A stretch of 64,000 bases of DNA, taken from the NCBI RefSeq assembly GCF_024267655.1, contig NZ_CP100595.1, positions 2,542,001-2,606,000 on the forward strand, written 5' to 3'. This DNA is from Arcobacter roscoffensis (GTDB lineage Bacteria > Campylobacterota > Campylobacteria > Campylobacterales > Arcobacteraceae). A program made the translations under genes and the position numbers. Of this stretch, positions 1 through 64,000 are shown in pieces; within the stretch, counting starts at the first letter, position 1, and the number at the start of each line of letters is the position of its first letter. The notes beneath the pieces were generated by a model, which did no database searches, was not told the DNA's origin, and was given only the letters and a program-made list of their open reading frames with translations.

Positions 1-246
1 TAAATCACCCATTCCACCCAGCATTAAGTATTCAAATTTTGTAGCACTTATTGTTGGTACATAAAAAAAGCAAGTTGAAGAGATGGCTTTAAAGTCAAAT
101 TTTACTTGTGCTTCTATAAACTGTGAAGATTCATAGTTCTCTATTGATAAAGGGTTTACTGTTTCAACTTGTGAACTATTTGATAATAACTGCTCCAGCG
201 TATTTGCAAGTTCATCTTTGAATATATTTGATAAATCTGATGCCAA
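1..246 (-). CDS. fliY: Probable FliY-like flagellar motor switch protein, N-terminal part (cut by window edge)
   Basis: I translated the minus strand from a TTG codon at 246. An in-frame stop lies directly upstream and an AAGG ribosome binding site sits about 10 bases before the TTG, so TTG is the likely start. The 82 visible residues begin with a short helix (NIFKDELANTLEQLL) and lead into VPTISATKFEYLMLGGMGD. That stretch resembles the CheC/FliY-type fold of Campylobacterota FliY, which sits in the switch C ring beside FliM and FliN. A separate short FliN is encoded at 7539-7832, so this one would be the larger FliY. The C-terminal SpoA domain lies outside the window, so the identification rests on weak motif similarity plus flagellar context. 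Confidence 0.5.
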   Translation of the reverse strand, partial: MASDLSNIFKDELANTLEQLLSNSSQVETVNPLSIENYESSQFIEAQVKFDFKAISSTCFFYVPTISATKFEYLMLGGMGDL

Positions 247-257
247 TTAAACTAACC

Positions 258-575
258 TTATTTTTTATTTTGTGTTTCTTCTAGTTGTTGAAGGATGTAT
301 GCTTTTACTTTCATCATATCTTCCGTAGGATATTTATATTCAGCATCACCTTTAGTAATTTTTACAAAAAAGTCTTTTGAATTCTTGTTATACCCAAATT
401 TTACATTATCTAAAATTACTTCATTTGCTTGTATTTCTTGTTTACTACCAAGTGTTTTTTTATACTCTTCATCTTGAATTAGCTTACTTTTTTCACTCGT
501 TTCGTTTACTTTTTCAACTTTTTCAATATTATTTAGTTTTGCATTATCTATTTCAGCGACTCTACCAAGTTCCAT
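258..575 (-). CDS. FlaG-like small flagellar protein
   Basis: This 105-residue soluble protein has a disordered, charged N-terminal half. The C-terminal half (about residues 55-100) reads NVKFGYNKNSKDFFVKI, then a short turn, then EYKYPTEDMMKVKAYI. It matches the shape of the FlaG family, where a beta hairpin ending in an IPxEE-type motif follows a F/Y-rich strand. FlaG proteins affect filament length or assembly in other bacteria. The gene has its own promoter-like extended -10 (608-613) and an AAGGAG ribosome binding site, and it is followed 11 bases later by the FliY-like gene. Family assignment is by pattern only; a generic flagellar accessory protein is the alternative. Confidence 0.45.
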   Translation of the reverse strand: MELGRVAEIDNAKLNNIEKVEKVNETSEKSKLIQDEEYKKTLGSKQEIQANEVILDNVKFGYNKNSKDFFVKITKGDAEYKYPTEDMMKVKAYILQQLEETQNKK

Positions 576-607
576 ACTAGACTCCTTGAAAGATACTATT
601 TTTAAAT

Positions 608-613
608 ATTATA
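608..613 (-). promoter_or_regulatory. Extended -10 promoter element for the FlaG-like gene
   Basis: On the minus strand the sequence reads TGCTATAAT, an extended -10 (TGN-TATAAT), about 33 bases before the FlaG-like start codon. No clear -35 is visible, as is common for the housekeeping sigma factor of Campylobacterota. Confidence 0.55.
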
Positions 614-662
614 GCAGAAAAAAATTTAAATAATTAGTTGTATAAAAAGTTTTATGTATAAA

Positions 663-2702
663 TTATAAAGATTCTAAATATTCATCAAAGCCAATAAGTT
701 TAAAGTCAATAAGGGCATCTTTATAAGCCTGCGTAATATATTGCTTTGCACTTGAAATCTTAAGTTCTTGAATTAGCTGTACAGCCGTTAAAAAGTCTGC
801 ATCCTTATCATTCAAAATTGCTTTAATTAATGAAATTTGAATTGAAGCGTCATTATATCTTCCTGCTTCAAGTAAACCAGCAACTAAAAGATACATCGTA
901 TACTTATCCTCAAGTTTATACTCTTTTTGCAAATACTCAATTGTTTTGATAGTCTCATCAGGTTTACCCAAATGCAAATCACTTAAAGCCTTAGTTCGAA
1001 GATAAGATGGAGACTTTTTACCCACGATTGTTAAATCAGCTTTTTTCATTAAGCCAATTGCTTTTAAAATATCAATATAATATTTTGTGATAATAAGTGG
1101 ACCTTCTAAAAAATTATTATTAAGAGTTAAAGGAACACTATCTTGTAATCTAGAGAAATACTTATAATTACTCTCATTTTCATTTCTATAGACTAACCTC
1201 ATTAAATATGTCAAAGGGTCTTTAAAGTGTTTTGATAATAAAGGATGATCTATTGTATGTTCATTATTTTTTAGCTTTTCTAAATAGTCTAAAGCCTTAG
1301 AAAAAATAGTGTTTTTATAAGATAATGCTTCTTTTTCAAACTTATATTCTTCATTTATAAATAGTTTATACACTTTTTTAGCAAAATAGTTATAAGTTCC
1401 TTCTTTTGATCTTATTATTGCATCAATATAATCTTGATCTTTTAGTTTTTTTCCTAATTTATTTGCTGTTATAAGAGTCATTACAGCATATAATTTATTA
1501 CCAGGATTTAACTTAAAAGCTTTTTGAAAATGCTTATGAGCATTAAAATAATCTTGAATATGTGTGTACGATAATGCTAAATTATAATATATGTAAGACT
1601 TAGTATCTGTGGCTAAAAGTTTTTTTAGTTTAACCACTCTTATTATAGGATCTTCTTTTATAATACTTAAAAATTTATTGTTATACTCTACCATTTCTTC
1701 TAAAGAGTCTAGATTACCTTGTGAATTAAAAATAAAGCCTTTTGAACTATCATAAATAATCTCTTGAGAATCTGAAAAAATAAATGGTGCGAAATAGAAT
1801 AAAAAACTATAATTTCGATCATCATCAAATTTCAATACAAAATCTAAATAGTCTTTTGCTGTGTATTTATTTTCATTAAAAAATATTTCTAATGGTAAAT
1901 CTTGATTGGCTTTAAAAATAGATTTTCTTTCTTGTATTAAATCCAAATTCTCTCTTAATCTTTCAATATTATTAGATTTTAAATCTATAAAAACTCTAAA
2001 CCAAAGAATATGATTTAATCTATTAGGATTCAAAGTATTATTTTGAGCTTTTTCTAAAAGAATATTTGCTTTTTCATAATCTTTTAATTTTATATATAAA
2101 AGAGCTTTTTTTAAATCCATTGCATAATCCATTGCATTTAAAATTTTTAAAGCACTTTTGTACTCTTTTAATATTATATAAGTATCAGCAAGCATTCTTT
2201 TTGAATGTTCAGTTAAATCCTTATATTTCCTTGCAATTTTTACAATAGTGTCTAAGTACTTATTATCTTTTGAAATTTGATATAAATAATAACAAGCTGA
2301 CATATATGAATAAGTATTAGTATTAGAAGCTGTTTTATTTTCATAAATACTATTTAAATAAACAATTGCTTTATCAATAGCACCTAATTTATAATAAGCA
2401 ATTCCAATATTTAGTTTTGATGGTATTTCTATTATAGGAGAAGTTCTTTCAAGAATTTCTATAGCTTTTTTATATTCACCTTTTCCTAAAAAAAGCACTG
2501 CTTTATTAAACTCAACTTGTATAGCTAAGTTCTCTTGTGTTTTTTTTAATTTATCATATTGAAAAAGTATCTCTGGTTGAGACTCTATTAACTCATTTTT
2601 AGCATATAAAGTACTATTAAAAATAGCAAATACTAATACTATTTTATATACTAAAATATTTGTTAATTTATTTTTTCTAAACCATTGTGTTAACTTGTGC
2701 AT
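663..2702 (-). CDS. TPR-repeat membrane/periplasmic protein in the flagellar cluster
   Basis: A protein of about 680 residues with a hydrophobic N-terminal segment (ILVYKIVLVFAIFNSTLYA), either a signal peptide or an anchor. It is followed by many helix-turn-helix units with TPR spacing, for example KGEYKKAIEILERTSP, KEYKSALKILNAMDY and IQDYFNAHKHFQKAFKLNPGN. The reading frame is open back to an ATG at 2735, but that start overlaps the upstream gene by 59 bases. The ATG at 2702 (overlap 26) is preferred and is not certain. TPR proteins in the periplasm scaffold protein assemblies. In Campylobacter and Helicobacter the TPR protein PflA has this role in the flagellar motor. Equivalence to PflA is inference from context, not recognised homology. 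Confidence 0.6.
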   Translation of the reverse strand: MHKLTQWFRKNKLTNILVYKIVLVFAIFNSTLYAKNELIESQPEILFQYDKLKKTQENLAIQVEFNKAVLFLGKGEYKKAIEILERTSPIIEIPSKLNIGIAYYKLGAIDKAIVYLNSIYENKTASNTNTYSYMSACYYLYQISKDNKYLDTIVKIARKYKDLTEHSKRMLADTYIILKEYKSALKILNAMDYAMDLKKALLYIKLKDYEKANILLEKAQNNTLNPNRLNHILWFRVFIDLKSNNIERLRENLDLIQERKSIFKANQDLPLEIFFNENKYTAKDYLDFVLKFDDDRNYSFLFYFAPFIFSDSQEIIYDSSKGFIFNSQGNLDSLEEMVEYNNKFLSIIKEDPIIRVVKLKKLLATDTKSYIYYNLALSYTHIQDYFNAHKHFQKAFKLNPGNKLYAVMTLITANKLGKKLKDQDYIDAIIRSKEGTYNYFAKKVYKLFINEEYKFEKEALSYKNTIFSKALDYLEKLKNNEHTIDHPLLSKHFKDPLTYLMRLVYRNENESNYKYFSRLQDSVPLTLNNNFLEGPLIITKYYIDILKAIGLMKKADLTIVGKKSPSYLRTKALSDLHLGKPDETIKTIEYLQKEYKLEDKYTMYLLVAGLLEAGRYNDASIQISLIKAILNDKDADFLTAVQLIQELKISSAKQYITQAYKDALIDFKLIGFDEYLESL

Positions 2703-3021
2703 ATAACTCTTCATTTCTACTTTCAAGTTCATCAACTCTATGTCTTAGATTCATATTTTCAAGTCTTGCTTCTTGTAAATCATCCCTTGCAACTTGAAGA
2801 TTATCATGACTATTTGATAATGTGTTTGAACTAATTTTTGCTTGTTTTTCATATCTATCAACTATTTTTTGCAACTTACTAATTTCTTCTTCTAACAAAT
2901 TCTTTTCTTCATTTACTTTTCGATACAAAGACTTGTATACATTAGCACTTGAGAAAAAATATAATAATAAGATTCCAATAATTGTAATTAATAAAAAATT
3001 TTCCAAAACTATCCTACGCAA
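2677..3021 (-). CDS. Bitopic coiled-coil protein of the flagellar cluster
   Basis: A 114-residue protein with one N-terminal membrane helix (about residues 7-26, NFLLITIIGILLLYFFSSA). The rest is almost entirely predicted coiled coil (EEKNLLEEEISKLQKIVDRY and later heptads to residue 110). The arrangement suggests an inner-membrane anchor with a rod reaching into the periplasm or cytoplasm. It lies between flgE and the TPR gene, overlapping the latter, so the two are probably translated together. I do not recognise a named family. A role as a motor or envelope scaffold piece is inference from position and architecture. Confidence 0.6.
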   Translation of the reverse strand: MRRIVLENFLLITIIGILLLYFFSSANVYKSLYRKVNEEKNLLEEEISKLQKIVDRYEKQAKISSNTLSNSHDNLQVARDDLQEARLENMNLRHRVDELESRNEELYAQVNTMV

Positions 3022-3025
3022 TTTA

Positions 3026-3052
3026 AGTAAAGTAGTATAATACTACTTCACT
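3026..3052 (-). terminator. Hairpin downstream of flgE
   Basis: AAGTAGTA (3030-3037) and TACTACTT (3041-3048) form an 8-bp stem with a 3-base loop. It extends by AGT/ACT across a mismatch, to 3026-3052. It begins three bases after the flgE stop codon. The following U run is short, so it may be a partial terminator or a 3'-end stabiliser rather than a full stop before the coiled-coil gene. Confidence 0.4.
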
Positions 3053-3054
3053 TA

Positions 3055-5286
3055 TTATCTTTTTAAGTTGATTAATGTGTTTAATAACTGATCTGAAGTT
3101 GTGATTGATTTAGCATTTGCTTCAAAGGCTCTTTGGAATACCATAAGATTTACTAAACTTTCACTTAAATCAGCTGTACTAAGTTCTAAAGTTTTACCTT
3201 CAACTTTTGCAGTTTTGTCATTATTTAAGTTATAAATAGGCTCACCTGACTCATTTGTCTTAGCAAGTAAGTTATCACCTGATGGATTTAAGCCTCTATT
3301 ATTATTAAATAAAGCAATTGCTACTTGACCAATTGCAAAATCAGCTCCATCTTGTTTCATCATAATAAGACCAGTACTATCAACTGAGAACTCACCAAAG
3401 GCTGAATCTGAAATACCTAAAGTATCAAGTCTTAATTGTAATGAACCTTTTGTAGCAGTTTGATCTACTTTATTTATAAGTTCAATAAACTCAGCACCGG
3501 CACCTTGTCTTCCACTGTAATCATTATTTTTATCAAGTGGAGTATATACAGCTGTTAGGTTTGCACCAGCTGTATCTGTAGTATGATCATCAGCAATTTT
3601 CATAGAACCTGTAAATTCTACATCATAATTTTCATTTAATGTTTCAATTACTAAGTGTCCATTTACATTTTTTGCAACTATATGATCAGGTAAGTTATTT
3701 GTTACTGTTGATGTAGTACCATCCTCTGATGAATAAGTAATTCTTGAACTATCATTAATAGCTGCAACAATATCATCTATTGATGTAACACCATCTAAGT
3801 GAATATTTAAAGCATTTGGAGGAGTTGCACCATCATTTGGAATTGGTACACTTTGACCTAACTCTTTATCATAGATTGTAATACCATATGTAAAGTCTTT
3901 TGTAACACTCCCATCTTTTGCCAATGATAAATCACTAGTAGTATAAACATCTCTTTGCTTACCAGTAATAAGTTTAGATAAAGCATCTTTTGATGACTCT
4001 AGTGCTCCAATACCTTCACCTTTTTTAGCTGCAATTGTTGTTAAATAATTACCTTGTACTGTTGTGTTACCTGAACTCTCACCCACTTCTGATATTGTAA
4101 ACTCTTGTCCTGGTATAAGTGATTTAATCTGTATTATACCTTTTGACATTTGGTATAAATCATGAGAATTTGGACTTAATGTATCATCTAATTCTAATAC
4201 ATCATTATTTGTTCCTCCACCCTCATCTGATATATGTGCTACTAAGCCTGGTACTTCATCAGAAATCTTATTTGCTAAACCTTTATATGTCTCAATTCTA
4301 CTTGCTATCATATTTAAAGTATCTTTTTGTGCACTTGTTAGAGCATCAATTTCTGCATCTGTTGGAGGTGATGATAATGTTCCTGTTGCAGGTAAACTAT
4401 AATCTGCTAGGTATGCATCTCCAAATGGTGTATTTGCAGCTGCATCTACATAAAAGTCTTTAATCCATTGTTCAGTTGCTGTTGTTGATATATATGTTTG
4501 TGATTTTTTTACACCATCTATAAATACATATATTTCTTCACCCTCTTTACTTACTAGTGAGTCTGCATCTGATGTTTTAAAGTTAATATGTGATACTTGT
4601 GCTGTTGATGTTGCTGATGCTCCATCTGGCTCTTCTGATAATCTTTGTAGCCACGTAGCATAATCTTTTATTGCAGCTTCAATATCTGATACTTTTGCAG
4701 ATTTACTTTTATATCCTGCTCCGTCAAATACTGTTTCTGAGTCACCCTTTGCTGTTTGAGTATAATCAGTGGCTTTTGCTGTAATTGTTTCTACATATGT
4801 ACTATGTTTTATGATTTTTGATGATAAAAGTTTAGTATAATCATTTGTAAATACATTTACATTTGGATTTGTACTTGTTACATCTTTTTGTGGATCAATT
4901 GAAGTCATCATCCAACCTTGAACTTCATTTCCTGCTGAATCTTGAAGGGTTCCATTATCACCCATTCTGAAGTTTCCGGCTCTTGTATAGAAGTTCTCAG
5001 TTGTTCCTGTTGCTCTTGTATTTGCAACTGTAAAGAAACCCTCACCACTTAAGGCCATATCGTAATCAACACCTGTTAATTTTAGGTTACCTTGTGTGTA
5101 TAGTTTCTCTGCATCTAATATCTTTGAACCTTTACCAATTCTATCTTGGTACATTTGGTCTGCAAATGATATTCTTGATGACTTAAATCCGATTGTATTT
5201 ACATTGGCAATATTATTTGATTCATTGTCTAATGCTTGTTGTTGTGAAGATAGTCCAGATATCCCCGTCCATAGTGCGCCAATCAT
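3055..5286 (-). CDS. flgE: Flagellar hook protein FlgE
   Basis: A 743-residue hook protein. The N terminus has the rod/hook signature (ALDNESNNIANVNTIGFKSS), followed by GEGFFTVAN and YTRAGNFRMGDNGTLQ. The C terminus has the matching helix (LMVFQRAFEANAKSITTSDQ). These terminal helices form the inner tube of the hook. The long centre (about residues 150-640) is low in conserved features and rich in Thr/Ser/Asp, as expected for the surface-exposed variable domains of large Campylobacterota hook proteins. An AAGGA ribosome binding site lies close to the ATG. It is the second of two flgE-type genes in tandem; the hairpins at 5310-5354 sit in its leader. Confidence 0.93.
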   Translation of the reverse strand: MIGALWTGISGLSSQQQALDNESNNIANVNTIGFKSSRISFADQMYQDRIGKGSKILDAEKLYTQGNLKLTGVDYDMALSGEGFFTVANTRATGTTENFYTRAGNFRMGDNGTLQDSAGNEVQGWMMTSIDPQKDVTSTNPNVNVFTNDYTKLLSSKIIKHSTYVETITAKATDYTQTAKGDSETVFDGAGYKSKSAKVSDIEAAIKDYATWLQRLSEEPDGASATSTAQVSHINFKTSDADSLVSKEGEEIYVFIDGVKKSQTYISTTATEQWIKDFYVDAAANTPFGDAYLADYSLPATGTLSSPPTDAEIDALTSAQKDTLNMIASRIETYKGLANKISDEVPGLVAHISDEGGGTNNDVLELDDTLSPNSHDLYQMSKGIIQIKSLIPGQEFTISEVGESSGNTTVQGNYLTTIAAKKGEGIGALESSKDALSKLITGKQRDVYTTSDLSLAKDGSVTKDFTYGITIYDKELGQSVPIPNDGATPPNALNIHLDGVTSIDDIVAAINDSSRITYSSEDGTTSTVTNNLPDHIVAKNVNGHLVIETLNENYDVEFTGSMKIADDHTTDTAGANLTAVYTPLDKNNDYSGRQGAGAEFIELINKVDQTATKGSLQLRLDTLGISDSAFGEFSVDSTGLIMMKQDGADFAIGQVAIALFNNNRGLNPSGDNLLAKTNESGEPIYNLNNDKTAKVEGKTLELSTADLSESLVNLMVFQRAFEANAKSITTSDQLLNTLINLKR

Positions 5287-5309
5287 GATTTATCCTTTTT
5301 ATAAAAATG

Positions 5310-5326
5310 GTGAACAAAATGTTCAC
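5310..5326. repeat. Inverted repeat in the flgE leader (inner)
   Basis: GTGAAC-N5-GTTCAC, a perfect 6-bp dyad 23 bases upstream of the flgE ATG. On the minus strand it forms a small hairpin followed by CATTTTTAT. It could be a leader hairpin or an operator. Confidence 0.55.
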
Positions 5327-5354
5327 ATATTAATACTTTAAAAAGTACTAATAT
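5327..5354. repeat. Inverted repeat between the two flgE genes (outer)
   Basis: ATATTAATACTTT and AAAGTACTAATAT form a 13-bp stem with one G-T/A-C position and a 2-base centre. It directly abuts the 5310-5326 dyad, so the flgE leader RNA would start with two stacked hairpins. This may attenuate transcription between the paralogues or protect the flgE message. Confidence 0.5.
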
Positions 5355-5371
5355 GTAAATATTAATAGCTA

Positions 5372-6832
5372 TTATTTCCTAAGATTAATAGCTGTTTTTA
5401 ATAACTCATCAGATGTAGTTATTGACTTTGAATTTGCCTCAAATGCTTTTTGATAAGTTAATAAATTAGTCATAGTGTCAGCATTATCTGTATTACTAAC
5501 TTCTAATGAGTCTTTATGTAAAGTATTAATTTTTCCTGCATACTGTGGTTCTCCTGCTTCTAAACCACTTTTATACAAGTTATTTCCTTGAGGTTCCAAG
5601 CCTTGATCATTTCTAAAAAAAGCTGTTTGAACCTTACCTACTACAAACTTATTGTCTCCATCAGATAAATAAATAATACCCTCATCTATACTAATAGAAC
5701 CAAAAGTATATTCTGAAAGATTTAAATTTGCTAACTTCATTTGTATATCATTAACCTGTAATGCTTCTTGATTTTGTAAGTTTATAGTGCTAGTTATTTC
5801 AATAAACTCAGAACCAGCTGCTTCAACAGCTGCTTTTAATGCATCTCTAGCACTTATTACAATTCCATAACCTGTACCTAAACTTTGATTTTGAATTTGA
5901 TTAATAGAAGCTGCTTTATCATTTACAGCTACATCATATATAGCTATTTCTTTTGCTGGTATCATAGATTCTACAGTAACTTTTCCAATTGTAGTATCTA
6001 CATAAGAATTCATACCTTGAATACTAGATATTTTATCTGCAAATAATCTCATAGTAGTATCAATATCCGTGTCAAATTGTTGTCTTACTTCTCTATTGTT
6101 AATATTAACTTTAATGAAATCGTTTTCATTATTTAATTCTGATAAATAACTACTAAAATCCAAACTTGTGATTTGATTTTGAGAAAGAGTCGCTTCCTGT
6201 GTTGATACTGATCTATATAAATCTAATTTATCTTTATAATCAGTAATTAAAGCTTCAATATCAACTACTTTTGAACTAGCTCTCTTAAAACCTTCTCCAC
6301 TAATTCCACTAGTTTGGGCAGTATTTGAATAGTCACCAATTCGTGCATTTATTGTTTGAATAAAATTTTCATTACCAATATTTTCACTTGCAACAAAATT
6401 TGAATGAACTTTGCCTAACTGAATATAATCAGGATTAGTTGTTATTACTTGGGGTTCTTGTGGAATTAAACCTTGAACTTTTAGTCCATCTGGTGTTTGT
6501 AATAAGCCATCAGCCCCTAACTGAAAATTTCCAGCTCTTGAATAGTAAAGTTCATTATTTTGGGGGTCATTTACCATAAAATAACCCTTACCCTCAATAC
6601 CTATGTCTAAACTATGACCTGTTGGTTTAATATCACCTTGTTGGAATCTTTTAAATACTTGCTCAATTTGGACACCACTACCAGTACCATTTTTGTACAT
6701 TAAATCTTCAAATCTAACATCGTTAGCCTTATATCCAACAGTATTAGTATTTGAAGAATTATTTGATTCAGCTGTTAAAGCTTTTTCATATGTATTTAAG
6801 CCAGAATATCCATTCCAAAGTCCACCAATCAT
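5372..6832 (-). CDS. flgE: Second FlgE-type flagellar hook/basal-body protein
   Basis: A 486-residue paralogue of the neighbouring hook gene. It keeps EGKGYFMVNDPQNNELYYSRAG near residue 90 and a C-terminal helix LLTYQKAFEANSKSITTSDE almost identical to that of flgE. The N-terminal rod motif is altered: SNNSSNTNTVGYKAND replaces the usual NNIANVNTxGFK. It lies 9 bases after flgD, whose product caps growing hooks, so it is probably co-transcribed with flgD. Whether it builds the proximal hook, serves under other conditions or is a minor component cannot be read from sequence. Being a real structural protein is very likely; the precise role is open. Confidence 0.85.
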   Translation of the reverse strand: MIGGLWNGYSGLNTYEKALTAESNNSSNTNTVGYKANDVRFEDLMYKNGTGSGVQIEQVFKRFQQGDIKPTGHSLDIGIEGKGYFMVNDPQNNELYYSRAGNFQLGADGLLQTPDGLKVQGLIPQEPQVITTNPDYIQLGKVHSNFVASENIGNENFIQTINARIGDYSNTAQTSGISGEGFKRASSKVVDIEALITDYKDKLDLYRSVSTQEATLSQNQITSLDFSSYLSELNNENDFIKVNINNREVRQQFDTDIDTTMRLFADKISSIQGMNSYVDTTIGKVTVESMIPAKEIAIYDVAVNDKAASINQIQNQSLGTGYGIVISARDALKAAVEAAGSEFIEITSTINLQNQEALQVNDIQMKLANLNLSEYTFGSISIDEGIIYLSDGDNKFVVGKVQTAFFRNDQGLEPQGNNLYKSGLEAGEPQYAGKINTLHKDSLEVSNTDNADTMTNLLTYQKAFEANSKSITTSDELLKTAINLRK

Positions 6833-6841
6833 AATTTATCC

Positions 6842-7528
6842 TTAGAATATTTTAGTTAAATTAGAAAATGGTATGGAAGTTAATTGATCAGAGAATACTG
6901 GCGTTGTAGCTCCTGCTAACTCATATTTATGATCTGTTATTTCTTCATTATTTTTATCAAGAATAACAAGTTTTCCATCTCTTACTAAAGGAAGGCCTGG
7001 CTCTTGTAATACTATTTTATTATCAGTAACATTTCCGTCATTATCTAAAATCTCACCTTTAACATTATAATTAACTAAAGTATCAGATGATTCATCATCA
7101 GCAGCAGTTAATTTAACCCTGTCTTCATAATATAATATTTGTTGAGCTTTTACCTGCACTTGACCATCAACTGTTTCAACAGACCTTACAGTATAAGCTT
7201 TAGTTATTCCATTTTCGCCAATATTACCATCTTCTACATTTTTTCCTATAACATTAGCAGCATTTGATAATGCAGTTTGTGCATAAGAAGTCTGCAATGA
7301 AGCCATAGCTTTTACCATTTCTTGATTTGTACTAATAGTTGACATTTGCATTTGAGAAGCCAACATTTGTTTTGAATCCATAGGTTTTGTAGGATCTTGT
7401 AGCTTTAATTCTTGAATCATTAGTTTTAAAAAGTCGTCATTCGTTAATTCATCATTACTAACAGAAGAAGTATAGGCATTTCCATCAACACCTGTACTTG
7501 TATTTACTTGAACATTATCAACAGCCAT
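6842..7528 (-). CDS. flgD: Flagellar hook assembly scaffold protein FlgD
   Basis: A 228-residue hook-capping protein. The N-terminal region has the FlgD signature DFLKLMIQELKLQDPTKPMD, followed by SQMQMSTISTNQEMVKAM (residues about 30-75). A beta-rich C-terminal region follows, which forms the cap exposed at the hook tip. FlgD is exported through the flagellar secretion system and directs polymerisation of FlgE. It is followed by the two flgE genes, consistent with its job. The gene begins 10 bases after fliN and shares that operon. Confidence 0.9.
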   Translation of the reverse strand: MAVDNVQVNTSTGVDGNAYTSSVSNDELTNDDFLKLMIQELKLQDPTKPMDSKQMLASQMQMSTISTNQEMVKAMASLQTSYAQTALSNAANVIGKNVEDGNIGENGITKAYTVRSVETVDGQVQVKAQQILYYEDRVKLTAADDESSDTLVNYNVKGEILDNDGNVTDNKIVLQEPGLPLVRDGKLVILDKNNEEITDHKYELAGATTPVFSDQLTSIPFSNLTKIF

Positions 7529-7538
7529 AATATAACTC

Positions 7539-7832
7539 CTATACTAAATTTTCATCAAAGAAGTATCTAACAACATTGTCTGAATCCATTGCATCTTGAA
7601 CCCTTACAGCCAACTTATCATCAATTACAATAATATCACCTGTACCAATAATTCTTTGATTTACATATATATCTCCACCAGCTCCCGCTAGCTTGTCCAA
7701 TGAAATTATGTCTCCATCACCTAGTTTTAAAAACTCAGCAATAGTAATATTAGAATTCCCTAACATTACATCAACAGTAATTTCCGTATCAACTAATATA
7801 TCATAATCTCTTTCACTTATTTCCATAACCAA
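7539..7832 (-). CDS. fliN: Flagellar motor switch protein FliN
   Basis: This 97-residue protein is essentially one SpoA domain: VDTEITVDVMLGNSNITIAEFLKLGDGDIISLDKL, then DIYVNQRIIGTGDIIVIDDKLAVRV. FliN forms the lower ring of the switch and helps dock the export ATPase complex through FliH, encoded just upstream. The short length fits the Campylobacterota FliN, which coexists with a longer FliY. A -10 element lies at 7862-7867, so the fliN-flgD-flgE segment may have its own transcript. Confidence 0.9.
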   Translation of the reverse strand: MVMEISERDYDILVDTEITVDVMLGNSNITIAEFLKLGDGDIISLDKLAGAGGDIYVNQRIIGTGDIIVIDDKLAVRVQDAMDSDNVVRYFFDENLV

Positions 7833-7861
7833 ACTTTTATAAAAAATATTATTCTATATAC

Positions 7862-7867
7862 ATTATA
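7862..7867 (-). promoter_or_regulatory. Promoter -10 element upstream of fliN
   Basis: TATAAT on the minus strand in the 75-base fliH-fliN gap, giving a leader of about 23 bases. No matching -35 and no sigma-54 type GG/GC element were seen here. Confidence 0.45.
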
Positions 7868-7907
7868 ACATAAAATTTTGAGAAATTAAATAGCAGGCAA
7901 TGTTTAA

Positions 7908-8576
7908 TTAAATAACAGTATCTAGGGTCTCTAGCATTGAAGCAACTTTTGCTTCTATATTTCCATCAAAGTTACCCAAATCACTAGCAATTACTACTCC
8001 ACCAGCAGCAACATTAGCATCTTCTCTTAATTCTATATAAGGTTCAAGTGCTAATTGATCTTTTAAAAGTTGATAATCTTTTGGATTTAAATGAATCTGA
8101 ACCTTTGAAGCAGTTTTAATTTTATCAAGTAAATGAGAAATTGTTTGTTTTGCAATTTTAGCTGAATTCTCTCCAACCTCAATACTAATTATTTTTTGTG
8201 CAATTGAAATAGAAGTTTTTAAAAGCTTTGATTCCATTTGAAAAGTTGCTTGTTCAAAAAAAGCAGCATAATGCTTTAAATCTTTTATTGCTTGTACAAC
8301 TTGAGTATCAATATCTCTACCTTGAACCCCACCATTTTCAATACTATTAACTTTTTGTGAAATTTGATTAATTTGTGCTGCAAGATTTCTTACTTCACTT
8401 AATACAGGATCAATATGACCATTTAATTCTCTTGTATCTAACACTGCTTGCCTTGTAGGAGCTGGTTCTTCTTGTACATTATTTGAACCATTTACAAAAT
8501 TACCTAATTCGTACTTTTGAACTTCACCACTTCCATTTAAAACTTTTGCATTTGATCGAACATTATTGCTTGCCAT
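7908..8576 (-). CDS. fliH: Flagellar assembly protein FliH
   Basis: A 222-residue regulator of the flagellar export ATPase FliI. The N-terminal 90 residues are Asn/Gln-rich and partly coiled coil (VRNLAAQINQISQKVNSIEN). The C-terminal domain has the FliH/HrpE pattern: LLKTSISIAQKIISIEVGEN, then VQIHLNPKDYQLLKDQL, then LREDANVAAGGVVIASDLGNFDGNIEAKV. Its start overlaps the fliG stop by one base (TAATG), so translation is coupled. The N terminus is expected to bind FliN and tether the ATPase to the C ring. Confidence 0.88.
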   Translation of the reverse strand: MASNNVRSNAKVLNGSGEVQKYELGNFVNGSNNVQEEPAPTRQAVLDTRELNGHIDPVLSEVRNLAAQINQISQKVNSIENGGVQGRDIDTQVVQAIKDLKHYAAFFEQATFQMESKLLKTSISIAQKIISIEVGENSAKIAKQTISHLLDKIKTASKVQIHLNPKDYQLLKDQLALEPYIELREDANVAAGGVVIASDLGNFDGNIEAKVASMLETLDTVI

Positions 8577-9589
8577 TATTCATCCATTTCTCTATCAATG
8601 ATTCCATCTTCAATCATTTTTTGTGCAACATCAAGCATCTTTCTTTGAGAAGCTTCAATATCTTTAATTTTAACTTTATTAAGCATCTCAAACTCTTCTT
8701 TAAATCTATCTCTAGCTCTTTGAGACATTGCACCTGTAATTTTCTCCATGTCTTCATCTGGAGCATTTTTCATAGCAACAGCTACATCTCCTGTATCTAC
8801 ATTTTGTAAAATCTTCATTACATATTCAGTTTCAAGATTTAATAAATCTTCAAATACAAACATATTTTCCTTAATTTTAGTTGCTAAAGAAGTATCTACA
8901 CCATTGATATTCTTTAGAATATCTTGTGATTTTGGACCTAATCTATTTAACATATCAGCAACAACTTTTACACCACCAACATCAACAATAGAAGAAAGTA
9001 ATGATTCAAGCTTTTTCTCAAGTACAACAGAAATAGTTCTTACAACATCTGGTGAAACATCTTTTATTGTTGCCATTTGCATAGTAACTTTAACTCTTAC
9101 TTCTTCTTCAAGTTGCATTAAAACTTCAGCTGATTTAGGAGCATCCATATGTGATAAAATTACAGCTATCGTATGAGGTGACTCATCTTTAATAAAATCT
9201 GATAATTGTTTTGGATTAATAGCATCTAAATAAGAAAACGACTGAGAAGCTAACTGTAATCTTGATAGTTTTGCTAATACTTCATCAGCTTCACCTTTTC
9301 CAAGTGATTTATATAAAATATCTCTAGCAAAATCATAACCACCAGAACTAATAAAACCTTTTGTTCTTGTATATAAATGAAACTCTTCTAAAATAGCTAA
9401 GGATGTTTCTTTATCAATAGAGTTTATTTGAGTAATTGCAGTTGAAATATCTTCTACTGTATCTTTGGGTAAGTGTTGAAATATCTTTACAGTTGCCTCT
9501 TCTCCAATCAAAACAAAGAATCTAGCAACCTTGTCTTTCATAGACATACCTTTTAAAACTTCATGTAAGTTACTATTCGCTTCTGCCAT
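8576..9589 (-). CDS. fliG: Flagellar motor switch protein FliG
   Basis: A 337-residue switch protein of normal length. The N-terminal domain binds FliF and the middle domain has the conserved DESPHTIAVILSHMDAPKSA segment (usual EHPQxxA). The C-terminal torque domain has the charged helix SQRARDRFKEEFEML that faces the stator. It sits between fliF and fliH with one-base TAATG overlaps on both sides, so the three proteins are probably made in a coupled fashion. Confidence 0.95.
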   Translation of the reverse strand: MAEANSNLHEVLKGMSMKDKVARFFVLIGEEATVKIFQHLPKDTVEDISTAITQINSIDKETSLAILEEFHLYTRTKGFISSGGYDFARDILYKSLGKGEADEVLAKLSRLQLASQSFSYLDAINPKQLSDFIKDESPHTIAVILSHMDAPKSAEVLMQLEEEVRVKVTMQMATIKDVSPDVVRTISVVLEKKLESLLSSIVDVGGVKVVADMLNRLGPKSQDILKNINGVDTSLATKIKENMFVFEDLLNLETEYVMKILQNVDTGDVAVAMKNAPDEDMEKITGAMSQRARDRFKEEFEMLNKVKIKDIEASQRKMLDVAQKMIEDGIIDREMDE

Positions 9590-11325
9590 TATTTCTTACC
9601 TTTTAAATTTGCATCACCTTCTGATAATAAAAGTTCAATCATGGATGCCATTTCAGCTGGATTATTATTTACTTCTTTATCTAGCTCTTCAACTAAAACT
9701 TCATATTTTGCAGCTGATTCTTCATCTAAGCCTTCAATATTATTTAATATCTGACTTTTGATTTTACTTTTTAATCTTCCCTTAGCTGATTCCCTATCAA
9801 ATTGATCTCCATAATCTCCCAACATATCATCAACAAGATTTTCATCATCTACTTCATCTTTTTTCTTAGTAGTACCATCACCTAAGATCACAACTTCATG
9901 GTTTACAATAAATTTTTTATAGAATATAAATAATAAAACAGCTGCTATTAAGTACTGAATATACTCACTAAACTCTTTAAGTATAGTTTTAACCATAGCT
10001 AAAGTATTTAATGAAGATGTTGAAGAGTCAACTTCTATTGGATTACCATTTTCATCAAGCTGTACACCGTTTGCTGAAATTGGTTTAACTCCAATAAATT
10101 TAAAGTCTCTTACAGTAACCTTATCTCCTCTTTTACTATCATATCCAACAGTGTCCTGAACAATTGATTCAATTGAAGCTAAAAATTCTTCTTTGTTTTC
10201 AACATCATTTAATACAGTTGAATCAAAAGTAACCCCAGCTGTAATTCTATTGATTCTTGAATAGTTATTATCTTTTTGTTTTATTATCTTTTTAGAGATC
10301 TCATAATTTGTAACAGTATTTGTTCCTTCACTATTTGATTGTGAGTTCCCATTACCAGCTGCACCACCTGGAGTCTGTATATTATTATCAACTCCAGCTG
10401 CTCCACCCGCTCCACCTGCTGTACCTTGTGATGAAGATATATTTTCTATTACTTGTTGTGATCGTATAGTTCCTTCTGGATCATAAATCTCTTCTTGAAT
10501 ATCTTGCATAATAAAATCAAGTGAAACTGAAACTTTTGCAACAACTCTACCATGTCCCACAAAAGGTTCTAATAATTCAACTATCTTTTTTTCATAATCA
10601 TCTTCAATTTTCTTTTTATATTTTGATTGTGAATATGACTTTTGCGTAGCCATATCATCTTTAGATTTCTGAAGTAAACTTCCATCTTGATCAATTAACT
10701 TGATATTATCATGAGTTAAATCAGGAACGGCTGATGCTATAAAGTTTTTGATACCATCAATTTGCTTTTGAGTTAAAAAAACACCAGGCTTTAAAGATAA
10801 AACTGCTGATGCAGTTGGAAGTGTTTTTCTTTCTGTAAAAATAGTGTCTTTAGGAATAGCTATTTTTACACTTGCTCTTAATACACCAGTTAAAGACTCT
10901 AGTGATCTTGAAAGTTCACCTTCAAGTGCTCTTAAATACTTTACTTTATTCTCAAAATTAGTTGTACCCAATGATGACTTTTCAAAAATTTCCCATCCTA
11001 CATGCTTACTAGTTGAGGCTTCACTTGTCACAAGTTTAATTTTTGCAATATTGATAAACTCTTTTGAGGTTTTTAATGTAAGATTATTACCTGAACCAAT
11101 AACACTAAAAGCAATTCCTGAAGCCTCAAGCTCATCACTAGCTAACATCACTTGTGATTTTGTTAAATTTGAAGCAATTGTATAGTTTAGTTTTTTATCT
11201 TCAGCTTTAATATTTGAATAAACCAATAGACCAATCAATAATATAAATAAAAGAGAAAATCCCCCAATAATAACTGCTCTTTGAGCAGCATTTAAATTAT
11301 TTATAAATTTTAGAAGTTGATCCAT
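9589..11325 (-). CDS. fliF: Flagellar MS-ring protein FliF
   Basis: A 578-residue MS-ring protein with two membrane helices, near residues 16-38 (AVIIGGFSLLFILLIGLLVY) and 447-465 (YIQYLIAAVLLFIFYKKF). The ring-building periplasmic region between them includes LRALEGELSRSLESL and ASAVLSLKPG. A Gly/Asn/Ala-rich insert near residues 295-330 is typical of the variable loop. The C-terminal tail (NNPAEMASMIELLLSEGD) is the FliG-binding segment. It follows flgB by 16 bases. Confidence 0.95.
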   Translation of the reverse strand: MDQLLKFINNLNAAQRAVIIGGFSLLFILLIGLLVYSNIKAEDKKLNYTIASNLTKSQVMLASDELEASGIAFSVIGSGNNLTLKTSKEFINIAKIKLVTSEASTSKHVGWEIFEKSSLGTTNFENKVKYLRALEGELSRSLESLTGVLRASVKIAIPKDTIFTERKTLPTASAVLSLKPGVFLTQKQIDGIKNFIASAVPDLTHDNIKLIDQDGSLLQKSKDDMATQKSYSQSKYKKKIEDDYEKKIVELLEPFVGHGRVVAKVSVSLDFIMQDIQEEIYDPEGTIRSQQVIENISSSQGTAGGAGGAAGVDNNIQTPGGAAGNGNSQSNSEGTNTVTNYEISKKIIKQKDNNYSRINRITAGVTFDSTVLNDVENKEEFLASIESIVQDTVGYDSKRGDKVTVRDFKFIGVKPISANGVQLDENGNPIEVDSSTSSLNTLAMVKTILKEFSEYIQYLIAAVLLFIFYKKFIVNHEVVILGDGTTKKKDEVDDENLVDDMLGDYGDQFDRESAKGRLKSKIKSQILNNIEGLDEESAAKYEVLVEELDKEVNNNPAEMASMIELLLSEGDANLKGKK

Positions 11326-11341
11326 ATATTATTTATCCTGA

Positions 11342-11749
11342 TTAATTTTTAGCTGATGATTCAATAACTGATCTAAATAGTCTCGAATCTTTTTTAATTG
11401 CTGCTTGCAATGCGTCAAAAATTACTTTATTTTTTGACATTTCACTCATTTGAGTATCTAAGTTTACATTATTTCCATCATTTTGTTCTTCTAAACCTTT
11501 TACTTGAACTAATCTAGGATTAGGAATATTAGAATTATGATTTATACTTGGTAAATGCTGACCACTTGTTTGAGCTAAAGCTAATCTAGGCTCTTTTTTT
11601 TGACTTGCTAGTTCATCTTCAAAAACTAATTCTTTAGTTTTATAATTTGGGGTATTTATATTAGCAAGATTACTTGATATTACTTTTTGTCTCTCACCCC
11701 TAAAGTTTAAATGTGCAAAGAGTGTGTTTGTTACGCTACTTGCTTCCAT
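11342..11749 (-). CDS. flgB: Flagellar basal-body rod protein FlgB
   Basis: A 135-residue proximal rod protein. The N-terminal motif SSNLANINTPNYKTKELVFE and the C-terminal NDGNNVNLDTQMSEMSKN are the two FlgB hallmarks. Rod proteins stack on the FliF ring, and fliF is the next gene. flgC and fliE, which often follow flgB, are not between flgB and fliF here and are not elsewhere in the window. It shares one base with the upstream gene (TAATG). Confidence 0.88.
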   Translation of the reverse strand: MEASSVTNTLFAHLNFRGERQKVISSNLANINTPNYKTKELVFEDELASQKKEPRLALAQTSGQHLPSINHNSNIPNPRLVQVKGLEEQNDGNNVNLDTQMSEMSKNKVIFDALQAAIKKDSRLFRSVIESSAKN

Positions 11750-12468
11750 TATCTAGTATTGTTCCCTATTTTATCAATTAATTTAGAGTTTATTTCATCA
11801 ATAGTTGAAATTGCCTTTTGAGATTGTTCAAACCTTCTATGAGCATCAATTAGTTCAACCATCGCTGTAACTGAATTTACATTTGATTTTTCAATTGCTC
11901 CTTGCTCTAAAAGGCCATCATTATTTTCAAACAATAAAACCTCATTTTCATCTTTAAGTTTATAAGTATTATTGCCTATTTTCTGAAGATTTGTATATGG
12001 AATTTGTGCAACACCTATATTGTTTTCAAAACCCTCTTCTAAAAGAACTGGTTCATTATCAGTATTAAGTACATTATTTCCATTTGAATCAACTATAAAA
12101 CCATCAAAAACTTTAAAGGCACCATCTCTACTATAAACAATGTCTCCATTTTGATTTTGTATTTTAAAAAAGGTATCTGGTTGGTTTAATGCAAAATCTA
12201 AATTATTTCCAGTTGGAGCTATTGGTCCCATTTCGCCATTTATATATTTTGCATCAATTTTTGGAATATTATTTGTAACTTCATTAATTTTTGTTGGAAC
12301 AAAGCCTTCATTTTTTGATCTTTGAAGGTAATGATTAAAAGTAGTTTCTGTTGTTCCTTCTTGTTTAAATCCATTTGTATTAACATTTGCTAAGTTATTA
12401 CTTATTTGATCTAATCTATTTATTTGATTGACCATAGATGCAGCAAGAGGGTATGTTCCTTGATTCAT
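11749..12468 (-). CDS. Flagellar basal-body rod protein, FlgF/FlgG family
   Basis: A 239-residue rod-type protein with ISNNLANVNTNGFKQEG near residue 25, the TPTGNNLDFAL-type core (IAPTGNNLDFALNQPDTFFKIQN), YSRDGAFKV and a C-terminal EKSNVNSVTAMVELIDAHRRFEQSQK helix. These place it in the FlgF/FlgG family. A canonical flgG lies across the divergent gap at 14076-14864, so this is more likely the FlgF counterpart. It lies between cheZ and flgB in the minus-strand operon. Confidence 0.75.
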   Translation of the reverse strand: MNQGTYPLAASMVNQINRLDQISNNLANVNTNGFKQEGTTETTFNHYLQRSKNEGFVPTKINEVTNNIPKIDAKYINGEMGPIAPTGNNLDFALNQPDTFFKIQNQNGDIVYSRDGAFKVFDGFIVDSNGNNVLNTDNEPVLLEEGFENNIGVAQIPYTNLQKIGNNTYKLKDENEVLLFENNDGLLEQGAIEKSNVNSVTAMVELIDAHRRFEQSQKAISTIDEINSKLIDKIGNNTR

Positions 12469-12477
12469 TAAATGTCC

Positions 12478-13521
12478 TTACTTCCCAAACTCTTCAATTA
12501 ATTTATCTAAATCTTCACCAATTAATACTTCACCTTGATCACCATGAATATGTTTTGCAACTGCAATTTCTTGTTCAGTGTAATCATCTTCAAATAAATT
12601 GTTAAGATATAATGAAAGCTTTCTAATAACAGACATAACTCTTTCAATTTTTTGTCTATTAATATCATTAAACTGCATAAGCTCCATAGCTTCAAAGATT
12701 TTCATATCTTCTTCATTCATTATAGTTTTCATAGCTTCTAAACTTTTATTTACTTCTTCAACTTTTTGAACATGTTGTTTAAAAACTTCTATATTTGGAA
12801 ATTTTGCATTTAATGATTTTAATAACTTATCTTGAGAAACTAAAAAATCTTCAATATCAGAAACTTTAGTTCTAAATTCATTATTATTATCTAAACCAAG
12901 ACTTAATACATCAAAAATTTGAGAAACTTTCTCTTCTGAGTCATTTGCTACTTGGTTTAATTGATTTACAACTTTTGTATCTTTTTCAGCAGGTAATGGT
13001 ATCACACCTTCATTTATTTTTGTATCTGTCCAATCTTGCACAATTTTTTCTGCACTCACTTCTTCTTTCTTAGGTTCAGATTTTTGTGTTACCGCATCTA
13101 CACTAGGAGCATCTTCTGTAATTCCATCGATTTGAGATAATAAATCATCTATATCGTCAGATGAAGCTTGCTCATTTGAAGTATTTAGTTCCAAGTCATC
13201 TAAAATATCATCTGTTTTCACTTCTTCATCTACTTCATCGTTTATGTCAAAATCTTTTAATAAAGCATCAATATCATCATTATCTACAGTTACATTAGGA
13301 GTTTCAATATCTTTTGTTTCTTCTATATCTTTTACTTCGGGAACAGAAGGCTCTTCTTGAACTGTTTCAATTTTTTCTTCATTTTGTGTTTGAGAAATTA
13401 ATTCATCAATTTCACTTGTATCAACTACTTCAGTTGATTCTTCTGATGATTTAGATGTTTCTTCATCGGAAATGTCAAGTCCATTCATCAATGCTTCAAT
13501 TTCTTCTTGACTCATACTCAT
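12478..13521 (-). CDS. cheZ: CheZ-type CheY-P phosphatase with an extended N-terminal peptide array
   Basis: This 347-residue protein matches the Campylobacterota CheZ pattern. The C-terminal half holds a long helical hairpin with MELMQFNDINRQKIERV near residues 279-295. In it D286 and Q290 keep the spacing of the catalytic Asp/Gln pair of E. coli CheZ (D143, Q147). The very C terminus, GEDLDKLIEEFGK, resembles the CheY-binding tail helix of CheZ. The first 135 residues are acidic and carry five FliM-like peptides: residues 4-14 (SQEEIEALMNG), 35-44, 81-91 (NDDIDALLKDF), 103-112 and 121-131. It is 17 bases downstream of cheY, its substrate. Confidence 0.85.
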   Translation of the reverse strand: MSMSQEEIEALMNGLDISDEETSKSSEESTEVVDTSEIDELISQTQNEEKIETVQEEPSVPEVKDIEETKDIETPNVTVDNDDIDALLKDFDINDEVDEEVKTDDILDDLELNTSNEQASSDDIDDLLSQIDGITEDAPSVDAVTQKSEPKKEEVSAEKIVQDWTDTKINEGVIPLPAEKDTKVVNQLNQVANDSEEKVSQIFDVLSLGLDNNNEFRTKVSDIEDFLVSQDKLLKSLNAKFPNIEVFKQHVQKVEEVNKSLEAMKTIMNEEDMKIFEAMELMQFNDINRQKIERVMSVIRKLSLYLNNLFEDDYTEQEIAVAKHIHGDQGEVLIGEDLDKLIEEFGK

Positions 13522-13538
13522 AATAATGCCTTATTAAC

Positions 13539-13913
13539 TTATTTTTTTAATACCCCATCAAGCTTCTCTTTTAAAACTTCTGCATTGAATGGTTTTACAA
13601 TATAATTATTCACTCCAGCTTTTAAAGCTGTAATAACTTCACCCTTACCACCTTCTGTTGTAATCATGATAATAGGAGTCTTTTGATGAGCACCTTCTGC
13701 TCTAACTTTTTTTACTAAATCTAAACCATTCATATTAGGCATATTCCAGTCAGTTAAAATAACATCGTAGTTAGACTCACCTAATAGTTTCCAAGCTTTA
13801 ACACCATCTTCAGCCTCATCAAAATCATCTTTTGCGTAACCTAACTGCATTACAACATTACCAATAATTCTCCTCATAGTAGAACTATCATCAACTATTA
13901 GAATTCTCATCAT
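13539..13913 (-). CDS. cheY: Chemotaxis response regulator CheY
   Basis: A 124-residue single-domain receiver. Acidic pocket residues are D8 and D9 (LIVDDSS). The phospho-acceptor is D55 (ILTDWNMPNMNG), with a switch Thr in IIMITTEGG and a Lys in YIVKPF. CheY-P binds the motor switch and reverses rotation. Two Met codons stand in a row at the start; either could be used. A -10 element and a 10-bp palindrome lie directly upstream (13933-13957). cheZ follows. Confidence 0.95.
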   Translation of the reverse strand: MMRILIVDDSSTMRRIIGNVVMQLGYAKDDFDEAEDGVKAWKLLGESNYDVILTDWNMPNMNGLDLVKKVRAEGAHQKTPIIMITTEGGKGEVITALKAGVNNYIVKPFNAEVLKEKLDGVLKK

Positions 13914-13932
13914 ACTACCCTTTAATCTTTAT

Positions 13933-13957
13933 TAATATTCAATTATTGAATATTATA
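13933..13957 (-). promoter_or_regulatory. cheY promoter overlapped by a perfect palindrome
   Basis: A -10 element (TATAAT on the minus strand, 13952-13957) overlaps a 10-bp inverted repeat with a 3-base centre (TAATATTCAA at 13933-13942, TTGAATATTA at 13946-13955). The dyad therefore covers the -10 and the probable transcription start, the position of a repressor operator. It lies in the 162-base cheY-flgG divergent gap. Confidence 0.5.
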
Positions 13958-14037
13958 TATAATTTGTTTTAAATATCCACTTAATCTAAACTGATAAATA
14001 ACTATATAGATTTATCTTTTTTTAATTGTTCTTAAAA

Positions 14038-14052
14038 TATAATAAATATAAT
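14038..14052 (+). promoter_or_regulatory. Tandem -10 elements upstream of flgG
   Basis: Two TATAAT hexamers (14038-14043 and 14047-14052) lie 23-38 bases before the flgG ATG. The ribosome binding site (AAAGGAAA) follows closely. No -24/-12 sigma-54 pattern is seen. The region is very AT-rich, so one hexamer may be fortuitous. Confidence 0.4.
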
Positions 14053-14075
14053 CTAAAACTCTCAAAGGAAATTCA

Positions 14076-14864
14076 ATGATAAGAGGACTTTACACTGCTG
14101 CAACAGGTATGAATTCTATGCAACATCAAATTGATGTTACTTCAAACAATATTGCAAACGTAAATTCAACAGGTTTTAAACAAGATAGAGCTGAATTTCA
14201 AGATTTAATTTATGAAACTTTAAACTACACAGCAGGTCAAACTTCACAAACAACTCTAAATCCAACTGGTATTGATGTTGGTTTAGGTGTAAGAATTTCT
14301 GGTATTCAAAAAAACTTTACAGAAGGTGACTTAAAACTTACTTCAAATCCTTTAGATATAGCTATAGAAGGAAATGGTTTCTTTCAAATAACTCTGCCAA
14401 GTGGAGAGACTGCATATACAAGAAATGGTACATTTAAACTTAATGCTGAGGGAACTGTTGTAAATGGTAATGGCTACCCACTTTCACCACAAATAGTGGT
14501 ACCTGATAATGTTACTAAATTAACTGTAGGGAAAGATGGAACAGTTACAGCAACAAATCCTCAAACAGAAGAAATAGTAAATTTAGGGCAAATTGAAATT
14601 GCTGATTTTATTAATCCAGCAGGATTAGCTCCTATGGGTGAGTCTTTGTTTAGAGAAACAGAAGCCTCAGGTGCAGTTTTAACAGGAAATCCAACTACAG
14701 AGCAGTTTGGTAATACTAGACAAGGTATGATTGAGTTATCAAACGTTAAACTTGTAAACGAGATGGTAGATTTAATTACAGCTCAAAGAGCATATGAAGC
14801 AAATTCTAAGGCAATTACAACTACTGATGGTATGCTTGATACTGTTAATAGGTTAAAAAGATAG
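14076..14864 (+). CDS. flgG: Flagellar distal rod protein FlgG
   Basis: A 262-residue distal rod protein of canonical length. It starts MIRGLYTAATGMNSMQHQID, has VTSNNIANVNSTGFKQDRAEFQDLIYE, then LKLTSNPLDIAIEGNGFFQI and YTRNGTFKLNAEG. It ends with VNEMVDLITAQRAYEANSKA and TTDGMLDTVNRLKR. It is divergent from cheY and leads a short plus-strand unit with two charged coiled-coil genes. Confidence 0.97.
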   Translation: MIRGLYTAATGMNSMQHQIDVTSNNIANVNSTGFKQDRAEFQDLIYETLNYTAGQTSQTTLNPTGIDVGLGVRISGIQKNFTEGDLKLTSNPLDIAIEGNGFFQITLPSGETAYTRNGTFKLNAEGTVVNGNGYPLSPQIVVPDNVTKLTVGKDGTVTATNPQTEEIVNLGQIEIADFINPAGLAPMGESLFRETEASGAVLTGNPTTEQFGNTRQGMIELSNVKLVNEMVDLITAQRAYEANSKAITTTDGMLDTVNRLKR

Positions 14865-14879
14865 GTAACTAAATAAAAT

Positions 14880-15293
14880 ATGGATTTAAATGAATTAAAA
14901 AAACTTCGAGAAGAAAAATTTTTAGCTCATAAAAGAAAAAAAAGAGAGTATTACTTAAAAAATAAAGCAAAGAAAAAAAGAGAAGTTATTGATTATGAAA
15001 ATGAATTAAATGACTTAAACTTTGCAAGTAAAATAAAAGAAATTGCAAAAGTACAAAAAGCTCATGTTGATGATAGAAAAGAGCTTATAGTAGCAAAAAT
15101 CAATGAATACAAAGACAAGAAAAAAGAGTATTACGAAGAGAATAAAGAAAAAAGATTAGAATACGATAAAGAATATAGAGAAAAGAAAAAAGAAGAATTA
15201 AGAGAATATAGACGTCAATATTATCAAAAGAATAAAGAGAAAATATTAGCTAGGCAAAAAGAAAAAAGAAAATATCCCAAAAAGAGTGACTAA
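14880..15293 (+). CDS. Lys/Glu-rich repeat protein of unknown function
   Basis: A 137-residue protein made almost only of Lys, Glu, Arg, Tyr, Asn and Leu, predicted to be one long charged helix. A short motif recurs: EYYLKNKAKKKRE, EYYEENKEKRLEY and QYYQKNKEKILARQ. It starts 15 bases after flgG and its stop codon overlaps the next ATG (TAATG), so it is in an operon with flgG and the membrane coiled-coil gene. I know no function. Similar YYxxNKEK repeats occur as low-complexity runs in unrelated proteins, so family assignment by BLAST would be unsafe. Confidence 0.6.
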   Translation: MDLNELKKLREEKFLAHKRKKREYYLKNKAKKKREVIDYENELNDLNFASKIKEIAKVQKAHVDDRKELIVAKINEYKDKKKEYYEENKEKRLEYDKEYREKKKEELREYRRQYYQKNKEKILARQKEKRKYPKKSD

Positions 15294-16344
15294 TGGCAGA
15301 AGAACAAAAAGAAGAAGAGTTAGAATTAACGCTAGAAGAGACAGACTCTTCGGGGATAATAATGCAACACAAGATGATGATAATTCAAGTAATGAGTCAA
15401 ATAAAGAAGAATCATCTGATGAAGAACCAAGCTTTAAAAAGAAAAAAGATGATAATAAAATCAAAAAAATACTTTTTGGAGTAATTGGCTTTTTAGTTTT
15501 AGTACTTATAATTGGTCTTATACTTTTCTTAATGGGCTTTTTTGACCCAGAAGAAATAAAAGAAGAAATGCCTGCTAAAACATCAACACAAAAACAAATT
15601 GTTCAGCCTCAGAATGAATATAAATTTAGCTTAAAAGACGTAAATACTGATAATCTAAATAAAGAACTTTCAAGACTTACAAATAAAGATATCTTAGCTA
15701 AAAAAGAACAAGACAAAATAGAACAACAAAAGCAGATGCTAGAGAAAGAAAAAGAAGAATATAAAGAAAAACTTTCTCAACAAGAAGAAGAACTAACAAA
15801 AGAAAAAGAACTACTTCAAGCAAAAAAAGAAAAACTTGAAACTCAAAAAAATGAACTTGAACTTTTAAAAGAGCAAGCAAAGTCTTTAAAAGAAGAAATG
15901 TTAAGAGAAAAAGAAATACTTGAAGTTGAAAGAGAAAAATTAATTCTTGCTCAAATGGAAATAGAAAATACTATTAAACATGAAGAGAACAAAAAAGAAC
16001 AAGAGATGTCAAAACAAACACCATCAAAGGAAATAATAACTACATCTGATGAACAAATGTACACAAATACAAATGAATCTATTGATACAAAGTTTGTAAA
16101 TCTAATTAATGTGGCAAAAATAAAAGGTGAGCTATTTAAAGAGTATTTAGACAAAGTTCTAGCTATTCATAATGATGTATTATTATGTAGAGATGATTTC
16201 AATAATATTGAAGTGTATTTTGGACCATTTGACAACAATAACCAAAGAAGCGAAGTATTTAATAAGTTAAATAATAGTGATTTTTCAAATGCTTATGAAG
16301 TTGAATTAACAAGAGAAGAGTTTGATAAAAGATGTAATTATTAG
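15293..16344 (+). CDS. Membrane-anchored coiled-coil protein (apparent frameshift near the N terminus)
   Basis: The main reading frame ends at 16344 and encodes, in order: an acidic Asp/Asn/Ser-rich stretch, a Lys patch, one membrane helix (FGVIGFLVLVLIIGLILFLMGF), a long Glu/Lys coiled coil, and a small C-terminal domain (VYFGPFDNNNQRSEVFNKL) of SPOR-like appearance. The coupled ATG at 15293 (TAATG) opens MAEEQKEEELELTLEETDSSG in another frame, which joins the main frame only if one base is added in the GGGG at 15352-15355. The main frame alone would start at a GTG (15286) with an implausible Arg-rich leader. It may be a true frameshift, a sequencing error or a slippage site. Likely an envelope protein tied to flagella by operon position. 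Confidence 0.6.
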
Positions 16345-16345
16345 T

Positions 16346-16361
16346 AAACTCTTATGAGTTT
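16346..16361. terminator. Small hairpin at the convergent end of the coiled-coil gene and rimM
   Basis: AAACTC (16346-16351) and GAGTTT (16356-16361) form a 6-bp stem in the convergent junction and overlap the last codons of rimM. It is followed by a few Ts on the plus strand. Weak; may end both transcripts. Confidence 0.3.
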
Positions 16362-16882
16362 TCTAATATTACAAAAGCCTCTTGTACATTTATAATTTTA
16401 TTTTTAATGTCCACATTTAAAATATATTTATCAAACAAATGTGGCAATAGAAAGGTTTTAGGTAATTCTTTTTTCACTAATTCATCAGATGTTTTAATCT
16501 CAAGATAATCACTTGAAGGATACCTATGAACTTCAACTACAACACCTAACTCTAATCCATTTTCAACTATCTTACAATCCATTAAATCAAACCAAAAATG
16601 TTCATTTTCTTCTAGTTTGCAGTTTTGTCTTGTTTGTTCAAAAGTTGAGTATAGTTCTTGATTAGTAAGTTTTTTTGCAAGTTCAACATCTTCATAGTTC
16701 TCAAATTGCACAAGTTCTCTATTAGAATTATACTCTTTTATAACTAGCGATGTTTTTTTATTTGTAATAAATTCTGAACCTTTTTTAAATTGTTCAGGGA
16801 AATCTGAGTCAATGAAAAGTCTTAAATGACCTTTCAGACCCACAGCTTTTCCAAGCTTAGCTACGTAAATTTTATCATTCAT
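16352..16882 (-). CDS. rimM: Ribosome maturation factor RimM
   Basis: A 176-residue 30S maturation factor. The N terminus YVAKLGKAVGLKGHLRLFIDSDFPEQF is the RimM domain signature. The C-terminal PRC-barrel region contains HFWFDLMDCKIVENGLELGVVVEV and the closing FLLPHLFDKYI. RimM binds S19 and helps 16S 3'-domain assembly. It ends the ffh-rpsP-KH-rimM run. trmD and rplS, which usually follow in this phylum, are missing and a convergent gene stands in their place. Confidence 0.92.
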   Translation of the reverse strand: MNDKIYVAKLGKAVGLKGHLRLFIDSDFPEQFKKGSEFITNKKTSLVIKEYNSNRELVQFENYEDVELAKKLTNQELYSTFEQTRQNCKLEENEHFWFDLMDCKIVENGLELGVVVEVHRYPSSDYLEIKTSDELVKKELPKTFLLPHLFDKYILNVDIKNKIINVQEAFVILENS

Positions 16883-16888
16883 AGAAAA

Positions 16889-17128
16889 CTACTTAGATAC
16901 CACTTGAATTTTATAAGAAATGCCATCTTTTGCTTTGCAACCATTTGCCATAGTTTTTAAAGCATTAATCATATTCCCATTCTTACCAATTAGTTTACCA
17001 ATATCAACGCTATTAGCTACAATTGTTATTTCTGCAAATGTATCATCAATCATCTCTTTATAAACCTTAATATCATTAGGTTCACTAACAATTAATTTTG
17101 CATAGTTTTCTATAAATTTAGTAATCAT
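16889..17128 (-). CDS. khpA: KH-domain RNA-binding protein (KhpA/YlqC family)
   Basis: A 79-residue single KH domain. The RNA-binding GxxG loop is in DIGKLIGKNGNMINALKTMA. Proteins of this family are found between rpsP and rimM in many bacteria and bind RNA, in some species as a partner of KhpB. The length and position are typical. It starts 16 bases after rpsP. Confidence 0.88.
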   Translation of the reverse strand: MITKFIENYAKLIVSEPNDIKVYKEMIDDTFAEITIVANSVDIGKLIGKNGNMINALKTMANGCKAKDGISYKIQVVSK

Positions 17129-17144
17129 TACTTATCTCAATAAA

Positions 17145-17372
17145 TTATTTAGCTGCTAATTTTTTAACTTTTTCAGATGGCTTAGCACCAACACTTAACC
17201 AATAGTTATATCTTTCTTCATCTAATTTTAATACTTTTGGCTCAGCTACTGGGTTAAAGTATCCAATTGATTCAATCCATCCTGAATCTCTTCTTTTTCT
17301 TGAGTCTGTTACAACGATTCTGTAAAATGGTTTCTTGTTTCTACCCATTCTAGTTAATCTAATTACTGTCAT
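17145..17372 (-). CDS. rpsP: 30S ribosomal protein S16
   Basis: A 75-residue protein starting [20 protein letters not shown], the S16 signature, and including [18 protein letters not shown]16 supports 16S rRNA 5'-domain folding. It follows ffh by 85 bases, a conserved pairing in bacteria. Confidence 0.97.
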
Positions 17373-17457
17373 GTTATTTTCCTTTAATTTGTTTACTATT
17401 ATAGTATTGAATTCTGAACTCCAAAAAGTTCACAGCTCAATACTATTAAGTGTGTTG

Positions 17458-18810
17458 TTATTTTGGTATTTTTGGCATCCCGCCAGGTCCCATTTGAGAC
17501 ATCATATTTTGAAGGCCTTTCATTCCACCTTTTGATGAAAGTTTTTTAGCCATTTTTGAAGCATTTTTAAATTGTTTCAAAATTTTATTTATTTGCATTT
17601 CTGTTAAACCAGAACCTTTTGCAATTCTTTTCTTTCTAGAAGCATTCATTAAACTTGGTTGCTCTCTCTCTTTTGGAGTCATTGAAGCAATTAAAGCTTT
17701 AATTCTTTTAATTTCATCAGAGTTTTCAAAATCCATATCTTTTAATGGTCCAGCCATTTGAGAAAGTCCTGGAATCATTCCAATAATAGATTTCATTGAA
17801 CCTAATTTGCTCATCATAGAAAGTTGATCTAAGAAATCATTAAAGTTAAACTCACCTTTTTTAATTTTCTTAGTTACTTCTTTTGCTTTTTTCTCATCAA
17901 TTACAGCAGATGTTTTTTCAGCTAAACCTTCAATATCTCCTGCACCCATTAATCTAGATACAATTCTATCAGGAATAAATACTTCAAGGTCTGGCATTTT
18001 TTCACCAATACCAACAAATCTTAATGGAATTCCTACTTGATGTGCAATAGATAAAGCAACTCCACCTTTTGTATCTCCATCATATTTAGAAAGAATTACA
18101 CCATCAATTCCAATTTTCTCTTTAAATGTAGTTGCTGTTTTAGTTGCATCATGTCCTGTTAATGAATCAGCTACATAGAAAATTTCATCCACTTTAATAG
18201 AGTCTCTAACTTCTTTTAATTGAAGCATTAACTCTTCATCAATTGCAAGTCTACCAGCTGTATCTACTAATAATACATCATAATGTTCAGCTTTTGCTTT
18301 TTCTTGTGCTGCAATTGCAATTTTCACTGGATCTTTTTCATTGTCATCAAAGTAAATATCAACTTCAACCTGCTCAGCAATTTGTTTTAATTGCTCTACG
18401 GCTGCTAATCTTTGTAAGTCAGCTGCTGCTACTAAAACTTTTTTCTTTCTTTGTTTTAAATAGTTTGCTAATTTACCTGTAGTTGTAGTTTTACCTGACC
18501 CCTGAAGTCCTGTCATTAAAATCGTTGTTGGAGGAGTATTTGAGAATACAAAACCTTGGTTACCATCAGTAGTTAAAAGTTTTGTTAATTCATCTTTTAA
18601 AGCATTTAAGAAAGAGTCCTGCCCTATTCCATTTTTCTTTGTTTCTAATTCAACAGCAGTAATTAACTCTTTTGTAGTCTTATGATGTACATCAGATTTT
18701 AATAAAGATTTTCTTAGTTCTGTTACTGCTTTTTTTAATGAGGCAGCATCATCTTTATGTCTTATTTTATTAACTGCACTTCTTATTGAACCGGTTATTG
18801 AATCAAACAA
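17458..18810 (-). CDS. ffh: Signal recognition particle protein Ffh
   Basis: A 450-residue SRP54-type GTPase. The N domain is followed by the G domain with P-loop GLQGSGKTTTTGKL, DTAGRLAIDEEL and SKYDGDTKGGVAL. The Met-rich M domain (MSKLGSMKSIIGMIPGLSQM to the end) holds the 4.5S RNA binding helix with SGLTEMQINKILKQF. It targets nascent inner-membrane proteins. The length is normal. It has its own -10 at 18841-18846. Confidence 0.97.
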   Translation of the reverse strand: MFDSITGSIRSAVNKIRHKDDAASLKKAVTELRKSLLKSDVHHKTTKELITAVELETKKNGIGQDSFLNALKDELTKLLTTDGNQGFVFSNTPPTTILMTGLQGSGKTTTTGKLANYLKQRKKKVLVAAADLQRLAAVEQLKQIAEQVEVDIYFDDNEKDPVKIAIAAQEKAKAEHYDVLLVDTAGRLAIDEELMLQLKEVRDSIKVDEIFYVADSLTGHDATKTATTFKEKIGIDGVILSKYDGDTKGGVALSIAHQVGIPLRFVGIGEKMPDLEVFIPDRIVSRLMGAGDIEGLAEKTSAVIDEKKAKEVTKKIKKGEFNFNDFLDQLSMMSKLGSMKSIIGMIPGLSQMAGPLKDMDFENSDEIKRIKALIASMTPKEREQPSLMNASRKKRIAKGSGLTEMQINKILKQFKNASKMAKKLSSKGGMKGLQNMMSQMGPGGMPKIPK

Positions 18811-18840
18811 AACGAAACTCCATGATTTTAAATTTTGTGG

Positions 18841-18846
18841 ATTATA
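18841..18846 (-). promoter_or_regulatory. Promoter -10 element for ffh-rpsP-khpA-rimM
   Basis: TATAAT on the minus strand (AGTATAATCC) about 31 bases before the ffh ATG and downstream of the 18927-18949 terminator, so it probably opens the ffh operon. Confidence 0.55.
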
Positions 18847-18926
18847 CTTATTAAATACTTCAAGTAAGGTTAAAGAAGGTGTAAATTAAGTTTTTTTTCA
18901 GAAATAATATTGACGATATTTATTTT

Positions 18927-18949
18927 AAAAGCCCATATATAGGGCTTTT
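18927..18949. terminator. Intrinsic terminator after the pseudouridine synthase gene
   Basis: AAAAGCCC (18927-18934) and GGGCTTTT (18942-18949) form a GC-capped 8-bp stem with A and T flanks, 34 bases past the stop codon at 18983. It separates the glyQ-to-pseudouridine-synthase unit from ffh. Confidence 0.75.
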
Positions 18950-18982
18950 ATTTATATGTATAAAATCATACAAGCTTAATTT

Positions 18983-19738
18983 TTAATTAAACTCATACAC
19001 ATTGAATTCTCTAGGCTCTCTAGCTTCAAATTCGTAGTCTAAAATTTTAGTCTTTTTTGAATGAAGTAATACTCTATTAATATTAGGTGCTACTTTTCCA
19101 TAAACTGCATCACCAATGATAGGTAAACCAACAGAGTTTAAATGAACTCTAATTTGATGTGTTCTACCTGATTCAATTACTACTTTAACTTTTGACTTTC
19201 TTCCTTCTACTAACATTGGATAAATAGTTGTTTTTGCAGGCTTACCTTTTTTAGTATCAATCTTAGATTTAGCACTACCTTTTCTTTCTCTTGTAGTTAA
19301 AATTGGTTTATCAATTTCAATCTCATCAACCACTCTACCCTCAACTATTGCAACATACTCTTTGTAAACTCTATTTGCTGCAAACTCTTTAATAGCTTTT
19401 ACTCTAAACTCTTCTGTTTTTGCAAACATCATTACACCTGATGTCTCTTTATCAAGTCTGTTTAAAAGTATTGCATCTTTAAATTTCTTTGATACTTCAT
19501 CTGCTGTTAAGAATGCAGGTTTATCAACAGCAATGATATTATCATCTTGAAAAAGTACTTTTACTTCATTTGGTAATTTAACACTAAATTTTGTATCAGT
19601 GCTAATCTCACCTCTTGCTATCATTACTTTTTTACCCTCAGCTCTTACTAAACCCTTATCTATTAAATCTTTTGCTTTTGAATTAGACATGTTTTCTTGT
19701 TTTGCTAATACTTTATATGCTTTATCATAAGTTGCCAT
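18983..19738 (-). CDS. RluA-family 23S/tRNA pseudouridine synthase
   Basis: A 251-residue enzyme with a short S4-like N terminus (SNSKAKDLIDKGLVRAEGKKV). The catalytic domain has LLNRLDKETSGVMMFAKT, where the Asp of RLD is the catalytic residue, then VYKEYVAIVEG and GRTHQIRVHLNSVGLPIIGD, the RluA signature. It converts uridine to pseudouridine in RNA; the target base cannot be read from sequence. Its start overlaps waaA by 14 bases. Confidence 0.88.
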   Translation of the reverse strand: MATYDKAYKVLAKQENMSNSKAKDLIDKGLVRAEGKKVMIARGEISTDTKFSVKLPNEVKVLFQDDNIIAVDKPAFLTADEVSKKFKDAILLNRLDKETSGVMMFAKTEEFRVKAIKEFAANRVYKEYVAIVEGRVVDEIEIDKPILTTRERKGSAKSKIDTKKGKPAKTTIYPMLVEGRKSKVKVVIESGRTHQIRVHLNSVGLPIIGDAVYGKVAPNINRVLLHSKKTKILDYEFEAREPREFNVYEFN

Positions 19739-20873
19739 TTATTTCCTTTATTATAGGTTCTAATGAACCTATTTTTGTTAATTGTGATTTTTCTAAAGTA
19801 TCTAATTTATATAAATACTCACCTAATTGTTCATTTTCAATTAAATAGTAGTTCTCTACACACTCAAAAAGTGGTTTTTGATTAAATATATTCTGACCAC
19901 TTATTATTTTACATGAAAAATATGCAGGCTCAATTGGGTTATGTCCTCCAATTTTTTCAAAAGCACCACCTAATACAACAGTATCTGATATTGCAAAAAT
20001 TTCATTTAAGATACCCATTTTATCTATGAGTATTATATCTGATTCAAAATTCTGCTTTGTAGAAAACTTATGATATGAAATATCACTATTTTCAACAAAC
20101 TCTTTTATTAGTAAATCTACTTTTTCAAATCTCTCTGGATGTCTTGGAACTATTAAAAGTTTCCCAAAAGATTTTTTATAAGCATTTAATACTAACTCTT
20201 CTTCTTTTTCATGTGTACTTGCTGCTGTTATAACATTTGAATCTAATTTATCAAAAATGTTTTCAACTTTTGGAAGTTGAGCTAATTTAATATTACCTAT
20301 AACTTCCACATTTTTTGCACCTAAACTTTCCAACCTTTTTTTATCAACTTGGCTTTGTGCAAATACTTTATCAATATTTTCAAAAACCTTTTTATAAAAA
20401 AATGATAATTTCTTATATGAATTATAAGACCTATCTGAGATTCTCGCATTTATTAAAAAAGTCTTTGCACCTTTTGCTTTTGCACACAAAAACAACATAT
20501 ACCAAAGTTCAGCTTCCATAACAACTAAAACCTTTTGTTTATTTACCCAAAATGGTAAAAAAATCTCAAAAGGTAAATACCTTACATTTGAAGTAGATTT
20601 TTCTGCTTCTTCATAACCTGTATTTGTAATTACTGAAACATTAGCAAGAGTGCTAAATTCATCAAGTAAAGGTTTAATTGCTTTTGTTTCTCCCATAGAA
20701 CATGAGTGAAACCACACACCATTTTCTTTAAACTTTTTATTACTCTTCAAAAAAAATTTTGCTGGAATTGCTTCTTTATATTTTGTAGTTCTTGATTTAT
20801 AAATTAAATAAGGTAGTGCAAGTATATATATTACAAAAAGTAATATGTAATAGAATATACTAAAAAGGCTCAA
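19725..20873 (-). CDS. waaA: 3-deoxy-D-manno-octulosonic acid (Kdo) transferase WaaA
   Basis: A 382-residue GT30 enzyme that adds Kdo to lipid A at the inner membrane. An N-terminal membrane anchor (IFYYILLFVIYILALPYLIY) precedes the KdtA domain with GVWFHSCSMGETKAIKPLL (usual WxHxxSVGE). The GT-B acceptor half has RISDRSYNSYKK, and the donor half has AASTHEKEEELVL and VVLGGAFEKIGGHNPIEPA. It starts 2 bases after flgZ. Confidence 0.93.
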   Translation of the reverse strand: MSLFSIFYYILLFVIYILALPYLIYKSRTTKYKEAIPAKFFLKSNKKFKENGVWFHSCSMGETKAIKPLLDEFSTLANVSVITNTGYEEAEKSTSNVRYLPFEIFLPFWVNKQKVLVVMEAELWYMLFLCAKAKGAKTFLINARISDRSYNSYKKLSFFYKKVFENIDKVFAQSQVDKKRLESLGAKNVEVIGNIKLAQLPKVENIFDKLDSNVITAASTHEKEEELVLNAYKKSFGKLLIVPRHPERFEKVDLLIKEFVENSDISYHKFSTKQNFESDIILIDKMGILNEIFAISDTVVLGGAFEKIGGHNPIEPAYFSCKIISGQNIFNQKPLFECVENYYLIENEQLGEYLYKLDTLEKSQLTKIGSLEPIIKEINGNL

Positions 20874-20875
20874 AA

Positions 20876-21622
20876 TTAAGCCTCTTCAGTTTCATCTTCT
20901 TTATATAGAATTCTTCCACAGTGTGGACAGTTGATAATCTCTTCTGACTTTATTACTTCTGCATATGTCTTATCATTGATTTTCATATAACATCCATAAC
21001 AAGCTTGTTTTTTTACAGGAACTACAGCTGAGTCTTTTGCCCATCTTTTAATTTTTTCATAGAAAGTTAAAATTTTATTATCAAATTTCTCTAATAATTC
21101 ACTTCTTTCTTGGTAAACTACATTTCTTTCTTTATTAATTTCTTCAATTGTATTATCAACAGCTAATTGAATATCTTTAATAGATTCTTCTTCTTCAGCA
21201 AGATTTTCTTGAAGTTCTTTTAATGTTTCTTCTTTAGCGCTTGCTAAAGTATCAAGTCTTTCAATCTCTTCATTTGCAAATGAAATTTGTTCTTTTGCTA
21301 TTTCTTCTTCTAACTGTAAAGCTTTTAACTCTTTTTCAGTTTGAATGTCTTTATTTTTCTTAGCAATATCTTCTAATTTAGACTTTAACTCTGCTAAATG
21401 GATATTGTTTTTTGTTCTTTTAGATTTGATTTCATCAATTTCTAAATAAATGTCATTTATTGATTTTTTAATTGACTCTGCTGTTTCAATAAATGTTGCT
21501 AATTTTGCCTTTTCATTTTCGATTTTAGGCTCAAACATACTAATTGCTTTATCAAACTTTGATAACTTGATTAGATCCTGTAAATACTTATTCAACCGTT
21601 TCTCCTTGTTTAAAAAACTCAA
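20876..21622 (-). CDS. flgZ: Coiled-coil/zinc-ribbon protein, FlgZ (HP0958) family
   Basis: A 248-residue protein with a long antiparallel coiled coil (residues about 15-175) and a C-terminal zinc ribbon. The ribbon has two cysteine pairs, CYGCYMKIN and CPHCGRILY. This is the architecture of HP0958/FlgZ, which in Helicobacter pylori stabilises sigma-54 RpoN and binds flagellin mRNA. It lies between a Nif3-like gene and waaA, as in Campylobacter. The start overlaps the Nif3 gene by 35 bases. No sigma-54 promoter elements were recognised in the flagellar genes here, so its role may be RNA-related. Confidence 0.8.
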   Translation of the reverse strand: MSFLNKEKRLNKYLQDLIKLSKFDKAISMFEPKIENEKAKLATFIETAESIKKSINDIYLEIDEIKSKRTKNNIHLAELKSKLEDIAKKNKDIQTEKELKALQLEEEIAKEQISFANEEIERLDTLASAKEETLKELQENLAEEEESIKDIQLAVDNTIEEINKERNVVYQERSELLEKFDNKILTFYEKIKRWAKDSAVVPVKKQACYGCYMKINDKTYAEVIKSEEIINCPHCGRILYKEDETEEA

Positions 21623-22349
21623 ATGGATTTTTTGAAGCTGTTATTATAGCTTTTAATTCATTTTTTTTCAAATATTCTGAAAGTAGCGACTCTAAAAGCT
21701 CACTAAAAAATCTTTCACTCTCATAATGCCTTATATCAATTAAAGAAATTCCTCTTGCTTTTGCTTCCATTGCATCATGATATTTTATATCACCTGTTAA
21801 GAAACAATCAGCTTGAACTTCTCCCAATAAAGACATTCCTGCCCCTGTAACAATAGCAACTTTTTTAATTTCATCACTACATTTAACTGCTTTTGTTGTT
21901 TTTAGATTTAGTTTTGCAGATACATACTTTACTAAATCTTCAAATTTCATATTTACATTTGAATATGAAATAAACTCTTCACTATTTAAAATATCAAAAC
22001 CTAAAACTTCATTTATTACATATTTGTTTAAATGTGTTTTATCAATATTTGTATGCATTGAAATCAAAGCAATATCTTTTTTAATCAATTGCTTTAAAAT
22101 CTTAGTTGTATACGAGTCATAATTAACTCTTTTAAGTCCTGAAAAAATCAATGGATGATGTGTGATTATTAAACTATTTTCTTCTATTTGATCAACTAAA
22201 GCTTCATCTAAATCAATACTAATATGTACTTCTTTAATTTCATCTTCCATTGAACCAACTAATAAACCTGAATTATCCCATTTTTCTTGAAGCTCAAAAG
22301 GAGATAGTTCATTTAAATAGTTATAAATATCTTTTACTTTCAAATCCAA
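21588..22349 (-). CDS. Nif3-like dinuclear metal centre protein
   Basis: A 253-residue member of the Nif3/YbgI family (sometimes called GTP cyclohydrolase I type 2). Visible motifs are WDNSGLLVGS near the start, LIITHHPLIFSGLK (metal-binding His pair), SMHTNIDK, and near the C terminus DIRHYESERFFSELL with the second metal-binding His and Glu. The biochemical role is unsettled in the family. It lies between glyQ and flgZ with 3-base spacing to glyQ. Confidence 0.88.
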   Translation of the reverse strand: MDLKVKDIYNYLNELSPFELQEKWDNSGLLVGSMEDEIKEVHISIDLDEALVDQIEENSLIITHHPLIFSGLKRVNYDSYTTKILKQLIKKDIALISMHTNIDKTHLNKYVINEVLGFDILNSEEFISYSNVNMKFEDLVKYVSAKLNLKTTKAVKCSDEIKKVAIVTGAGMSLLGEVQADCFLTGDIKYHDAMEAKARGISLIDIRHYESERFFSELLESLLSEYLKKNELKAIITASKNPFEFFKQGETVE

Positions 22350-22352
22350 GCC

Positions 22353-23291
22353 TTATGCAAATAGTTCTGGTTTTGTTTCTTTTAGATCAGCCAAAGCTTT
22401 TTTAGCCGACTCACTTCCCACTTTTTCTAATCTTTGAACTTCTTGTTCTTTATATAAAACAGCACAACCTTGTGCTAATTCTCTAACTTTTAAGATATAG
22501 TTTTGTCTTTCAGTAACAGAAATAGCTTTTCTTGCATCTAAAGTATTAAAAGCATGCGAAGCTATCATACATTGATCATAAGCTGGAAGAGGAAGCCCTG
22601 CTTCTAAACAAGATTTACACTCATTAAATGCATCATCAAAGTGTCTAAATAACATATCAGTATTAGCTACTTCAAAGTTATATTTAGAAAATTCATATTC
22701 ATCTTCTTTATGAACATCAGCATAAGTTGTAATACCATGAGCATTTTCATTCCATACAATATCAAATACTGAATCAACACCTTGTAAATACATAGCAAGT
22801 CTTTCAGTTCCATATGTAATTTCAACAGCAACTGGATCACAAGGAAGACCTCCTACTTGTTGGAAGTAAGTAAATTGAGTAACTTCCATACCATCAAGCC
22901 ATACTTCCCATCCAAGACCCCAAGCTCCAAGAGTTGGTGATTCCCAGTTATCTTCAACAAATCTAATATCATGTTTAGATAGATCTAAACCTAAGTACTC
23001 TAAAGATTGTAAATATAAATCTTGAATATTGTCTGGACTTGGTTTAATTAAAGTTTGAAACTGATAATAAGCTCCAAGTCTGTTTGGATTTTCACCATAT
23101 CTTCCATCAGTTGGTCTTCTACTTGGTGCAACATATGCAGTTGACCAAGGAGTTGAGTCTAAACTTCTTAAAATTGTTGCTGGATGAAATGTACCAGCAC
23201 CTGCTGGAATATCATAAGGTTGAACAATATTACAACCTTGATTAGCCCAGAACTCTTGTAATTTTAATAGAATTTGTGAAAATGTAACCAT
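22353..23291 (-). CDS. glyQ: Glycine-tRNA ligase alpha subunit
   Basis: A 312-residue catalytic subunit of the tetrameric glycyl-tRNA synthetase. Class II motifs are visible: [47 protein letters not shown] and [20 protein letters not shown]. The beta subunit glyS is not in the window, so the subunits are encoded apart. A -10 element and a structured 166-base leader precede it. Confidence 0.97.
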
Positions 23292-23404
23292 TAATTTATT
23301 TCCTACTTGTAAATTTTCAAAACCATAGATCTAACAATAATTAAATAAATCTGTTTTATTACATCCATGCTTTTGATTGTTTATTTTTAGTATTTTAAAA
23401 GAAG

Positions 23405-23447
23405 TAGACTAGATATCAAGGGTGATGTCTTTAGGATAAATAGTCTA
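23405..23447 (-). ncRNA. Structured 5' leader hairpin upstream of glyQ
   Basis: In the leader RNA TAGACTA pairs with TAGTCTA (7 bp). After a 2x2 internal loop TATC pairs with GATA (4 bp), closing a 17-base loop. It lies about 10 bases after the likely start set by the -10 at 23464-23469, and about 110 bases before the glyQ ATG. It could be a regulatory leader, an attenuator or a small RNA. It matches no riboswitch family that I can recognise. Confidence 0.4.
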
Positions 23448-23463
23448 GTTCATAAAGTGTAAG

Positions 23464-23469
23464 ATTATA
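23464..23469 (-). promoter_or_regulatory. Promoter -10 element for glyQ
   Basis: TATAAT on the minus strand, touching the stop codon of the glycosyltransferase gene. The implied start near 23457 gives a leader of roughly 166 bases. Confidence 0.5.
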
Positions 23470-24774
23470 TCAAAATGTTTCTAATAGTTTTATAATCTTT
23501 GATGTTTTAAGTTTTTTCCAAGATTCAAATCTATAAAAAGTCAAGGAATCGTTTTCAAAAATAAATTTAGACATACTCTTTGATGAGTCTTCAATCTTAA
23601 TAGCTTTTACATAGTCATAATACTTAATTAATTCATCAATTTTTGAACTTGTAGAAATAACCACAGTTGGTATCATAAAAGCATCACTTAAATGCATTGT
23701 TGCAGTATGAGTTGTCACCATACAATCCACACATGATACTATATAAGTCAAGTCTTGAAAAGTTTGTGAATCTCTATTAAGATTAACTAATCTATCATCT
23801 TTAAATTTTGAATCAATATTTAAAGTTGTCACTATCAAATAATCTTCATTTTTCTTAAGTAATTCTTTCAATATTTTAACAGCAAACTCTTGAGGAATAC
23901 TCTTTTTAGGATCAGCTGAATAAGGATGATATAAAAGAAGTTTACCTTTTCTTTTTAATTTTGTAAGTTTAAGTTTCAACTCATCTTTTACATTAACTTT
24001 TTCGATATTAATTTGATTATACTTATCATATTTACTTATCTTATTAAAATCAATTCCGAACTTATATAACCAAGCATCTATATGATTTAACTCACTATAA
24101 TAACTTGTATTTTTGCTAACCATACTATTATCAACAAAATAATCATAAGTACAAAATCTTTTAACATTTAAACTTAAGGGATGAACTTTGTTTATAAAGT
24201 CTTGATTTAAATATATTTGTTTATCCCTTGAGAAGTAAGTATTATTTGAAGCATTTAAATATACATCAAGTATAACCTCATCATAAACTTCTTTTAACTT
24301 ATTGTAAAAGATTCTAAGTGCTGTGCAAGAACATATCATTTGCCCTATAGTATGACCTAAACTTCCTATAAAAGCTACATTTATCTTTGATTTTTTAATA
24401 GTTAATTGTTTAAATAAATCTACTTTTTGATTATCTTGTAAAAAACTTTCAACATTTGATTTATCATTTATAAAAAACTCACTACTATCTTGTTTATATT
24501 TTGCATAGTTTAGATGTTCATTTTCATTTGAAATACCAAGCTCAATTGGAAAATCTTCCAATTGTCTTATTTTATCTTCTTTTAAAAGTCGCGCATGATA
24601 TAGTTTTGCATCTACATTTTTAAAAACTGTTTTTAAATCTTCAAAATCATCATATGTTGTGATATATGCTGTTTCATTATTTAAATCAGATGGCATTTTA
24701 AATTTAAAATACTTTACTAAAGTGCCATCTGTTGTTTTAACATTGATATTTTGAGTTACTCTAAAAAAAACCAT
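23470..24774 (-). CDS. GT9-like (heptosyltransferase-type) glycosyltransferase
   Basis: A 434-residue protein. The first 130 residues are unrecognised. A GT-B core follows: NVAFIGSLGHTIGQMICSCTALRIF at about residue 133, then LLLYHPYSADPKKSIPQEFAVK, and SCVDCMVTTHTATMHLSDAF with PTVVIST. The last matches the acceptor-donor cleft pattern of GT9 heptosyltransferases (usual DSGxMHLAAA...PTV). It may act on lipopolysaccharide or on flagellin glycans; substrate unknown. It lies between a U32 protein and glyQ, a position that in Campylobacter holds other genes, so it looks like a lineage-specific insertion. Confidence 0.6.
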   Translation of the reverse strand: MVFFRVTQNINVKTTDGTLVKYFKFKMPSDLNNETAYITTYDDFEDLKTVFKNVDAKLYHARLLKEDKIRQLEDFPIELGISNENEHLNYAKYKQDSSEFFINDKSNVESFLQDNQKVDLFKQLTIKKSKINVAFIGSLGHTIGQMICSCTALRIFYNKLKEVYDEVILDVYLNASNNTYFSRDKQIYLNQDFINKVHPLSLNVKRFCTYDYFVDNSMVSKNTSYYSELNHIDAWLYKFGIDFNKISKYDKYNQINIEKVNVKDELKLKLTKLKRKGKLLLYHPYSADPKKSIPQEFAVKILKELLKKNEDYLIVTTLNIDSKFKDDRLVNLNRDSQTFQDLTYIVSCVDCMVTTHTATMHLSDAFMIPTVVISTSSKIDELIKYYDYVKAIKIEDSSKSMSKFIFENDSLTFYRFESWKKLKTSKIIKLLETF

Positions 24775-24785
24775 TTATGTAAAAA

Positions 24786-26066
24786 CTATACCTCTTCAGT
24801 GTTTTCTACTCTTAACATTGTTAAGTAAGGTAGTTTTCCTGGTAGTTGAATCTTATTAGTATTTCCACTATGAACAGAGTCTAATTCTTTATTTGTTTCA
24901 GTTAAAATTTTATTAAAATTCACATAGTAAATACCATTTTCATTTTTATAAATTTTACCTATTTCATTTTCACACTCTTCAATAACTGCACCTCTTGGTG
25001 CAAAAATCTCTACATCATTACCCGGGTAAATTTTGTATTTACACATAAAGTGATTTTCATCTTCAGTTACTAGTCCACTTACTTCATAAGAACCTGTTGA
25101 TAGAGCATACTCGTGATTTTGTGTAGTTGTTTTTTCAAATGGTCTATGAACTAAATAAGCATCAGTAAAGCCTCTGTTTTTAGTAGTGTGTAGTTCTCTT
25201 TGATACTTTTCTGCTTTAAATTCACCTGCATAATAATCATCAATAGCTTCTCTATATGCATTAGCTGTAACTGCGGCATAATAAGGTGATTTTGTTCTAC
25301 CCTCAATCTTAAGTGAGTCAACTGCACCTGAATCTAATATTTCTTGAATATGTGAAGCTAAGTTCATATCTTTTGAATTAAAGATATAAGTTCCAACACC
25401 TGGTTCTTCTTCTAATCTAAATAATGTATTTTGGTTTGTACTTTCTGCATATAATGTATATTCAAATCTACAGTCATTTGCACATGAACCTCTATTTGGA
25501 ACCCTACCACTTTGAACTGCTGATACTAAACATCTTCCAGAATATGCAAAACACATAGAACCATGTACAAAAATCTCAATCTCCATATCAGGTAAATGCT
25601 CTTTGATTTGTTTAACATCTTTAAGAGAAATTTCTCTTGCTACAACAATTCTTTTTACACCTAAGTCCCAGAATACTTTTGCATCTAAATAGTTAAGTAC
25701 ATTTGCTTGTGTTGATAAGTGAACATCAATATCAGGAGCAATTTCTCTACAAAGTTTAACAACTCCTGGTGCTGCTACGATAAAACCATCTGGTTTTACT
25801 TCTGCCATTTTTTCAATATGTTTTGTAAGTAAATCTATTTGATTATTAAAAGGAAAACCATTGATTGTTGCATATACTTTTTTGCCTCTTGCATGTGCAT
25901 AATCAATTCCCTCTTTAAATGTTTCAAATGTAAACTCTTTTCCAGCTCTAATTCTTAAACTAAAATGACTAACACCTGCATAAACAGCATCAGCACCATA
26001 GTTAATAGCAATTTTTAATTTTTCTAAATTCCCTGCGGGGGAAAGTAGCTCTACTTTTTCGCTCAT
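24786..26066 (-). CDS. U32 peptidase-family protein (TrhP/YegQ-like tRNA hydroxylation factor)
   Basis: A 426-residue protein starting VELLSPAGNLEKLKIAINYGADAVYAG, the U32 signature. The conserved cysteine region is MCFAYSGRCLVSAV, then NRGSCANDCRFEY, likely metal or Fe-S ligands. DSLKIEGRTKSPYY is also typical. Members of this type (TrhP/YegQ) are needed for 5-hydroxyuridine in tRNA wobble positions rather than for proteolysis. A homologue lies near glyQ in Campylobacter, as I recall. The C-terminal domain contains NDVEIFAPRG, consistent with the family's barrel. Confidence 0.85.
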   Translation of the reverse strand: MSEKVELLSPAGNLEKLKIAINYGADAVYAGVSHFSLRIRAGKEFTFETFKEGIDYAHARGKKVYATINGFPFNNQIDLLTKHIEKMAEVKPDGFIVAAPGVVKLCREIAPDIDVHLSTQANVLNYLDAKVFWDLGVKRIVVAREISLKDVKQIKEHLPDMEIEIFVHGSMCFAYSGRCLVSAVQSGRVPNRGSCANDCRFEYTLYAESTNQNTLFRLEEEPGVGTYIFNSKDMNLASHIQEILDSGAVDSLKIEGRTKSPYYAAVTANAYREAIDDYYAGEFKAEKYQRELHTTKNRGFTDAYLVHRPFEKTTTQNHEYALSTGSYEVSGLVTEDENHFMCKYKIYPGNDVEIFAPRGAVIEECENEIGKIYKNENGIYYVNFNKILTETNKELDSVHSGNTNKIQLPGKLPYLTMLRVENTEEV

Positions 26067-26163
26067 AAAAATCCTTTAATAATATTTATCAATTGTATAT
26101 ATTTTCTAAAATCTGGAATTATATCGAATTTTGCCATAAATATAAATTTAAAATTAAATTTAA

Positions 26164-26185
26164 GGAAAGCTTTTAAAAGCTTTCC
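26164..26185 (-). terminator. Terminator overlapping the chemoreceptor 3' end
   Basis: GGAAAGCTTTT (26164-26174) and AAAAGCTTTCC (26175-26185) form a perfect 11-bp palindrome that contains the stop codon and the codons for the last residues of the receptor. An AT-rich tail follows on the minus strand. Confidence 0.55.
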
Positions 26186-29013
26186 CATTCATCAGTAGTT
26201 GAAGACTTAGATAGGTTTGAGGATGTATGTTTTTTTGTTTCATTTTTAACTTGTTTATTAGTAGGCTTTTCTATTTTTACATCATTTTCTTTTTTAATTT
26301 GATCTAAACAAGAGAATACTTTTTTCATAGAAATTTCTAAATTTGTAGCTATGTCTTTTAATCTATCATTATTTGTAGAATCACTTGCATTTACATCTAC
26401 ATATTCCTGAACGAATGAATGAACTTTTTCGTGTTCTTCTTTTAAATTACTCCAATTTGTTGTTTTTGTAAAGCTCTTAGCTTTTGATTCAACATCATTT
26501 ATCCACTTACCAAACTTACACTCACTTGAAGTTTTTACCTTCCATGAACTCTTTGTATTTCCTACTTTTTCAAAATTTTCATTTTTGAATTTAATATGAT
26601 CATTTTTTAATTCAGAAATTTTATATACTAAGTCAATATCTGAAATCTCTTCATTTGAATACTCATTAAATTGAGCTCTTTTTGCAACTTTTAATAAATT
26701 ATCAGACAAAGAGCTTACTTCAACAGCTAAGTTACTTATAGTAGTTGCTGAGTTTGCATTTTCTTGTGTTGCTTTATCTAAATCATTTATAGTATCATTT
26801 ATTTGAACAATCCCTTGTTCTTCTTCACTACTTGATTGAGTAACTTCTTGTATTAACTTAATTGTTTCATTAACTTTTTCATTTAAATTACCATATCCAC
26901 TAATCATATTATTAGCAATGTCTTTACCTTCATTGGCTTTTGCTGTAGCTTTTTCAACTATCTGCTTAATCTCTTTTGCAGCATCAGCACTTCTATTTGC
27001 TAAATTTCTCACTTCTTGAGCTACTACGGCAAATCCTTTACCTGCTTCACCTGCAGTTGCTGCTTCTACTGCTGCATTTAGTGAAAGAATATTTGTTTGG
27101 AAGGCTATTTGATCAATTATAGTAATTGCTTCATTTATAGAATTTACTTGCTCATCAATTTCATCCATTGATTTAGTAGTCTGTGATGCTAAACTCTCAC
27201 CTTGAGAAGATGAATCTTTAAGTTGAGTAGCTAAAATAGACATTTGATTTACTTTTTCTACATTTGATTTAATAATAGAAGTTATTTGCTCAACAGCTGC
27301 TGCTGTTTCTTCTAAAGATGCTGCTTGTTGATTTGCAGAAGTTGAAAGACTTGATGCACTTGTTGATAAAACCTTAGTATCGTTATTTAACTTTTTACCA
27401 CTTGCAGTAATCATTGATAAAAACTCAGAAACACTTCTTCCAATTAGCGCTGTACTTGAATCAATAGAAGCAATAATTCCATTTGTACTACTTGATTCAC
27501 TATTTGATAGGGCTTTAAAGTTTGAATTTCCATACTCAATTAAAACATTATTTAGCTTTACTAAATTATCATTTGTTCTATCAATCATAGTATTAATAGA
27601 ATCTCTTAATTTCATAATTTGTGGATTTGAAGAGTTTTGTTCAATTTTATAAACATAAAAACCATTGTTTACTTTAGTAATAACATCATCAACTTCTTCA
27701 ATTACCTTTGAATCTTCTTTTGATTGATCAATCAATTTTCTAATGTATTTATTAAAGCTTCCTACTAGTTTTCCAAATTCATCTTTTGAGTCAAGTTTAA
27801 TTTCTTCATTTTTACTATTTACATCACTCATTTTTAAAATAGCTTCATTTAAATTATTGATTGGATTTACAATTGCTCTTCTTACAAAATATGAGTAAAT
27901 TAAGTACATAATAACTATTGCAATTAAAGAGAAAATCACAATATTTCTAATAATCTCACTTATCTCTGAGTCTGTTTTCTCTTGCATTCTTATAATATCA
28001 GCTTCAATATCATCCACATAAGCACCAGTTCCTATTACCCATCCCCAAGGCTCAAAAAGTTGAACATATGAGAATTTCTCTTGAGGTTTATCAAAGCCTG
28101 GTTTTGGCCAAAGATAAGGAACTAAACCACCCTCTTTATTTTTCTTAGAAATTTTTACAAACTCTTGGAAAAAGAATTTTCCATTTTTATCTTTTAAGTT
28201 TGTTAAATCTTTTCCATTTAAAGCTGGTTTTATTGGGTGCATTATCATTTTTGAAGAGCTATCATTTATCCAAAAATATCCATTTTTACCATATCTCATT
28301 TTATTTATAGTGTTTAAAGCTTCTTGTTTTATTTTTGAAGAAACATCATCAACATAAGCCCCAGTTCCTACTACCCAATTAAAAGGTTTAAAAAGCTTTA
28401 CATAAGAAACTTTTGGCTGTGGTTTTTCAAAACCTGGTTTTGGCCATACATAATCTACAAAACCATCTCCATTTGTTTTAGCAACACTAGCAAACTCTTT
28501 AAATATTTGTTTTCCACCTTTATCTTTATAAGAGTATAGGTTCTTACCATTTAATTGGGGTTTTATAGGATGCATCACAATAAGAGCATCAGTGTCATTT
28601 ATCCAAAAATATCCATTTTTACCATATCTTGATTCTTCAACTATTGTTTTTAATCTAAGTTTTAACTCTTCATTTGAAAGTGTATTTTTATGTCTTTTGT
28701 ATTCTGCATTTAAAATTGAGAAAATAAAATTTGTTTGCTCTTTTAAGTGGTCTTGAACCTCTAGTTTAATTCTATCAATTGAAGTCCTTTTATGATAAGC
28801 GTTTACTGTTTTCATTGCTAATGAAACATAGTTTTTAAGCTCTTCTTCTTTTTTAGAAAATGCTTCTTGCTTATACTCTTCCATATTCTGTTTAGAAAAT
28901 TTACTTATTGAATAAATAGATTCAATAGCAACAACACTTGAAACAACTAAAATAGTAAATAATGCAAGCATTAAAAGCTTTGCTTTTATTGTTAAATTTG
29001 AAAACATAAACAA
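26173..29013 (-). CDS. Methyl-accepting chemotaxis protein: tandem Cache, HAMP, CZB domain and C-terminal WxxF tail
   Basis: A 946-residue chemoreceptor. After an N-terminal membrane helix come two near-identical Cache modules ([12 protein letters not shown] twice, HPIKPxLNGKxL twice, WPKPGFxKPQ twice, GTGAYVDD twice). Then follow a second membrane helix ([20 protein letters not shown]), HAMP, and a signalling domain with the hairpin tip [24 protein letters not shown]. Next is a CZB zinc-binding domain with HxxF, CKFGKW and HEKVH. The last residues are TDEWESF, matching the xWxxF tether for CheR/CheB. A TTGACA/TATTAT promoter precedes it. It probably senses small organic anions; the ligand is unknown. 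Confidence 0.93.
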
Positions 29014-29034
29014 CCCTTGAAATTAAACTAGTTT

Positions 29035-29064
29035 ATAATAGCCTCTAAAATAATAAAATGTCAA
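29035..29064 (-). promoter_or_regulatory. Sigma-70 type promoter for the chemoreceptor gene
   Basis: On the minus strand TTGACA (29059-29064) and TATTAT (29035-29040) are separated by 18 bases, unusually good agreement with the general consensus for this phylum. The start codon is about 20 bases downstream of the -10. Confidence 0.65.
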
Positions 29065-29077
29065 GTTTATCTATATG

Positions 29078-30235
29078 TTATTCTAGTGTATTTTCAAAGT
29101 CTTTTACAATAGATTCATCTATTTTATTATTTTTTGCCATCTCGTACATTATTTCAATAGCTTTTTCATGCGAGTACTCATTCCTATATACTTTTTTACT
29201 TATTAAGGCATCATAAATAATTGCACATTGAAGTATTCTATCTTTTAAGCTTAAATCTTTAGCTTCATATAAGTAAGGATAACCAGAACCATCGATTCTT
29301 TCTTGAACTTTGCTTGCCCAAATGCTAATATCATTAAAGCCTATAATATTGCATAAAAACTTTCTATTGTAGTAAGGATATGCTTTTACTAATTCATACT
29401 CTTCTTCATCTAATTTATCTTTTTTATTTAATATATTTGATGGAATTATAAATTTACCAATTTTACTTAATGAAGCTGTTATTAAAAGACTCATTTTATC
29501 TTTGTATTCAAAGGCATAATAATCAATAACTTTTTCTAAAATAATTAAAAGTTTTGTATCTTTTGATTCTATTTTTTCAAAAATTGATGTGATTTCTAAA
29601 AGTTCATCATAAGATAAAACTTTTGAATAATCTAAAAGGTTTGAGAATATATAAAACAGTATCTCATTCTCATTTTGTAAATCTAACCAAAAGCTTGAGC
29701 TTTTACTGTAAGATAAGAAGTGATTTGAAAATTCTTCTTTAAATAAAATATTTGAATTTTTTTCACAAAATTCTTTGATATTATTGATGTTTTCTATACT
29801 ATTATTTGATAAATCAAAATTAATGTCTAAACTACTTACAAAAGATATAATTTGTGAAAAAAGTGGTATTTTCTCATTCTTTAATCCATAAAAACCACTT
29901 CCGTCTATTCTTTCATGGGAATACTTTAATATATCATTATTTTGTGTTAAAAAAGGAAGTCTATTTGCATACTCTTGTGATAGTTCACAAGACTCTTTTG
30001 AAAGTTTTTTTCTTTCATATAAACCAATATTTGCACTTAAACAATATGCACATAAATCAAACTTTTGTTCATTTGAAAAATTCAGCTCATTTGCAATTTT
30101 CAAACTAATATAAGCAACTCTTTTTGAGTGCCCTAAAGATATATTAAAATACTCTTTTGATGTATAATCAATAGCATTTGAAATTGATAATAAAAAGTTA
30201 TTTAAATTAAAAACTATTTGTGTTTTTTTATCCAT
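29078..30235 (-). CDS. Degenerate tandem HD-GYP protein
   Basis: A 385-residue soluble protein with two HD-GYP-like halves. The first has LGHSKRVAYISLKIANEL and SHERIDGSGFYGLK. The second has ITASLSKIGKFIIPSNILNK and QERIDGSGYPYLYEAKDLSLKDRIL with an IIYDALISKKVYR helix. In both halves the catalytic His-Asp of the LHDIGK motif is replaced (YCLSANIGLY and ASLSKIGKF). The second copy also lacks the His before ERIDGSG. It is therefore probably not a working cyclic-di-GMP phosphodiesterase and may be a binding or scaffold protein. Confidence 0.7.
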   Translation of the reverse strand: MDKKTQIVFNLNNFLLSISNAIDYTSKEYFNISLGHSKRVAYISLKIANELNFSNEQKFDLCAYCLSANIGLYERKKLSKESCELSQEYANRLPFLTQNNDILKYSHERIDGSGFYGLKNEKIPLFSQIISFVSSLDINFDLSNNSIENINNIKEFCEKNSNILFKEEFSNHFLSYSKSSSFWLDLQNENEILFYIFSNLLDYSKVLSYDELLEITSIFEKIESKDTKLLIILEKVIDYYAFEYKDKMSLLITASLSKIGKFIIPSNILNKKDKLDEEEYELVKAYPYYNRKFLCNIIGFNDISIWASKVQERIDGSGYPYLYEAKDLSLKDRILQCAIIYDALISKKVYRNEYSHEKAIEIMYEMAKNNKIDESIVKDFENTLE

Positions 30236-30269
30236 GTAAAATATTCCTAGAGTTTATTTATAAAGGTAG

Positions 30270-30295
30270 AAAAAAGACTCAAAAGAGTCTTTTTT
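30270..30295 (-). terminator. Intrinsic terminator at the end of the sox-linked operon
   Basis: AAAAAAGACTC and GAGTCTTTTTT form an 11-bp stem with an AAAA loop and run into the stop codon of the hydrolase gene. Symmetrical A and T flanks make it bidirectional in form. Confidence 0.75.
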
Positions 30296-31076
30296 AATAA
30301 TCAAGAAGTTCAGATATAGCTTCAACTGAAGTATCATGCATATCTAAATCAAGATGTGGTGCACCCTTAACTTCAATTAGTTTAACTGATAAACCTTTAT
30401 CTTTTGCTAATTTGTAAAAGTTTCTTGTAACTTCTGGTTTTGATATTTTATCTTCAGTTCCATAAATAAGTAAAATATTTGTATCTTTTGATATCTTATC
30501 AATTACATCGATAGCTGAAATAAGATTTTTTTCTTTTGATACCTCATGAATATCATATCTTCCACCAGCTAAAGCAATATTATCAATCAAATCAGGATAT
30601 AAACCAGTAATAGTTGTACCTAACATAGCCCCTGCTGAATGACCTATGAAGTTAACTGTTTGGGCCTTATACTTTTGCTTTAAAGCTTTTACAACTTCCG
30701 CTACAAATCTAACATAATCTTCTTTTGCTGCTAAATTTTTTATTTTATCATTATCTAAACTAGGAAAATTATTTGTTGTTGAGTTTGAATACCCAGGAAG
30801 AGCTACTGCTACAGTAGTATAATCTGTAATCATATTTAAACTCTCAGCAAAAGGTGCATATCTTCCAAGAGTATTTGTTCCTCTATCCCAAGTACCATGT
30901 ACTATTATATTTAAAGAATCACTATCTTCTGTCTCTACAGATGATAACTGTAAACACTCATTTTGAACATAAATATAATCTTCACCTTTTGAAGTACAAT
31001 TACTTTCATTTGCATATAACACTGATGTGAAAAGTGTAATTAAAAAACCAACTTTAAAAAACTTAATATAATTCAT
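30294..31076 (-). CDS. Secreted alpha/beta hydrolase
   Basis: A 260-residue protein with an N-terminal signal peptide (FFKVGFLITLFTSVLYANE). The fold is marked by LNIIVHGTWDRG (oxyanion strand), the nucleophile elbow NFIGHSAGAMLG (Ser), an Asp candidate in IYGTEDKISKPE and the His in VKGAPHLDLDMH. It would act in the periplasm on an ester or thioester. It is the last gene downstream of the sox cluster. A role in sulfur oxidation is only positional inference. Confidence 0.65.
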   Translation of the reverse strand: MNYIKFFKVGFLITLFTSVLYANESNCTSKGEDYIYVQNECLQLSSVETEDSDSLNIIVHGTWDRGTNTLGRYAPFAESLNMITDYTTVAVALPGYSNSTTNNFPSLDNDKIKNLAAKEDYVRFVAEVVKALKQKYKAQTVNFIGHSAGAMLGTTITGLYPDLIDNIALAGGRYDIHEVSKEKNLISAIDVIDKISKDTNILLIYGTEDKISKPEVTRNFYKLAKDKGLSVKLIEVKGAPHLDLDMHDTSVEAISELLDY

Positions 31077-31093
31077 AATAAACTCCTTTTAAT

Positions 31094-31531
31094 TTAATAA
31101 GCAATTATGCCAACATAACCATCTACTTGTCTTTCGATAAGTTCAACAATACCTGCTTGAACATATTCAAGATCTTCTATAAAATCATCTTGCGTCCATT
31201 TCATAGTTTCCATTGTATTTTTACATACAATAAACTCTACATCGTACTCCATTAAAGAGTTAATTCTTGATAGTGTTTTCTTATCATAATCTTTTTTTAA
31301 AGCTCTAACACCATTACCATAAGCAATAACTACAACCTTTAAAGATTCACTTGGATACTCTTTTAATATATTATAAATAGTACTCAGATTATGATTTACT
31401 TTTTTTAACTCTGAATCATAAAGCTGAATAGCAACTTTTCTTGGATTATCAAAACTAGGCTTTGGCTCACTAAAAGTTGATTGAGCATATGCAAATATAC
31501 TTAAAAATATAACTAATAAAACTTTTTTCAT
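31094..31531 (-). CDS. Exported DsrE-family protein
   Basis: About 145 residues with a clear signal peptide (MKKVLLVIFLSIFAYAQS). The frame is open to 31582, but that start would overlap the MOSC gene; the Met at 31531 places the signal peptide at the N terminus and is chosen. The body matches DsrE-type proteins: KVAIQLYDSELKKVNHNLST, LKVVVIAYGNGVRAL, and VEFIVCKNTMETMKW with the conserved Cys. DsrE-like proteins bind or carry sulfane sulfur. A periplasmic copy next to sox genes suggests sulfur handling. Confidence 0.65.
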   Translation of the reverse strand: MKKVLLVIFLSIFAYAQSTFSEPKPSFDNPRKVAIQLYDSELKKVNHNLSTIYNILKEYPSESLKVVVIAYGNGVRALKKDYDKKTLSRINSLMEYDVEFIVCKNTMETMKWTQDDFIEDLEYVQAGIVELIERQVDGYVGIIAY

Positions 31532-31541
31532 AACTTTCCTT

Positions 31542-31982
31542 TTATACTTTTTGAACTGGCATATCTTTTTGAATAATACCACTTTTTATAATTTTACAAT
31601 ACAAACCTCTACAATCTTTTACAACTACTGGAAGTTTATTGTCAAAAACTACTAGGTGATTACAAATTGTACACTTTTGTGTAACTTCGATAATACTATC
31701 ACCTATTTTAAATTGTGTTCCTATATCATAATCATGGGGATTAAAATCAAATAAAATATTCTCCCCTAAACTTCCTTCTTGTAATACTATGCTATTTTTT
31801 GAAGCTATTTCATACGAAGGTAAACCTACAATCATTACAGTACTATTTAAATCTTTATTTGCAAATTTGTCAAATTCAATTCCATAATCTTTTATAAGGT
31901 TTAAATTACCCACCTTAGGTCTAGGAGAACCACTTTGACCTTTTTTTGCGCTAAAAGTATTTATTACTTTACCTATAGTCAT
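31542..31982 (-). CDS. MOSC-domain protein
   Basis: A 146-residue single MOSC domain: GSPRPKVGNLNLIKDYGIEFDKFA at the start, SLGENILFDFNPHDYDIGTQF in the middle, and EVTQKCTICNHLVVF with DCRGLYCKIIKSG at the end. MOSC domains (molybdenum cofactor sulfurase C-terminal) bind sulfur or Moco-related ligands through a conserved Cys; CRGLYC is the probable site. It starts right after the cytochrome-thioredoxin gene (shared base). The Moco enzyme SoxC is in the same cluster. Confidence 0.75.
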   Translation of the reverse strand: MTIGKVINTFSAKKGQSGSPRPKVGNLNLIKDYGIEFDKFANKDLNSTVMIVGLPSYEIASKNSIVLQEGSLGENILFDFNPHDYDIGTQFKIGDSIIEVTQKCTICNHLVVFDNKLPVVVKDCRGLYCKIIKSGIIQKDMPVQKV

Positions 31983-32770
31983 TATAGATTTTCCTTTAAA
32001 ATTTCAATAAAATCTTTTTTAACCCATGCTCCTGGATATGTATTTAAAAGTACTCCATCTTGTGTTAAAACAAAAAATGTAGGCGTCATTCCTTTAAACT
32101 TTTTCTTTAAATTAAAAGGAAGAGTTACAAAATCTACATCAACTTCTAAGAAAATATAATCATCATTGATTTTTTCTTGAATTTCTTCTAAGTCTAAAAC
32201 TTCTCTTTTCATTTTTTTACAAAAATAACAACTTTGAGAAGTTGCATATACTAAGAAATGTTTACCTTGTTCTTGGGCTTCTTTTAATAACTCTTTTTCA
32301 TTATATTTTTTATCTAAGACTTTTATTTTTTGAGGAGTACTTTTTAATCTATTTTCTTTATATTCCATAAAAAAATATGCTAAATTTACAGCCTCTTCAT
32401 CACTAATACTCATAGGCTCTTTTTTCTTATAATATTTTAATACATGAGCATCACAAATACTATTATTTATATCAGGATTAGCTAAATACTCTTTTAAATA
32501 CTCTTCAATTTCTATAACTCTCATCTCAGGGTCACTTGGATCACCGATTTTTCTAGAACTTTCCATGATAGCCCATGCTAGCATATTAACTGTAGGCATT
32601 TCAAGATTTAAAAGTTCATTATTTCTTTGGAAATAGTTTTCTTTTAATTTAGAAAAAGATATATAACCCTTATGACAACTTGCACATTTGTTATCAAATA
32701 TTTCTTTGCCTTCATTATAGTCTGCATTTAAAAATGTAATCATCAATAAAAATGATAATAAAAATTTCAT
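31982..32770 (-). CDS. Cytochrome c - thioredoxin-fold fusion (SoxW-like)
   Basis: A 262-residue exported protein (MKFLLSFLLMITFLNAD signal peptide). The N-terminal half is a monohaem cytochrome c with CASCHKG. The C-terminal half (about residue 155 on) is a thioredoxin fold with SQSCYFCKKMKREV as the CxxC site and GMTPTFFVLTQDG as the cis-Pro loop. Thioredoxin-like SoxW proteins accompany many sox clusters. The fused cytochrome domain is unusual and could carry electrons to or from the dithiol. An 14-bp inverted repeat precedes its ribosome binding site. Confidence 0.75.
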   Translation of the reverse strand: MKFLLSFLLMITFLNADYNEGKEIFDNKCASCHKGYISFSKLKENYFQRNNELLNLEMPTVNMLAWAIMESSRKIGDPSDPEMRVIEIEEYLKEYLANPDINNSICDAHVLKYYKKKEPMSISDEEAVNLAYFFMEYKENRLKSTPQKIKVLDKKYNEKELLKEAQEQGKHFLVYATSQSCYFCKKMKREVLDLEEIQEKINDDYIFLEVDVDFVTLPFNLKKKFKGMTPTFFVLTQDGVLLNTYPGAWVKKDFIEILKENL

Positions 32771-32781
32771 ATTTTTTCCTC

Positions 32782-32828
32782 TTTTGATTTAATAAACCAC
32801 TTATTAAAAGAGACTTATTAAATCAAAA
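32782..32828 (-). repeat. Inverted repeat next to the ribosome binding site of the cytochrome-thioredoxin gene
   Basis: TTTTGATTTAATAA (32782-32795) and TTATTAAATCAAAA (32815-32828) are perfect 14-base arms around a 19-base loop. The 3' arm of the RNA hairpin ends at the GAGGAAAAAAT ribosome binding site, so the fold could affect translation or mark a processing site. Confidence 0.5.
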
Positions 32829-32857
32829 AAAGTATAAAGAAAAATCTTTATACTTTT
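32828..32857 (-). terminator. Terminator-like hairpin after soxB
   Basis: AAAAGTATAAAG (32828-32839) and CTTTATACTTTT (32846-32857) form a 12-bp stem and run into TTTTTTTG on the minus strand, 6 bases past the soxB stop. Probably a partial terminator between the core sox genes and the accessory genes. Confidence 0.55.
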
Positions 32858-32862
32858 ATGAA

Positions 32863-34626
32863 TTAAATAATACCCGGATTACCTTTTATACCTACGATAT
32901 CAGGAGTATCAACTTTTAGATTTTGTATATGCTTAACATTCTTTAGATATGTTTCCACAGTTTCCCATACAGGTTCACCTGGTGATTTAGCACCAACAGT
33001 AGACCATCCTGCAACAGAATAATTTTTACTTGGATCTAATTTAGCTCCATTTCTAGTAAGTTGAATTTCAGAAATTCTTTCACCCATTTTTGCAGTTGGA
33101 TTAATTTTGTATGAAATACCACCAGTTCTTACCATATCTCCACCTTGTTGATAGAATGGATCTTCATTAAATAAGTTATCAGCAACATCTTCTAGAATAA
33201 GCTTAATATCTTTTCCTGAAATATCTCTTCTATAAGTTTCTGGATATGTCATAGCTGTTTGAGTCATTAAATCATCAAAAGTAATAGCTTGACCAGGCAT
33301 TACAGATGTCCCCCATCTAAATCCAGGAGATAAAGAAATTTCAGCATCCTTTACTTCCATTAAAGCATCACAAATAATTTGATCCCACGAACCATTGAAA
33401 TTCCCTCTTCTAAATAGAGTTTCATCAGTAGTTGCAATCTCTCTTGTTAATTCTTTTAAATAAGGTGCTCTAACATCTTCAATGTATTTTTTCATTTGTT
33501 TATCTTCTGGAATTAAATCTGAGAAGATAGGAAGTAATGTAAATTTAAAGTCTTTGATTTTTCCATTTTGAATATCTAAATCAAGTACATTTAAGAATTT
33601 ACCATTTGACCCAGCATTACAAACATAAGTTGTTCCTGCTTCATTTTTAACAGGATAAGCCTCAGGAACACCGTCATGTGTGTGTCCACCCATAATAAAG
33701 TCAATTCCAGTTACAACTTCAGCCATTTTCTTATCAGTATCATAACCATTATGAGAAAGTACAATCACGGCATCAGGTTTTTCTTCTTCTCTTACCTCAT
33801 CCACTAACTCTTGCATTCCCTCATCATTAATTCCAAATGTCCAATCAGGAATAAATCTTTGTGGGTTAGCAATAGTAGTATAAGGGAAGGCTTGTCCTAT
33901 AATAGCAACTCTTGCATTACCCATTTTTTTAATTGTATATGGTTTAAATGCATGACCTGTGTCTTCATCGTAAGCCTCAGCTCCATCAAAAAGAGCATCT
34001 TCTTTTACTTTTACATTTTGAGCTAAAAATTCTGCATCTAATAGTTTTACATTTTCAAGTACTTCTTCAGCTTTATATGTAAACTCCCAGTGTCCAACTG
34101 CAACATCAACACCAAGTAAATTCATAGCACCAACCATATCTTTACCTCTTGTATATAAAGCTGTTGCACTTCCTTGCCAAGTATCTCCACCATCTAATAA
34201 TAAAGATTTATCTTCACCAAATGATTTTGATAAGAAATCAACTACAGTTTTTATTTGAGAAAAACCACCTGTTCTTCCCATAGCTTTAGCATGCTTTTCA
34301 AAGTTTACACAAGAGTATGCATATTCTAATCTTTTATTCCCTTTAATACCATAATAATCAAGAAGCTTTTCACCTACAATATGAGGTGGCTTACCATAGT
34401 TACCATAAAATCCTAAGTTAACACTTGGTTCTCTAAAGTATACAGGTAATAATTGGGCATGTGAATCTGTCATATGCATTAATCTTGCATTACCAAATGG
34501 CTTTAATTTGTAGTAATCTTCTAATTTGTTTGTATCAGTCATTCTTGTATGAGAATTAGCAAATACAGGAGCAGCTCCTAGCATTGCCATCATATATACA
34601 AATTCTCTTCTGCTTAATTTACTCAT
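32863..34626 (-). CDS. soxB: Thiosulfohydrolase SoxB
   Basis: A 587-residue periplasmic dimanganese enzyme that releases sulfate from SoxY-bound thiosulfonate. A twin-arginine-type signal (LSRREFVYMMAMLGAAPVFA) opens it. Metallophosphatase motifs are MHMTDSHAQLLPVYFREPS, LLDGGDTWQGSATALYTRGK (metal Asp plus the TWQGSAT segment typical of SoxB), VGHWEFTY (NHE-like), VLSHNGYDTD and MGGHTHDGVP. The C-terminal 5'-nucleotidase domain is complete (FRWGTSVMPGQAITFDDLM). It follows a rhodanese gene by 17 bases. Confidence 0.97.
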   Translation of the reverse strand: MSKLSRREFVYMMAMLGAAPVFANSHTRMTDTNKLEDYYKLKPFGNARLMHMTDSHAQLLPVYFREPSVNLGFYGNYGKPPHIVGEKLLDYYGIKGNKRLEYAYSCVNFEKHAKAMGRTGGFSQIKTVVDFLSKSFGEDKSLLLDGGDTWQGSATALYTRGKDMVGAMNLLGVDVAVGHWEFTYKAEEVLENVKLLDAEFLAQNVKVKEDALFDGAEAYDEDTGHAFKPYTIKKMGNARVAIIGQAFPYTTIANPQRFIPDWTFGINDEGMQELVDEVREEEKPDAVIVLSHNGYDTDKKMAEVVTGIDFIMGGHTHDGVPEAYPVKNEAGTTYVCNAGSNGKFLNVLDLDIQNGKIKDFKFTLLPIFSDLIPEDKQMKKYIEDVRAPYLKELTREIATTDETLFRRGNFNGSWDQIICDALMEVKDAEISLSPGFRWGTSVMPGQAITFDDLMTQTAMTYPETYRRDISGKDIKLILEDVADNLFNEDPFYQQGGDMVRTGGISYKINPTAKMGERISEIQLTRNGAKLDPSKNYSVAGWSTVGAKSPGEPVWETVETYLKNVKHIQNLKVDTPDIVGIKGNPGII

Positions 34627-34643
34627 AAAATTACCTTTTTATA

Positions 34644-35297
34644 TTATTTTCCTGAACCTACTACTGTAAATCCAAATGATGTCCAAGCTTGCATACCACC
34701 TCTGTAGTATTTAATTTTTTCAGCAGGATATCCCATATTTAATAGTGAATATTTAACATTTTTAACCATAGCAGGTGTTTGTCCACACCAATATCCATTA
34801 CAATAAGCAATAATTGTTTTAGCTTCTGAAAAATCAAGTGTACCGTCATCTTTTTCAACAACACCCATTTCATCTTCCATCATTTCAATTGCTGTTTCTT
34901 TACTATTAAAGTTTGTAAAAGGAACATTTACAGAACCAGGTATTCTTAGTTTTGCATGCCAACCTGGCTTTCTTGAATCCATAATTAAAATTGAATCATC
35001 TTTTTGAGCTTTTTTCATATATTCAATAAATTCTAATTCTCCAACTGTTTCAACACCGTCAGCTATAATCATTGGTTGAGGAGCACCTCTATTTGTTGTA
35101 TTATATAATTCAGAAATTATATTTCCAGGAGTTTGGTTTCTCATTAAAGTAAATTTTTCACCATTTAAGTTCATTTCAATAGATTTAACACCCTTTGAAA
35201 TAGGTACAAATTTAGAAGTTTCACCCTCTGCAAATGAACCTGTTGTACACAAAGCAGTAATTGCTGTTGTTAATAATGCTTTTTTAAAAAACTTCAT
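34644..35297 (-). CDS. Exported rhodanese-like sulfurtransferase of the sox cluster
   Basis: About 217 residues. I chose the ATG at 35297 because GGAGG lies just upstream and the protein then begins with a signal peptide (MKFFKKALLTTAITALCTTG); the longer frame to 35387 lacks these. The rhodanese domain shows ILIMDSRKPGWHAKLRIPGSVN, then IIAYCNGYWCGQTPAMVKN with the active-site Cys, and YYRGGMQAWTSFGF. It could transfer sulfane sulfur in the periplasm. A terminator-like hairpin separates it from the lipoprotein gene upstream. Confidence 0.8.
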   Translation of the reverse strand: MKFFKKALLTTAITALCTTGSFAEGETSKFVPISKGVKSIEMNLNGEKFTLMRNQTPGNIISELYNTTNRGAPQPMIIADGVETVGELEFIEYMKKAQKDDSILIMDSRKPGWHAKLRIPGSVNVPFTNFNSKETAIEMMEDEMGVVEKDDGTLDFSEAKTIIAYCNGYWCGQTPAMVKNVKYSLLNMGYPAEKIKYYRGGMQAWTSFGFTVVGSGK

Positions 35298-35355
35298 TTT
35301 ATCCTCCAAATTTTTATTAATTAATAATATTTTTTCTTTACTACGACTAAAAAAA

Positions 35356-35376
35356 GCCAAGATATAAAATCTTGAC
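35356..35376 (-). terminator. Terminator-like hairpin between the sox lipoprotein and rhodanese genes
   Basis: GTCAAGAT and ATCTTGGC (with one G-T pair) form an 8-bp stem around TTTAT and run into seven Ts on the minus strand. It would reduce read-through into the rhodanese and soxB genes. Confidence 0.5.
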
Positions 35377-35403
35377 TCAAAAAACACTGTTTTTAACTAT
35401 TTA

Positions 35404-35838
35404 TTAATATTTATATCCCGCACCAGGTTGTGCTAACTTCCAAGTTGATTTTGCTTCATGAGCTTGTTGTAAAGCTCTAATTGCAAACTTACAAGCTCTA
35501 TGAGCTGCGAAATTTGTTTCTAAAACTGTTTTAGATTTTTTACCTTTAAAAGTTTTAGGATTAACCTCTTTTGCACCTGTTTTAATTGCTTCTTCAACAG
35601 CTACAATAATTCCTGAGTTATTAACACCTAATCTTCTAAATTCTAATCCCTCTTTTTGAGAAATAGTATTATATTTTTTTGCAGTTGCAATTACATTTTT
35701 AATACCATTTTTTTCAACGCTACAAACTTTTTCAATGTCAATTTTTGAAGCCATTTCAGGAGCTGAAGGAGTCTTTGCACAAGCACTAATAGCAAATGCA
35801 GCTGTTAAAGCTAATGATAAATTTAATAATCTTTTCAT
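35404..35838 (-). CDS. Small lipoprotein of the sox cluster (possible SoxK-like SoxAX partner)
   Basis: A 144-residue protein with a lipobox at the end of its signal peptide (LTAAFAISACAK). After lipidation the mature part is helical and basic, with LEFRRLGVNNSGIIVAVEEAIKTG and AAHRACKFAIRALQQAHEAK. The latter recalls the Ala-rich repeating helices of small SoxAX-binding proteins (SoxK/SAXB), which also lie near soxA. That link is inference from pattern and position. The gene starts 12 bases after soxA. Confidence 0.6.
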   Translation of the reverse strand: MKRLLNLSLALTAAFAISACAKTPSAPEMASKIDIEKVCSVEKNGIKNVIATAKKYNTISQKEGLEFRRLGVNNSGIIVAVEEAIKTGAKEVNPKTFKGKKSKTVLETNFAAHRACKFAIRALQQAHEAKSTWKLAQPGAGYKY

Positions 35839-35850
35839 AATAATCCCTTC

Positions 35851-36786
35851 TTACTTTCTAATATCTGGGCCATCAACTGGCATTCCATTTGACATATAAG
35901 CCATAAAGTATAATAACTCTTTCATTTCTTTTGATTCAGTTCCTGGAGGTACTTGACCTTGATCTTTTACACATCCTGCCATTCTTCTTTCTAAAGTTCC
36001 TAAACCATCATTAGAAGGACTTGCTGCGCCCCATTTTAATCTATAAACTGGGAAGTGAGATGTTTGACCTAATAATTGAGATAAACTCTCATTTCTAACT
36101 CTTTGCCCTGCTCCTTGAACATGACAAGTTGCACAAGAAAGTTTTAAGTAACCTTTTTGAGAATAGTAATACTCTTTTCCTCTTTCATAAGCATCAGCTG
36201 CTGCTTTACTATCAATTTGAATATTTACTTTTTTTTCTGAATCTCTTGATTCATTTGCAAAATAAGCTTGCAAGTGAGCCATTTTACCTTTTTTTGTTTT
36301 CCAAGGCTTTTCTCCATTATCTTTAAGACAAGTATTTACAGCAGAAGTTAAAGATACAACTTCTTTTTTCTTATCATCAAAATATGGATAATCTCCAACT
36401 ACATCTGGGTTAGGAAAACAGTTTTTAAATGATTTACCATTTGCAAAAGGTTTATTATATAACTCTTCTCCATTCTCTAAAAACTCTTCATATGGAGGAA
36501 ATTCATTTATCTCTTCATATGAAACTTTTCCATTTTTAGAAAAAGCATAGTTTCCTTTAGAGAAGTCTTCATGCTTTAGACCACTTATGATGTTATTTTT
36601 TAATTCATCATCAGTTGAATACGGGAAAAATGTATTTTTATTTCCATAAGGATCTTTGAACTTTGCTTCAAAATAATCAATTAAAGCAAGTCTATCTTTT
36701 TCAGCTTGAGCATTAAAATCAGCTGCATTTAAAGCACATGATGTAAGTGCTACGAACGCAGTTGTTTTAGCAATTTTTAATAACAT
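35851..36786 (-). CDS. soxA: SoxA, haem subunit of the SoxAX thiosulfate-loading enzyme
   Basis: A 311-residue periplasmic cytochrome. A signal peptide (FVALTSCALNAADF) is followed by the diagnostic fold: one haem site LSCATCHVQGAGQRV and, near the C terminus, MAGCVKDQGQVPPGTESKEM with the Cys ligand expected as a persulfide in SoxA. Here only one CxxCH is present, as in single-haem SoxA proteins. With SoxX it joins thiosulfate to SoxY. Confidence 0.9.
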   Translation of the reverse strand: MLLKIAKTTAFVALTSCALNAADFNAQAEKDRLALIDYFEAKFKDPYGNKNTFFPYSTDDELKNNIISGLKHEDFSKGNYAFSKNGKVSYEEINEFPPYEEFLENGEELYNKPFANGKSFKNCFPNPDVVGDYPYFDDKKKEVVSLTSAVNTCLKDNGEKPWKTKKGKMAHLQAYFANESRDSEKKVNIQIDSKAAADAYERGKEYYYSQKGYLKLSCATCHVQGAGQRVRNESLSQLLGQTSHFPVYRLKWGAASPSNDGLGTLERRMAGCVKDQGQVPPGTESKEMKELLYFMAYMSNGMPVDGPDIRK

Positions 36787-36802
36787 AATCTCTCCTTAGG
36801 TT

Positions 36803-36831
36803 TAGTAAGTTACTTTTAAAGTAACTTACTA
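36803..36831 (-). repeat. Long hairpin between soxZ and soxA
   Basis: TAGTAAGTTACTTT (36803-36816) and AAAGTAACTTACTA (36818-36831) are perfect 14-base arms. The stop codon of soxZ lies in it or next to it and the soxA ribosome binding site follows shortly after. No T run, so more likely an mRNA-stability or processing element that sets SoxYZ:SoxAX levels. Confidence 0.55.
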
Positions 36832-37146
36832 TTTAATCTTACTTGAATCAGTTCTTGAGTCACCTTTTAAATCTACCCAAGAAATCTCAACTTTATCACC
36901 TTTTTTAGCACCAACTGCATCTGCATTAAACTTAAATTTTAAGTATGGATTTTTAGATAAGAATTGAGAAGTTGAAGCTTCAAATACGATCTTATCATTT
37001 ACTTTTGCAGTTAAATAAGTGATGAAATTAGCTTCTTTTTTTGCTCTTTCTGCTTCTTGGTAACTTAACATTGCATGTTTAGCCATAGCTTTAACAGTTA
37101 CAACACCTTTTTTTAATTTTGCTTTAATTCTAGTTTTACCAGCCAT
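36829..37146 (-). CDS. soxZ: SoxZ, sulfur-carrier complex subunit
   Basis: A 105-residue beta-sandwich protein: MAGKTRIKAKLKKGVVTVKAMAKHAM, then ISWVDLKGDSRTDSSKIK at the C terminus, the SoxZ pattern. It partners SoxY and has no signal peptide, so it would be co-exported through the Tat signal of SoxY. The gene lies 65 bases after soxY; the spacer is pyrimidine-rich on the plus strand and shows no clear signal. Confidence 0.9.
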   Translation of the reverse strand: MAGKTRIKAKLKKGVVTVKAMAKHAMLSYQEAERAKKEANFITYLTAKVNDKIVFEASTSQFLSKNPYLKFKFNADAVGAKKGDKVEISWVDLKGDSRTDSSKIK

Positions 37147-37211
37147 TTTTATTCCTTTTTTATTTCTTTTTTTCTTTTAGCTTTTAAATTTTTTTAGTAG
37201 TTGGGGTTAAA

Positions 37212-37661
37212 TCAACCTCCACATCCACCAATTGTAACTTTTACTAATTTTGAATCTGCGTATAATTTTCCATTTTCTTCAACAACTGCTGTTACAGTTC
37301 CTGTTTTAGCCATTTTGATTCTAATTGAATAATCAATAATTCCACCTTGTGGTACTGTAAATACAGCTACTGCACTTTCTGGGTTTGCATCTTGGAATAC
37401 AGCTACTTTAGAACCAGCTAGTTTTGAAGAAACAGTAACAGGAATAACTGCACCATTTTCAGCAATATCAGGAGCTTTTAATTTTACCTTACCTTTAGTA
37501 GTAGCCGACGTACCAAAGATTTCATTCATAGCTTCATCAACTTTTGTTGCAGTCCAAGCTTTAGGTTTTGTTTCTCTAAAGTTAACAGCACTTAAAGTTG
37601 AAGGTGCCATTGATAATGCTAATGCTCCTAATCCGAATCCTAAAAAATTTCTTCTATTCAT
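37212..37661 (-). CDS. soxY: SoxY, thiosulfate carrier protein
   Basis: A 149-residue protein with a twin-arginine signal (NRRNFLGFGLGALALSM) and the required C-terminal swinging arm VTIGGCGG, whose Cys carries the sulfur intermediate. The core includes GKVKLKAPDIAENGAVIPVTV. It forms SoxYZ with the next gene product. A good ribosome binding site (AAAGGAAT) precedes the ATG. Confidence 0.97.
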   Translation of the reverse strand: MNRRNFLGFGLGALALSMAPSTLSAVNFRETKPKAWTATKVDEAMNEIFGTSATTKGKVKLKAPDIAENGAVIPVTVSSKLAGSKVAVFQDANPESAVAVFTVPQGGIIDYSIRIKMAKTGTVTAVVEENGKLYADSKLVKVTIGGCGG

Positions 37662-37677
37662 AATTTATTCCTTTTCT

Positions 37678-38028
37678 TTATTTAATTGTTTTTAAAAATG
37701 CTACAACAGCTTTAATTTCACTATCACTTAACCATCCATTTTTACCAAATGCAGGCATTGCAGAAATTGGGTTTGTTGTATATGGGTCATAAACCTTGTC
37801 ATATAAAGCCTCATCCGGCCAGTATTGTAAAGCTTGAAGTTCTGGTCCCATACTTCCTGGTCCATCAACATTCATACCTTTTATTCCATGACATGCAAGA
37901 CAATTACCTTTATTTTTTGTCATAAAGATTTCTTTACCTTGCTTAATTAAAGCGTCATTTGCTACTGCACCAGTAAAACAAACTGTACTAAGAGCTGATG
38001 CAATTAGTAGTTTTTTAACTATCTTCAT
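37678..38028 (-). CDS. soxX: SoxX, monohaem cytochrome of SoxAX
   Basis: A 116-residue cytochrome c with a signal peptide (LIASALSTVCFTGAVAND), haem site NCLACHGIKGM and the Met-ligand region ISAMPAFGKNGWLSDSEIKAVVAFLKTI. The GPGSMGPELQAL segment is typical of SoxX. It pairs with SoxA to load thiosulfate on SoxY. Confidence 0.9.
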   Translation of the reverse strand: MKIVKKLLIASALSTVCFTGAVANDALIKQGKEIFMTKNKGNCLACHGIKGMNVDGPGSMGPELQALQYWPDEALYDKVYDPYTTNPISAMPAFGKNGWLSDSEIKAVVAFLKTIK

Positions 38029-38039
38029 TCCTTACCCCT

Positions 38040-39221
38040 TTATTTGCTTGCGTTGATCATATAATCAACAACTTTTTTGAACTCTTCATCAGATAAATGC
38101 ATAGCACCACCTTTAGGAGGCATTGCGTTTATACCTTTGATACTATTATTATACACTGCTTCTTTGCCTTTTGCAAGTACAGAAGCCCATGCTTCTTTAT
38201 CACCAACAACAGGAGCACCTATTACTTTATTTCCATGACAAGCAGCACAAGAAGTCTCATAAGCTTGTTTAGCTTTTGGATCAGCTACACTACCTTTTTG
38301 TTCTGGAAGTTTCCAGAATCTTTCAGTAGATGCAGGTGGTTCAAAATCACTTAATTCATTTTTAATTCTAAGAACAGGAACTTTACCTTTGATACAATCT
38401 TTCATACATCTAGTACCAGTACCATAGTTTTTAGGATCACTTAAAAATGCTCTCATGTTCTCAACTGCTTGCTTAGGATCTTTAGTATTCACATTTGGAT
38501 AAAAACCATCTTCATTTGGCATTTTGATTTTTAAGAATTTTTCTCTATCAAGCACATACTCTTCATCTAACTCTTCGCCATCAATCTCAATACCATTTTC
38601 CATTAATAAATATGCTGTAATTGCATAAACTTCACTATTAGTTAATGATTTTGGATGATTAAATGGCATAGCATCTTTTATATACCAAAAAAGTGTACTT
38701 GCATATGGCCAATATGTTCCAATAACCTTAGAAGGACCTTCAGGACTTGGGTTTTCATCTGCCGGGTTTAATAATTGTTTACTTAAAGAGGCAGTTGATG
38801 CTTCACCAATAGATAAAGGAGGATAACCTTTTCCACCAGCAGCAAACTCACCATGACACATTGTACATTGTGATTCATATAATTCAATACCTAATTCAAC
38901 AGAACCTTCAGCTTTTTTTGCTTTTCCATTTTCTAATACAGGTTTTCCATGTTTCATGTCATATTCAGGAAGTCCTGTTCCATCTGGCATAACATCAGTA
39001 TTCCATACAGCTAATTCACTTTTTGTAGCAGTTCTGAAATGATTGAAGTTTTTAACTTTTTGTGTGTTTACATGATAAGATGTATATTTACCATCTTTTA
39101 CTTCATATTTTATAGCTCCATCTACAACTTTTTCACTTGCAAACGATGACGTTAATAATGCAGAAGCAGCTATTAAACCTAATAAAGTCTTTTTAAGCTT
39201 TGTGTTTTCTAATGTGAACAT
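38040..39221 (-). CDS. soxD: SoxD-type dihaem cytochrome c
   Basis: A 393-residue exported protein with two haem sites, CTMCHGEFAAGG near residue 114 and CAACHGNKVIG near residue 326, with axial Met candidates in DAMPFNHPK and INAMPPKGG. It acts with SoxC as sulfane dehydrogenase. Its start overlaps the soxC end by 29 bases, but a strong GGGGAGG ribosome binding site just before the ATG supports it, and a signal peptide follows. Confidence 0.85.
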   Translation of the reverse strand: MFTLENTKLKKTLLGLIAASALLTSSFASEKVVDGAIKYEVKDGKYTSYHVNTQKVKNFNHFRTATKSELAVWNTDVMPDGTGLPEYDMKHGKPVLENGKAKKAEGSVELGIELYESQCTMCHGEFAAGGKGYPPLSIGEASTASLSKQLLNPADENPSPEGPSKVIGTYWPYASTLFWYIKDAMPFNHPKSLTNSEVYAITAYLLMENGIEIDGEELDEEYVLDREKFLKIKMPNEDGFYPNVNTKDPKQAVENMRAFLSDPKNYGTGTRCMKDCIKGKVPVLRIKNELSDFEPPASTERFWKLPEQKGSVADPKAKQAYETSCAACHGNKVIGAPVVGDKEAWASVLAKGKEAVYNNSIKGINAMPPKGGAMHLSDEEFKKVVDYMINASK

Positions 39222-40524
39222 TATTAACCTCCCCTTTAGAATTAACTTCCCAAGTTACCATACCGTTTCTGTGGTAGATATTTTCAACACCAACAACAGA
39301 TGTTTCTTGATCAATTGTAGGTTGTACATTTCCTGTATCATCAACAGCTCTACTTGTTAATAATATAGGTTTTCCATCCCACTTATAAATATAACTAAAT
39401 CTAGTCCATGCTTTTGGTAAAACTAAACCTTTTAAGCTAGCTTCAACCCAGTTATCTCCACCATCAAGTGAGATATCAACATGTTTAATTGTTCCCTGAC
39501 CAGACCAAGCAATACCTTGAATTTCAACCATATCACCTTTTTTAAGATTAGTCCATGGCTTCTCAGGACATGGAGAAGTGATAACTGAGTTTACTTCATT
39601 TATCCAGAAGAACTGTATAGCTTTTCCTGACTTTTGAAGCATTGTATATTTTGATGTTTCTTCTTTTGCATGCCATGGTTTATCAGAAAACTCTAATCTT
39701 CTTAACCATTTAGTATTTAAGTTACCTTCCCAACCTGGTACTAATAATCTTAAAGGATATCCTTGCTCAGCCCTTAAAGCTTCACCATTTTGTCCCCATA
39801 CAAGCATTGCATCATCTAAAGCTTTTTCCACAGGTATAGTTCTAGGATTTGTAGCATTATCACTACCTTCTGCTAACATCCATAAGGCATCTTTTTCTAA
39901 ACCAATATCTTCAAGAACAGTTTTAAGCATTACACCTGTCCATTCAGCTTGACTCATCATACCTTTCATAAATTGTAAATTATTAAATTGAGGTCCTCTC
40001 CATCCTGTACTTCCATTTGCAGGACACTCAATAAAGTAAATTCTACTTTCACTTGGGTATTTTTTTATATCATCTAAAGTTAAAACAACTTCTTTTTTAA
40101 CTTTACCATGAATCATTAATCTAAATTCTTTAGGATCAACGTGTGCTGTACCACCATGGTTTCTAGTAAAGAATAAACCATTAGGAACTATAATTCCATC
40201 TAATTCATGAAGCGGACACATAGATACAGTTGCGTATTTATCACCTGAAGATAAAAGTTCAGTAGTTCTTCTAACAACATTATGTTCATAAGGAGATGGT
40301 ACTCCATATGGATATTTATCAGTTTTGTCACCAAGCTTTATTCCCCAAGGGGCTTCATTCATAATAGCTGGATCATCTGCTCTTGCTTCAACAGGACCTA
40401 AAACACTAGCAGCTGCAATAGCACCAGCTGAATATGCTGTTTTTCTAAAAAAATCTCTTCTACTTAGTTTCTCATTTGAAACGTCTAAAGCTTTTTCAGA
40501 ATTCTTACTTGCTTTCGTCATCAT
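39193..40524 (-). CDS. soxC: SoxC, molybdopterin sulfane dehydrogenase subunit
   Basis: About 443 residues of the sulfite oxidase family. I set the start at the tandem ATGs (40524/40521) because GGAGG sits just upstream; the longer frame to 40575 has no such site. The Tat signal is LSRRDFFRKTAYSAGAIAAA. The Moco ligand Cys is in YFIECPANGSTGWRG, and WLRRLEFSDKPW and WSGQGTIKHVDISLDGGDNW mark the dimer domain. With SoxD it oxidises the SoxY-bound sulfane. First gene of the sox cluster. Confidence 0.93.
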   Translation of the reverse strand: MMTKASKNSEKALDVSNEKLSRRDFFRKTAYSAGAIAAASVLGPVEARADDPAIMNEAPWGIKLGDKTDKYPYGVPSPYEHNVVRRTTELLSSGDKYATVSMCPLHELDGIIVPNGLFFTRNHGGTAHVDPKEFRLMIHGKVKKEVVLTLDDIKKYPSESRIYFIECPANGSTGWRGPQFNNLQFMKGMMSQAEWTGVMLKTVLEDIGLEKDALWMLAEGSDNATNPRTIPVEKALDDAMLVWGQNGEALRAEQGYPLRLLVPGWEGNLNTKWLRRLEFSDKPWHAKEETSKYTMLQKSGKAIQFFWINEVNSVITSPCPEKPWTNLKKGDMVEIQGIAWSGQGTIKHVDISLDGGDNWVEASLKGLVLPKAWTRFSYIYKWDGKPILLTSRAVDDTGNVQPTIDQETSVVGVENIYHRNGMVTWEVNSKGEVNNVHIRKHKA

Positions 40525-40540
40525 TCCTCCTTCTATAATA

Positions 40541-40561
40541 TTGGTATTTTCATTATACCAA
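40541..40561 (-). promoter_or_regulatory. soxC-proximal promoter with overlapping inverted repeat
   Basis: TTGGTAT (40541-40547) and ATACCAA (40555-40561), 7-base spacer, forming a perfect dyad that encloses a TATAAT -10 (40553-40558, minus strand). The position suits a repressor operator controlling the sox genes. Confidence 0.5.
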
Positions 40562-40667
40562 GACAAACATTCCAATTATAGGTTGCCATGTCTTAATTAA
40601 AACTAAATATCTAAATATAAAAAATTCTTATACATAGATATAACCAGCCTATTATTACTATATCATA

Positions 40668-40694
40668 TAGTTATCATAACTAAGATTTATTATA
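40668..40694 (-). promoter_or_regulatory. Upstream sox promoter candidate with palindrome at the start site
   Basis: A TATAAT element (40689-40694, minus strand) is followed about 7 bases later by TAGTTAT-C-ATAACTA (40668-40682), a 7-bp perfect dyad that would span the transcription start. It would give a leader of about 140 bases to soxC. Confidence 0.4.
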
Positions 40695-40875
40695 AAATCA
40701 ATAATAGCATATAAATAGCTGTAAATACTAGTTTTTACAAGATTAAACAGAATTTTTTATATTTATGATAATTTTCATTTATTAATAGTTGTATAAAAAA
40801 TATTTTTAGAAAAATAAATAATATTTTATAATTTGAGAATTTTTGTAACATTTTAAGATTTATTAGATTAGAAAC

Positions 40876-40907
40876 CTTAAAATCTGAATATCTATTCAGG
40901 TTTTAAG
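40876..40907. terminator. Long hairpin downstream of recN
   Basis: CTTAAAATCTGAATA (40876-40890) and TATTCAGGTTTTAAG (40893-40907) form a 15-bp stem with one G-T position. It may end the recN transcript (minus strand), although the T run is weak; an operator role for sox is an alternative. Confidence 0.45.
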
Positions 40908-40956
40908 ATGACATTAATAAATGTAATTTATATAAAGTTGACTGGTAAAATAAAAG

Positions 40957-42486
40957 TTATTTTAATAAGTTCTTAGCAAATTTAACTGCTTCTTCTGTTA
41001 TCTTTTCACCACTAATCATTCTTGATATTTCATTTATTCTACCTTGATTATCAAGTTTTTTTACCAGTGATTTTCCATCTTTTTTATCCACCAAAAAGTG
41101 TTGATTTGAAGAAGATGTAAGTTGGGGCTGATGAGAAATTGCAAAAATTTGATAAGATTTTGCAAGTTTTGTAAGTACCTTTGAGATTGCTTCACTCTCT
41201 TTTCCACTTAGATTAGCATCAATTTCATCTAAAAATAAAACTCCATTATCTACAATATCAAATTCACTCATAGAAGTAAGTAAAGCTAGCCTCAATCTAT
41301 TAAATTCACCTGAACTTATCGTCTCTAGGCTAACTCCTGCAAGTTCAAATTTTATTAAATCAACCCCAGTTTTATCTAGTTCTTTTTCTTCAAATAAGAT
41401 TTTTGCATTGTTTAAATATAAATCTTTTAAATATTTATTGATTTTCTCTTCTAGTAGTAAACTTACTTTTTTTCTACTATCACTTAAATCAAGAGCTAGT
41501 ACTTTAATACTGTTTTGTAATTCATCTTGTTTTTTGATAAGTTTAGTTTTTTCAAAACTTATGTTTTCATAGGATTCCAACTCTTTTATTTTTTCTTCTT
41601 TATATTCTAAACACTCTTTTATAGAGCCAAATCTTTTTTGTAAAGAAGCTAGTTTTTCTATTCTATCTAATACATTTTCTATATCTATATCTTCTAACTC
41701 GTATAAAGAGTCATTAAACTTTTCAAAAATATTAGTTAATTCATTCATAGTATCATCAAAGAAACTACTGTCAACTTCTAAAAGTTCTAATGCATTATTA
41801 ACAGCTGAATTGTAATTTAAAACTAAAGAGGCATCTTTTATAGCATCTTCAAGTTTATCTTTTTTTGCAAGCTTTTTTTTAATTTCATTCAAGTCATCAT
41901 ATTCTTCAATCTTGGGATTAATTGATTCTATTTTATCAATCTCGAATTTTGCAAACTCTTTTAAATCTTCAAGTTTTGATTCATCACTATAAATTTTTTC
42001 TAGTTTAAGATTTACTTCTTTTAACTCTTTATACAAAGAATCAAATTTTTCTTTTTTATTTATAAAATCTTTATCTTTTTTAATGGCTAAAGTATCTAAA
42101 AAGTTGATTAATTTAGTACTTTGGAAATCACTAGTATCTTTTAGATTTAAATGCTTTATTAGTTTTGAACTAAACTCATTAAGTTTCTTTTTTGAGATTG
42201 TTTGATTGTTTAGAAAAAATCTAACTTTTTCTTTTTTAATAGTTTTTATAACTATATCATCCTCAATAGAAATATCAAAAGCTTCATTTTTTATATTTGA
42301 ATTTGTAAGTGTAACTTCACCTAATTTTGATTTTACATCACTTAAAGAAAAAAGTGAAAGTATTGCTTCCATCAAAATAGATTTACCAGCTCCACTTGGA
42401 CCTGTAAATACATTTAAGCCATTTTGAAAATTAAGCTCAACCTTCTCAAAAGATAAACAATTTTCTAAGTAAACTCTATCAATCAT
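40957..42486 (-). CDS. recN: DNA repair protein RecN
   Basis: A 509-residue SMC-like ATPase for double-strand break repair. Walker A is FTGPSGAGKSILMEAIL. A long central coiled coil covers about residues 140-370. The signature and Walker B are TISSGEFNRLRLALL and VLFLDEIDANLSGKE, and the His switch is FAISHQPQL. It is somewhat shorter than the usual ~550 residues, as in other Campylobacterota. It starts directly after nadK (adjacent bases), an arrangement seen in many bacteria. Confidence 0.93.
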   Translation of the reverse strand: MIDRVYLENCLSFEKVELNFQNGLNVFTGPSGAGKSILMEAILSLFSLSDVKSKLGEVTLTNSNIKNEAFDISIEDDIVIKTIKKEKVRFFLNNQTISKKKLNEFSSKLIKHLNLKDTSDFQSTKLINFLDTLAIKKDKDFINKKEKFDSLYKELKEVNLKLEKIYSDESKLEDLKEFAKFEIDKIESINPKIEEYDDLNEIKKKLAKKDKLEDAIKDASLVLNYNSAVNNALELLEVDSSFFDDTMNELTNIFEKFNDSLYELEDIDIENVLDRIEKLASLQKRFGSIKECLEYKEEKIKELESYENISFEKTKLIKKQDELQNSIKVLALDLSDSRKKVSLLLEEKINKYLKDLYLNNAKILFEEKELDKTGVDLIKFELAGVSLETISSGEFNRLRLALLTSMSEFDIVDNGVLFLDEIDANLSGKESEAISKVLTKLAKSYQIFAISHQPQLTSSSNQHFLVDKKDGKSLVKKLDNQGRINEISRMISGEKITEEAVKFAKNLLK

Positions 42487-43352
42487 TAGTTACCCCATCT
42501 TAACTTTTCATTTAATACATCAAAATAGTTTCGCTCTGTTCTATGAATAAGTCTTGCATTGTCTTGTGCAATCTTTATTTTAATAGAATCATTTTGTCCG
42601 ATTTCATAAATATCTTGACCATCTACAATAATAACTGCACCTTGATTATCTGAAATAGTAAACTCAATTTCAAAATCAGCGGGCATTACTAATGGTCTTT
42701 GAGTTAAAGAGTGAGGAGCAACAGGTGTTATAATAAAAGCTTCTGTTAATGGATATACTAAAGGACCTCCAGCTGAAAGATTATAAGCAGTAGAGCCTGT
42801 TGGAGTAGAGATAATAACTCCATCCCCATAATAAGAATTAAAAGGTTTACCATCAATTTTTGCATCAATAGAAATCATTGAAGAAATAGATTTTCTTGAG
42901 ATAACAATATCATTAAAAGCTACAAAACTATTTAAATTTAAATTACCTTCTATCATCATTCTATTATCAATTCTATAATTTTCTTTTTTGAAGTTAGTTA
43001 AAAAATTTTCTAATTCATCCATATTAATATCTGTTAAAAAACCTAATGTACCTAAGTTTATACCCAATATTGGAATATTATGTTTAAAAGATCTTCTTAC
43101 AACTGATAAAAGAGTACCATCTCCACCAACAGAAACAAGAAAATCAACTTTATTACATAAGCTATTTAAACTAAATCCATCAAAATCAATCATTTTTGCC
43201 GAATTGTATTCTAGATAAGTTTCAATTCCTATATCATTAAATATTCTTTTTATTTCTAAGTATTCTTCTTTTAGTTCAGGACTTGAAGGTCTTAAAACTA
43301 CTCCAGCACTTTTTACATTTTCTAATAAATTAAGACTTTTTTTTAATTTCAA
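42486..43352 (-). CDS. nadK: NAD kinase
   Basis: A 288-residue enzyme phosphorylating NAD to NADP. The GGDG motif (LVSVGGDGTLLSVVRR), NLGTLGFLTDI and the glycine-rich catalytic region GVIISTPTGSTAYNLSAGGPLVYP are all intact, and APHSLTQRPLVMP is present. The N terminus is free of extensions. recN follows immediately. Confidence 0.95.
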   Translation of the reverse strand: MKLKKSLNLLENVKSAGVVLRPSSPELKEEYLEIKRIFNDIGIETYLEYNSAKMIDFDGFSLNSLCNKVDFLVSVGGDGTLLSVVRRSFKHNIPILGINLGTLGFLTDINMDELENFLTNFKKENYRIDNRMMIEGNLNLNSFVAFNDIVISRKSISSMISIDAKIDGKPFNSYYGDGVIISTPTGSTAYNLSAGGPLVYPLTEAFIITPVAPHSLTQRPLVMPADFEIEFTISDNQGAVIIVDGQDIYEIGQNDSIKIKIAQDNARLIHRTERNYFDVLNEKLRWGN

Positions 43353-43458
43353 TTTTTATCCTAACAAAGATATATTTTTAGGATTTTATCATAATTATAT
43401 TATGAAGAGTATTATAATTACAAATTGCAATATTTTTATTGGTATTTTTAGTATATAA

Positions 43459-43492
43459 AAAAAGGGAAGTATGAAAACATACTCCCCTTTTT
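43459..43492 (-). terminator. Intrinsic terminator of fusA
   Basis: A 15-bp stem with one mismatch, from AAAAGGGGAGTATG to CATACTTCCCTTTT on the minus strand around a TTTT loop, is followed by further Ts, 32 bases past the fusA stop. It ends the rpsL-rpsG-fusA unit. Confidence 0.8.
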
Positions 43493-43523
43493 ATTTTTGA
43501 TAGAATTAACTAATTAGTTAATA

Positions 43524-45632
43524 TTATCCATTTCTTTTAGAAATAATTTCTTCAGAAACATTTTTTGGAACTTCAGCATAGTTATCGAAAAGCATACCGT
43601 AAGTTGCTCTACCTTGAGTCATAGATCTTAAGTCAGTAGAGTATCCGAACATTTCAGATAATGGAACCATTGCAGTAACTAGTTTAACACCAGCTCTTTC
43701 ATCCATAGACTGAACTTGTCCTCTTCTTTTGTTACAATCACCGATAACATCTCCCATATATTCTTCAGGAGTTTCGATTTCAACTTTCATCATTGGCTCT
43801 AAGATTATAGGTTGAGCAGCAGCTGTTCTACAACCTTCTTTGAATCCCATAGAAGCAGCTAATTTAAATGCCATCTCAGATGAATCTACATCATGGTAAG
43901 AACCATCATATAATGTAACTTCAATATTAACCATTGGGTAACCAGCTAAGATACCACCAGCCATAGCTTCTTCACAACCTTTTTGAACTGCAGGGATATA
44001 TTCTTTTGGAACAGATCCACCTTTAATTGCATTGTGGAATTTGAAGTTATCTTCTGAATCAGCAGGTAATGGATTAATGTCTAAGTATACGTGACCATAT
44101 TGACCTTTACCACCAGATTGTTTAGCATATTTGTACTCGTTTTTAACAGGATTCTTAATAGTCTCTCTGTATGCAACTTGTGGAGCACCAACTTCAGCTT
44201 CAACTTTAAATTCTCTTTTCATTCTATCAACAAGAATTTCTAAGTGTAACTCACCCATTCCTGAAATAATAGTTTGTCCAGATTCTTCATCAGTATTAAC
44301 TCTGAATGATGGATCTTCCTCTGCTAATTTACCTAATGCGATACCCATTTTTTCTTGGTCAGCTTTAGTTTTTGGCTCAACTGCAACAGAAATAACTGGC
44401 TCTGGGAATTCCATTCTCTCTAAGATTACTGGATCTTTATCAGATGCTAATGTATCACCAGTGATAGTTGACTTAAGACCAACTACTGCACCAATTTCAC
44501 CTGCGTATAATTGAGAAACTTCTTCTCTATTATTTGCATGCATTTGAAGTAATCTTCCGATTCTTTCTTTTTTCATTTTTGTTGAGTTCATTACGTAAGT
44601 ACCAGACTCTAATTGTCCTCTATATACTCTTGTAAATGTTAATTGACCAACAAATGGGTCAGTCATAATTTTGAATGCTAATGCTGCAACTTCACCTTCA
44701 TCAGTAGAAGGAACGATAACAGCTTCACCATCTTGAGTTTCACCATTAATATCAGCAACCTCAGTTGGTGCAGGTAAATACATAGCAACAGCGTCAAGTA
44801 AAGTTTGAACACCTTTGTTTTTAAATGCAGTACCACAAGTCATTGGAGTAATTGTCATATTTAAACAAGCAGCTTTTAAACCAGCTACGATTTCATCTTC
44901 TGATAATTCACCCTCTTCGAAGTATTTTTCCATTAACTCTTCAGAAGACTCAGCAGCAGCTTCAATCATCTTTTCTCTATATTCTTCAGCTTGGTCTAAT
45001 AAGTCAGCAGGAATTTCTTCTACATGGTAGTTAGAACCCATAGCAGCATCTTGATCCCATACGATAGCTTTCATTTGTACTAAATCAACTACACCTTGGA
45101 AATCTTCTTCAGCACCAATAGGAAGTTGAATTGGAATAGGATTAGCTTTTAATCTCTCAGCTACTTGCTTCTCAACATTAAAGAAATCAGCACCAGTTCT
45201 ATCCATTTTGTTAACAAAAATCATTCTTGGTACTTTATATTTGTTAGCTTGTCTCCAAACTGTTTCAGATTGTGGTTGAACTCCACCTACTGAACAAAAT
45301 ACAGCTACAGCACCATCTAAAACTCTCATAGATCTTTCAACTTCAATAGTAAAGTCAACGTGACCTGGTGTGTCAATGATGTTAATTTGTAAATCTTCTT
45401 TAGACTTTGGGTGAGTCCAGTGACAAGTTGTCGCAGCAGAAGTAATAGTAATACCTCTTTCTTGCTCTTGTTCCATCCAGTCCATAGTTGCAGCACCATC
45501 ATGAACCTCACCGATTTTGTGAGATACACCAGTATAGAATAAAATTCTTTCTGTAGTTGTTGTTTTACCAGCATCAATGTGAGCAGCAATACCGATATTT
45601 CTAACTCTATTAAGAGGTGTTTTTCTTGCCAT
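43524..45632 (-). CDS. fusA: Elongation factor G
   Basis: A 702-residue translocation GTPase of normal length. It starts [20 protein letters not shown] with the P-loop [15 protein letters not shown], then [10 protein letters not shown] and [11 protein letters not shown]. Domain IV carries [12 protein letters not shown] and [16 protein letters not shown], and the C terminus ends at [10 protein letters not shown] terminator hairpin and an inverted repeat lie between rpsG and this gene, so it may be expressed separately from the ribosomal genes. Confidence 0.98.
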
Positions 45633-45663
45633 CTTAAATTTTCCTTTTAAGTTTTAATAGTTT

Positions 45664-45686
45664 TTGTAATTTTATCCAAATTACAA
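45664..45686 (-). promoter_or_regulatory. Inverted repeat with possible fusA promoter
   Basis: TTGTAATTT-N5-AAATTACAA, perfect 9-base arms (45664-45672, 45678-45686), 32 bases upstream of the fusA ATG. On the minus strand the spacer contains GGATAAAAT, a weak -10. It could be an operator for fusA. Confidence 0.4.
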
Positions 45687-45689
45687 TAA

Positions 45690-45717
45690 AAAAAAAGGGC
45701 GTAAAACACCCTTTTTT
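45690..45717 (-). terminator. Terminator between rpsG and fusA
   Basis: On the minus strand GGGTGT-TTT-ACGCCC forms a GC-rich stem (one G-T pair) extended by flanking A/T pairs and followed by ten Ts. It is one of the strongest intrinsic terminators in the window, placed inside what is usually one operon. Confidence 0.7.
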
Positions 45718-45745
45718 ATATAGAAAATGATTTATTACAGATTGA

Positions 45746-46225
<480 letters not shown>

Positions 46226-46229
46226 CTAC

Positions 46230-46604
46230 TTATTTCTTTGGCTTTTTAGTACCATATTTAGATCTTGCAACAGTTCTGTTTGCAACACCAGCAGTATCTA
46301 AAGCACCTCTAACAACGTGATACTTAACACCAGGTAAATCCTTAACTCTTCCCCCTCTAACTAATACGATAGAGTGTTCTTGTAAGTTGTGACCCTCACC
46401 ACCGATGTATGAAATAACTTCAAATCCAGTAGTTAATCTAACTTTTGCAACTTTTCTTAAAGCCGAGTTTGGTTTCTTTGGAGTTGTAGTATATACTCTA
46501 GTACATACACCTCTTCTTTGTGGACATTTGTCTAATGCTGGTGATTTTGATTTTTTAATCACCTTTTTTCGCTCTTTTCTAACAAGCTGGTTAATAGTAG
46601 GCAT
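46230..46604 (-). CDS. rpsL: 30S ribosomal protein S12
   Basis: A 124-residue protein: [22 protein letters not shown], then [21 protein letters not shown] (holding the Lys tied to streptomycin sensitivity) and [17 protein letters not shown]. Sequence at these sites is wild type. First gene of the rpsL-rpsG-fusA group. Confidence 0.98.
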
Positions 46605-46730
46605 TCTTTCCCTTTGTTTAAATTGGTTTGAGCAATTAAAGCAATGCTCATGCTTCTCGTGCTAATCAACATACTGTTGAAACGATACTACCATTCTAGG
46701 AAACCGTTGAGTTTTCTAAAAAAGTAGGGG

Positions 46731-46736
46731 ATTATA
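46731..46736 (-). promoter_or_regulatory. Promoter -10 element for rpsL-rpsG
   Basis: TATAAT on the minus strand (CAGTATAATCC), leaving a leader of about 120 bases. The leader contains a short dyad GAGCA...TGCTC close to the rpsL start that could fold as an S7/S12 control element, but this is weak. Confidence 0.6.
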
Positions 46737-46772
46737 CTGAATTTAAACTTAATTATAGTTTAGGTTAGTTTT

Positions 46773-47216
46773 TTATAGTTTTTGAAGAATCATATTAAAT
46801 GAATTTGCAAAGTTTTGTGAATCTTTTTGACCAAAAGGCTTAGGGCCTTTTGTTATCTCTCCACTATCTCTTACTTCTTGCATTAGATTTCTCATTGCTA
46901 GATAGTGCTTTATGTTATCTTGTGTATATAGTTCACCTCTGTGATCTATTGCTTTTGCATTTTTACTAATAGTTCTATCTGCAAGAGGAATATCAGCAGT
47001 GATAACTAAATCATTTTCTTTTAATAGTTCCACAATTTTGTTATCTGCTTCATCTGCTCCTTCATCAACTATTAGATATTTAATATATGATGATTTACCT
47101 ATATTTATTTTTTTATTTGCTATTACATAAGTGTCTAACTTCTTTTTTTCAATAGCTCTTAAAACAATAGGTTTTAAAATATTAGGAAAAGCATCACCAT
47201 CAATAAATAAAGTCAT
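46773..47216 (-). CDS. UPF0178 (YaiI/YqxD) family protein
   Basis: A 147-residue protein beginning LFIDGDAFPNILKPIVLRA. It has VDEGADEADNKIVEL and LVITADIPLADRTI with NAKAIDHRGELYT, the UPF0178 signature. The conserved Asp residues suggest a PIN-like nuclease fold, but no activity is established. It starts one base before the YwbE-like gene ends, so the two are coupled. Confidence 0.88.
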   Translation of the reverse strand: MTLFIDGDAFPNILKPIVLRAIEKKKLDTYVIANKKINIGKSSYIKYLIVDEGADEADNKIVELLKENDLVITADIPLADRTISKNAKAIDHRGELYTQDNIKHYLAMRNLMQEVRDSGEITKGPKPFGQKDSQNFANSFNMILQKL

Positions 47217-47410
47217 TATAAAATCTCTTGCACTCTTCCTACCTGCCCATCTTGTAATCTAACTTTTATTCCATGGGGATGAGAAGGTGAGTTTGTCAAA
47301 ATATTTTTTACAATACCTTGTGTTAGCTTTCCACTTCTTTGATCTTGTTTTAAAACAATATTAACTTTTTGTCCTTGTTTTATAGAAAATCTTTTTTTTG
47401 GATCGTTCAT
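47216..47410 (-). CDS. YwbE family small protein
   Basis: A 64-residue basic protein: IKQGQKVNIVLKQDQRSGKLTQGIVKNIL, then SPSHPHGIKVRLQDGQVGRV. This is the complete YwbE pattern. The beta-barrel-like sequence suggests nucleic acid binding; function is not known. Four bases after the hypothetical gene upstream. Confidence 0.85.
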   Translation of the reverse strand: MNDPKKRFSIKQGQKVNIVLKQDQRSGKLTQGIVKNILTNSPSHPHGIKVRLQDGQVGRVQEIL

Positions 47411-47414
47411 AAAT

Positions 47415-47900
47415 TTAAGCCTTGAAACTTAATGCTTGTTTTGCAAAATCTTTGCCATAGAAAAATATGATTTTGTATGATAAAGATACTTTTACATTTT
47501 TTTCATCAGTAATATCAATAAGATTAAAACTAAAACCTTCGTCAGCATTATTTTTACTTCTTACTTTTATTTCTACTGGTTTTAAAGTTCTCATCATATT
47601 ATCAATATTCTTTTTCTCTTTTGGTTTTACAGTAGATAAGTATTTTTCATCTTTATCCATATTTTTTAAATAGTTGTGAAGTAAAAGCTTTGTATCTTTA
47701 TAAATTGCTTTACTCCAAGAAACTTTTCCTTTAGAGAAATGATAAACATTACTTTTATTTAAAAGTGGGAAAGTAGCCTCTTTTTTAATATCATCAAGAA
47801 GTTGCAAGAAGAAATTTATTCCACCAATTGAGTCTGAATATTTTGTAAGAAGTTCATTGATTTGTTTTTTCTCTTCTATACTTAAATCTTTAAAATTCAT
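47415..47900 (-). CDS. Conserved-looking hypothetical protein
   Basis: A 161-residue soluble protein that I do not recognise. It starts with helices (FKDLSIEEKKQINELLTKY) and ends with a beta-rich part (FNLIDITDEKNVKVSLSYKIIFFYGKDF). There is no signal peptide and no membrane segment. Its start is 128 bases from the divergent ClC gene. It is grouped with the YwbE-like and UPF0178 genes on the minus strand with 4-base spacing. Confidence 0.65.
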   Translation of the reverse strand: MNFKDLSIEEKKQINELLTKYSDSIGGINFFLQLLDDIKKEATFPLLNKSNVYHFSKGKVSWSKAIYKDTKLLLHNYLKNMDKDEKYLSTVKPKEKKNIDNMMRTLKPVEIKVRSKNNADEGFSFNLIDITDEKNVKVSLSYKIIFFYGKDFAKQALSFKA

Positions 47901-48028
47901 TTATTACCTTATTTTTTTCGTAAGTATATCTAAATCTCGAAACTTTTCTACATGTATTGCTTTTTTTTAATTCTGTCTTACTTTTATGTGTTACAATTTT
48001 ATTATAAATACTTTCCAAAGATTCTATT

Positions 48029-49393
48029 ATGAAAAAACATTTTTTAGAACAATCTCTTATATTTTTTAGTGTAACAAAATGGGTTTTACTATCATCAGCT
48101 ATTGGTGTGATTATTGGTGCAATAATTACTTTCTTTTTAAATATCATACATAGTGCAAATACTCAAGGTGAACTTCTTCCCTTTCCTTCTTACTATTTAT
48201 TGCCATTTGGTTTAATGTTAACTATTTTTTTAGTAAAAAAATTTGCCCCCGATGCAAAAGGTCATGGTACAGAAAAAGTTATTGAAGCTGTACATAAAAA
48301 AGATGGTTTAATGGATGTAAAAGTTATGCCTATTAAACTTTTTGCCACAGTTATTACAATTTTTACAGGAGGTTCTGTAGGAAAAGAAGGTCCAGGTGCT
48401 CAAATAGGAGCTGGTGCTGCTTCTTTTATATCTCAACTTGTGAAATTCTCCGCAAGAGATAGAAAAAAACTTGTAATATGTGGTATTAGTGCCGGTTTTG
48501 CTTCTGTATTTGGAACACCAATTTCAGGTGCTATTTTTGGGGTTGAAGTTTTAATTATTGGTATTATAATGTATGATGTATTATTACCCTCATTTATTGC
48601 TGGATTTGCAGCCTATACAACAGCTAAACTTTTAGGTATTAATTATACTTACTATCATATGGAGTTTTCAAATGCTATTCCTTTTGATATTGTCTTAATG
48701 CTTCAAGTAATAATAGCAGGTCTATTTTTTGGACTAATCTCTTATTTTATGATTGTTACTTTAAAAAATACAGAAATTCAAATAAAAAAAATCAAGCTTA
48801 ATGTCTATTTGAAGGCATTTCTAGCAGGTACGTTCTTGGTAGTTCTATCTTTTTTTATTGGTGATAAATATTTTGGACTAGGACTTGATACAATCTCTAC
48901 ACTTTTTTATAGTGATCCAAATATGGCAAATGATATACCATGGTACTCATTTATTGCAAAAACAATATATACATCTGTAACCTTAGGTGCAGGAGGAAGT
49001 GGAGGAGTTATTACCCCTATTTTTTATGTGGGAGCAACTAGTGGGCAGTTTTTTGGAACTTTAATAGGTGATAACATTGCTTTATTTGCAGCTCTTGGGC
49101 TTACAAGTGTTTTAGCAGGAACTACAAATGCTCCAATAGCAGCAACGATTATGGCAGTTGAACTTTTTGGAATAGAGATAGCTCACTATGCAGCAATTAG
49201 TGCAATTATTACATTTTTGATTACAGGACATAGAAGTGTATTCCAATCTCAAATTCTAAATATGAAAAAATCTGATATGCTAAATATTGATTATGGAGAT
49301 AATGTAGATAAAAGCAGTGTAGAGTTATCAGATAAGAACAAAGAGAAGATGAAAAGTTTTTTAAAAAAAGTTAGATTTAAACAGAAGAAATAA
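48029..49393 (+). CDS. ClC-type chloride/anion transporter
   Basis: A 454-residue membrane protein with about ten hydrophobic segments. The ClC motifs are visible: GHGTEKVIEAVH (selectivity loop region), GGSVGKEGPGAQIGAG with the gating Glu of GKEGP, and GGSGGVITPIFYVGATSG. A pore Tyr could not be located with confidence. There are no C-terminal CBS domains. It may act in acid or halide homeostasis. It converges with the GGDEF gene. Confidence 0.92.
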   Translation: MKKHFLEQSLIFFSVTKWVLLSSAIGVIIGAIITFFLNIIHSANTQGELLPFPSYYLLPFGLMLTIFLVKKFAPDAKGHGTEKVIEAVHKKDGLMDVKVMPIKLFATVITIFTGGSVGKEGPGAQIGAGAASFISQLVKFSARDRKKLVICGISAGFASVFGTPISGAIFGVEVLIIGIIMYDVLLPSFIAGFAAYTTAKLLGINYTYYHMEFSNAIPFDIVLMLQVIIAGLFFGLISYFMIVTLKNTEIQIKKIKLNVYLKAFLAGTFLVVLSFFIGDKYFGLGLDTISTLFYSDPNMANDIPWYSFIAKTIYTSVTLGAGGSGGVITPIFYVGATSGQFFGTLIGDNIALFAALGLTSVLAGTTNAPIAATIMAVELFGIEIAHYAAISAIITFLITGHRSVFQSQILNMKKSDMLNIDYGDNVDKSSVELSDKNKEKMKSFLKKVRFKQKK

Positions 49394-49421
49394 GTTTATT
49401 TAATACAAACCTTATTTCTTC
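49384..49421. terminator. Bidirectional hairpin at the ClC / GGDEF convergent junction
   Basis: GAAGAAATAAG (49384-49394) and CTTATTTCTTC (49411-49421), extended by TTT/AAA with a bulged C, form a 14-bp stem that includes both stop codons. Confidence 0.55.
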
Positions 49422-50685
49422 CACTCTCTTTTGCTTCATATAAAGCATCATCAGCCCTTGAAAAGATAGACTCATAACTTTCATCAGGTTGATAATAAGA
49501 TGAAATACCCATACTAAAAGTGATATTTATATCATCTTCACATATATTCTTAAAAGGTTTTTTTTCTTGAAATTCTTTTAATCTATAAGCAAACTCTTCT
49601 GCTTGAACTATATTTGTACAAGGTAAAATAAAAGCAAACTCTTCCCCACCTATTCTACAGAAGGTATCTTCTTGTCTTTTTAGTTTTTTACATAGTTTTA
49701 CTATTTCTATTAGAACCTTATCTCCTATTAAATGTCCATAAGTATCATTTACCTTTTTAAACCAATCAACATCTAAGATTAAGATAGATAAATCTAATTT
49801 ATGCCTGATTGACTTTTTAAACTCTATTTTTGCCTGCTGAACAAAATATCTTCTATTATTTGCCTTTGTTAAATAATCAGTAATTGATTGTTTTTTTAGT
49901 TTATCTTTTAATTGTTGAAGCTCAGTAATATCAGTAGATAAACCAATTAAAGACATAAAATCATCCCCTTGCATTTTAAAAGGAATTTTCTTACTCCAAT
50001 AGTGTCTTTCATTTCCTTCATCATCAAAATACAGTTCTTCTTGACTTTTTGATTTATTTGATTCAAAAACTTTTTTATCCATTTCCCAGAAACTCTCAGC
50101 AACATCTTTGTTTAAAACTTCTATATCTTTTTTACCTATTATATAATCAGCCTCGTAACCAAAAAGATTAGCCACTTTAGAATTTACATATTTGAATTTT
50201 CTATTTTCATCTTTCATATAAATATACGCATCTACATTATCTAAAATAGTATTTAAGAGTTTTGTTTTCTCTTCAAGTTCTAATTCAAGTTTTTTTCTTT
50301 GAGTAATATCTGTTGAAATACCACACATTCCAATAATATTACCCTCTTTGTTATACAAAGGCTTTTTTACGGTCCAATAGATTCTCTCTTCTTTTGTCTC
50401 TTTTATATAATTAATTTCTTCTTTTTCAATAATTTTTCCATCTACTAAAACTTCTGAATCATTTTTCTTTAATTCATTTGACATATTTAAATCAAAAAAA
50501 GAAGTATCATCTTTTCCTATAACCTCATCTAAAGATTTTTCAAATAAGGATAAAACTAGACTATTTGCAAAGGTATATTTTCCATATAAATCTTTAGTAT
50601 AAACATAAGCACCTGTTTCATTAATAAGAGTTTTAAAAGATTCTAATTCAATACTTAATTTATTATTTTCTTCTTTACAGTCCAT
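49396..50685 (-). CDS. PAS-PAS-GGDEF diguanylate cyclase
   Basis: A 429-residue soluble protein. It has a short N-terminal coil, PAS 1 (about residues 14-130, VYTKDLYGKYTFANSLVLSLF) and PAS 2 (about 140-255, AYIYMKDENRKFKYVNSKVANLFGYEADYIIG). The GGDEF domain has LDVDWFKKVNDTYGHLIGD and FCRIGGEEFAFILP. RQED five residues before GGEEF is an intact RxxD inhibitory site. It should make cyclic-di-GMP in response to a PAS-bound signal; the signal cannot be seen. No membrane segment. Confidence 0.92.
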   Translation of the reverse strand: MDCKEENNKLSIELESFKTLINETGAYVYTKDLYGKYTFANSLVLSLFEKSLDEVIGKDDTSFFDLNMSNELKKNDSEVLVDGKIIEKEEINYIKETKEERIYWTVKKPLYNKEGNIIGMCGISTDITQRKKLELELEEKTKLLNTILDNVDAYIYMKDENRKFKYVNSKVANLFGYEADYIIGKKDIEVLNKDVAESFWEMDKKVFESNKSKSQEELYFDDEGNERHYWSKKIPFKMQGDDFMSLIGLSTDITELQQLKDKLKKQSITDYLTKANNRRYFVQQAKIEFKKSIRHKLDLSILILDVDWFKKVNDTYGHLIGDKVLIEIVKLCKKLKRQEDTFCRIGGEEFAFILPCTNIVQAEEFAYRLKEFQEKKPFKNICEDDINITFSMGISSYYQPDESYESIFSRADDALYEAKESGRNKVCIK

Positions 50686-50734
50686 AAGTATTCCTTTTCT
50701 TATTACATTTTATTATAAATCAAATAAAAAACTC

Positions 50735-51550
50735 TTATCGATATGAAGATTTTGAACTTTTTATATCTACATTATAAAAACCGTTATTAGATAAAAAAAT
50801 CTTAATTTCTTTATCTATAAATCTATTTTTAGGTCCTCTTATAATCTCAATAATAGCTGGAGTATTTTCAATATTTTTATTGAAATCAAATTCAAAATAA
50901 GGAATAAGGTTTCCGCAAACTGCACGAAACATCATATTTGACAAATTATTCTTAAAAATAAACTCTTCGTTTTCTTTATCATCTATTATAATTGGATTAT
51001 GAATAAGCCTTACTTCTTTTTCCTCTTCAAAAAGTTCATTTTTTGATTTTGCAGCAAGATTGTTTATATTTGATATTACTTCTTTACAAATTTCTTTAAA
51101 CTTTGTACTTTGAAAATCTATATCATTTTCAATATTTTCTAAAGGTTTAAAGATTACATCAATTTGTTCTTCTTGTAAGTTCTCATCATATAAAACTTCT
51201 GTTGTATGAACTAAATTGTTTGTTTTAAAATAATCTGAGTTAAAACCAATCGCAACACCATAACCATCATTTGCATATGCTCTCCATTGACTTAACAAAT
51301 CACTTCCTTGAGAAAAAGAAGCTATGTAGACACTTGGTAATTGCTTATTAAAAATATCTTCAAAGGCTTTATATTTAGAGAAGTTATCTTTATTTCTTAC
51401 TCTTTCTAATTTACTATTTACCTTATCGTTTATCCAGTGTATTTCCTTGTAATCATTTAGATTATAAACAGAACTTAACCATAATTTCTTATTTTGAATA
51501 ATTGCACGAAAGGCTTCCACATGACAGTAGTGATATATAATCTTTCCCAT
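50735..51550 (-). CDS. DUF2971 family protein
   Basis: A 271-residue soluble protein with the DUF2971 pattern: IIYHYCHVEAFRAIIQNKKLWLSSVYNLNDYKE at the start, IASFSQGSDLLSQWRAYANDGYGVAIGFN in the middle, and EVRLIHNP with the FRAVCGNLIPYFEF segment. Function is unknown in the family. It lies alone between an ABC transporter unit and the cyclase. Confidence 0.8.
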   Translation of the reverse strand: MGKIIYHYCHVEAFRAIIQNKKLWLSSVYNLNDYKEIHWINDKVNSKLERVRNKDNFSKYKAFEDIFNKQLPSVYIASFSQGSDLLSQWRAYANDGYGVAIGFNSDYFKTNNLVHTTEVLYDENLQEEQIDVIFKPLENIENDIDFQSTKFKEICKEVISNINNLAAKSKNELFEEEKEVRLIHNPIIIDDKENEEFIFKNNLSNMMFRAVCGNLIPYFEFDFNKNIENTPAIIEIIRGPKNRFIDKEIKIFLSNNGFYNVDIKSSKSSYR

Positions 51551-51595
51551 TTCAACTCCTATTTGAGCTAGTATAGAATTATATATTAACTAAAT

Positions 51596-52246
51596 TTAGA
51601 TTAGTTTCAAGCCATTTGATTTTAGTTCATATATTGTTGGTGCTAGCTTTTCAATGAAACTTTTATGATGAGATACAATTACCATAGATTTATTTATAGA
51701 GTTTAACAGTTCAATAATTTTTTGCTCTGAGCTACTATCTAAAGCATTAGTAGGTTCATCTAAAAGTAGTATTTTTGGTTTTGTTATCAAAATACCAGCA
51801 ATAGCTACGATTTTTTGTTCTCCTCCACTTAAGTCATAAATTATTCTATCTTTTAGATGAACTATATTTAACTGCTCTAAAATTACTAATGCCTTAGTGT
51901 ATGCCTCTTCTTTTTTTTCGCCCCTACATCTAAGATTAAACATTACATCTTCTATTACAGTAGGACAAAGAAAAAAATCACTAACATCTTGAGGAAGATA
52001 ACCTATATCACTTCTAAATCTTTCATACTCTTTTTTAGAACTAATTTTATTATGAAATAAGTGAAGTTCACCTTCATAGTTTGACTCTAATCCTGCTATT
52101 ATTTTAAGAAGGGAGCTTTTCCCTGCTCCATTTGAGCCAATAATTGCTACTTTTTGCTCATGTCCTACATCTAAGTTTATATTAGAAAATAGATGTTTCG
52201 TATCATTTTTATAGCTTATATTTTTTAAATTAAATGAACAACTCAT
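51596..52246 (-). CDS. nikO: ECF-type metal transporter ATPase (CbiO/NikO-like)
   Basis: A 216-residue ABC ATPase: Walker A GSNGAGKSSLLKIIAG, Q-loop GYLPQDVSDFFL, signature LSGGEQKIVAIAGIL, Walker B ILLLDEPTNALDSS and His switch VIVSHHKSF. It powers import of nickel or cobalt with NikK, NikM, NikL and NikQ. It overlaps nikQ by 17 bases and ends the operon. Confidence 0.85.
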   Translation of the reverse strand: MSCSFNLKNISYKNDTKHLFSNINLDVGHEQKVAIIGSNGAGKSSLLKIIAGLESNYEGELHLFHNKISSKKEYERFRSDIGYLPQDVSDFFLCPTVIEDVMFNLRCRGEKKEEAYTKALVILEQLNIVHLKDRIIYDLSGGEQKIVAIAGILITKPKILLLDEPTNALDSSSEQKIIELLNSINKSMVIVSHHKSFIEKLAPTIYELKSNGLKLI

Positions 52247-52889
52247 AAATTACCTTTATTAAAATTATGGAAAAAGTTACGACAATTAAATAGTAATCTT
52301 TTATATTTAATGAAAAATCATCATTTAAAAAAATCTCTCCATTAAAGCCTCTATATATAAAAGTCTGTTTTAAAGCATAAGACTTTCTAATTGCTTTTAC
52401 AAACAATAAACCCAAGATATTACCAAATGTCTCATATGTAAATAAAGAAGTATTTGCCTTAAACCCTCTTGCTTTTAAACTGTTTTTTATTAAAACAAAA
52501 TCTGTTGATAAAAACTCTATCATTTTCAAAGTAAAATAAGTAGTAGCAACTAAACTCTTAGGCAATTTTAAAATACTTAAAGCTCTTACTATATCATAGC
52601 CCTTTGAACTAAAAAATAAACTCAGATTAAAAAGAATTATAGCATTTGCTCTTATATAAATATTTAGTGCATCTTCAAAGGAACTGCTATACAACAAAGT
52701 TAAAAAAAGTATAAATATAAAAAGATTTAAAAAAAGTAGTTTTTTGAATATATAGAGTAAATTATCTTTATTTATAAAAAGTAAGAAAATAAGAGGAATT
52801 ATAAAATATACTTCGAAATAAGAAAAACTTACCAAAAGTGAATAAAAAAATGCACAAACCAAAGATATTGCTGGATTGAAAATACTCAC
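52230..52889 (-). CDS. nikQ: ECF-type transmembrane subunit (CbiQ/NikQ-like)
   Basis: A 219-residue protein with about five membrane segments and the cytoplasmic coupling helices SLKARGFKANTSLFTYETFG and ALKQTFIYRGFNGEIF. Both carry the Ala-Arg-Gly-Phe/Tyr-Arg-Gly-Phe motifs typical of EcfT/CbiQ. It links the ATPase to the substrate-binding CbiM/NikM. Between nikL and nikO. Confidence 0.82.
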   Translation of the reverse strand: MSIFNPAISLVCAFFYSLLVSFSYFEVYFIIPLIFLLFINKDNLLYIFKKLLFLNLFIFILFLTLLYSSSFEDALNIYIRANAIILFNLSLFFSSKGYDIVRALSILKLPKSLVATTYFTLKMIEFLSTDFVLIKNSLKARGFKANTSLFTYETFGNILGLLFVKAIRKSYALKQTFIYRGFNGEIFLNDDFSLNIKDYYLIVVTFSIILIKVIYELFI

Positions 52890-52890
52890 A

Positions 52891-53364
52891 TTAGCTCTTT
52901 TTTACTCTTTTTAAAAATGTAAAGATTCCAATAATCACAATTAAAGCAAAGACTATTTTGAAAAACTCAAAGTATGATAATCTCTCTTCTAAAAGCTTAA
53001 TTTGTAGTTTCAAGTTTTTATTCTCTTCTTGAAGTTTTTGTAATTGATTATTTTCATATCTTTTTTTAGGTTTTATTACTTTTTGTATATCTTTTAATAT
53101 AGCATGCCCAGAGCCTGCATCAACACTTAAAATAAAAGAGTTATAATTTACTGTGGTTTCAAACTCACCTTTTGTATTAGTTTTATCTTCAATAACCAAT
53201 TTATCATCTTTTATAATTCTTATCTTACATTTTTGACAAGCATTGCCATTTGCAAAATATGAATTTACATAAAGCTTATTATCTTCAAAATTTGTAAATA
53301 CATTTAATTTATGGGCATAAATACTACTTATAAATATAAACAAAATACATATAATTCTCATCAT
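52891..53364 (-). CDS. nikL: NikL-like periplasmic/membrane component
   Basis: A 157-residue protein with a signal peptide, a periplasmic domain with NACQKCKIRII and GEFETTVNYNSF (Ig-like carrier fold), a coiled coil (KLQEENKNLKLQIKLLEERL) and a C-terminal membrane helix (IVFALIVIIGIFTFLKR). This fits the NikL accessory of nickel ECF systems, which replaces CbiN. It overlaps nikM by four bases. Confidence 0.7.
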   Translation of the reverse strand: MMRIICILFIFISSIYAHKLNVFTNFEDNKLYVNSYFANGNACQKCKIRIIKDDKLVIEDKTNTKGEFETTVNYNSFILSVDAGSGHAILKDIQKVIKPKKRYENNQLQKLQEENKNLKLQIKLLEERLSYFEFFKIVFALIVIIGIFTFLKRVKKS

Positions 53365-53963
53365 ACATTGGCCTCTTTTAAAAGTTTTGGAATTGATTTT
53401 TTAATATAAAGAAGTAAAAATAGTGTGATTAATCCTTCCAAAATTATAGCAGGAATATTTGCTATTATTAAAGAGTAAGAGGCTATTAAGTATTCATCTT
53501 TTGCAAAATATAAAACCAAGGCTAATAATATTACACTAAAAGCAATACCTAAACTTCCATATAAAAAAAATCTAATTTTTTCATTAATTTTTTTAAAAAA
53601 GCTTAGTTTATTTAAAAGATAAACTAAAAATGCTGGAAGTGCCATAATAATTATATTTGCTCCTAAAGAAGTTAAACCTCCATATCCTAAAAGTAAGGCT
53701 TGTAATAACAAAGCAATAGCAAGACTTAAAAAAACTGCCTTTCCTAAAAATAATCCTATCACACCTATTAAAAGCAAATGTATTTGAGTTGGGCCTAATG
53801 GAATATGAATAAAAGATGCGATAAAAAATAAAGCACTCATTGCTGCAACTAAAGATATATTTTCACTTTTAATACTCTTTATAGAGTAAGCACATAAAGC
53901 TAAACTTACTACACCTAAAGTACTTGCAACTTCTATACTTAATACTCCATCTGATATATGCAT
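53361..53963 (-). CDS. nikM: ECF-type substrate-binding membrane protein (CbiM/NikM)
   Basis: A 200-residue protein that starts MHISDGVLS, the CbiM/NikM N terminus where Met1 and His2 coordinate Co(II) or Ni(II). It has about six membrane segments, with HIPLGPTQIHLLLIGVIGLFLG (metal site loop) and LLLGYGGLTSLGANIIIMALPAF. Ni versus Co cannot be decided from this sequence alone. NikK/NikL partners favour nickel. Confidence 0.88.
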   Translation of the reverse strand: MHISDGVLSIEVASTLGVVSLALCAYSIKSIKSENISLVAAMSALFFIASFIHIPLGPTQIHLLLIGVIGLFLGKAVFLSLAIALLLQALLLGYGGLTSLGANIIIMALPAFLVYLLNKLSFFKKINEKIRFFLYGSLGIAFSVILLALVLYFAKDEYLIASYSLIIANIPAIILEGLITLFLLLYIKKSIPKLLKEANV

Positions 53964-53986
53964 CTTAAATCCTAAATTCTATTTTA

Positions 53987-54709
53987 TTAATATGTTTTTA
54001 CCCACATTAATGCACCATTTTCGATAGGATACATTTTACCATTAAACTCTTTTTGTCCTTCTTCAATCAGCGCAGCAAATCCCCACCAACCTTTTTGATT
54101 CATAACAAAGCTAAATTCACCATTTGAATTTGTTTTAACAACTTGTGTAATATGTGAATCACTAGGAGCTTTTAGTCCTAAAGTATTATAAAATTCTACT
54201 TCAACTTCAACATTTGATACAGGTTTACCATCAACTAAAACTTTTCCTGTAAAAATATTTCCAGTATATAAAGCAAATGGTTTTACCATAGGAACAATTT
54301 CATATTTTAATCCAATTGGTTCATCCCAGCCCTCTTCTAATCCATAAGCACTTACAATCACTTTTGGAACATGAGAAATAAACTTACCCTCCGCTGGTTC
54401 AAAATAAGGTTTAGGAACTGTAAAAAACTTATATACACCTGGTTTTTTTACACTATAGTTCGTACTCCATGCTTTTTCACCAAATAGTTTTATCTCTTTT
54501 AAATCTAAAGGATTATTTTTAGTATTTAAGTAAATTCCCTCTGGTTTCTCCATATTCATACCTGTTTGTTCAAAAGGATGAATAAACATAGCTTCAATTT
54601 TCAGATTTGCTTCATTTTTATTTTTGATAGTATCTGTATTTGGCAACATTGTAAGAAAATGTGCATTTGAAACTATTGCAAAACAAAAAAGTAAGATTAG
54701 GTTTTTCAT
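53987..54709 (-). CDS. nikK: NikK-like periplasmic component (DUF4198)
   Basis: A 240-residue exported protein. After the signal peptide the mature N terminus is likely AHFLTMLPNTDT, with a His positioned like the N-terminal metal ligand of NikK. The DUF4198 fold shows KPGVYKFFTVPKPYFEPAEG, LVDGKPVSNVEVEVEFYN and WWGFAALI. It probably collects Ni(II) for NikM in the periplasm. First gene of the operon, divergent from a zinc-ribbon/HTH gene. Confidence 0.8.
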   Translation of the reverse strand: MKNLILLFCFAIVSNAHFLTMLPNTDTIKNKNEANLKIEAMFIHPFEQTGMNMEKPEGIYLNTKNNPLDLKEIKLFGEKAWSTNYSVKKPGVYKFFTVPKPYFEPAEGKFISHVPKVIVSAYGLEEGWDEPIGLKYEIVPMVKPFALYTGNIFTGKVLVDGKPVSNVEVEVEFYNTLGLKAPSDSHITQVVKTNSNGEFSFVMNQKGWWGFAALIEEGQKEFNGKMYPIENGALMWVKTY

Positions 54710-54798
54710 ATATACTCCTATAGTTTTTGTGAATTTTATCTTAAGATTTTTACTGTAAAATAAATTTTAATATTTCTTATATACTTTTGGAACTAAAA

Positions 54799-55419
54799 AT
54801 GAAAAATTGTATTTATTGTAATAGTAGTAAACTATACTATCTTAAAAATGAACATATAAAGTGTGCTTCATGCAAAAAGAAGTTTTCACTAAAAAAATAC
54901 AAACGCGAGTTGAAACTTATTGACTCTTTTTGTGAAAATAAAACAGCATTAGAAACTTCTAAAAACTTAAAACTAAACTATATAACTGTTTCTAAGAAGT
55001 TTATGTTATATAGAAAACATATAACCAATTTATTAGATAATGAATATATAAAAAGAAAAGATAATAAATATGAATTTGATGAGTATATATACATAAAAAA
55101 CAATAATTTAAAAGCAGCACAAAACTTTTTGACATTTAATTATAATGGCTACATTTATAACATTATGCTTCCTTCACTAAGTAAATTTGTAAGTTCCAAT
55201 AATAAAGATTTATCAAACTTTATAAAATTTAACAAAATTACAAAACTAGAAAGCTCAAATAGTATGATAAATGATTTTTGGAATTTTCTTGAGATTTTTT
55301 TGAAAAAATACAAAGGATTAAATAGTGAAAATTTTGTTTTGTATTTAAAAGAGTGTGAGTTTAAATTTAACTATTCTAAAAAAACTCAAGAAGAAATTCT
55401 TCTTAAGCTTTTGGCATAA
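54799..55419 (+). CDS. Zinc-ribbon / HTH protein of transposase-regulator type
   Basis: About 206 residues. ATG at 54799 is chosen over a TTG at 54787. The N terminus is a zinc ribbon with two cysteine pairs (NCIYCNSSKL and KCASCKKKF) followed by an HTH-like segment (KTALETSKNLKLNYITVSKKFMLYRK), as in the DNA-binding part of IS1595-like transposases. No catalytic DDE residues or terminal repeats were seen. It is divergent from nikK and might regulate it; that is inference. Its 3' end overlaps the YciI-like gene by 17 bases. Confidence 0.55.
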   Translation: MKNCIYCNSSKLYYLKNEHIKCASCKKKFSLKKYKRELKLIDSFCENKTALETSKNLKLNYITVSKKFMLYRKHITNLLDNEYIKRKDNKYEFDEYIYIKNNNLKAAQNFLTFNYNGYIYNIMLPSLSKFVSSNNKDLSNFIKFNKITKLESSNSMINDFWNFLEIFLKKYKGLNSENFVLYLKECEFKFNYSKKTQEEILLKLLA

Positions 55420-55690
55420 CCTTAATAGGAACAACTTGAATTTCTTCCATATTCCATACACCATTTTTAACATATGGTTCATTTACTAACCACTCATCAA
55501 ATTCATCTTCATCTTCAAAATTTGTAACTACAGATGAACCAACCATTTTATCATCTTCTATTAATGCACAAGCAGATACTATCTTTCCCTCAGCCATTAA
55601 TTTTTGAGTTTCCTCAACATGAGTAGGTCTTGACTCCATTCTTTTTTCTAAAGCATCTTCATAATCATAAGCGATAATTAAATATTGCAT
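55403..55690 (-). CDS. YciI-like protein
   Basis: About 95 residues starting MQYLIIAYDYEDALEKRMESRPTHVEETQ, the YciI ferredoxin-like fold, with the conserved His and RPxH segment and VNEPYVKNGVW. The frame is open to 55726 but the ATG at 55690 follows an AAGGATAAAG ribosome binding site. Function in the family is unclear. It overlaps the convergent zinc-ribbon gene end. Confidence 0.85.
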   Translation of the reverse strand: MQYLIIAYDYEDALEKRMESRPTHVEETQKLMAEGKIVSACALIEDDKMVGSSVVTNFEDEDEFDEWLVNEPYVKNGVWNMEEIQVVPIKVMPKA

Positions 55691-55732
55691 CTTTATCCTT
55701 TTTTCTTGATATAAAATTTTAACCAAATAAAA

Positions 55733-56440
55733 TTAAACAATAGTTACAAGGGTATCAAAATAATAACCTTGCACAAAATCACAATCTAAGCTCTTAATCA
55801 TATCATAATCATATTTTGATTCAACGCCTTCTATAATTGAATATTGCCCATTTAATTTGATTGTTTTTAAAATACCATTTAAATAGTGTATATAATTTTC
55901 ATTTGAGTTTATTTGTTTGATAAAAGACTTATCTATTTTAATATATTTACTATTATTCATCATAAAAAAAGAAAACATTGAACCATCTTGAGCAAAGTCA
56001 TCTAATGCTGTATCTATAGACTTCTTTTTTAGCCATAATGAAAAGTTTTTCATAATAGTTGCACTTGTTTCATCATCACTTCCATTTTCTGTAATTTCTA
56101 CAACTAAGTTTGTTTTATGTTCTAATAAAAAACTCTCCCAAAATTGTTGTTGTTCGCAAGTTACAAAAATATCTGCATCAAAATTTAGAAAAAGCTTACT
56201 TTTGAAATCAAAATTTTCAACTTGTAATTGTTTATTTCTTTTCTCAAGTTCAAAAAAAAGTTTATTATTATGGTGAAGTTTTTTGAAAATATCTTCTGTA
56301 CTTATAACATCATTGTTTATGTCAAATTTTGACAATGCCTCATAACCATATATTTCTAAACTATCTTTATACAAAATAGGTTCATATTTTGTATAGTAGT
56401 TTGCGTTTAATATTAATTGTTTAAATTCTATACTATTCAT
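55733..56440 (-). CDS. EAL-domain cyclic-di-GMP phosphodiesterase (stand-alone)
   Basis: A 235-residue protein that is one EAL domain without a sensor. Metal and substrate residues appear present: GYEALSKF (Glu), LFLNFDADIF (Asn), VVEITENG (Glu), ALDDFAQDGSM (Asp-Asp), YIKIDKSFIK (Lys), IIEGVES (Glu) and FVQGYYFD (Gln). The loop after DDF is DDFAQDGS instead of DDFGTGYS, so activity may be low or altered. It sits 42 bases after the YciI-like start. Confidence 0.8.
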   Translation of the reverse strand: MNSIEFKQLILNANYYTKYEPILYKDSLEIYGYEALSKFDINNDVISTEDIFKKLHHNNKLFFELEKRNKQLQVENFDFKSKLFLNFDADIFVTCEQQQFWESFLLEHKTNLVVEITENGSDDETSATIMKNFSLWLKKKSIDTALDDFAQDGSMFSFFMMNNSKYIKIDKSFIKQINSNENYIHYLNGILKTIKLNGQYSIIEGVESKYDYDMIKSLDCDFVQGYYFDTLVTIV

Positions 56441-56497
56441 AAATGAATAATAACTAACTAATGCTTATATAAAATTGATAATTACTATTAGTATTGA

Positions 56498-56884
56498 TTA
56501 AATAAGATTAAGTGCAAAAATGAAACTTGTAGGGTATATGATTACATTCATGTATCTAAAAATATTAGACATTTGTATATTTAGGGGCATTACTTCTTCA
56601 AGAGTAGAGCCATTTAATAATTTTTTCATCATTGATAATTTAAAAGTTATATCTAAAAACTTAATTATCAAAATTGAACTCATCCAAAATCCAAAATTAT
56701 TTAAATAAAAACATAAAAACATTGTATAAAAGAAAGTAACATGCATAGAAAAGTATAAAAATATATTTTGTTTAAATAAGTAAAAATTGTTTAAAATCAA
56801 TCCATGTAAAGTATCAGCTTTTTGCCATTTTGATTCAAAAAACTCTAGTAGTATAAATACTGTAAGTAGTAATAAGTATTCCAT
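56498..56884 (-). CDS. Small membrane protein of unknown function
   Basis: A 128-residue hydrophobic protein with about four membrane segments (LLLLTVFILLEFF, IFLYFSMHVTFFYTMFLCFYL, FWMSSILIIKFLDI, VIIYPTSFIFAL). No family recognised. It starts 13 bases after the hairpin that ends rpoC, and 57 bases separate it from the EAL gene. It may be only weakly expressed by read-through from rpoC. Confidence 0.55.
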   Translation of the reverse strand: MEYLLLLTVFILLEFFESKWQKADTLHGLILNNFYLFKQNIFLYFSMHVTFFYTMFLCFYLNNFGFWMSSILIIKFLDITFKLSMMKKLLNGSTLEEVMPLNIQMSNIFRYMNVIIYPTSFIFALNLI

Positions 56885-56896
56885 ATTTAAGTGTTA

Positions 56897-64000
<7,104 letters not shown>

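Follow-up and report, generated by a model that had tools for sequence, protein, structure and literature searches.

A gene beside flgG in the assembled genome of Arcobacter roscoffensis is one base short at or near a run of four G residues

Among the closest described systems is rcsD of Yersinia pestis, a membrane-protein gene and putative pseudogene through a 1-bp deletion that is reported to be still functional, its HPt product being initiated at an AUU codon (PMC10191623). Here we analyzed a stretch of 64,000 nucleotides from the chromosome sequence of Arcobacter roscoffensis (assembly GCF_024267655.1, contig NZ_CP100595.1, positions 2,542,001 to 2,606,000; hereafter the window), in which the second gene downstream of flgG is divided between two reading frames. 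The features of the locus, numbered from the first base of the window, are as follows.

14076..14864, + strand: flgG, flagellar basal-body rod protein (TIGR02488, E 3.6e-105, above cut-off)
14880..15293, + strand: small coiled-coil gene (137 aa) that separates flgG from the broken gene (ORF; 86% identity in the relative G091; matched in 26 of 27 loci)
15280..15286, + strand: Shine-Dalgarno-like AAAAGAG upstream of the ATG, its last G being the first base of GTG 15286 (sequence)
15286..15288, + strand: GTG, with no other standard start codon in the long frame ahead of the membrane segment; rejected as the true start (ORFs, relatives, codon usage)
15293..15351, + strand: authentic 5' end of the gene, from the ATG through the acidic N terminus MAEEQKEEELELTLEETDS (likeness to the relatives' MAEE/MADE-type N termini; codon usage)
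15341..15365, + strand: interval in which the frame breaks by one base, with GGGG 15352-15355 at its centre (99.8% of the switch-point weight)
15355..16344, + strand: remainder of the gene, with membrane helix, long helix taken as a coiled coil, and SPOR-like C-terminal domain (AlphaFold2 model, fold comparison, family search)
15442..15448, + strand: heptamer A AAA AAG, which lies in the register of the ATG frame and is considered incidental (sequence, codon usage, heptamer counts)

Position of the frame break

Reading of the sequence and its ORFs shows that the frame of ATG 15293 runs to a stop at 15484, while a long frame, offset from it by one base, is open to 16344 and holds all of the membrane, coiled-coil and C-terminal parts that are common to the relatives. 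The ATG (15293-15295) shares one A with the TAA (15291-15293) that ends the preceding ORF (14880-15293). The initial annotation had described this arrangement, including the overlapping stop and start, both frame ends, the GGGG and the register of the heptamer, and all of these proved to be as it had given them; its further remark that GTG 15286 is the only in-frame start of the long frame is true of ATG, GTG and TTG codons upstream of ATG 15532.

The point at which the coding frame changes was located with codon tables that were trained on 40 long ORFs of the window (49,584 bases, the broken gene excluded) and that compare in-frame with off-frame usage. Over 15293-15351 the ATG frame scored +14.5 nats against -3.7 for the long frame, while over 15352-15441 the long frame scored +21.9 nats against -7.1 for the ATG frame. 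When all switch points were considered, a weight of 0.9978 fell within 15341-15365 and the six best points were 15350-15355, on the GGGG, whereas the weight of 15431-15482 was printed as 0.0. Exact runs of four G or four C are common, with 46 in the window. One base is very probably missing at GGGG 15352-15355 or within about 12 nt of it. The initial annotation had preferred a one-base change in the G run over slippage, since the stretch from the run to the heptamer looked coding in the long frame, and codon usage agrees with it on both points.

The presence at 15442-15448 of a canonical X XXY YYZ heptamer, A AAA AAG, in the register of the zero frame speaks for a programmed -1 frameshift, but the 90 nt upstream of it are those that scored +21.9 against -7.1 nats; coding has thus already passed to the long frame between the G run and the heptamer, which is therefore not the switch. 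In-register heptamers of this sequence are, moreover, not rare (6 in 5 of the 41 window ORFs of at least 200 codons), the segment 15454-15533 folds no differently from shuffled sequences (z -0.04; simple shuffles, which do not cover pseudoknots), and the split frame is not conserved among the relatives described below. Slippage at A AAA AAG was rejected on codon usage and relatives, and we attach practically no probability to it.

Relatives and the start of the gene

The genus is represented by one genome, and a search of the family matched 94 of 104 genomes, our own included. From the 93 other family genomes with the gene, 89 loci were fetched, four weak ones (G043, G045, G049 and G052) being left out; L090 gave no local match, and L087 (cut by a contig end) and L089 (badly anchored) were not judged, which leaves 86. 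A single uninterrupted frame from start codon through membrane segment to C terminus was found in 85 of these 86 relatives, and the remaining one (L074) has an in-frame stop directly after the membrane helix. The automatic test, applied to 88 loci, was passed by 81, and L075, L076, L079 and L097 passed by reading; GTG replaces ATG in the first two, and the last residues differ in the other two. The alignment of G005 (L032) crosses a TAG, but this codon lies upstream of the ATG of the G005 gene. A comparison of this kind had been proposed from the outset, and since 85 of the 86 relatives read in one frame, no frameshift is needed in the family. The break in L074 (genome G034) is an independent one of the same gene in another genus, and the frame past its stop remains open.

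A second scan returned 29 loci, 27 of them from this family, partly in the same genomes as the family search and hence not independent of it. In the 27 family loci flgG was matched throughout; for the small coiled-coil gene, for rimM and for cheY the count was 26. No second strain of the species was found, the first contig scan confirming no relative and the second containing none closer than 46% among its 29 loci, from which records of our own genome were possibly excluded. The plasmid collection gave 5 records, all of them partial and distant matches to neighboring genes.

Among the 81 automatically passed relatives the commonest starts are MAE (39) and MAD (9), and a Shine-Dalgarno-like triplet or quartet lies upstream of the ATG in 76 of the 86 judged (L074 counted). 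These N termini bear on the reading in which the long frame makes up the entire gene, with GTG 15286 as its start and an Arg-rich leader. This GTG is in frame, and an Arg-rich cytoplasmic end would suit an N-in membrane helix, but over 15286-15354 the long frame has a score of -4.6 nats, the relatives mostly begin with MAE or MAD, the GTG overlaps the Shine-Dalgarno-like GAG of the ATG, and L018 and L022 have a GTG equally far upstream of their ATG that is out of frame with an intact gene. No Arg-rich leader was seen among the relatives' N termini examined, so the doubt that had been voiced about such a leader was well placed. The GTG start was rejected on the relatives' N termini and codon usage, the open frame being all that supports it, and we hold it to be very improbable. 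An annotation with a GTG start and an Arg-rich leader would therefore be wrong, and no recoding is needed at this locus.

Origin of the missing base

Very probably, this is an ordinary gene that lacks one base in its assembled copy, at or near the GGGG, and the shift is not a programmed one. Translation from the conserved ATG 15293 would give about 20 correct residues, continue in the wrong frame and end at the stop at 15484, before the membrane helix. Since this stop precedes the helix, the sequence as given would yield no anchored protein.

The frame is broken relative to intact orthologues, as in a pseudogene, but no further decay or relaxed constraint was seen in the conserved columns of our copy. 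It retains all invariant columns of three alignments (25/25 in A1 with 15 relatives, 15/15 in A2 with 27, and 10/10 in A3 with 21) and 40/42, 32/33 and 24/24, respectively, of the columns that are 90% conserved, close to the relatives' leave-one-out medians of 0.95, 0.97 and 1.0. Because an old pseudogene is not expected to keep such columns, the base was presumably lost recently or only in the consensus.

Two observations elsewhere in the same assembly bear on this choice. In 264 kb around the window, 208 genes of G091 were matched at 60 bits or more, and one of them is frame-split in our genome, where the sequence near C1:2669302-2669311 is one base shorter than that of G091; a reverse search of 206 of our own genes against G091 flagged only this same gene. 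These counts come from a search that is blind to short N-terminal breaks and that missed the broken flgG-linked gene as well. The split gene (C1:2667605-2669634) is the counterpart of a 677-residue G091 gene, and its frame is divided near the 3' end. The second observation concerns an adhesin-like array (L146 7994-20000) of 29.6 copies of a 405-bp unit at 99%, in which the earlier copies shown read cleanly and several frame breaks are confined to the last copies (coding strand, read in part). Such clustering at one edge of an array suggests a poor repeat consensus, and little can be concluded from a tandem array about errors in unique sequence. Because another one-base shortage and array-clustered breaks occur in the same assembly, we lean towards a residual consensus error at the GGGG as the origin of the shortage, with about even confidence.

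A recent true mutation in the sequenced strain, natural or selected in the laboratory, would leave the gene inactive, and the conservation downstream of the break is compatible with such a recent event. Of 78 syntenic G091 ORFs, 61 matched the window, 60 of them at 60 bits or more, and no other frame break was found among these 60; two flagged G091 rows come from cross-matching between the paralogues at 3058-5286 and 5375-6832, while the broken gene itself was cut by the boundary of the stretch. Since these matches contain no other break, errors are not rife in unique sequence, and a real mutation is quite possible. The in-frame stop of G034 in the same gene also suggests that real loss may occur. 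Against a mutation stand the other one-base shortage and the clustered array breaks of this assembly, and the neighbors at 2680-14861 match G091 nearly end to end and thus give no sign of a general flagellar decay. Overall, we give a true mutation somewhat less than an even chance. One-base losses should in any case be kept in mind when this assembly is read.

A codon-usage scan with looser settings listed 38 raw candidates over 564 kb of our own sequence, against 10 over 274 kb of G091, and many of them look like antisense noise; as close examination covered a few, the broken gene and the one at C1:2669311 among them, no rate was drawn. In the stricter codon-usage scan, an A AAA AAC TAG was found at the joint of two genes on the minus strand (L141 3080-2452), which we take to be a prophage-like tail chaperone pair, and this joint is likely a genuine programmed -1 frameshift.

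A pair of genes for a response regulator and a histidine kinase was also considered as a private frameshift of this genome and was rejected; because the relatives share its layout, it was not counted as an error. The histidine kinase (C1:104542-106333; L132 4542-6333, + strand; relatives L169-L199) has an apparent conserved non-AUG start. All 32 loci read, our own included (32 of the 48 matches listed), have AUA (21), AUC (8) or AUU (3) at the start position, with AGGAG at a spacing of 6 upstream in 22 and no Shine-Dalgarno match in one. Thirteen of the 32 contain no ATG, GTG or TTG between the in-frame stop and the conserved region; in the other 19 such a codon is present, frequently a TTG 6 nt upstream. 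In 24 loci the start position overlaps the upstream ORF, by reading an OmpR-type response regulator, and this overlap could by itself force the codon. The eight without overlap all keep AGGA or GGAG together with AUA, AUU or AUC, and four of them are without a standard start. The kinase may use a conserved AUA/AUU/AUC start. Titles and abstract openings in the literature contained nothing on such a start of a histidine kinase.

Even with a broken frame, a full-length or anchored protein might be made through low-level slippage on the G run or initiation at the GTG. The undecayed downstream part favors this, and Y. pestis rcsD provides a reported precedent (PMC10191623). The G run, as read, contains no X XXY YYZ heptamer in the ATG frame, and no marked structure was found 3' of it (z -1.0; simple shuffles, which do not cover pseudoknots), both of which count against this route, and we regard it as very unlikely. 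That the break is real and that an anchored protein with an altered cytoplasmic end is still made, by G-run slippage or from the GTG, appears highly unlikely as well. If it were true, replacement of the acidic tail by a basic leader would alter how a flagellum-linked membrane protein meets its cytoplasmic partner.

The intact protein and known systems

The intact protein is predicted to begin with an acidic tail, to continue with a membrane helix and a coiled coil, and to end in a SPOR-like domain. The gene fits no Pfam or NCBIfam family above cut-off, and no fitting Pfam family was found in 28 members at E 0.01. An AlphaFold2 model of the long-frame part, built with 28 sequences (mean pLDDT 76.7), contains a helix at residues 34-59, which is the membrane segment, then a long helix (98-218) and, at the C terminus, a domain spanning 247-327 whose pLDDT is about 93. 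The elements of this domain follow the order strand-helix-strand-strand-helix-strand, as expected of SPOR, and model residues 248-323 form an RNP-like fold of about 75 residues. While Foldseek found nothing in the PDB at an E of 0.001 or better, a subsequent fold comparison pointed to SPOR: the best match was the SPOR domain of RlpA (6i09_A; Z 8.9, 2.0 A over 72 residues, 11% identity), followed by a second RlpA entry (Z 8.8), CwlC (7.2), DamX (6.2) and DedD (5.2), values to be read against a Z of 7 to 8 that is typical without a true match and a score of 7.7 for an unrelated exported protein. The Pfam SPOR model (PF05036) had no hit in the 28 family members at E 0.01, and profile A3 found no PDB sequence up to E 10.

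Gene order together with the SPOR-like fold suggests a single-pass link from cytoplasm to cell wall beside the flagellar basal body. On this basis of gene order and fold, the normal protein would be a single-pass inner-membrane protein that reaches peptidoglycan through its coiled coil and SPOR-like domain and serves the flagellum or chemotaxis. SPOR domains as a class bind peptidoglycan glycans that are denuded. Nothing on a SPOR-like membrane family beside flgG/cheY, or on the organism, was found in titles and abstract openings in the literature.

Six distant relatives of the genera g7, g8 and g12 (L086, L091, L092, L094, L096 and L098) carry an extra N-terminal domain of ~170 residues that starts with MAS(D/N)LS. 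In three of the four scanned, CheX was matched weakly and short of the cut-off (E 0.002 at best, in L091; no match in L096), which hints at a link to chemotaxis signaling. In the window, the membrane segment with its flanks (15427-15603) weakly resembles FliL near the N terminus of the latter (NCBIfam NF004285; E 0.0035; 17 bits, cut-off 179), a likeness that also involves two presumably FliL-like Oceanospirillaceae loci, L126 and L127. This resemblance may reflect either homology or mere similarity of membrane anchors.

Among described systems, Y. pestis rcsD shares with the gene studied here a one-base deletion in a membrane-protein gene whose downstream part is kept, and differs in that a retained function is reported for the altered rcsD (PMC10191623). 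With the SPOR proteins RlpA, CwlC, DamX and DedD the predicted model shares the C-terminal fold, and it differs from them in its low identity to the RlpA domain and in the lack of a Pfam SPOR hit across the family members noted above. The same architecture is found in the intact orthologues of the Arcobacteraceae, a protein family without a name that includes members from Poseidonibacter, Malaciobacter, Aliarcobacter, Halarcobacter and Arcobacter. Their identity is 29-46% over the rows of A2, nearly all of the 27 loci have the order flgG, small coiled-coil gene, counterpart of the broken gene and rimM, and, unlike our copy, the orthologues have an unbroken frame.
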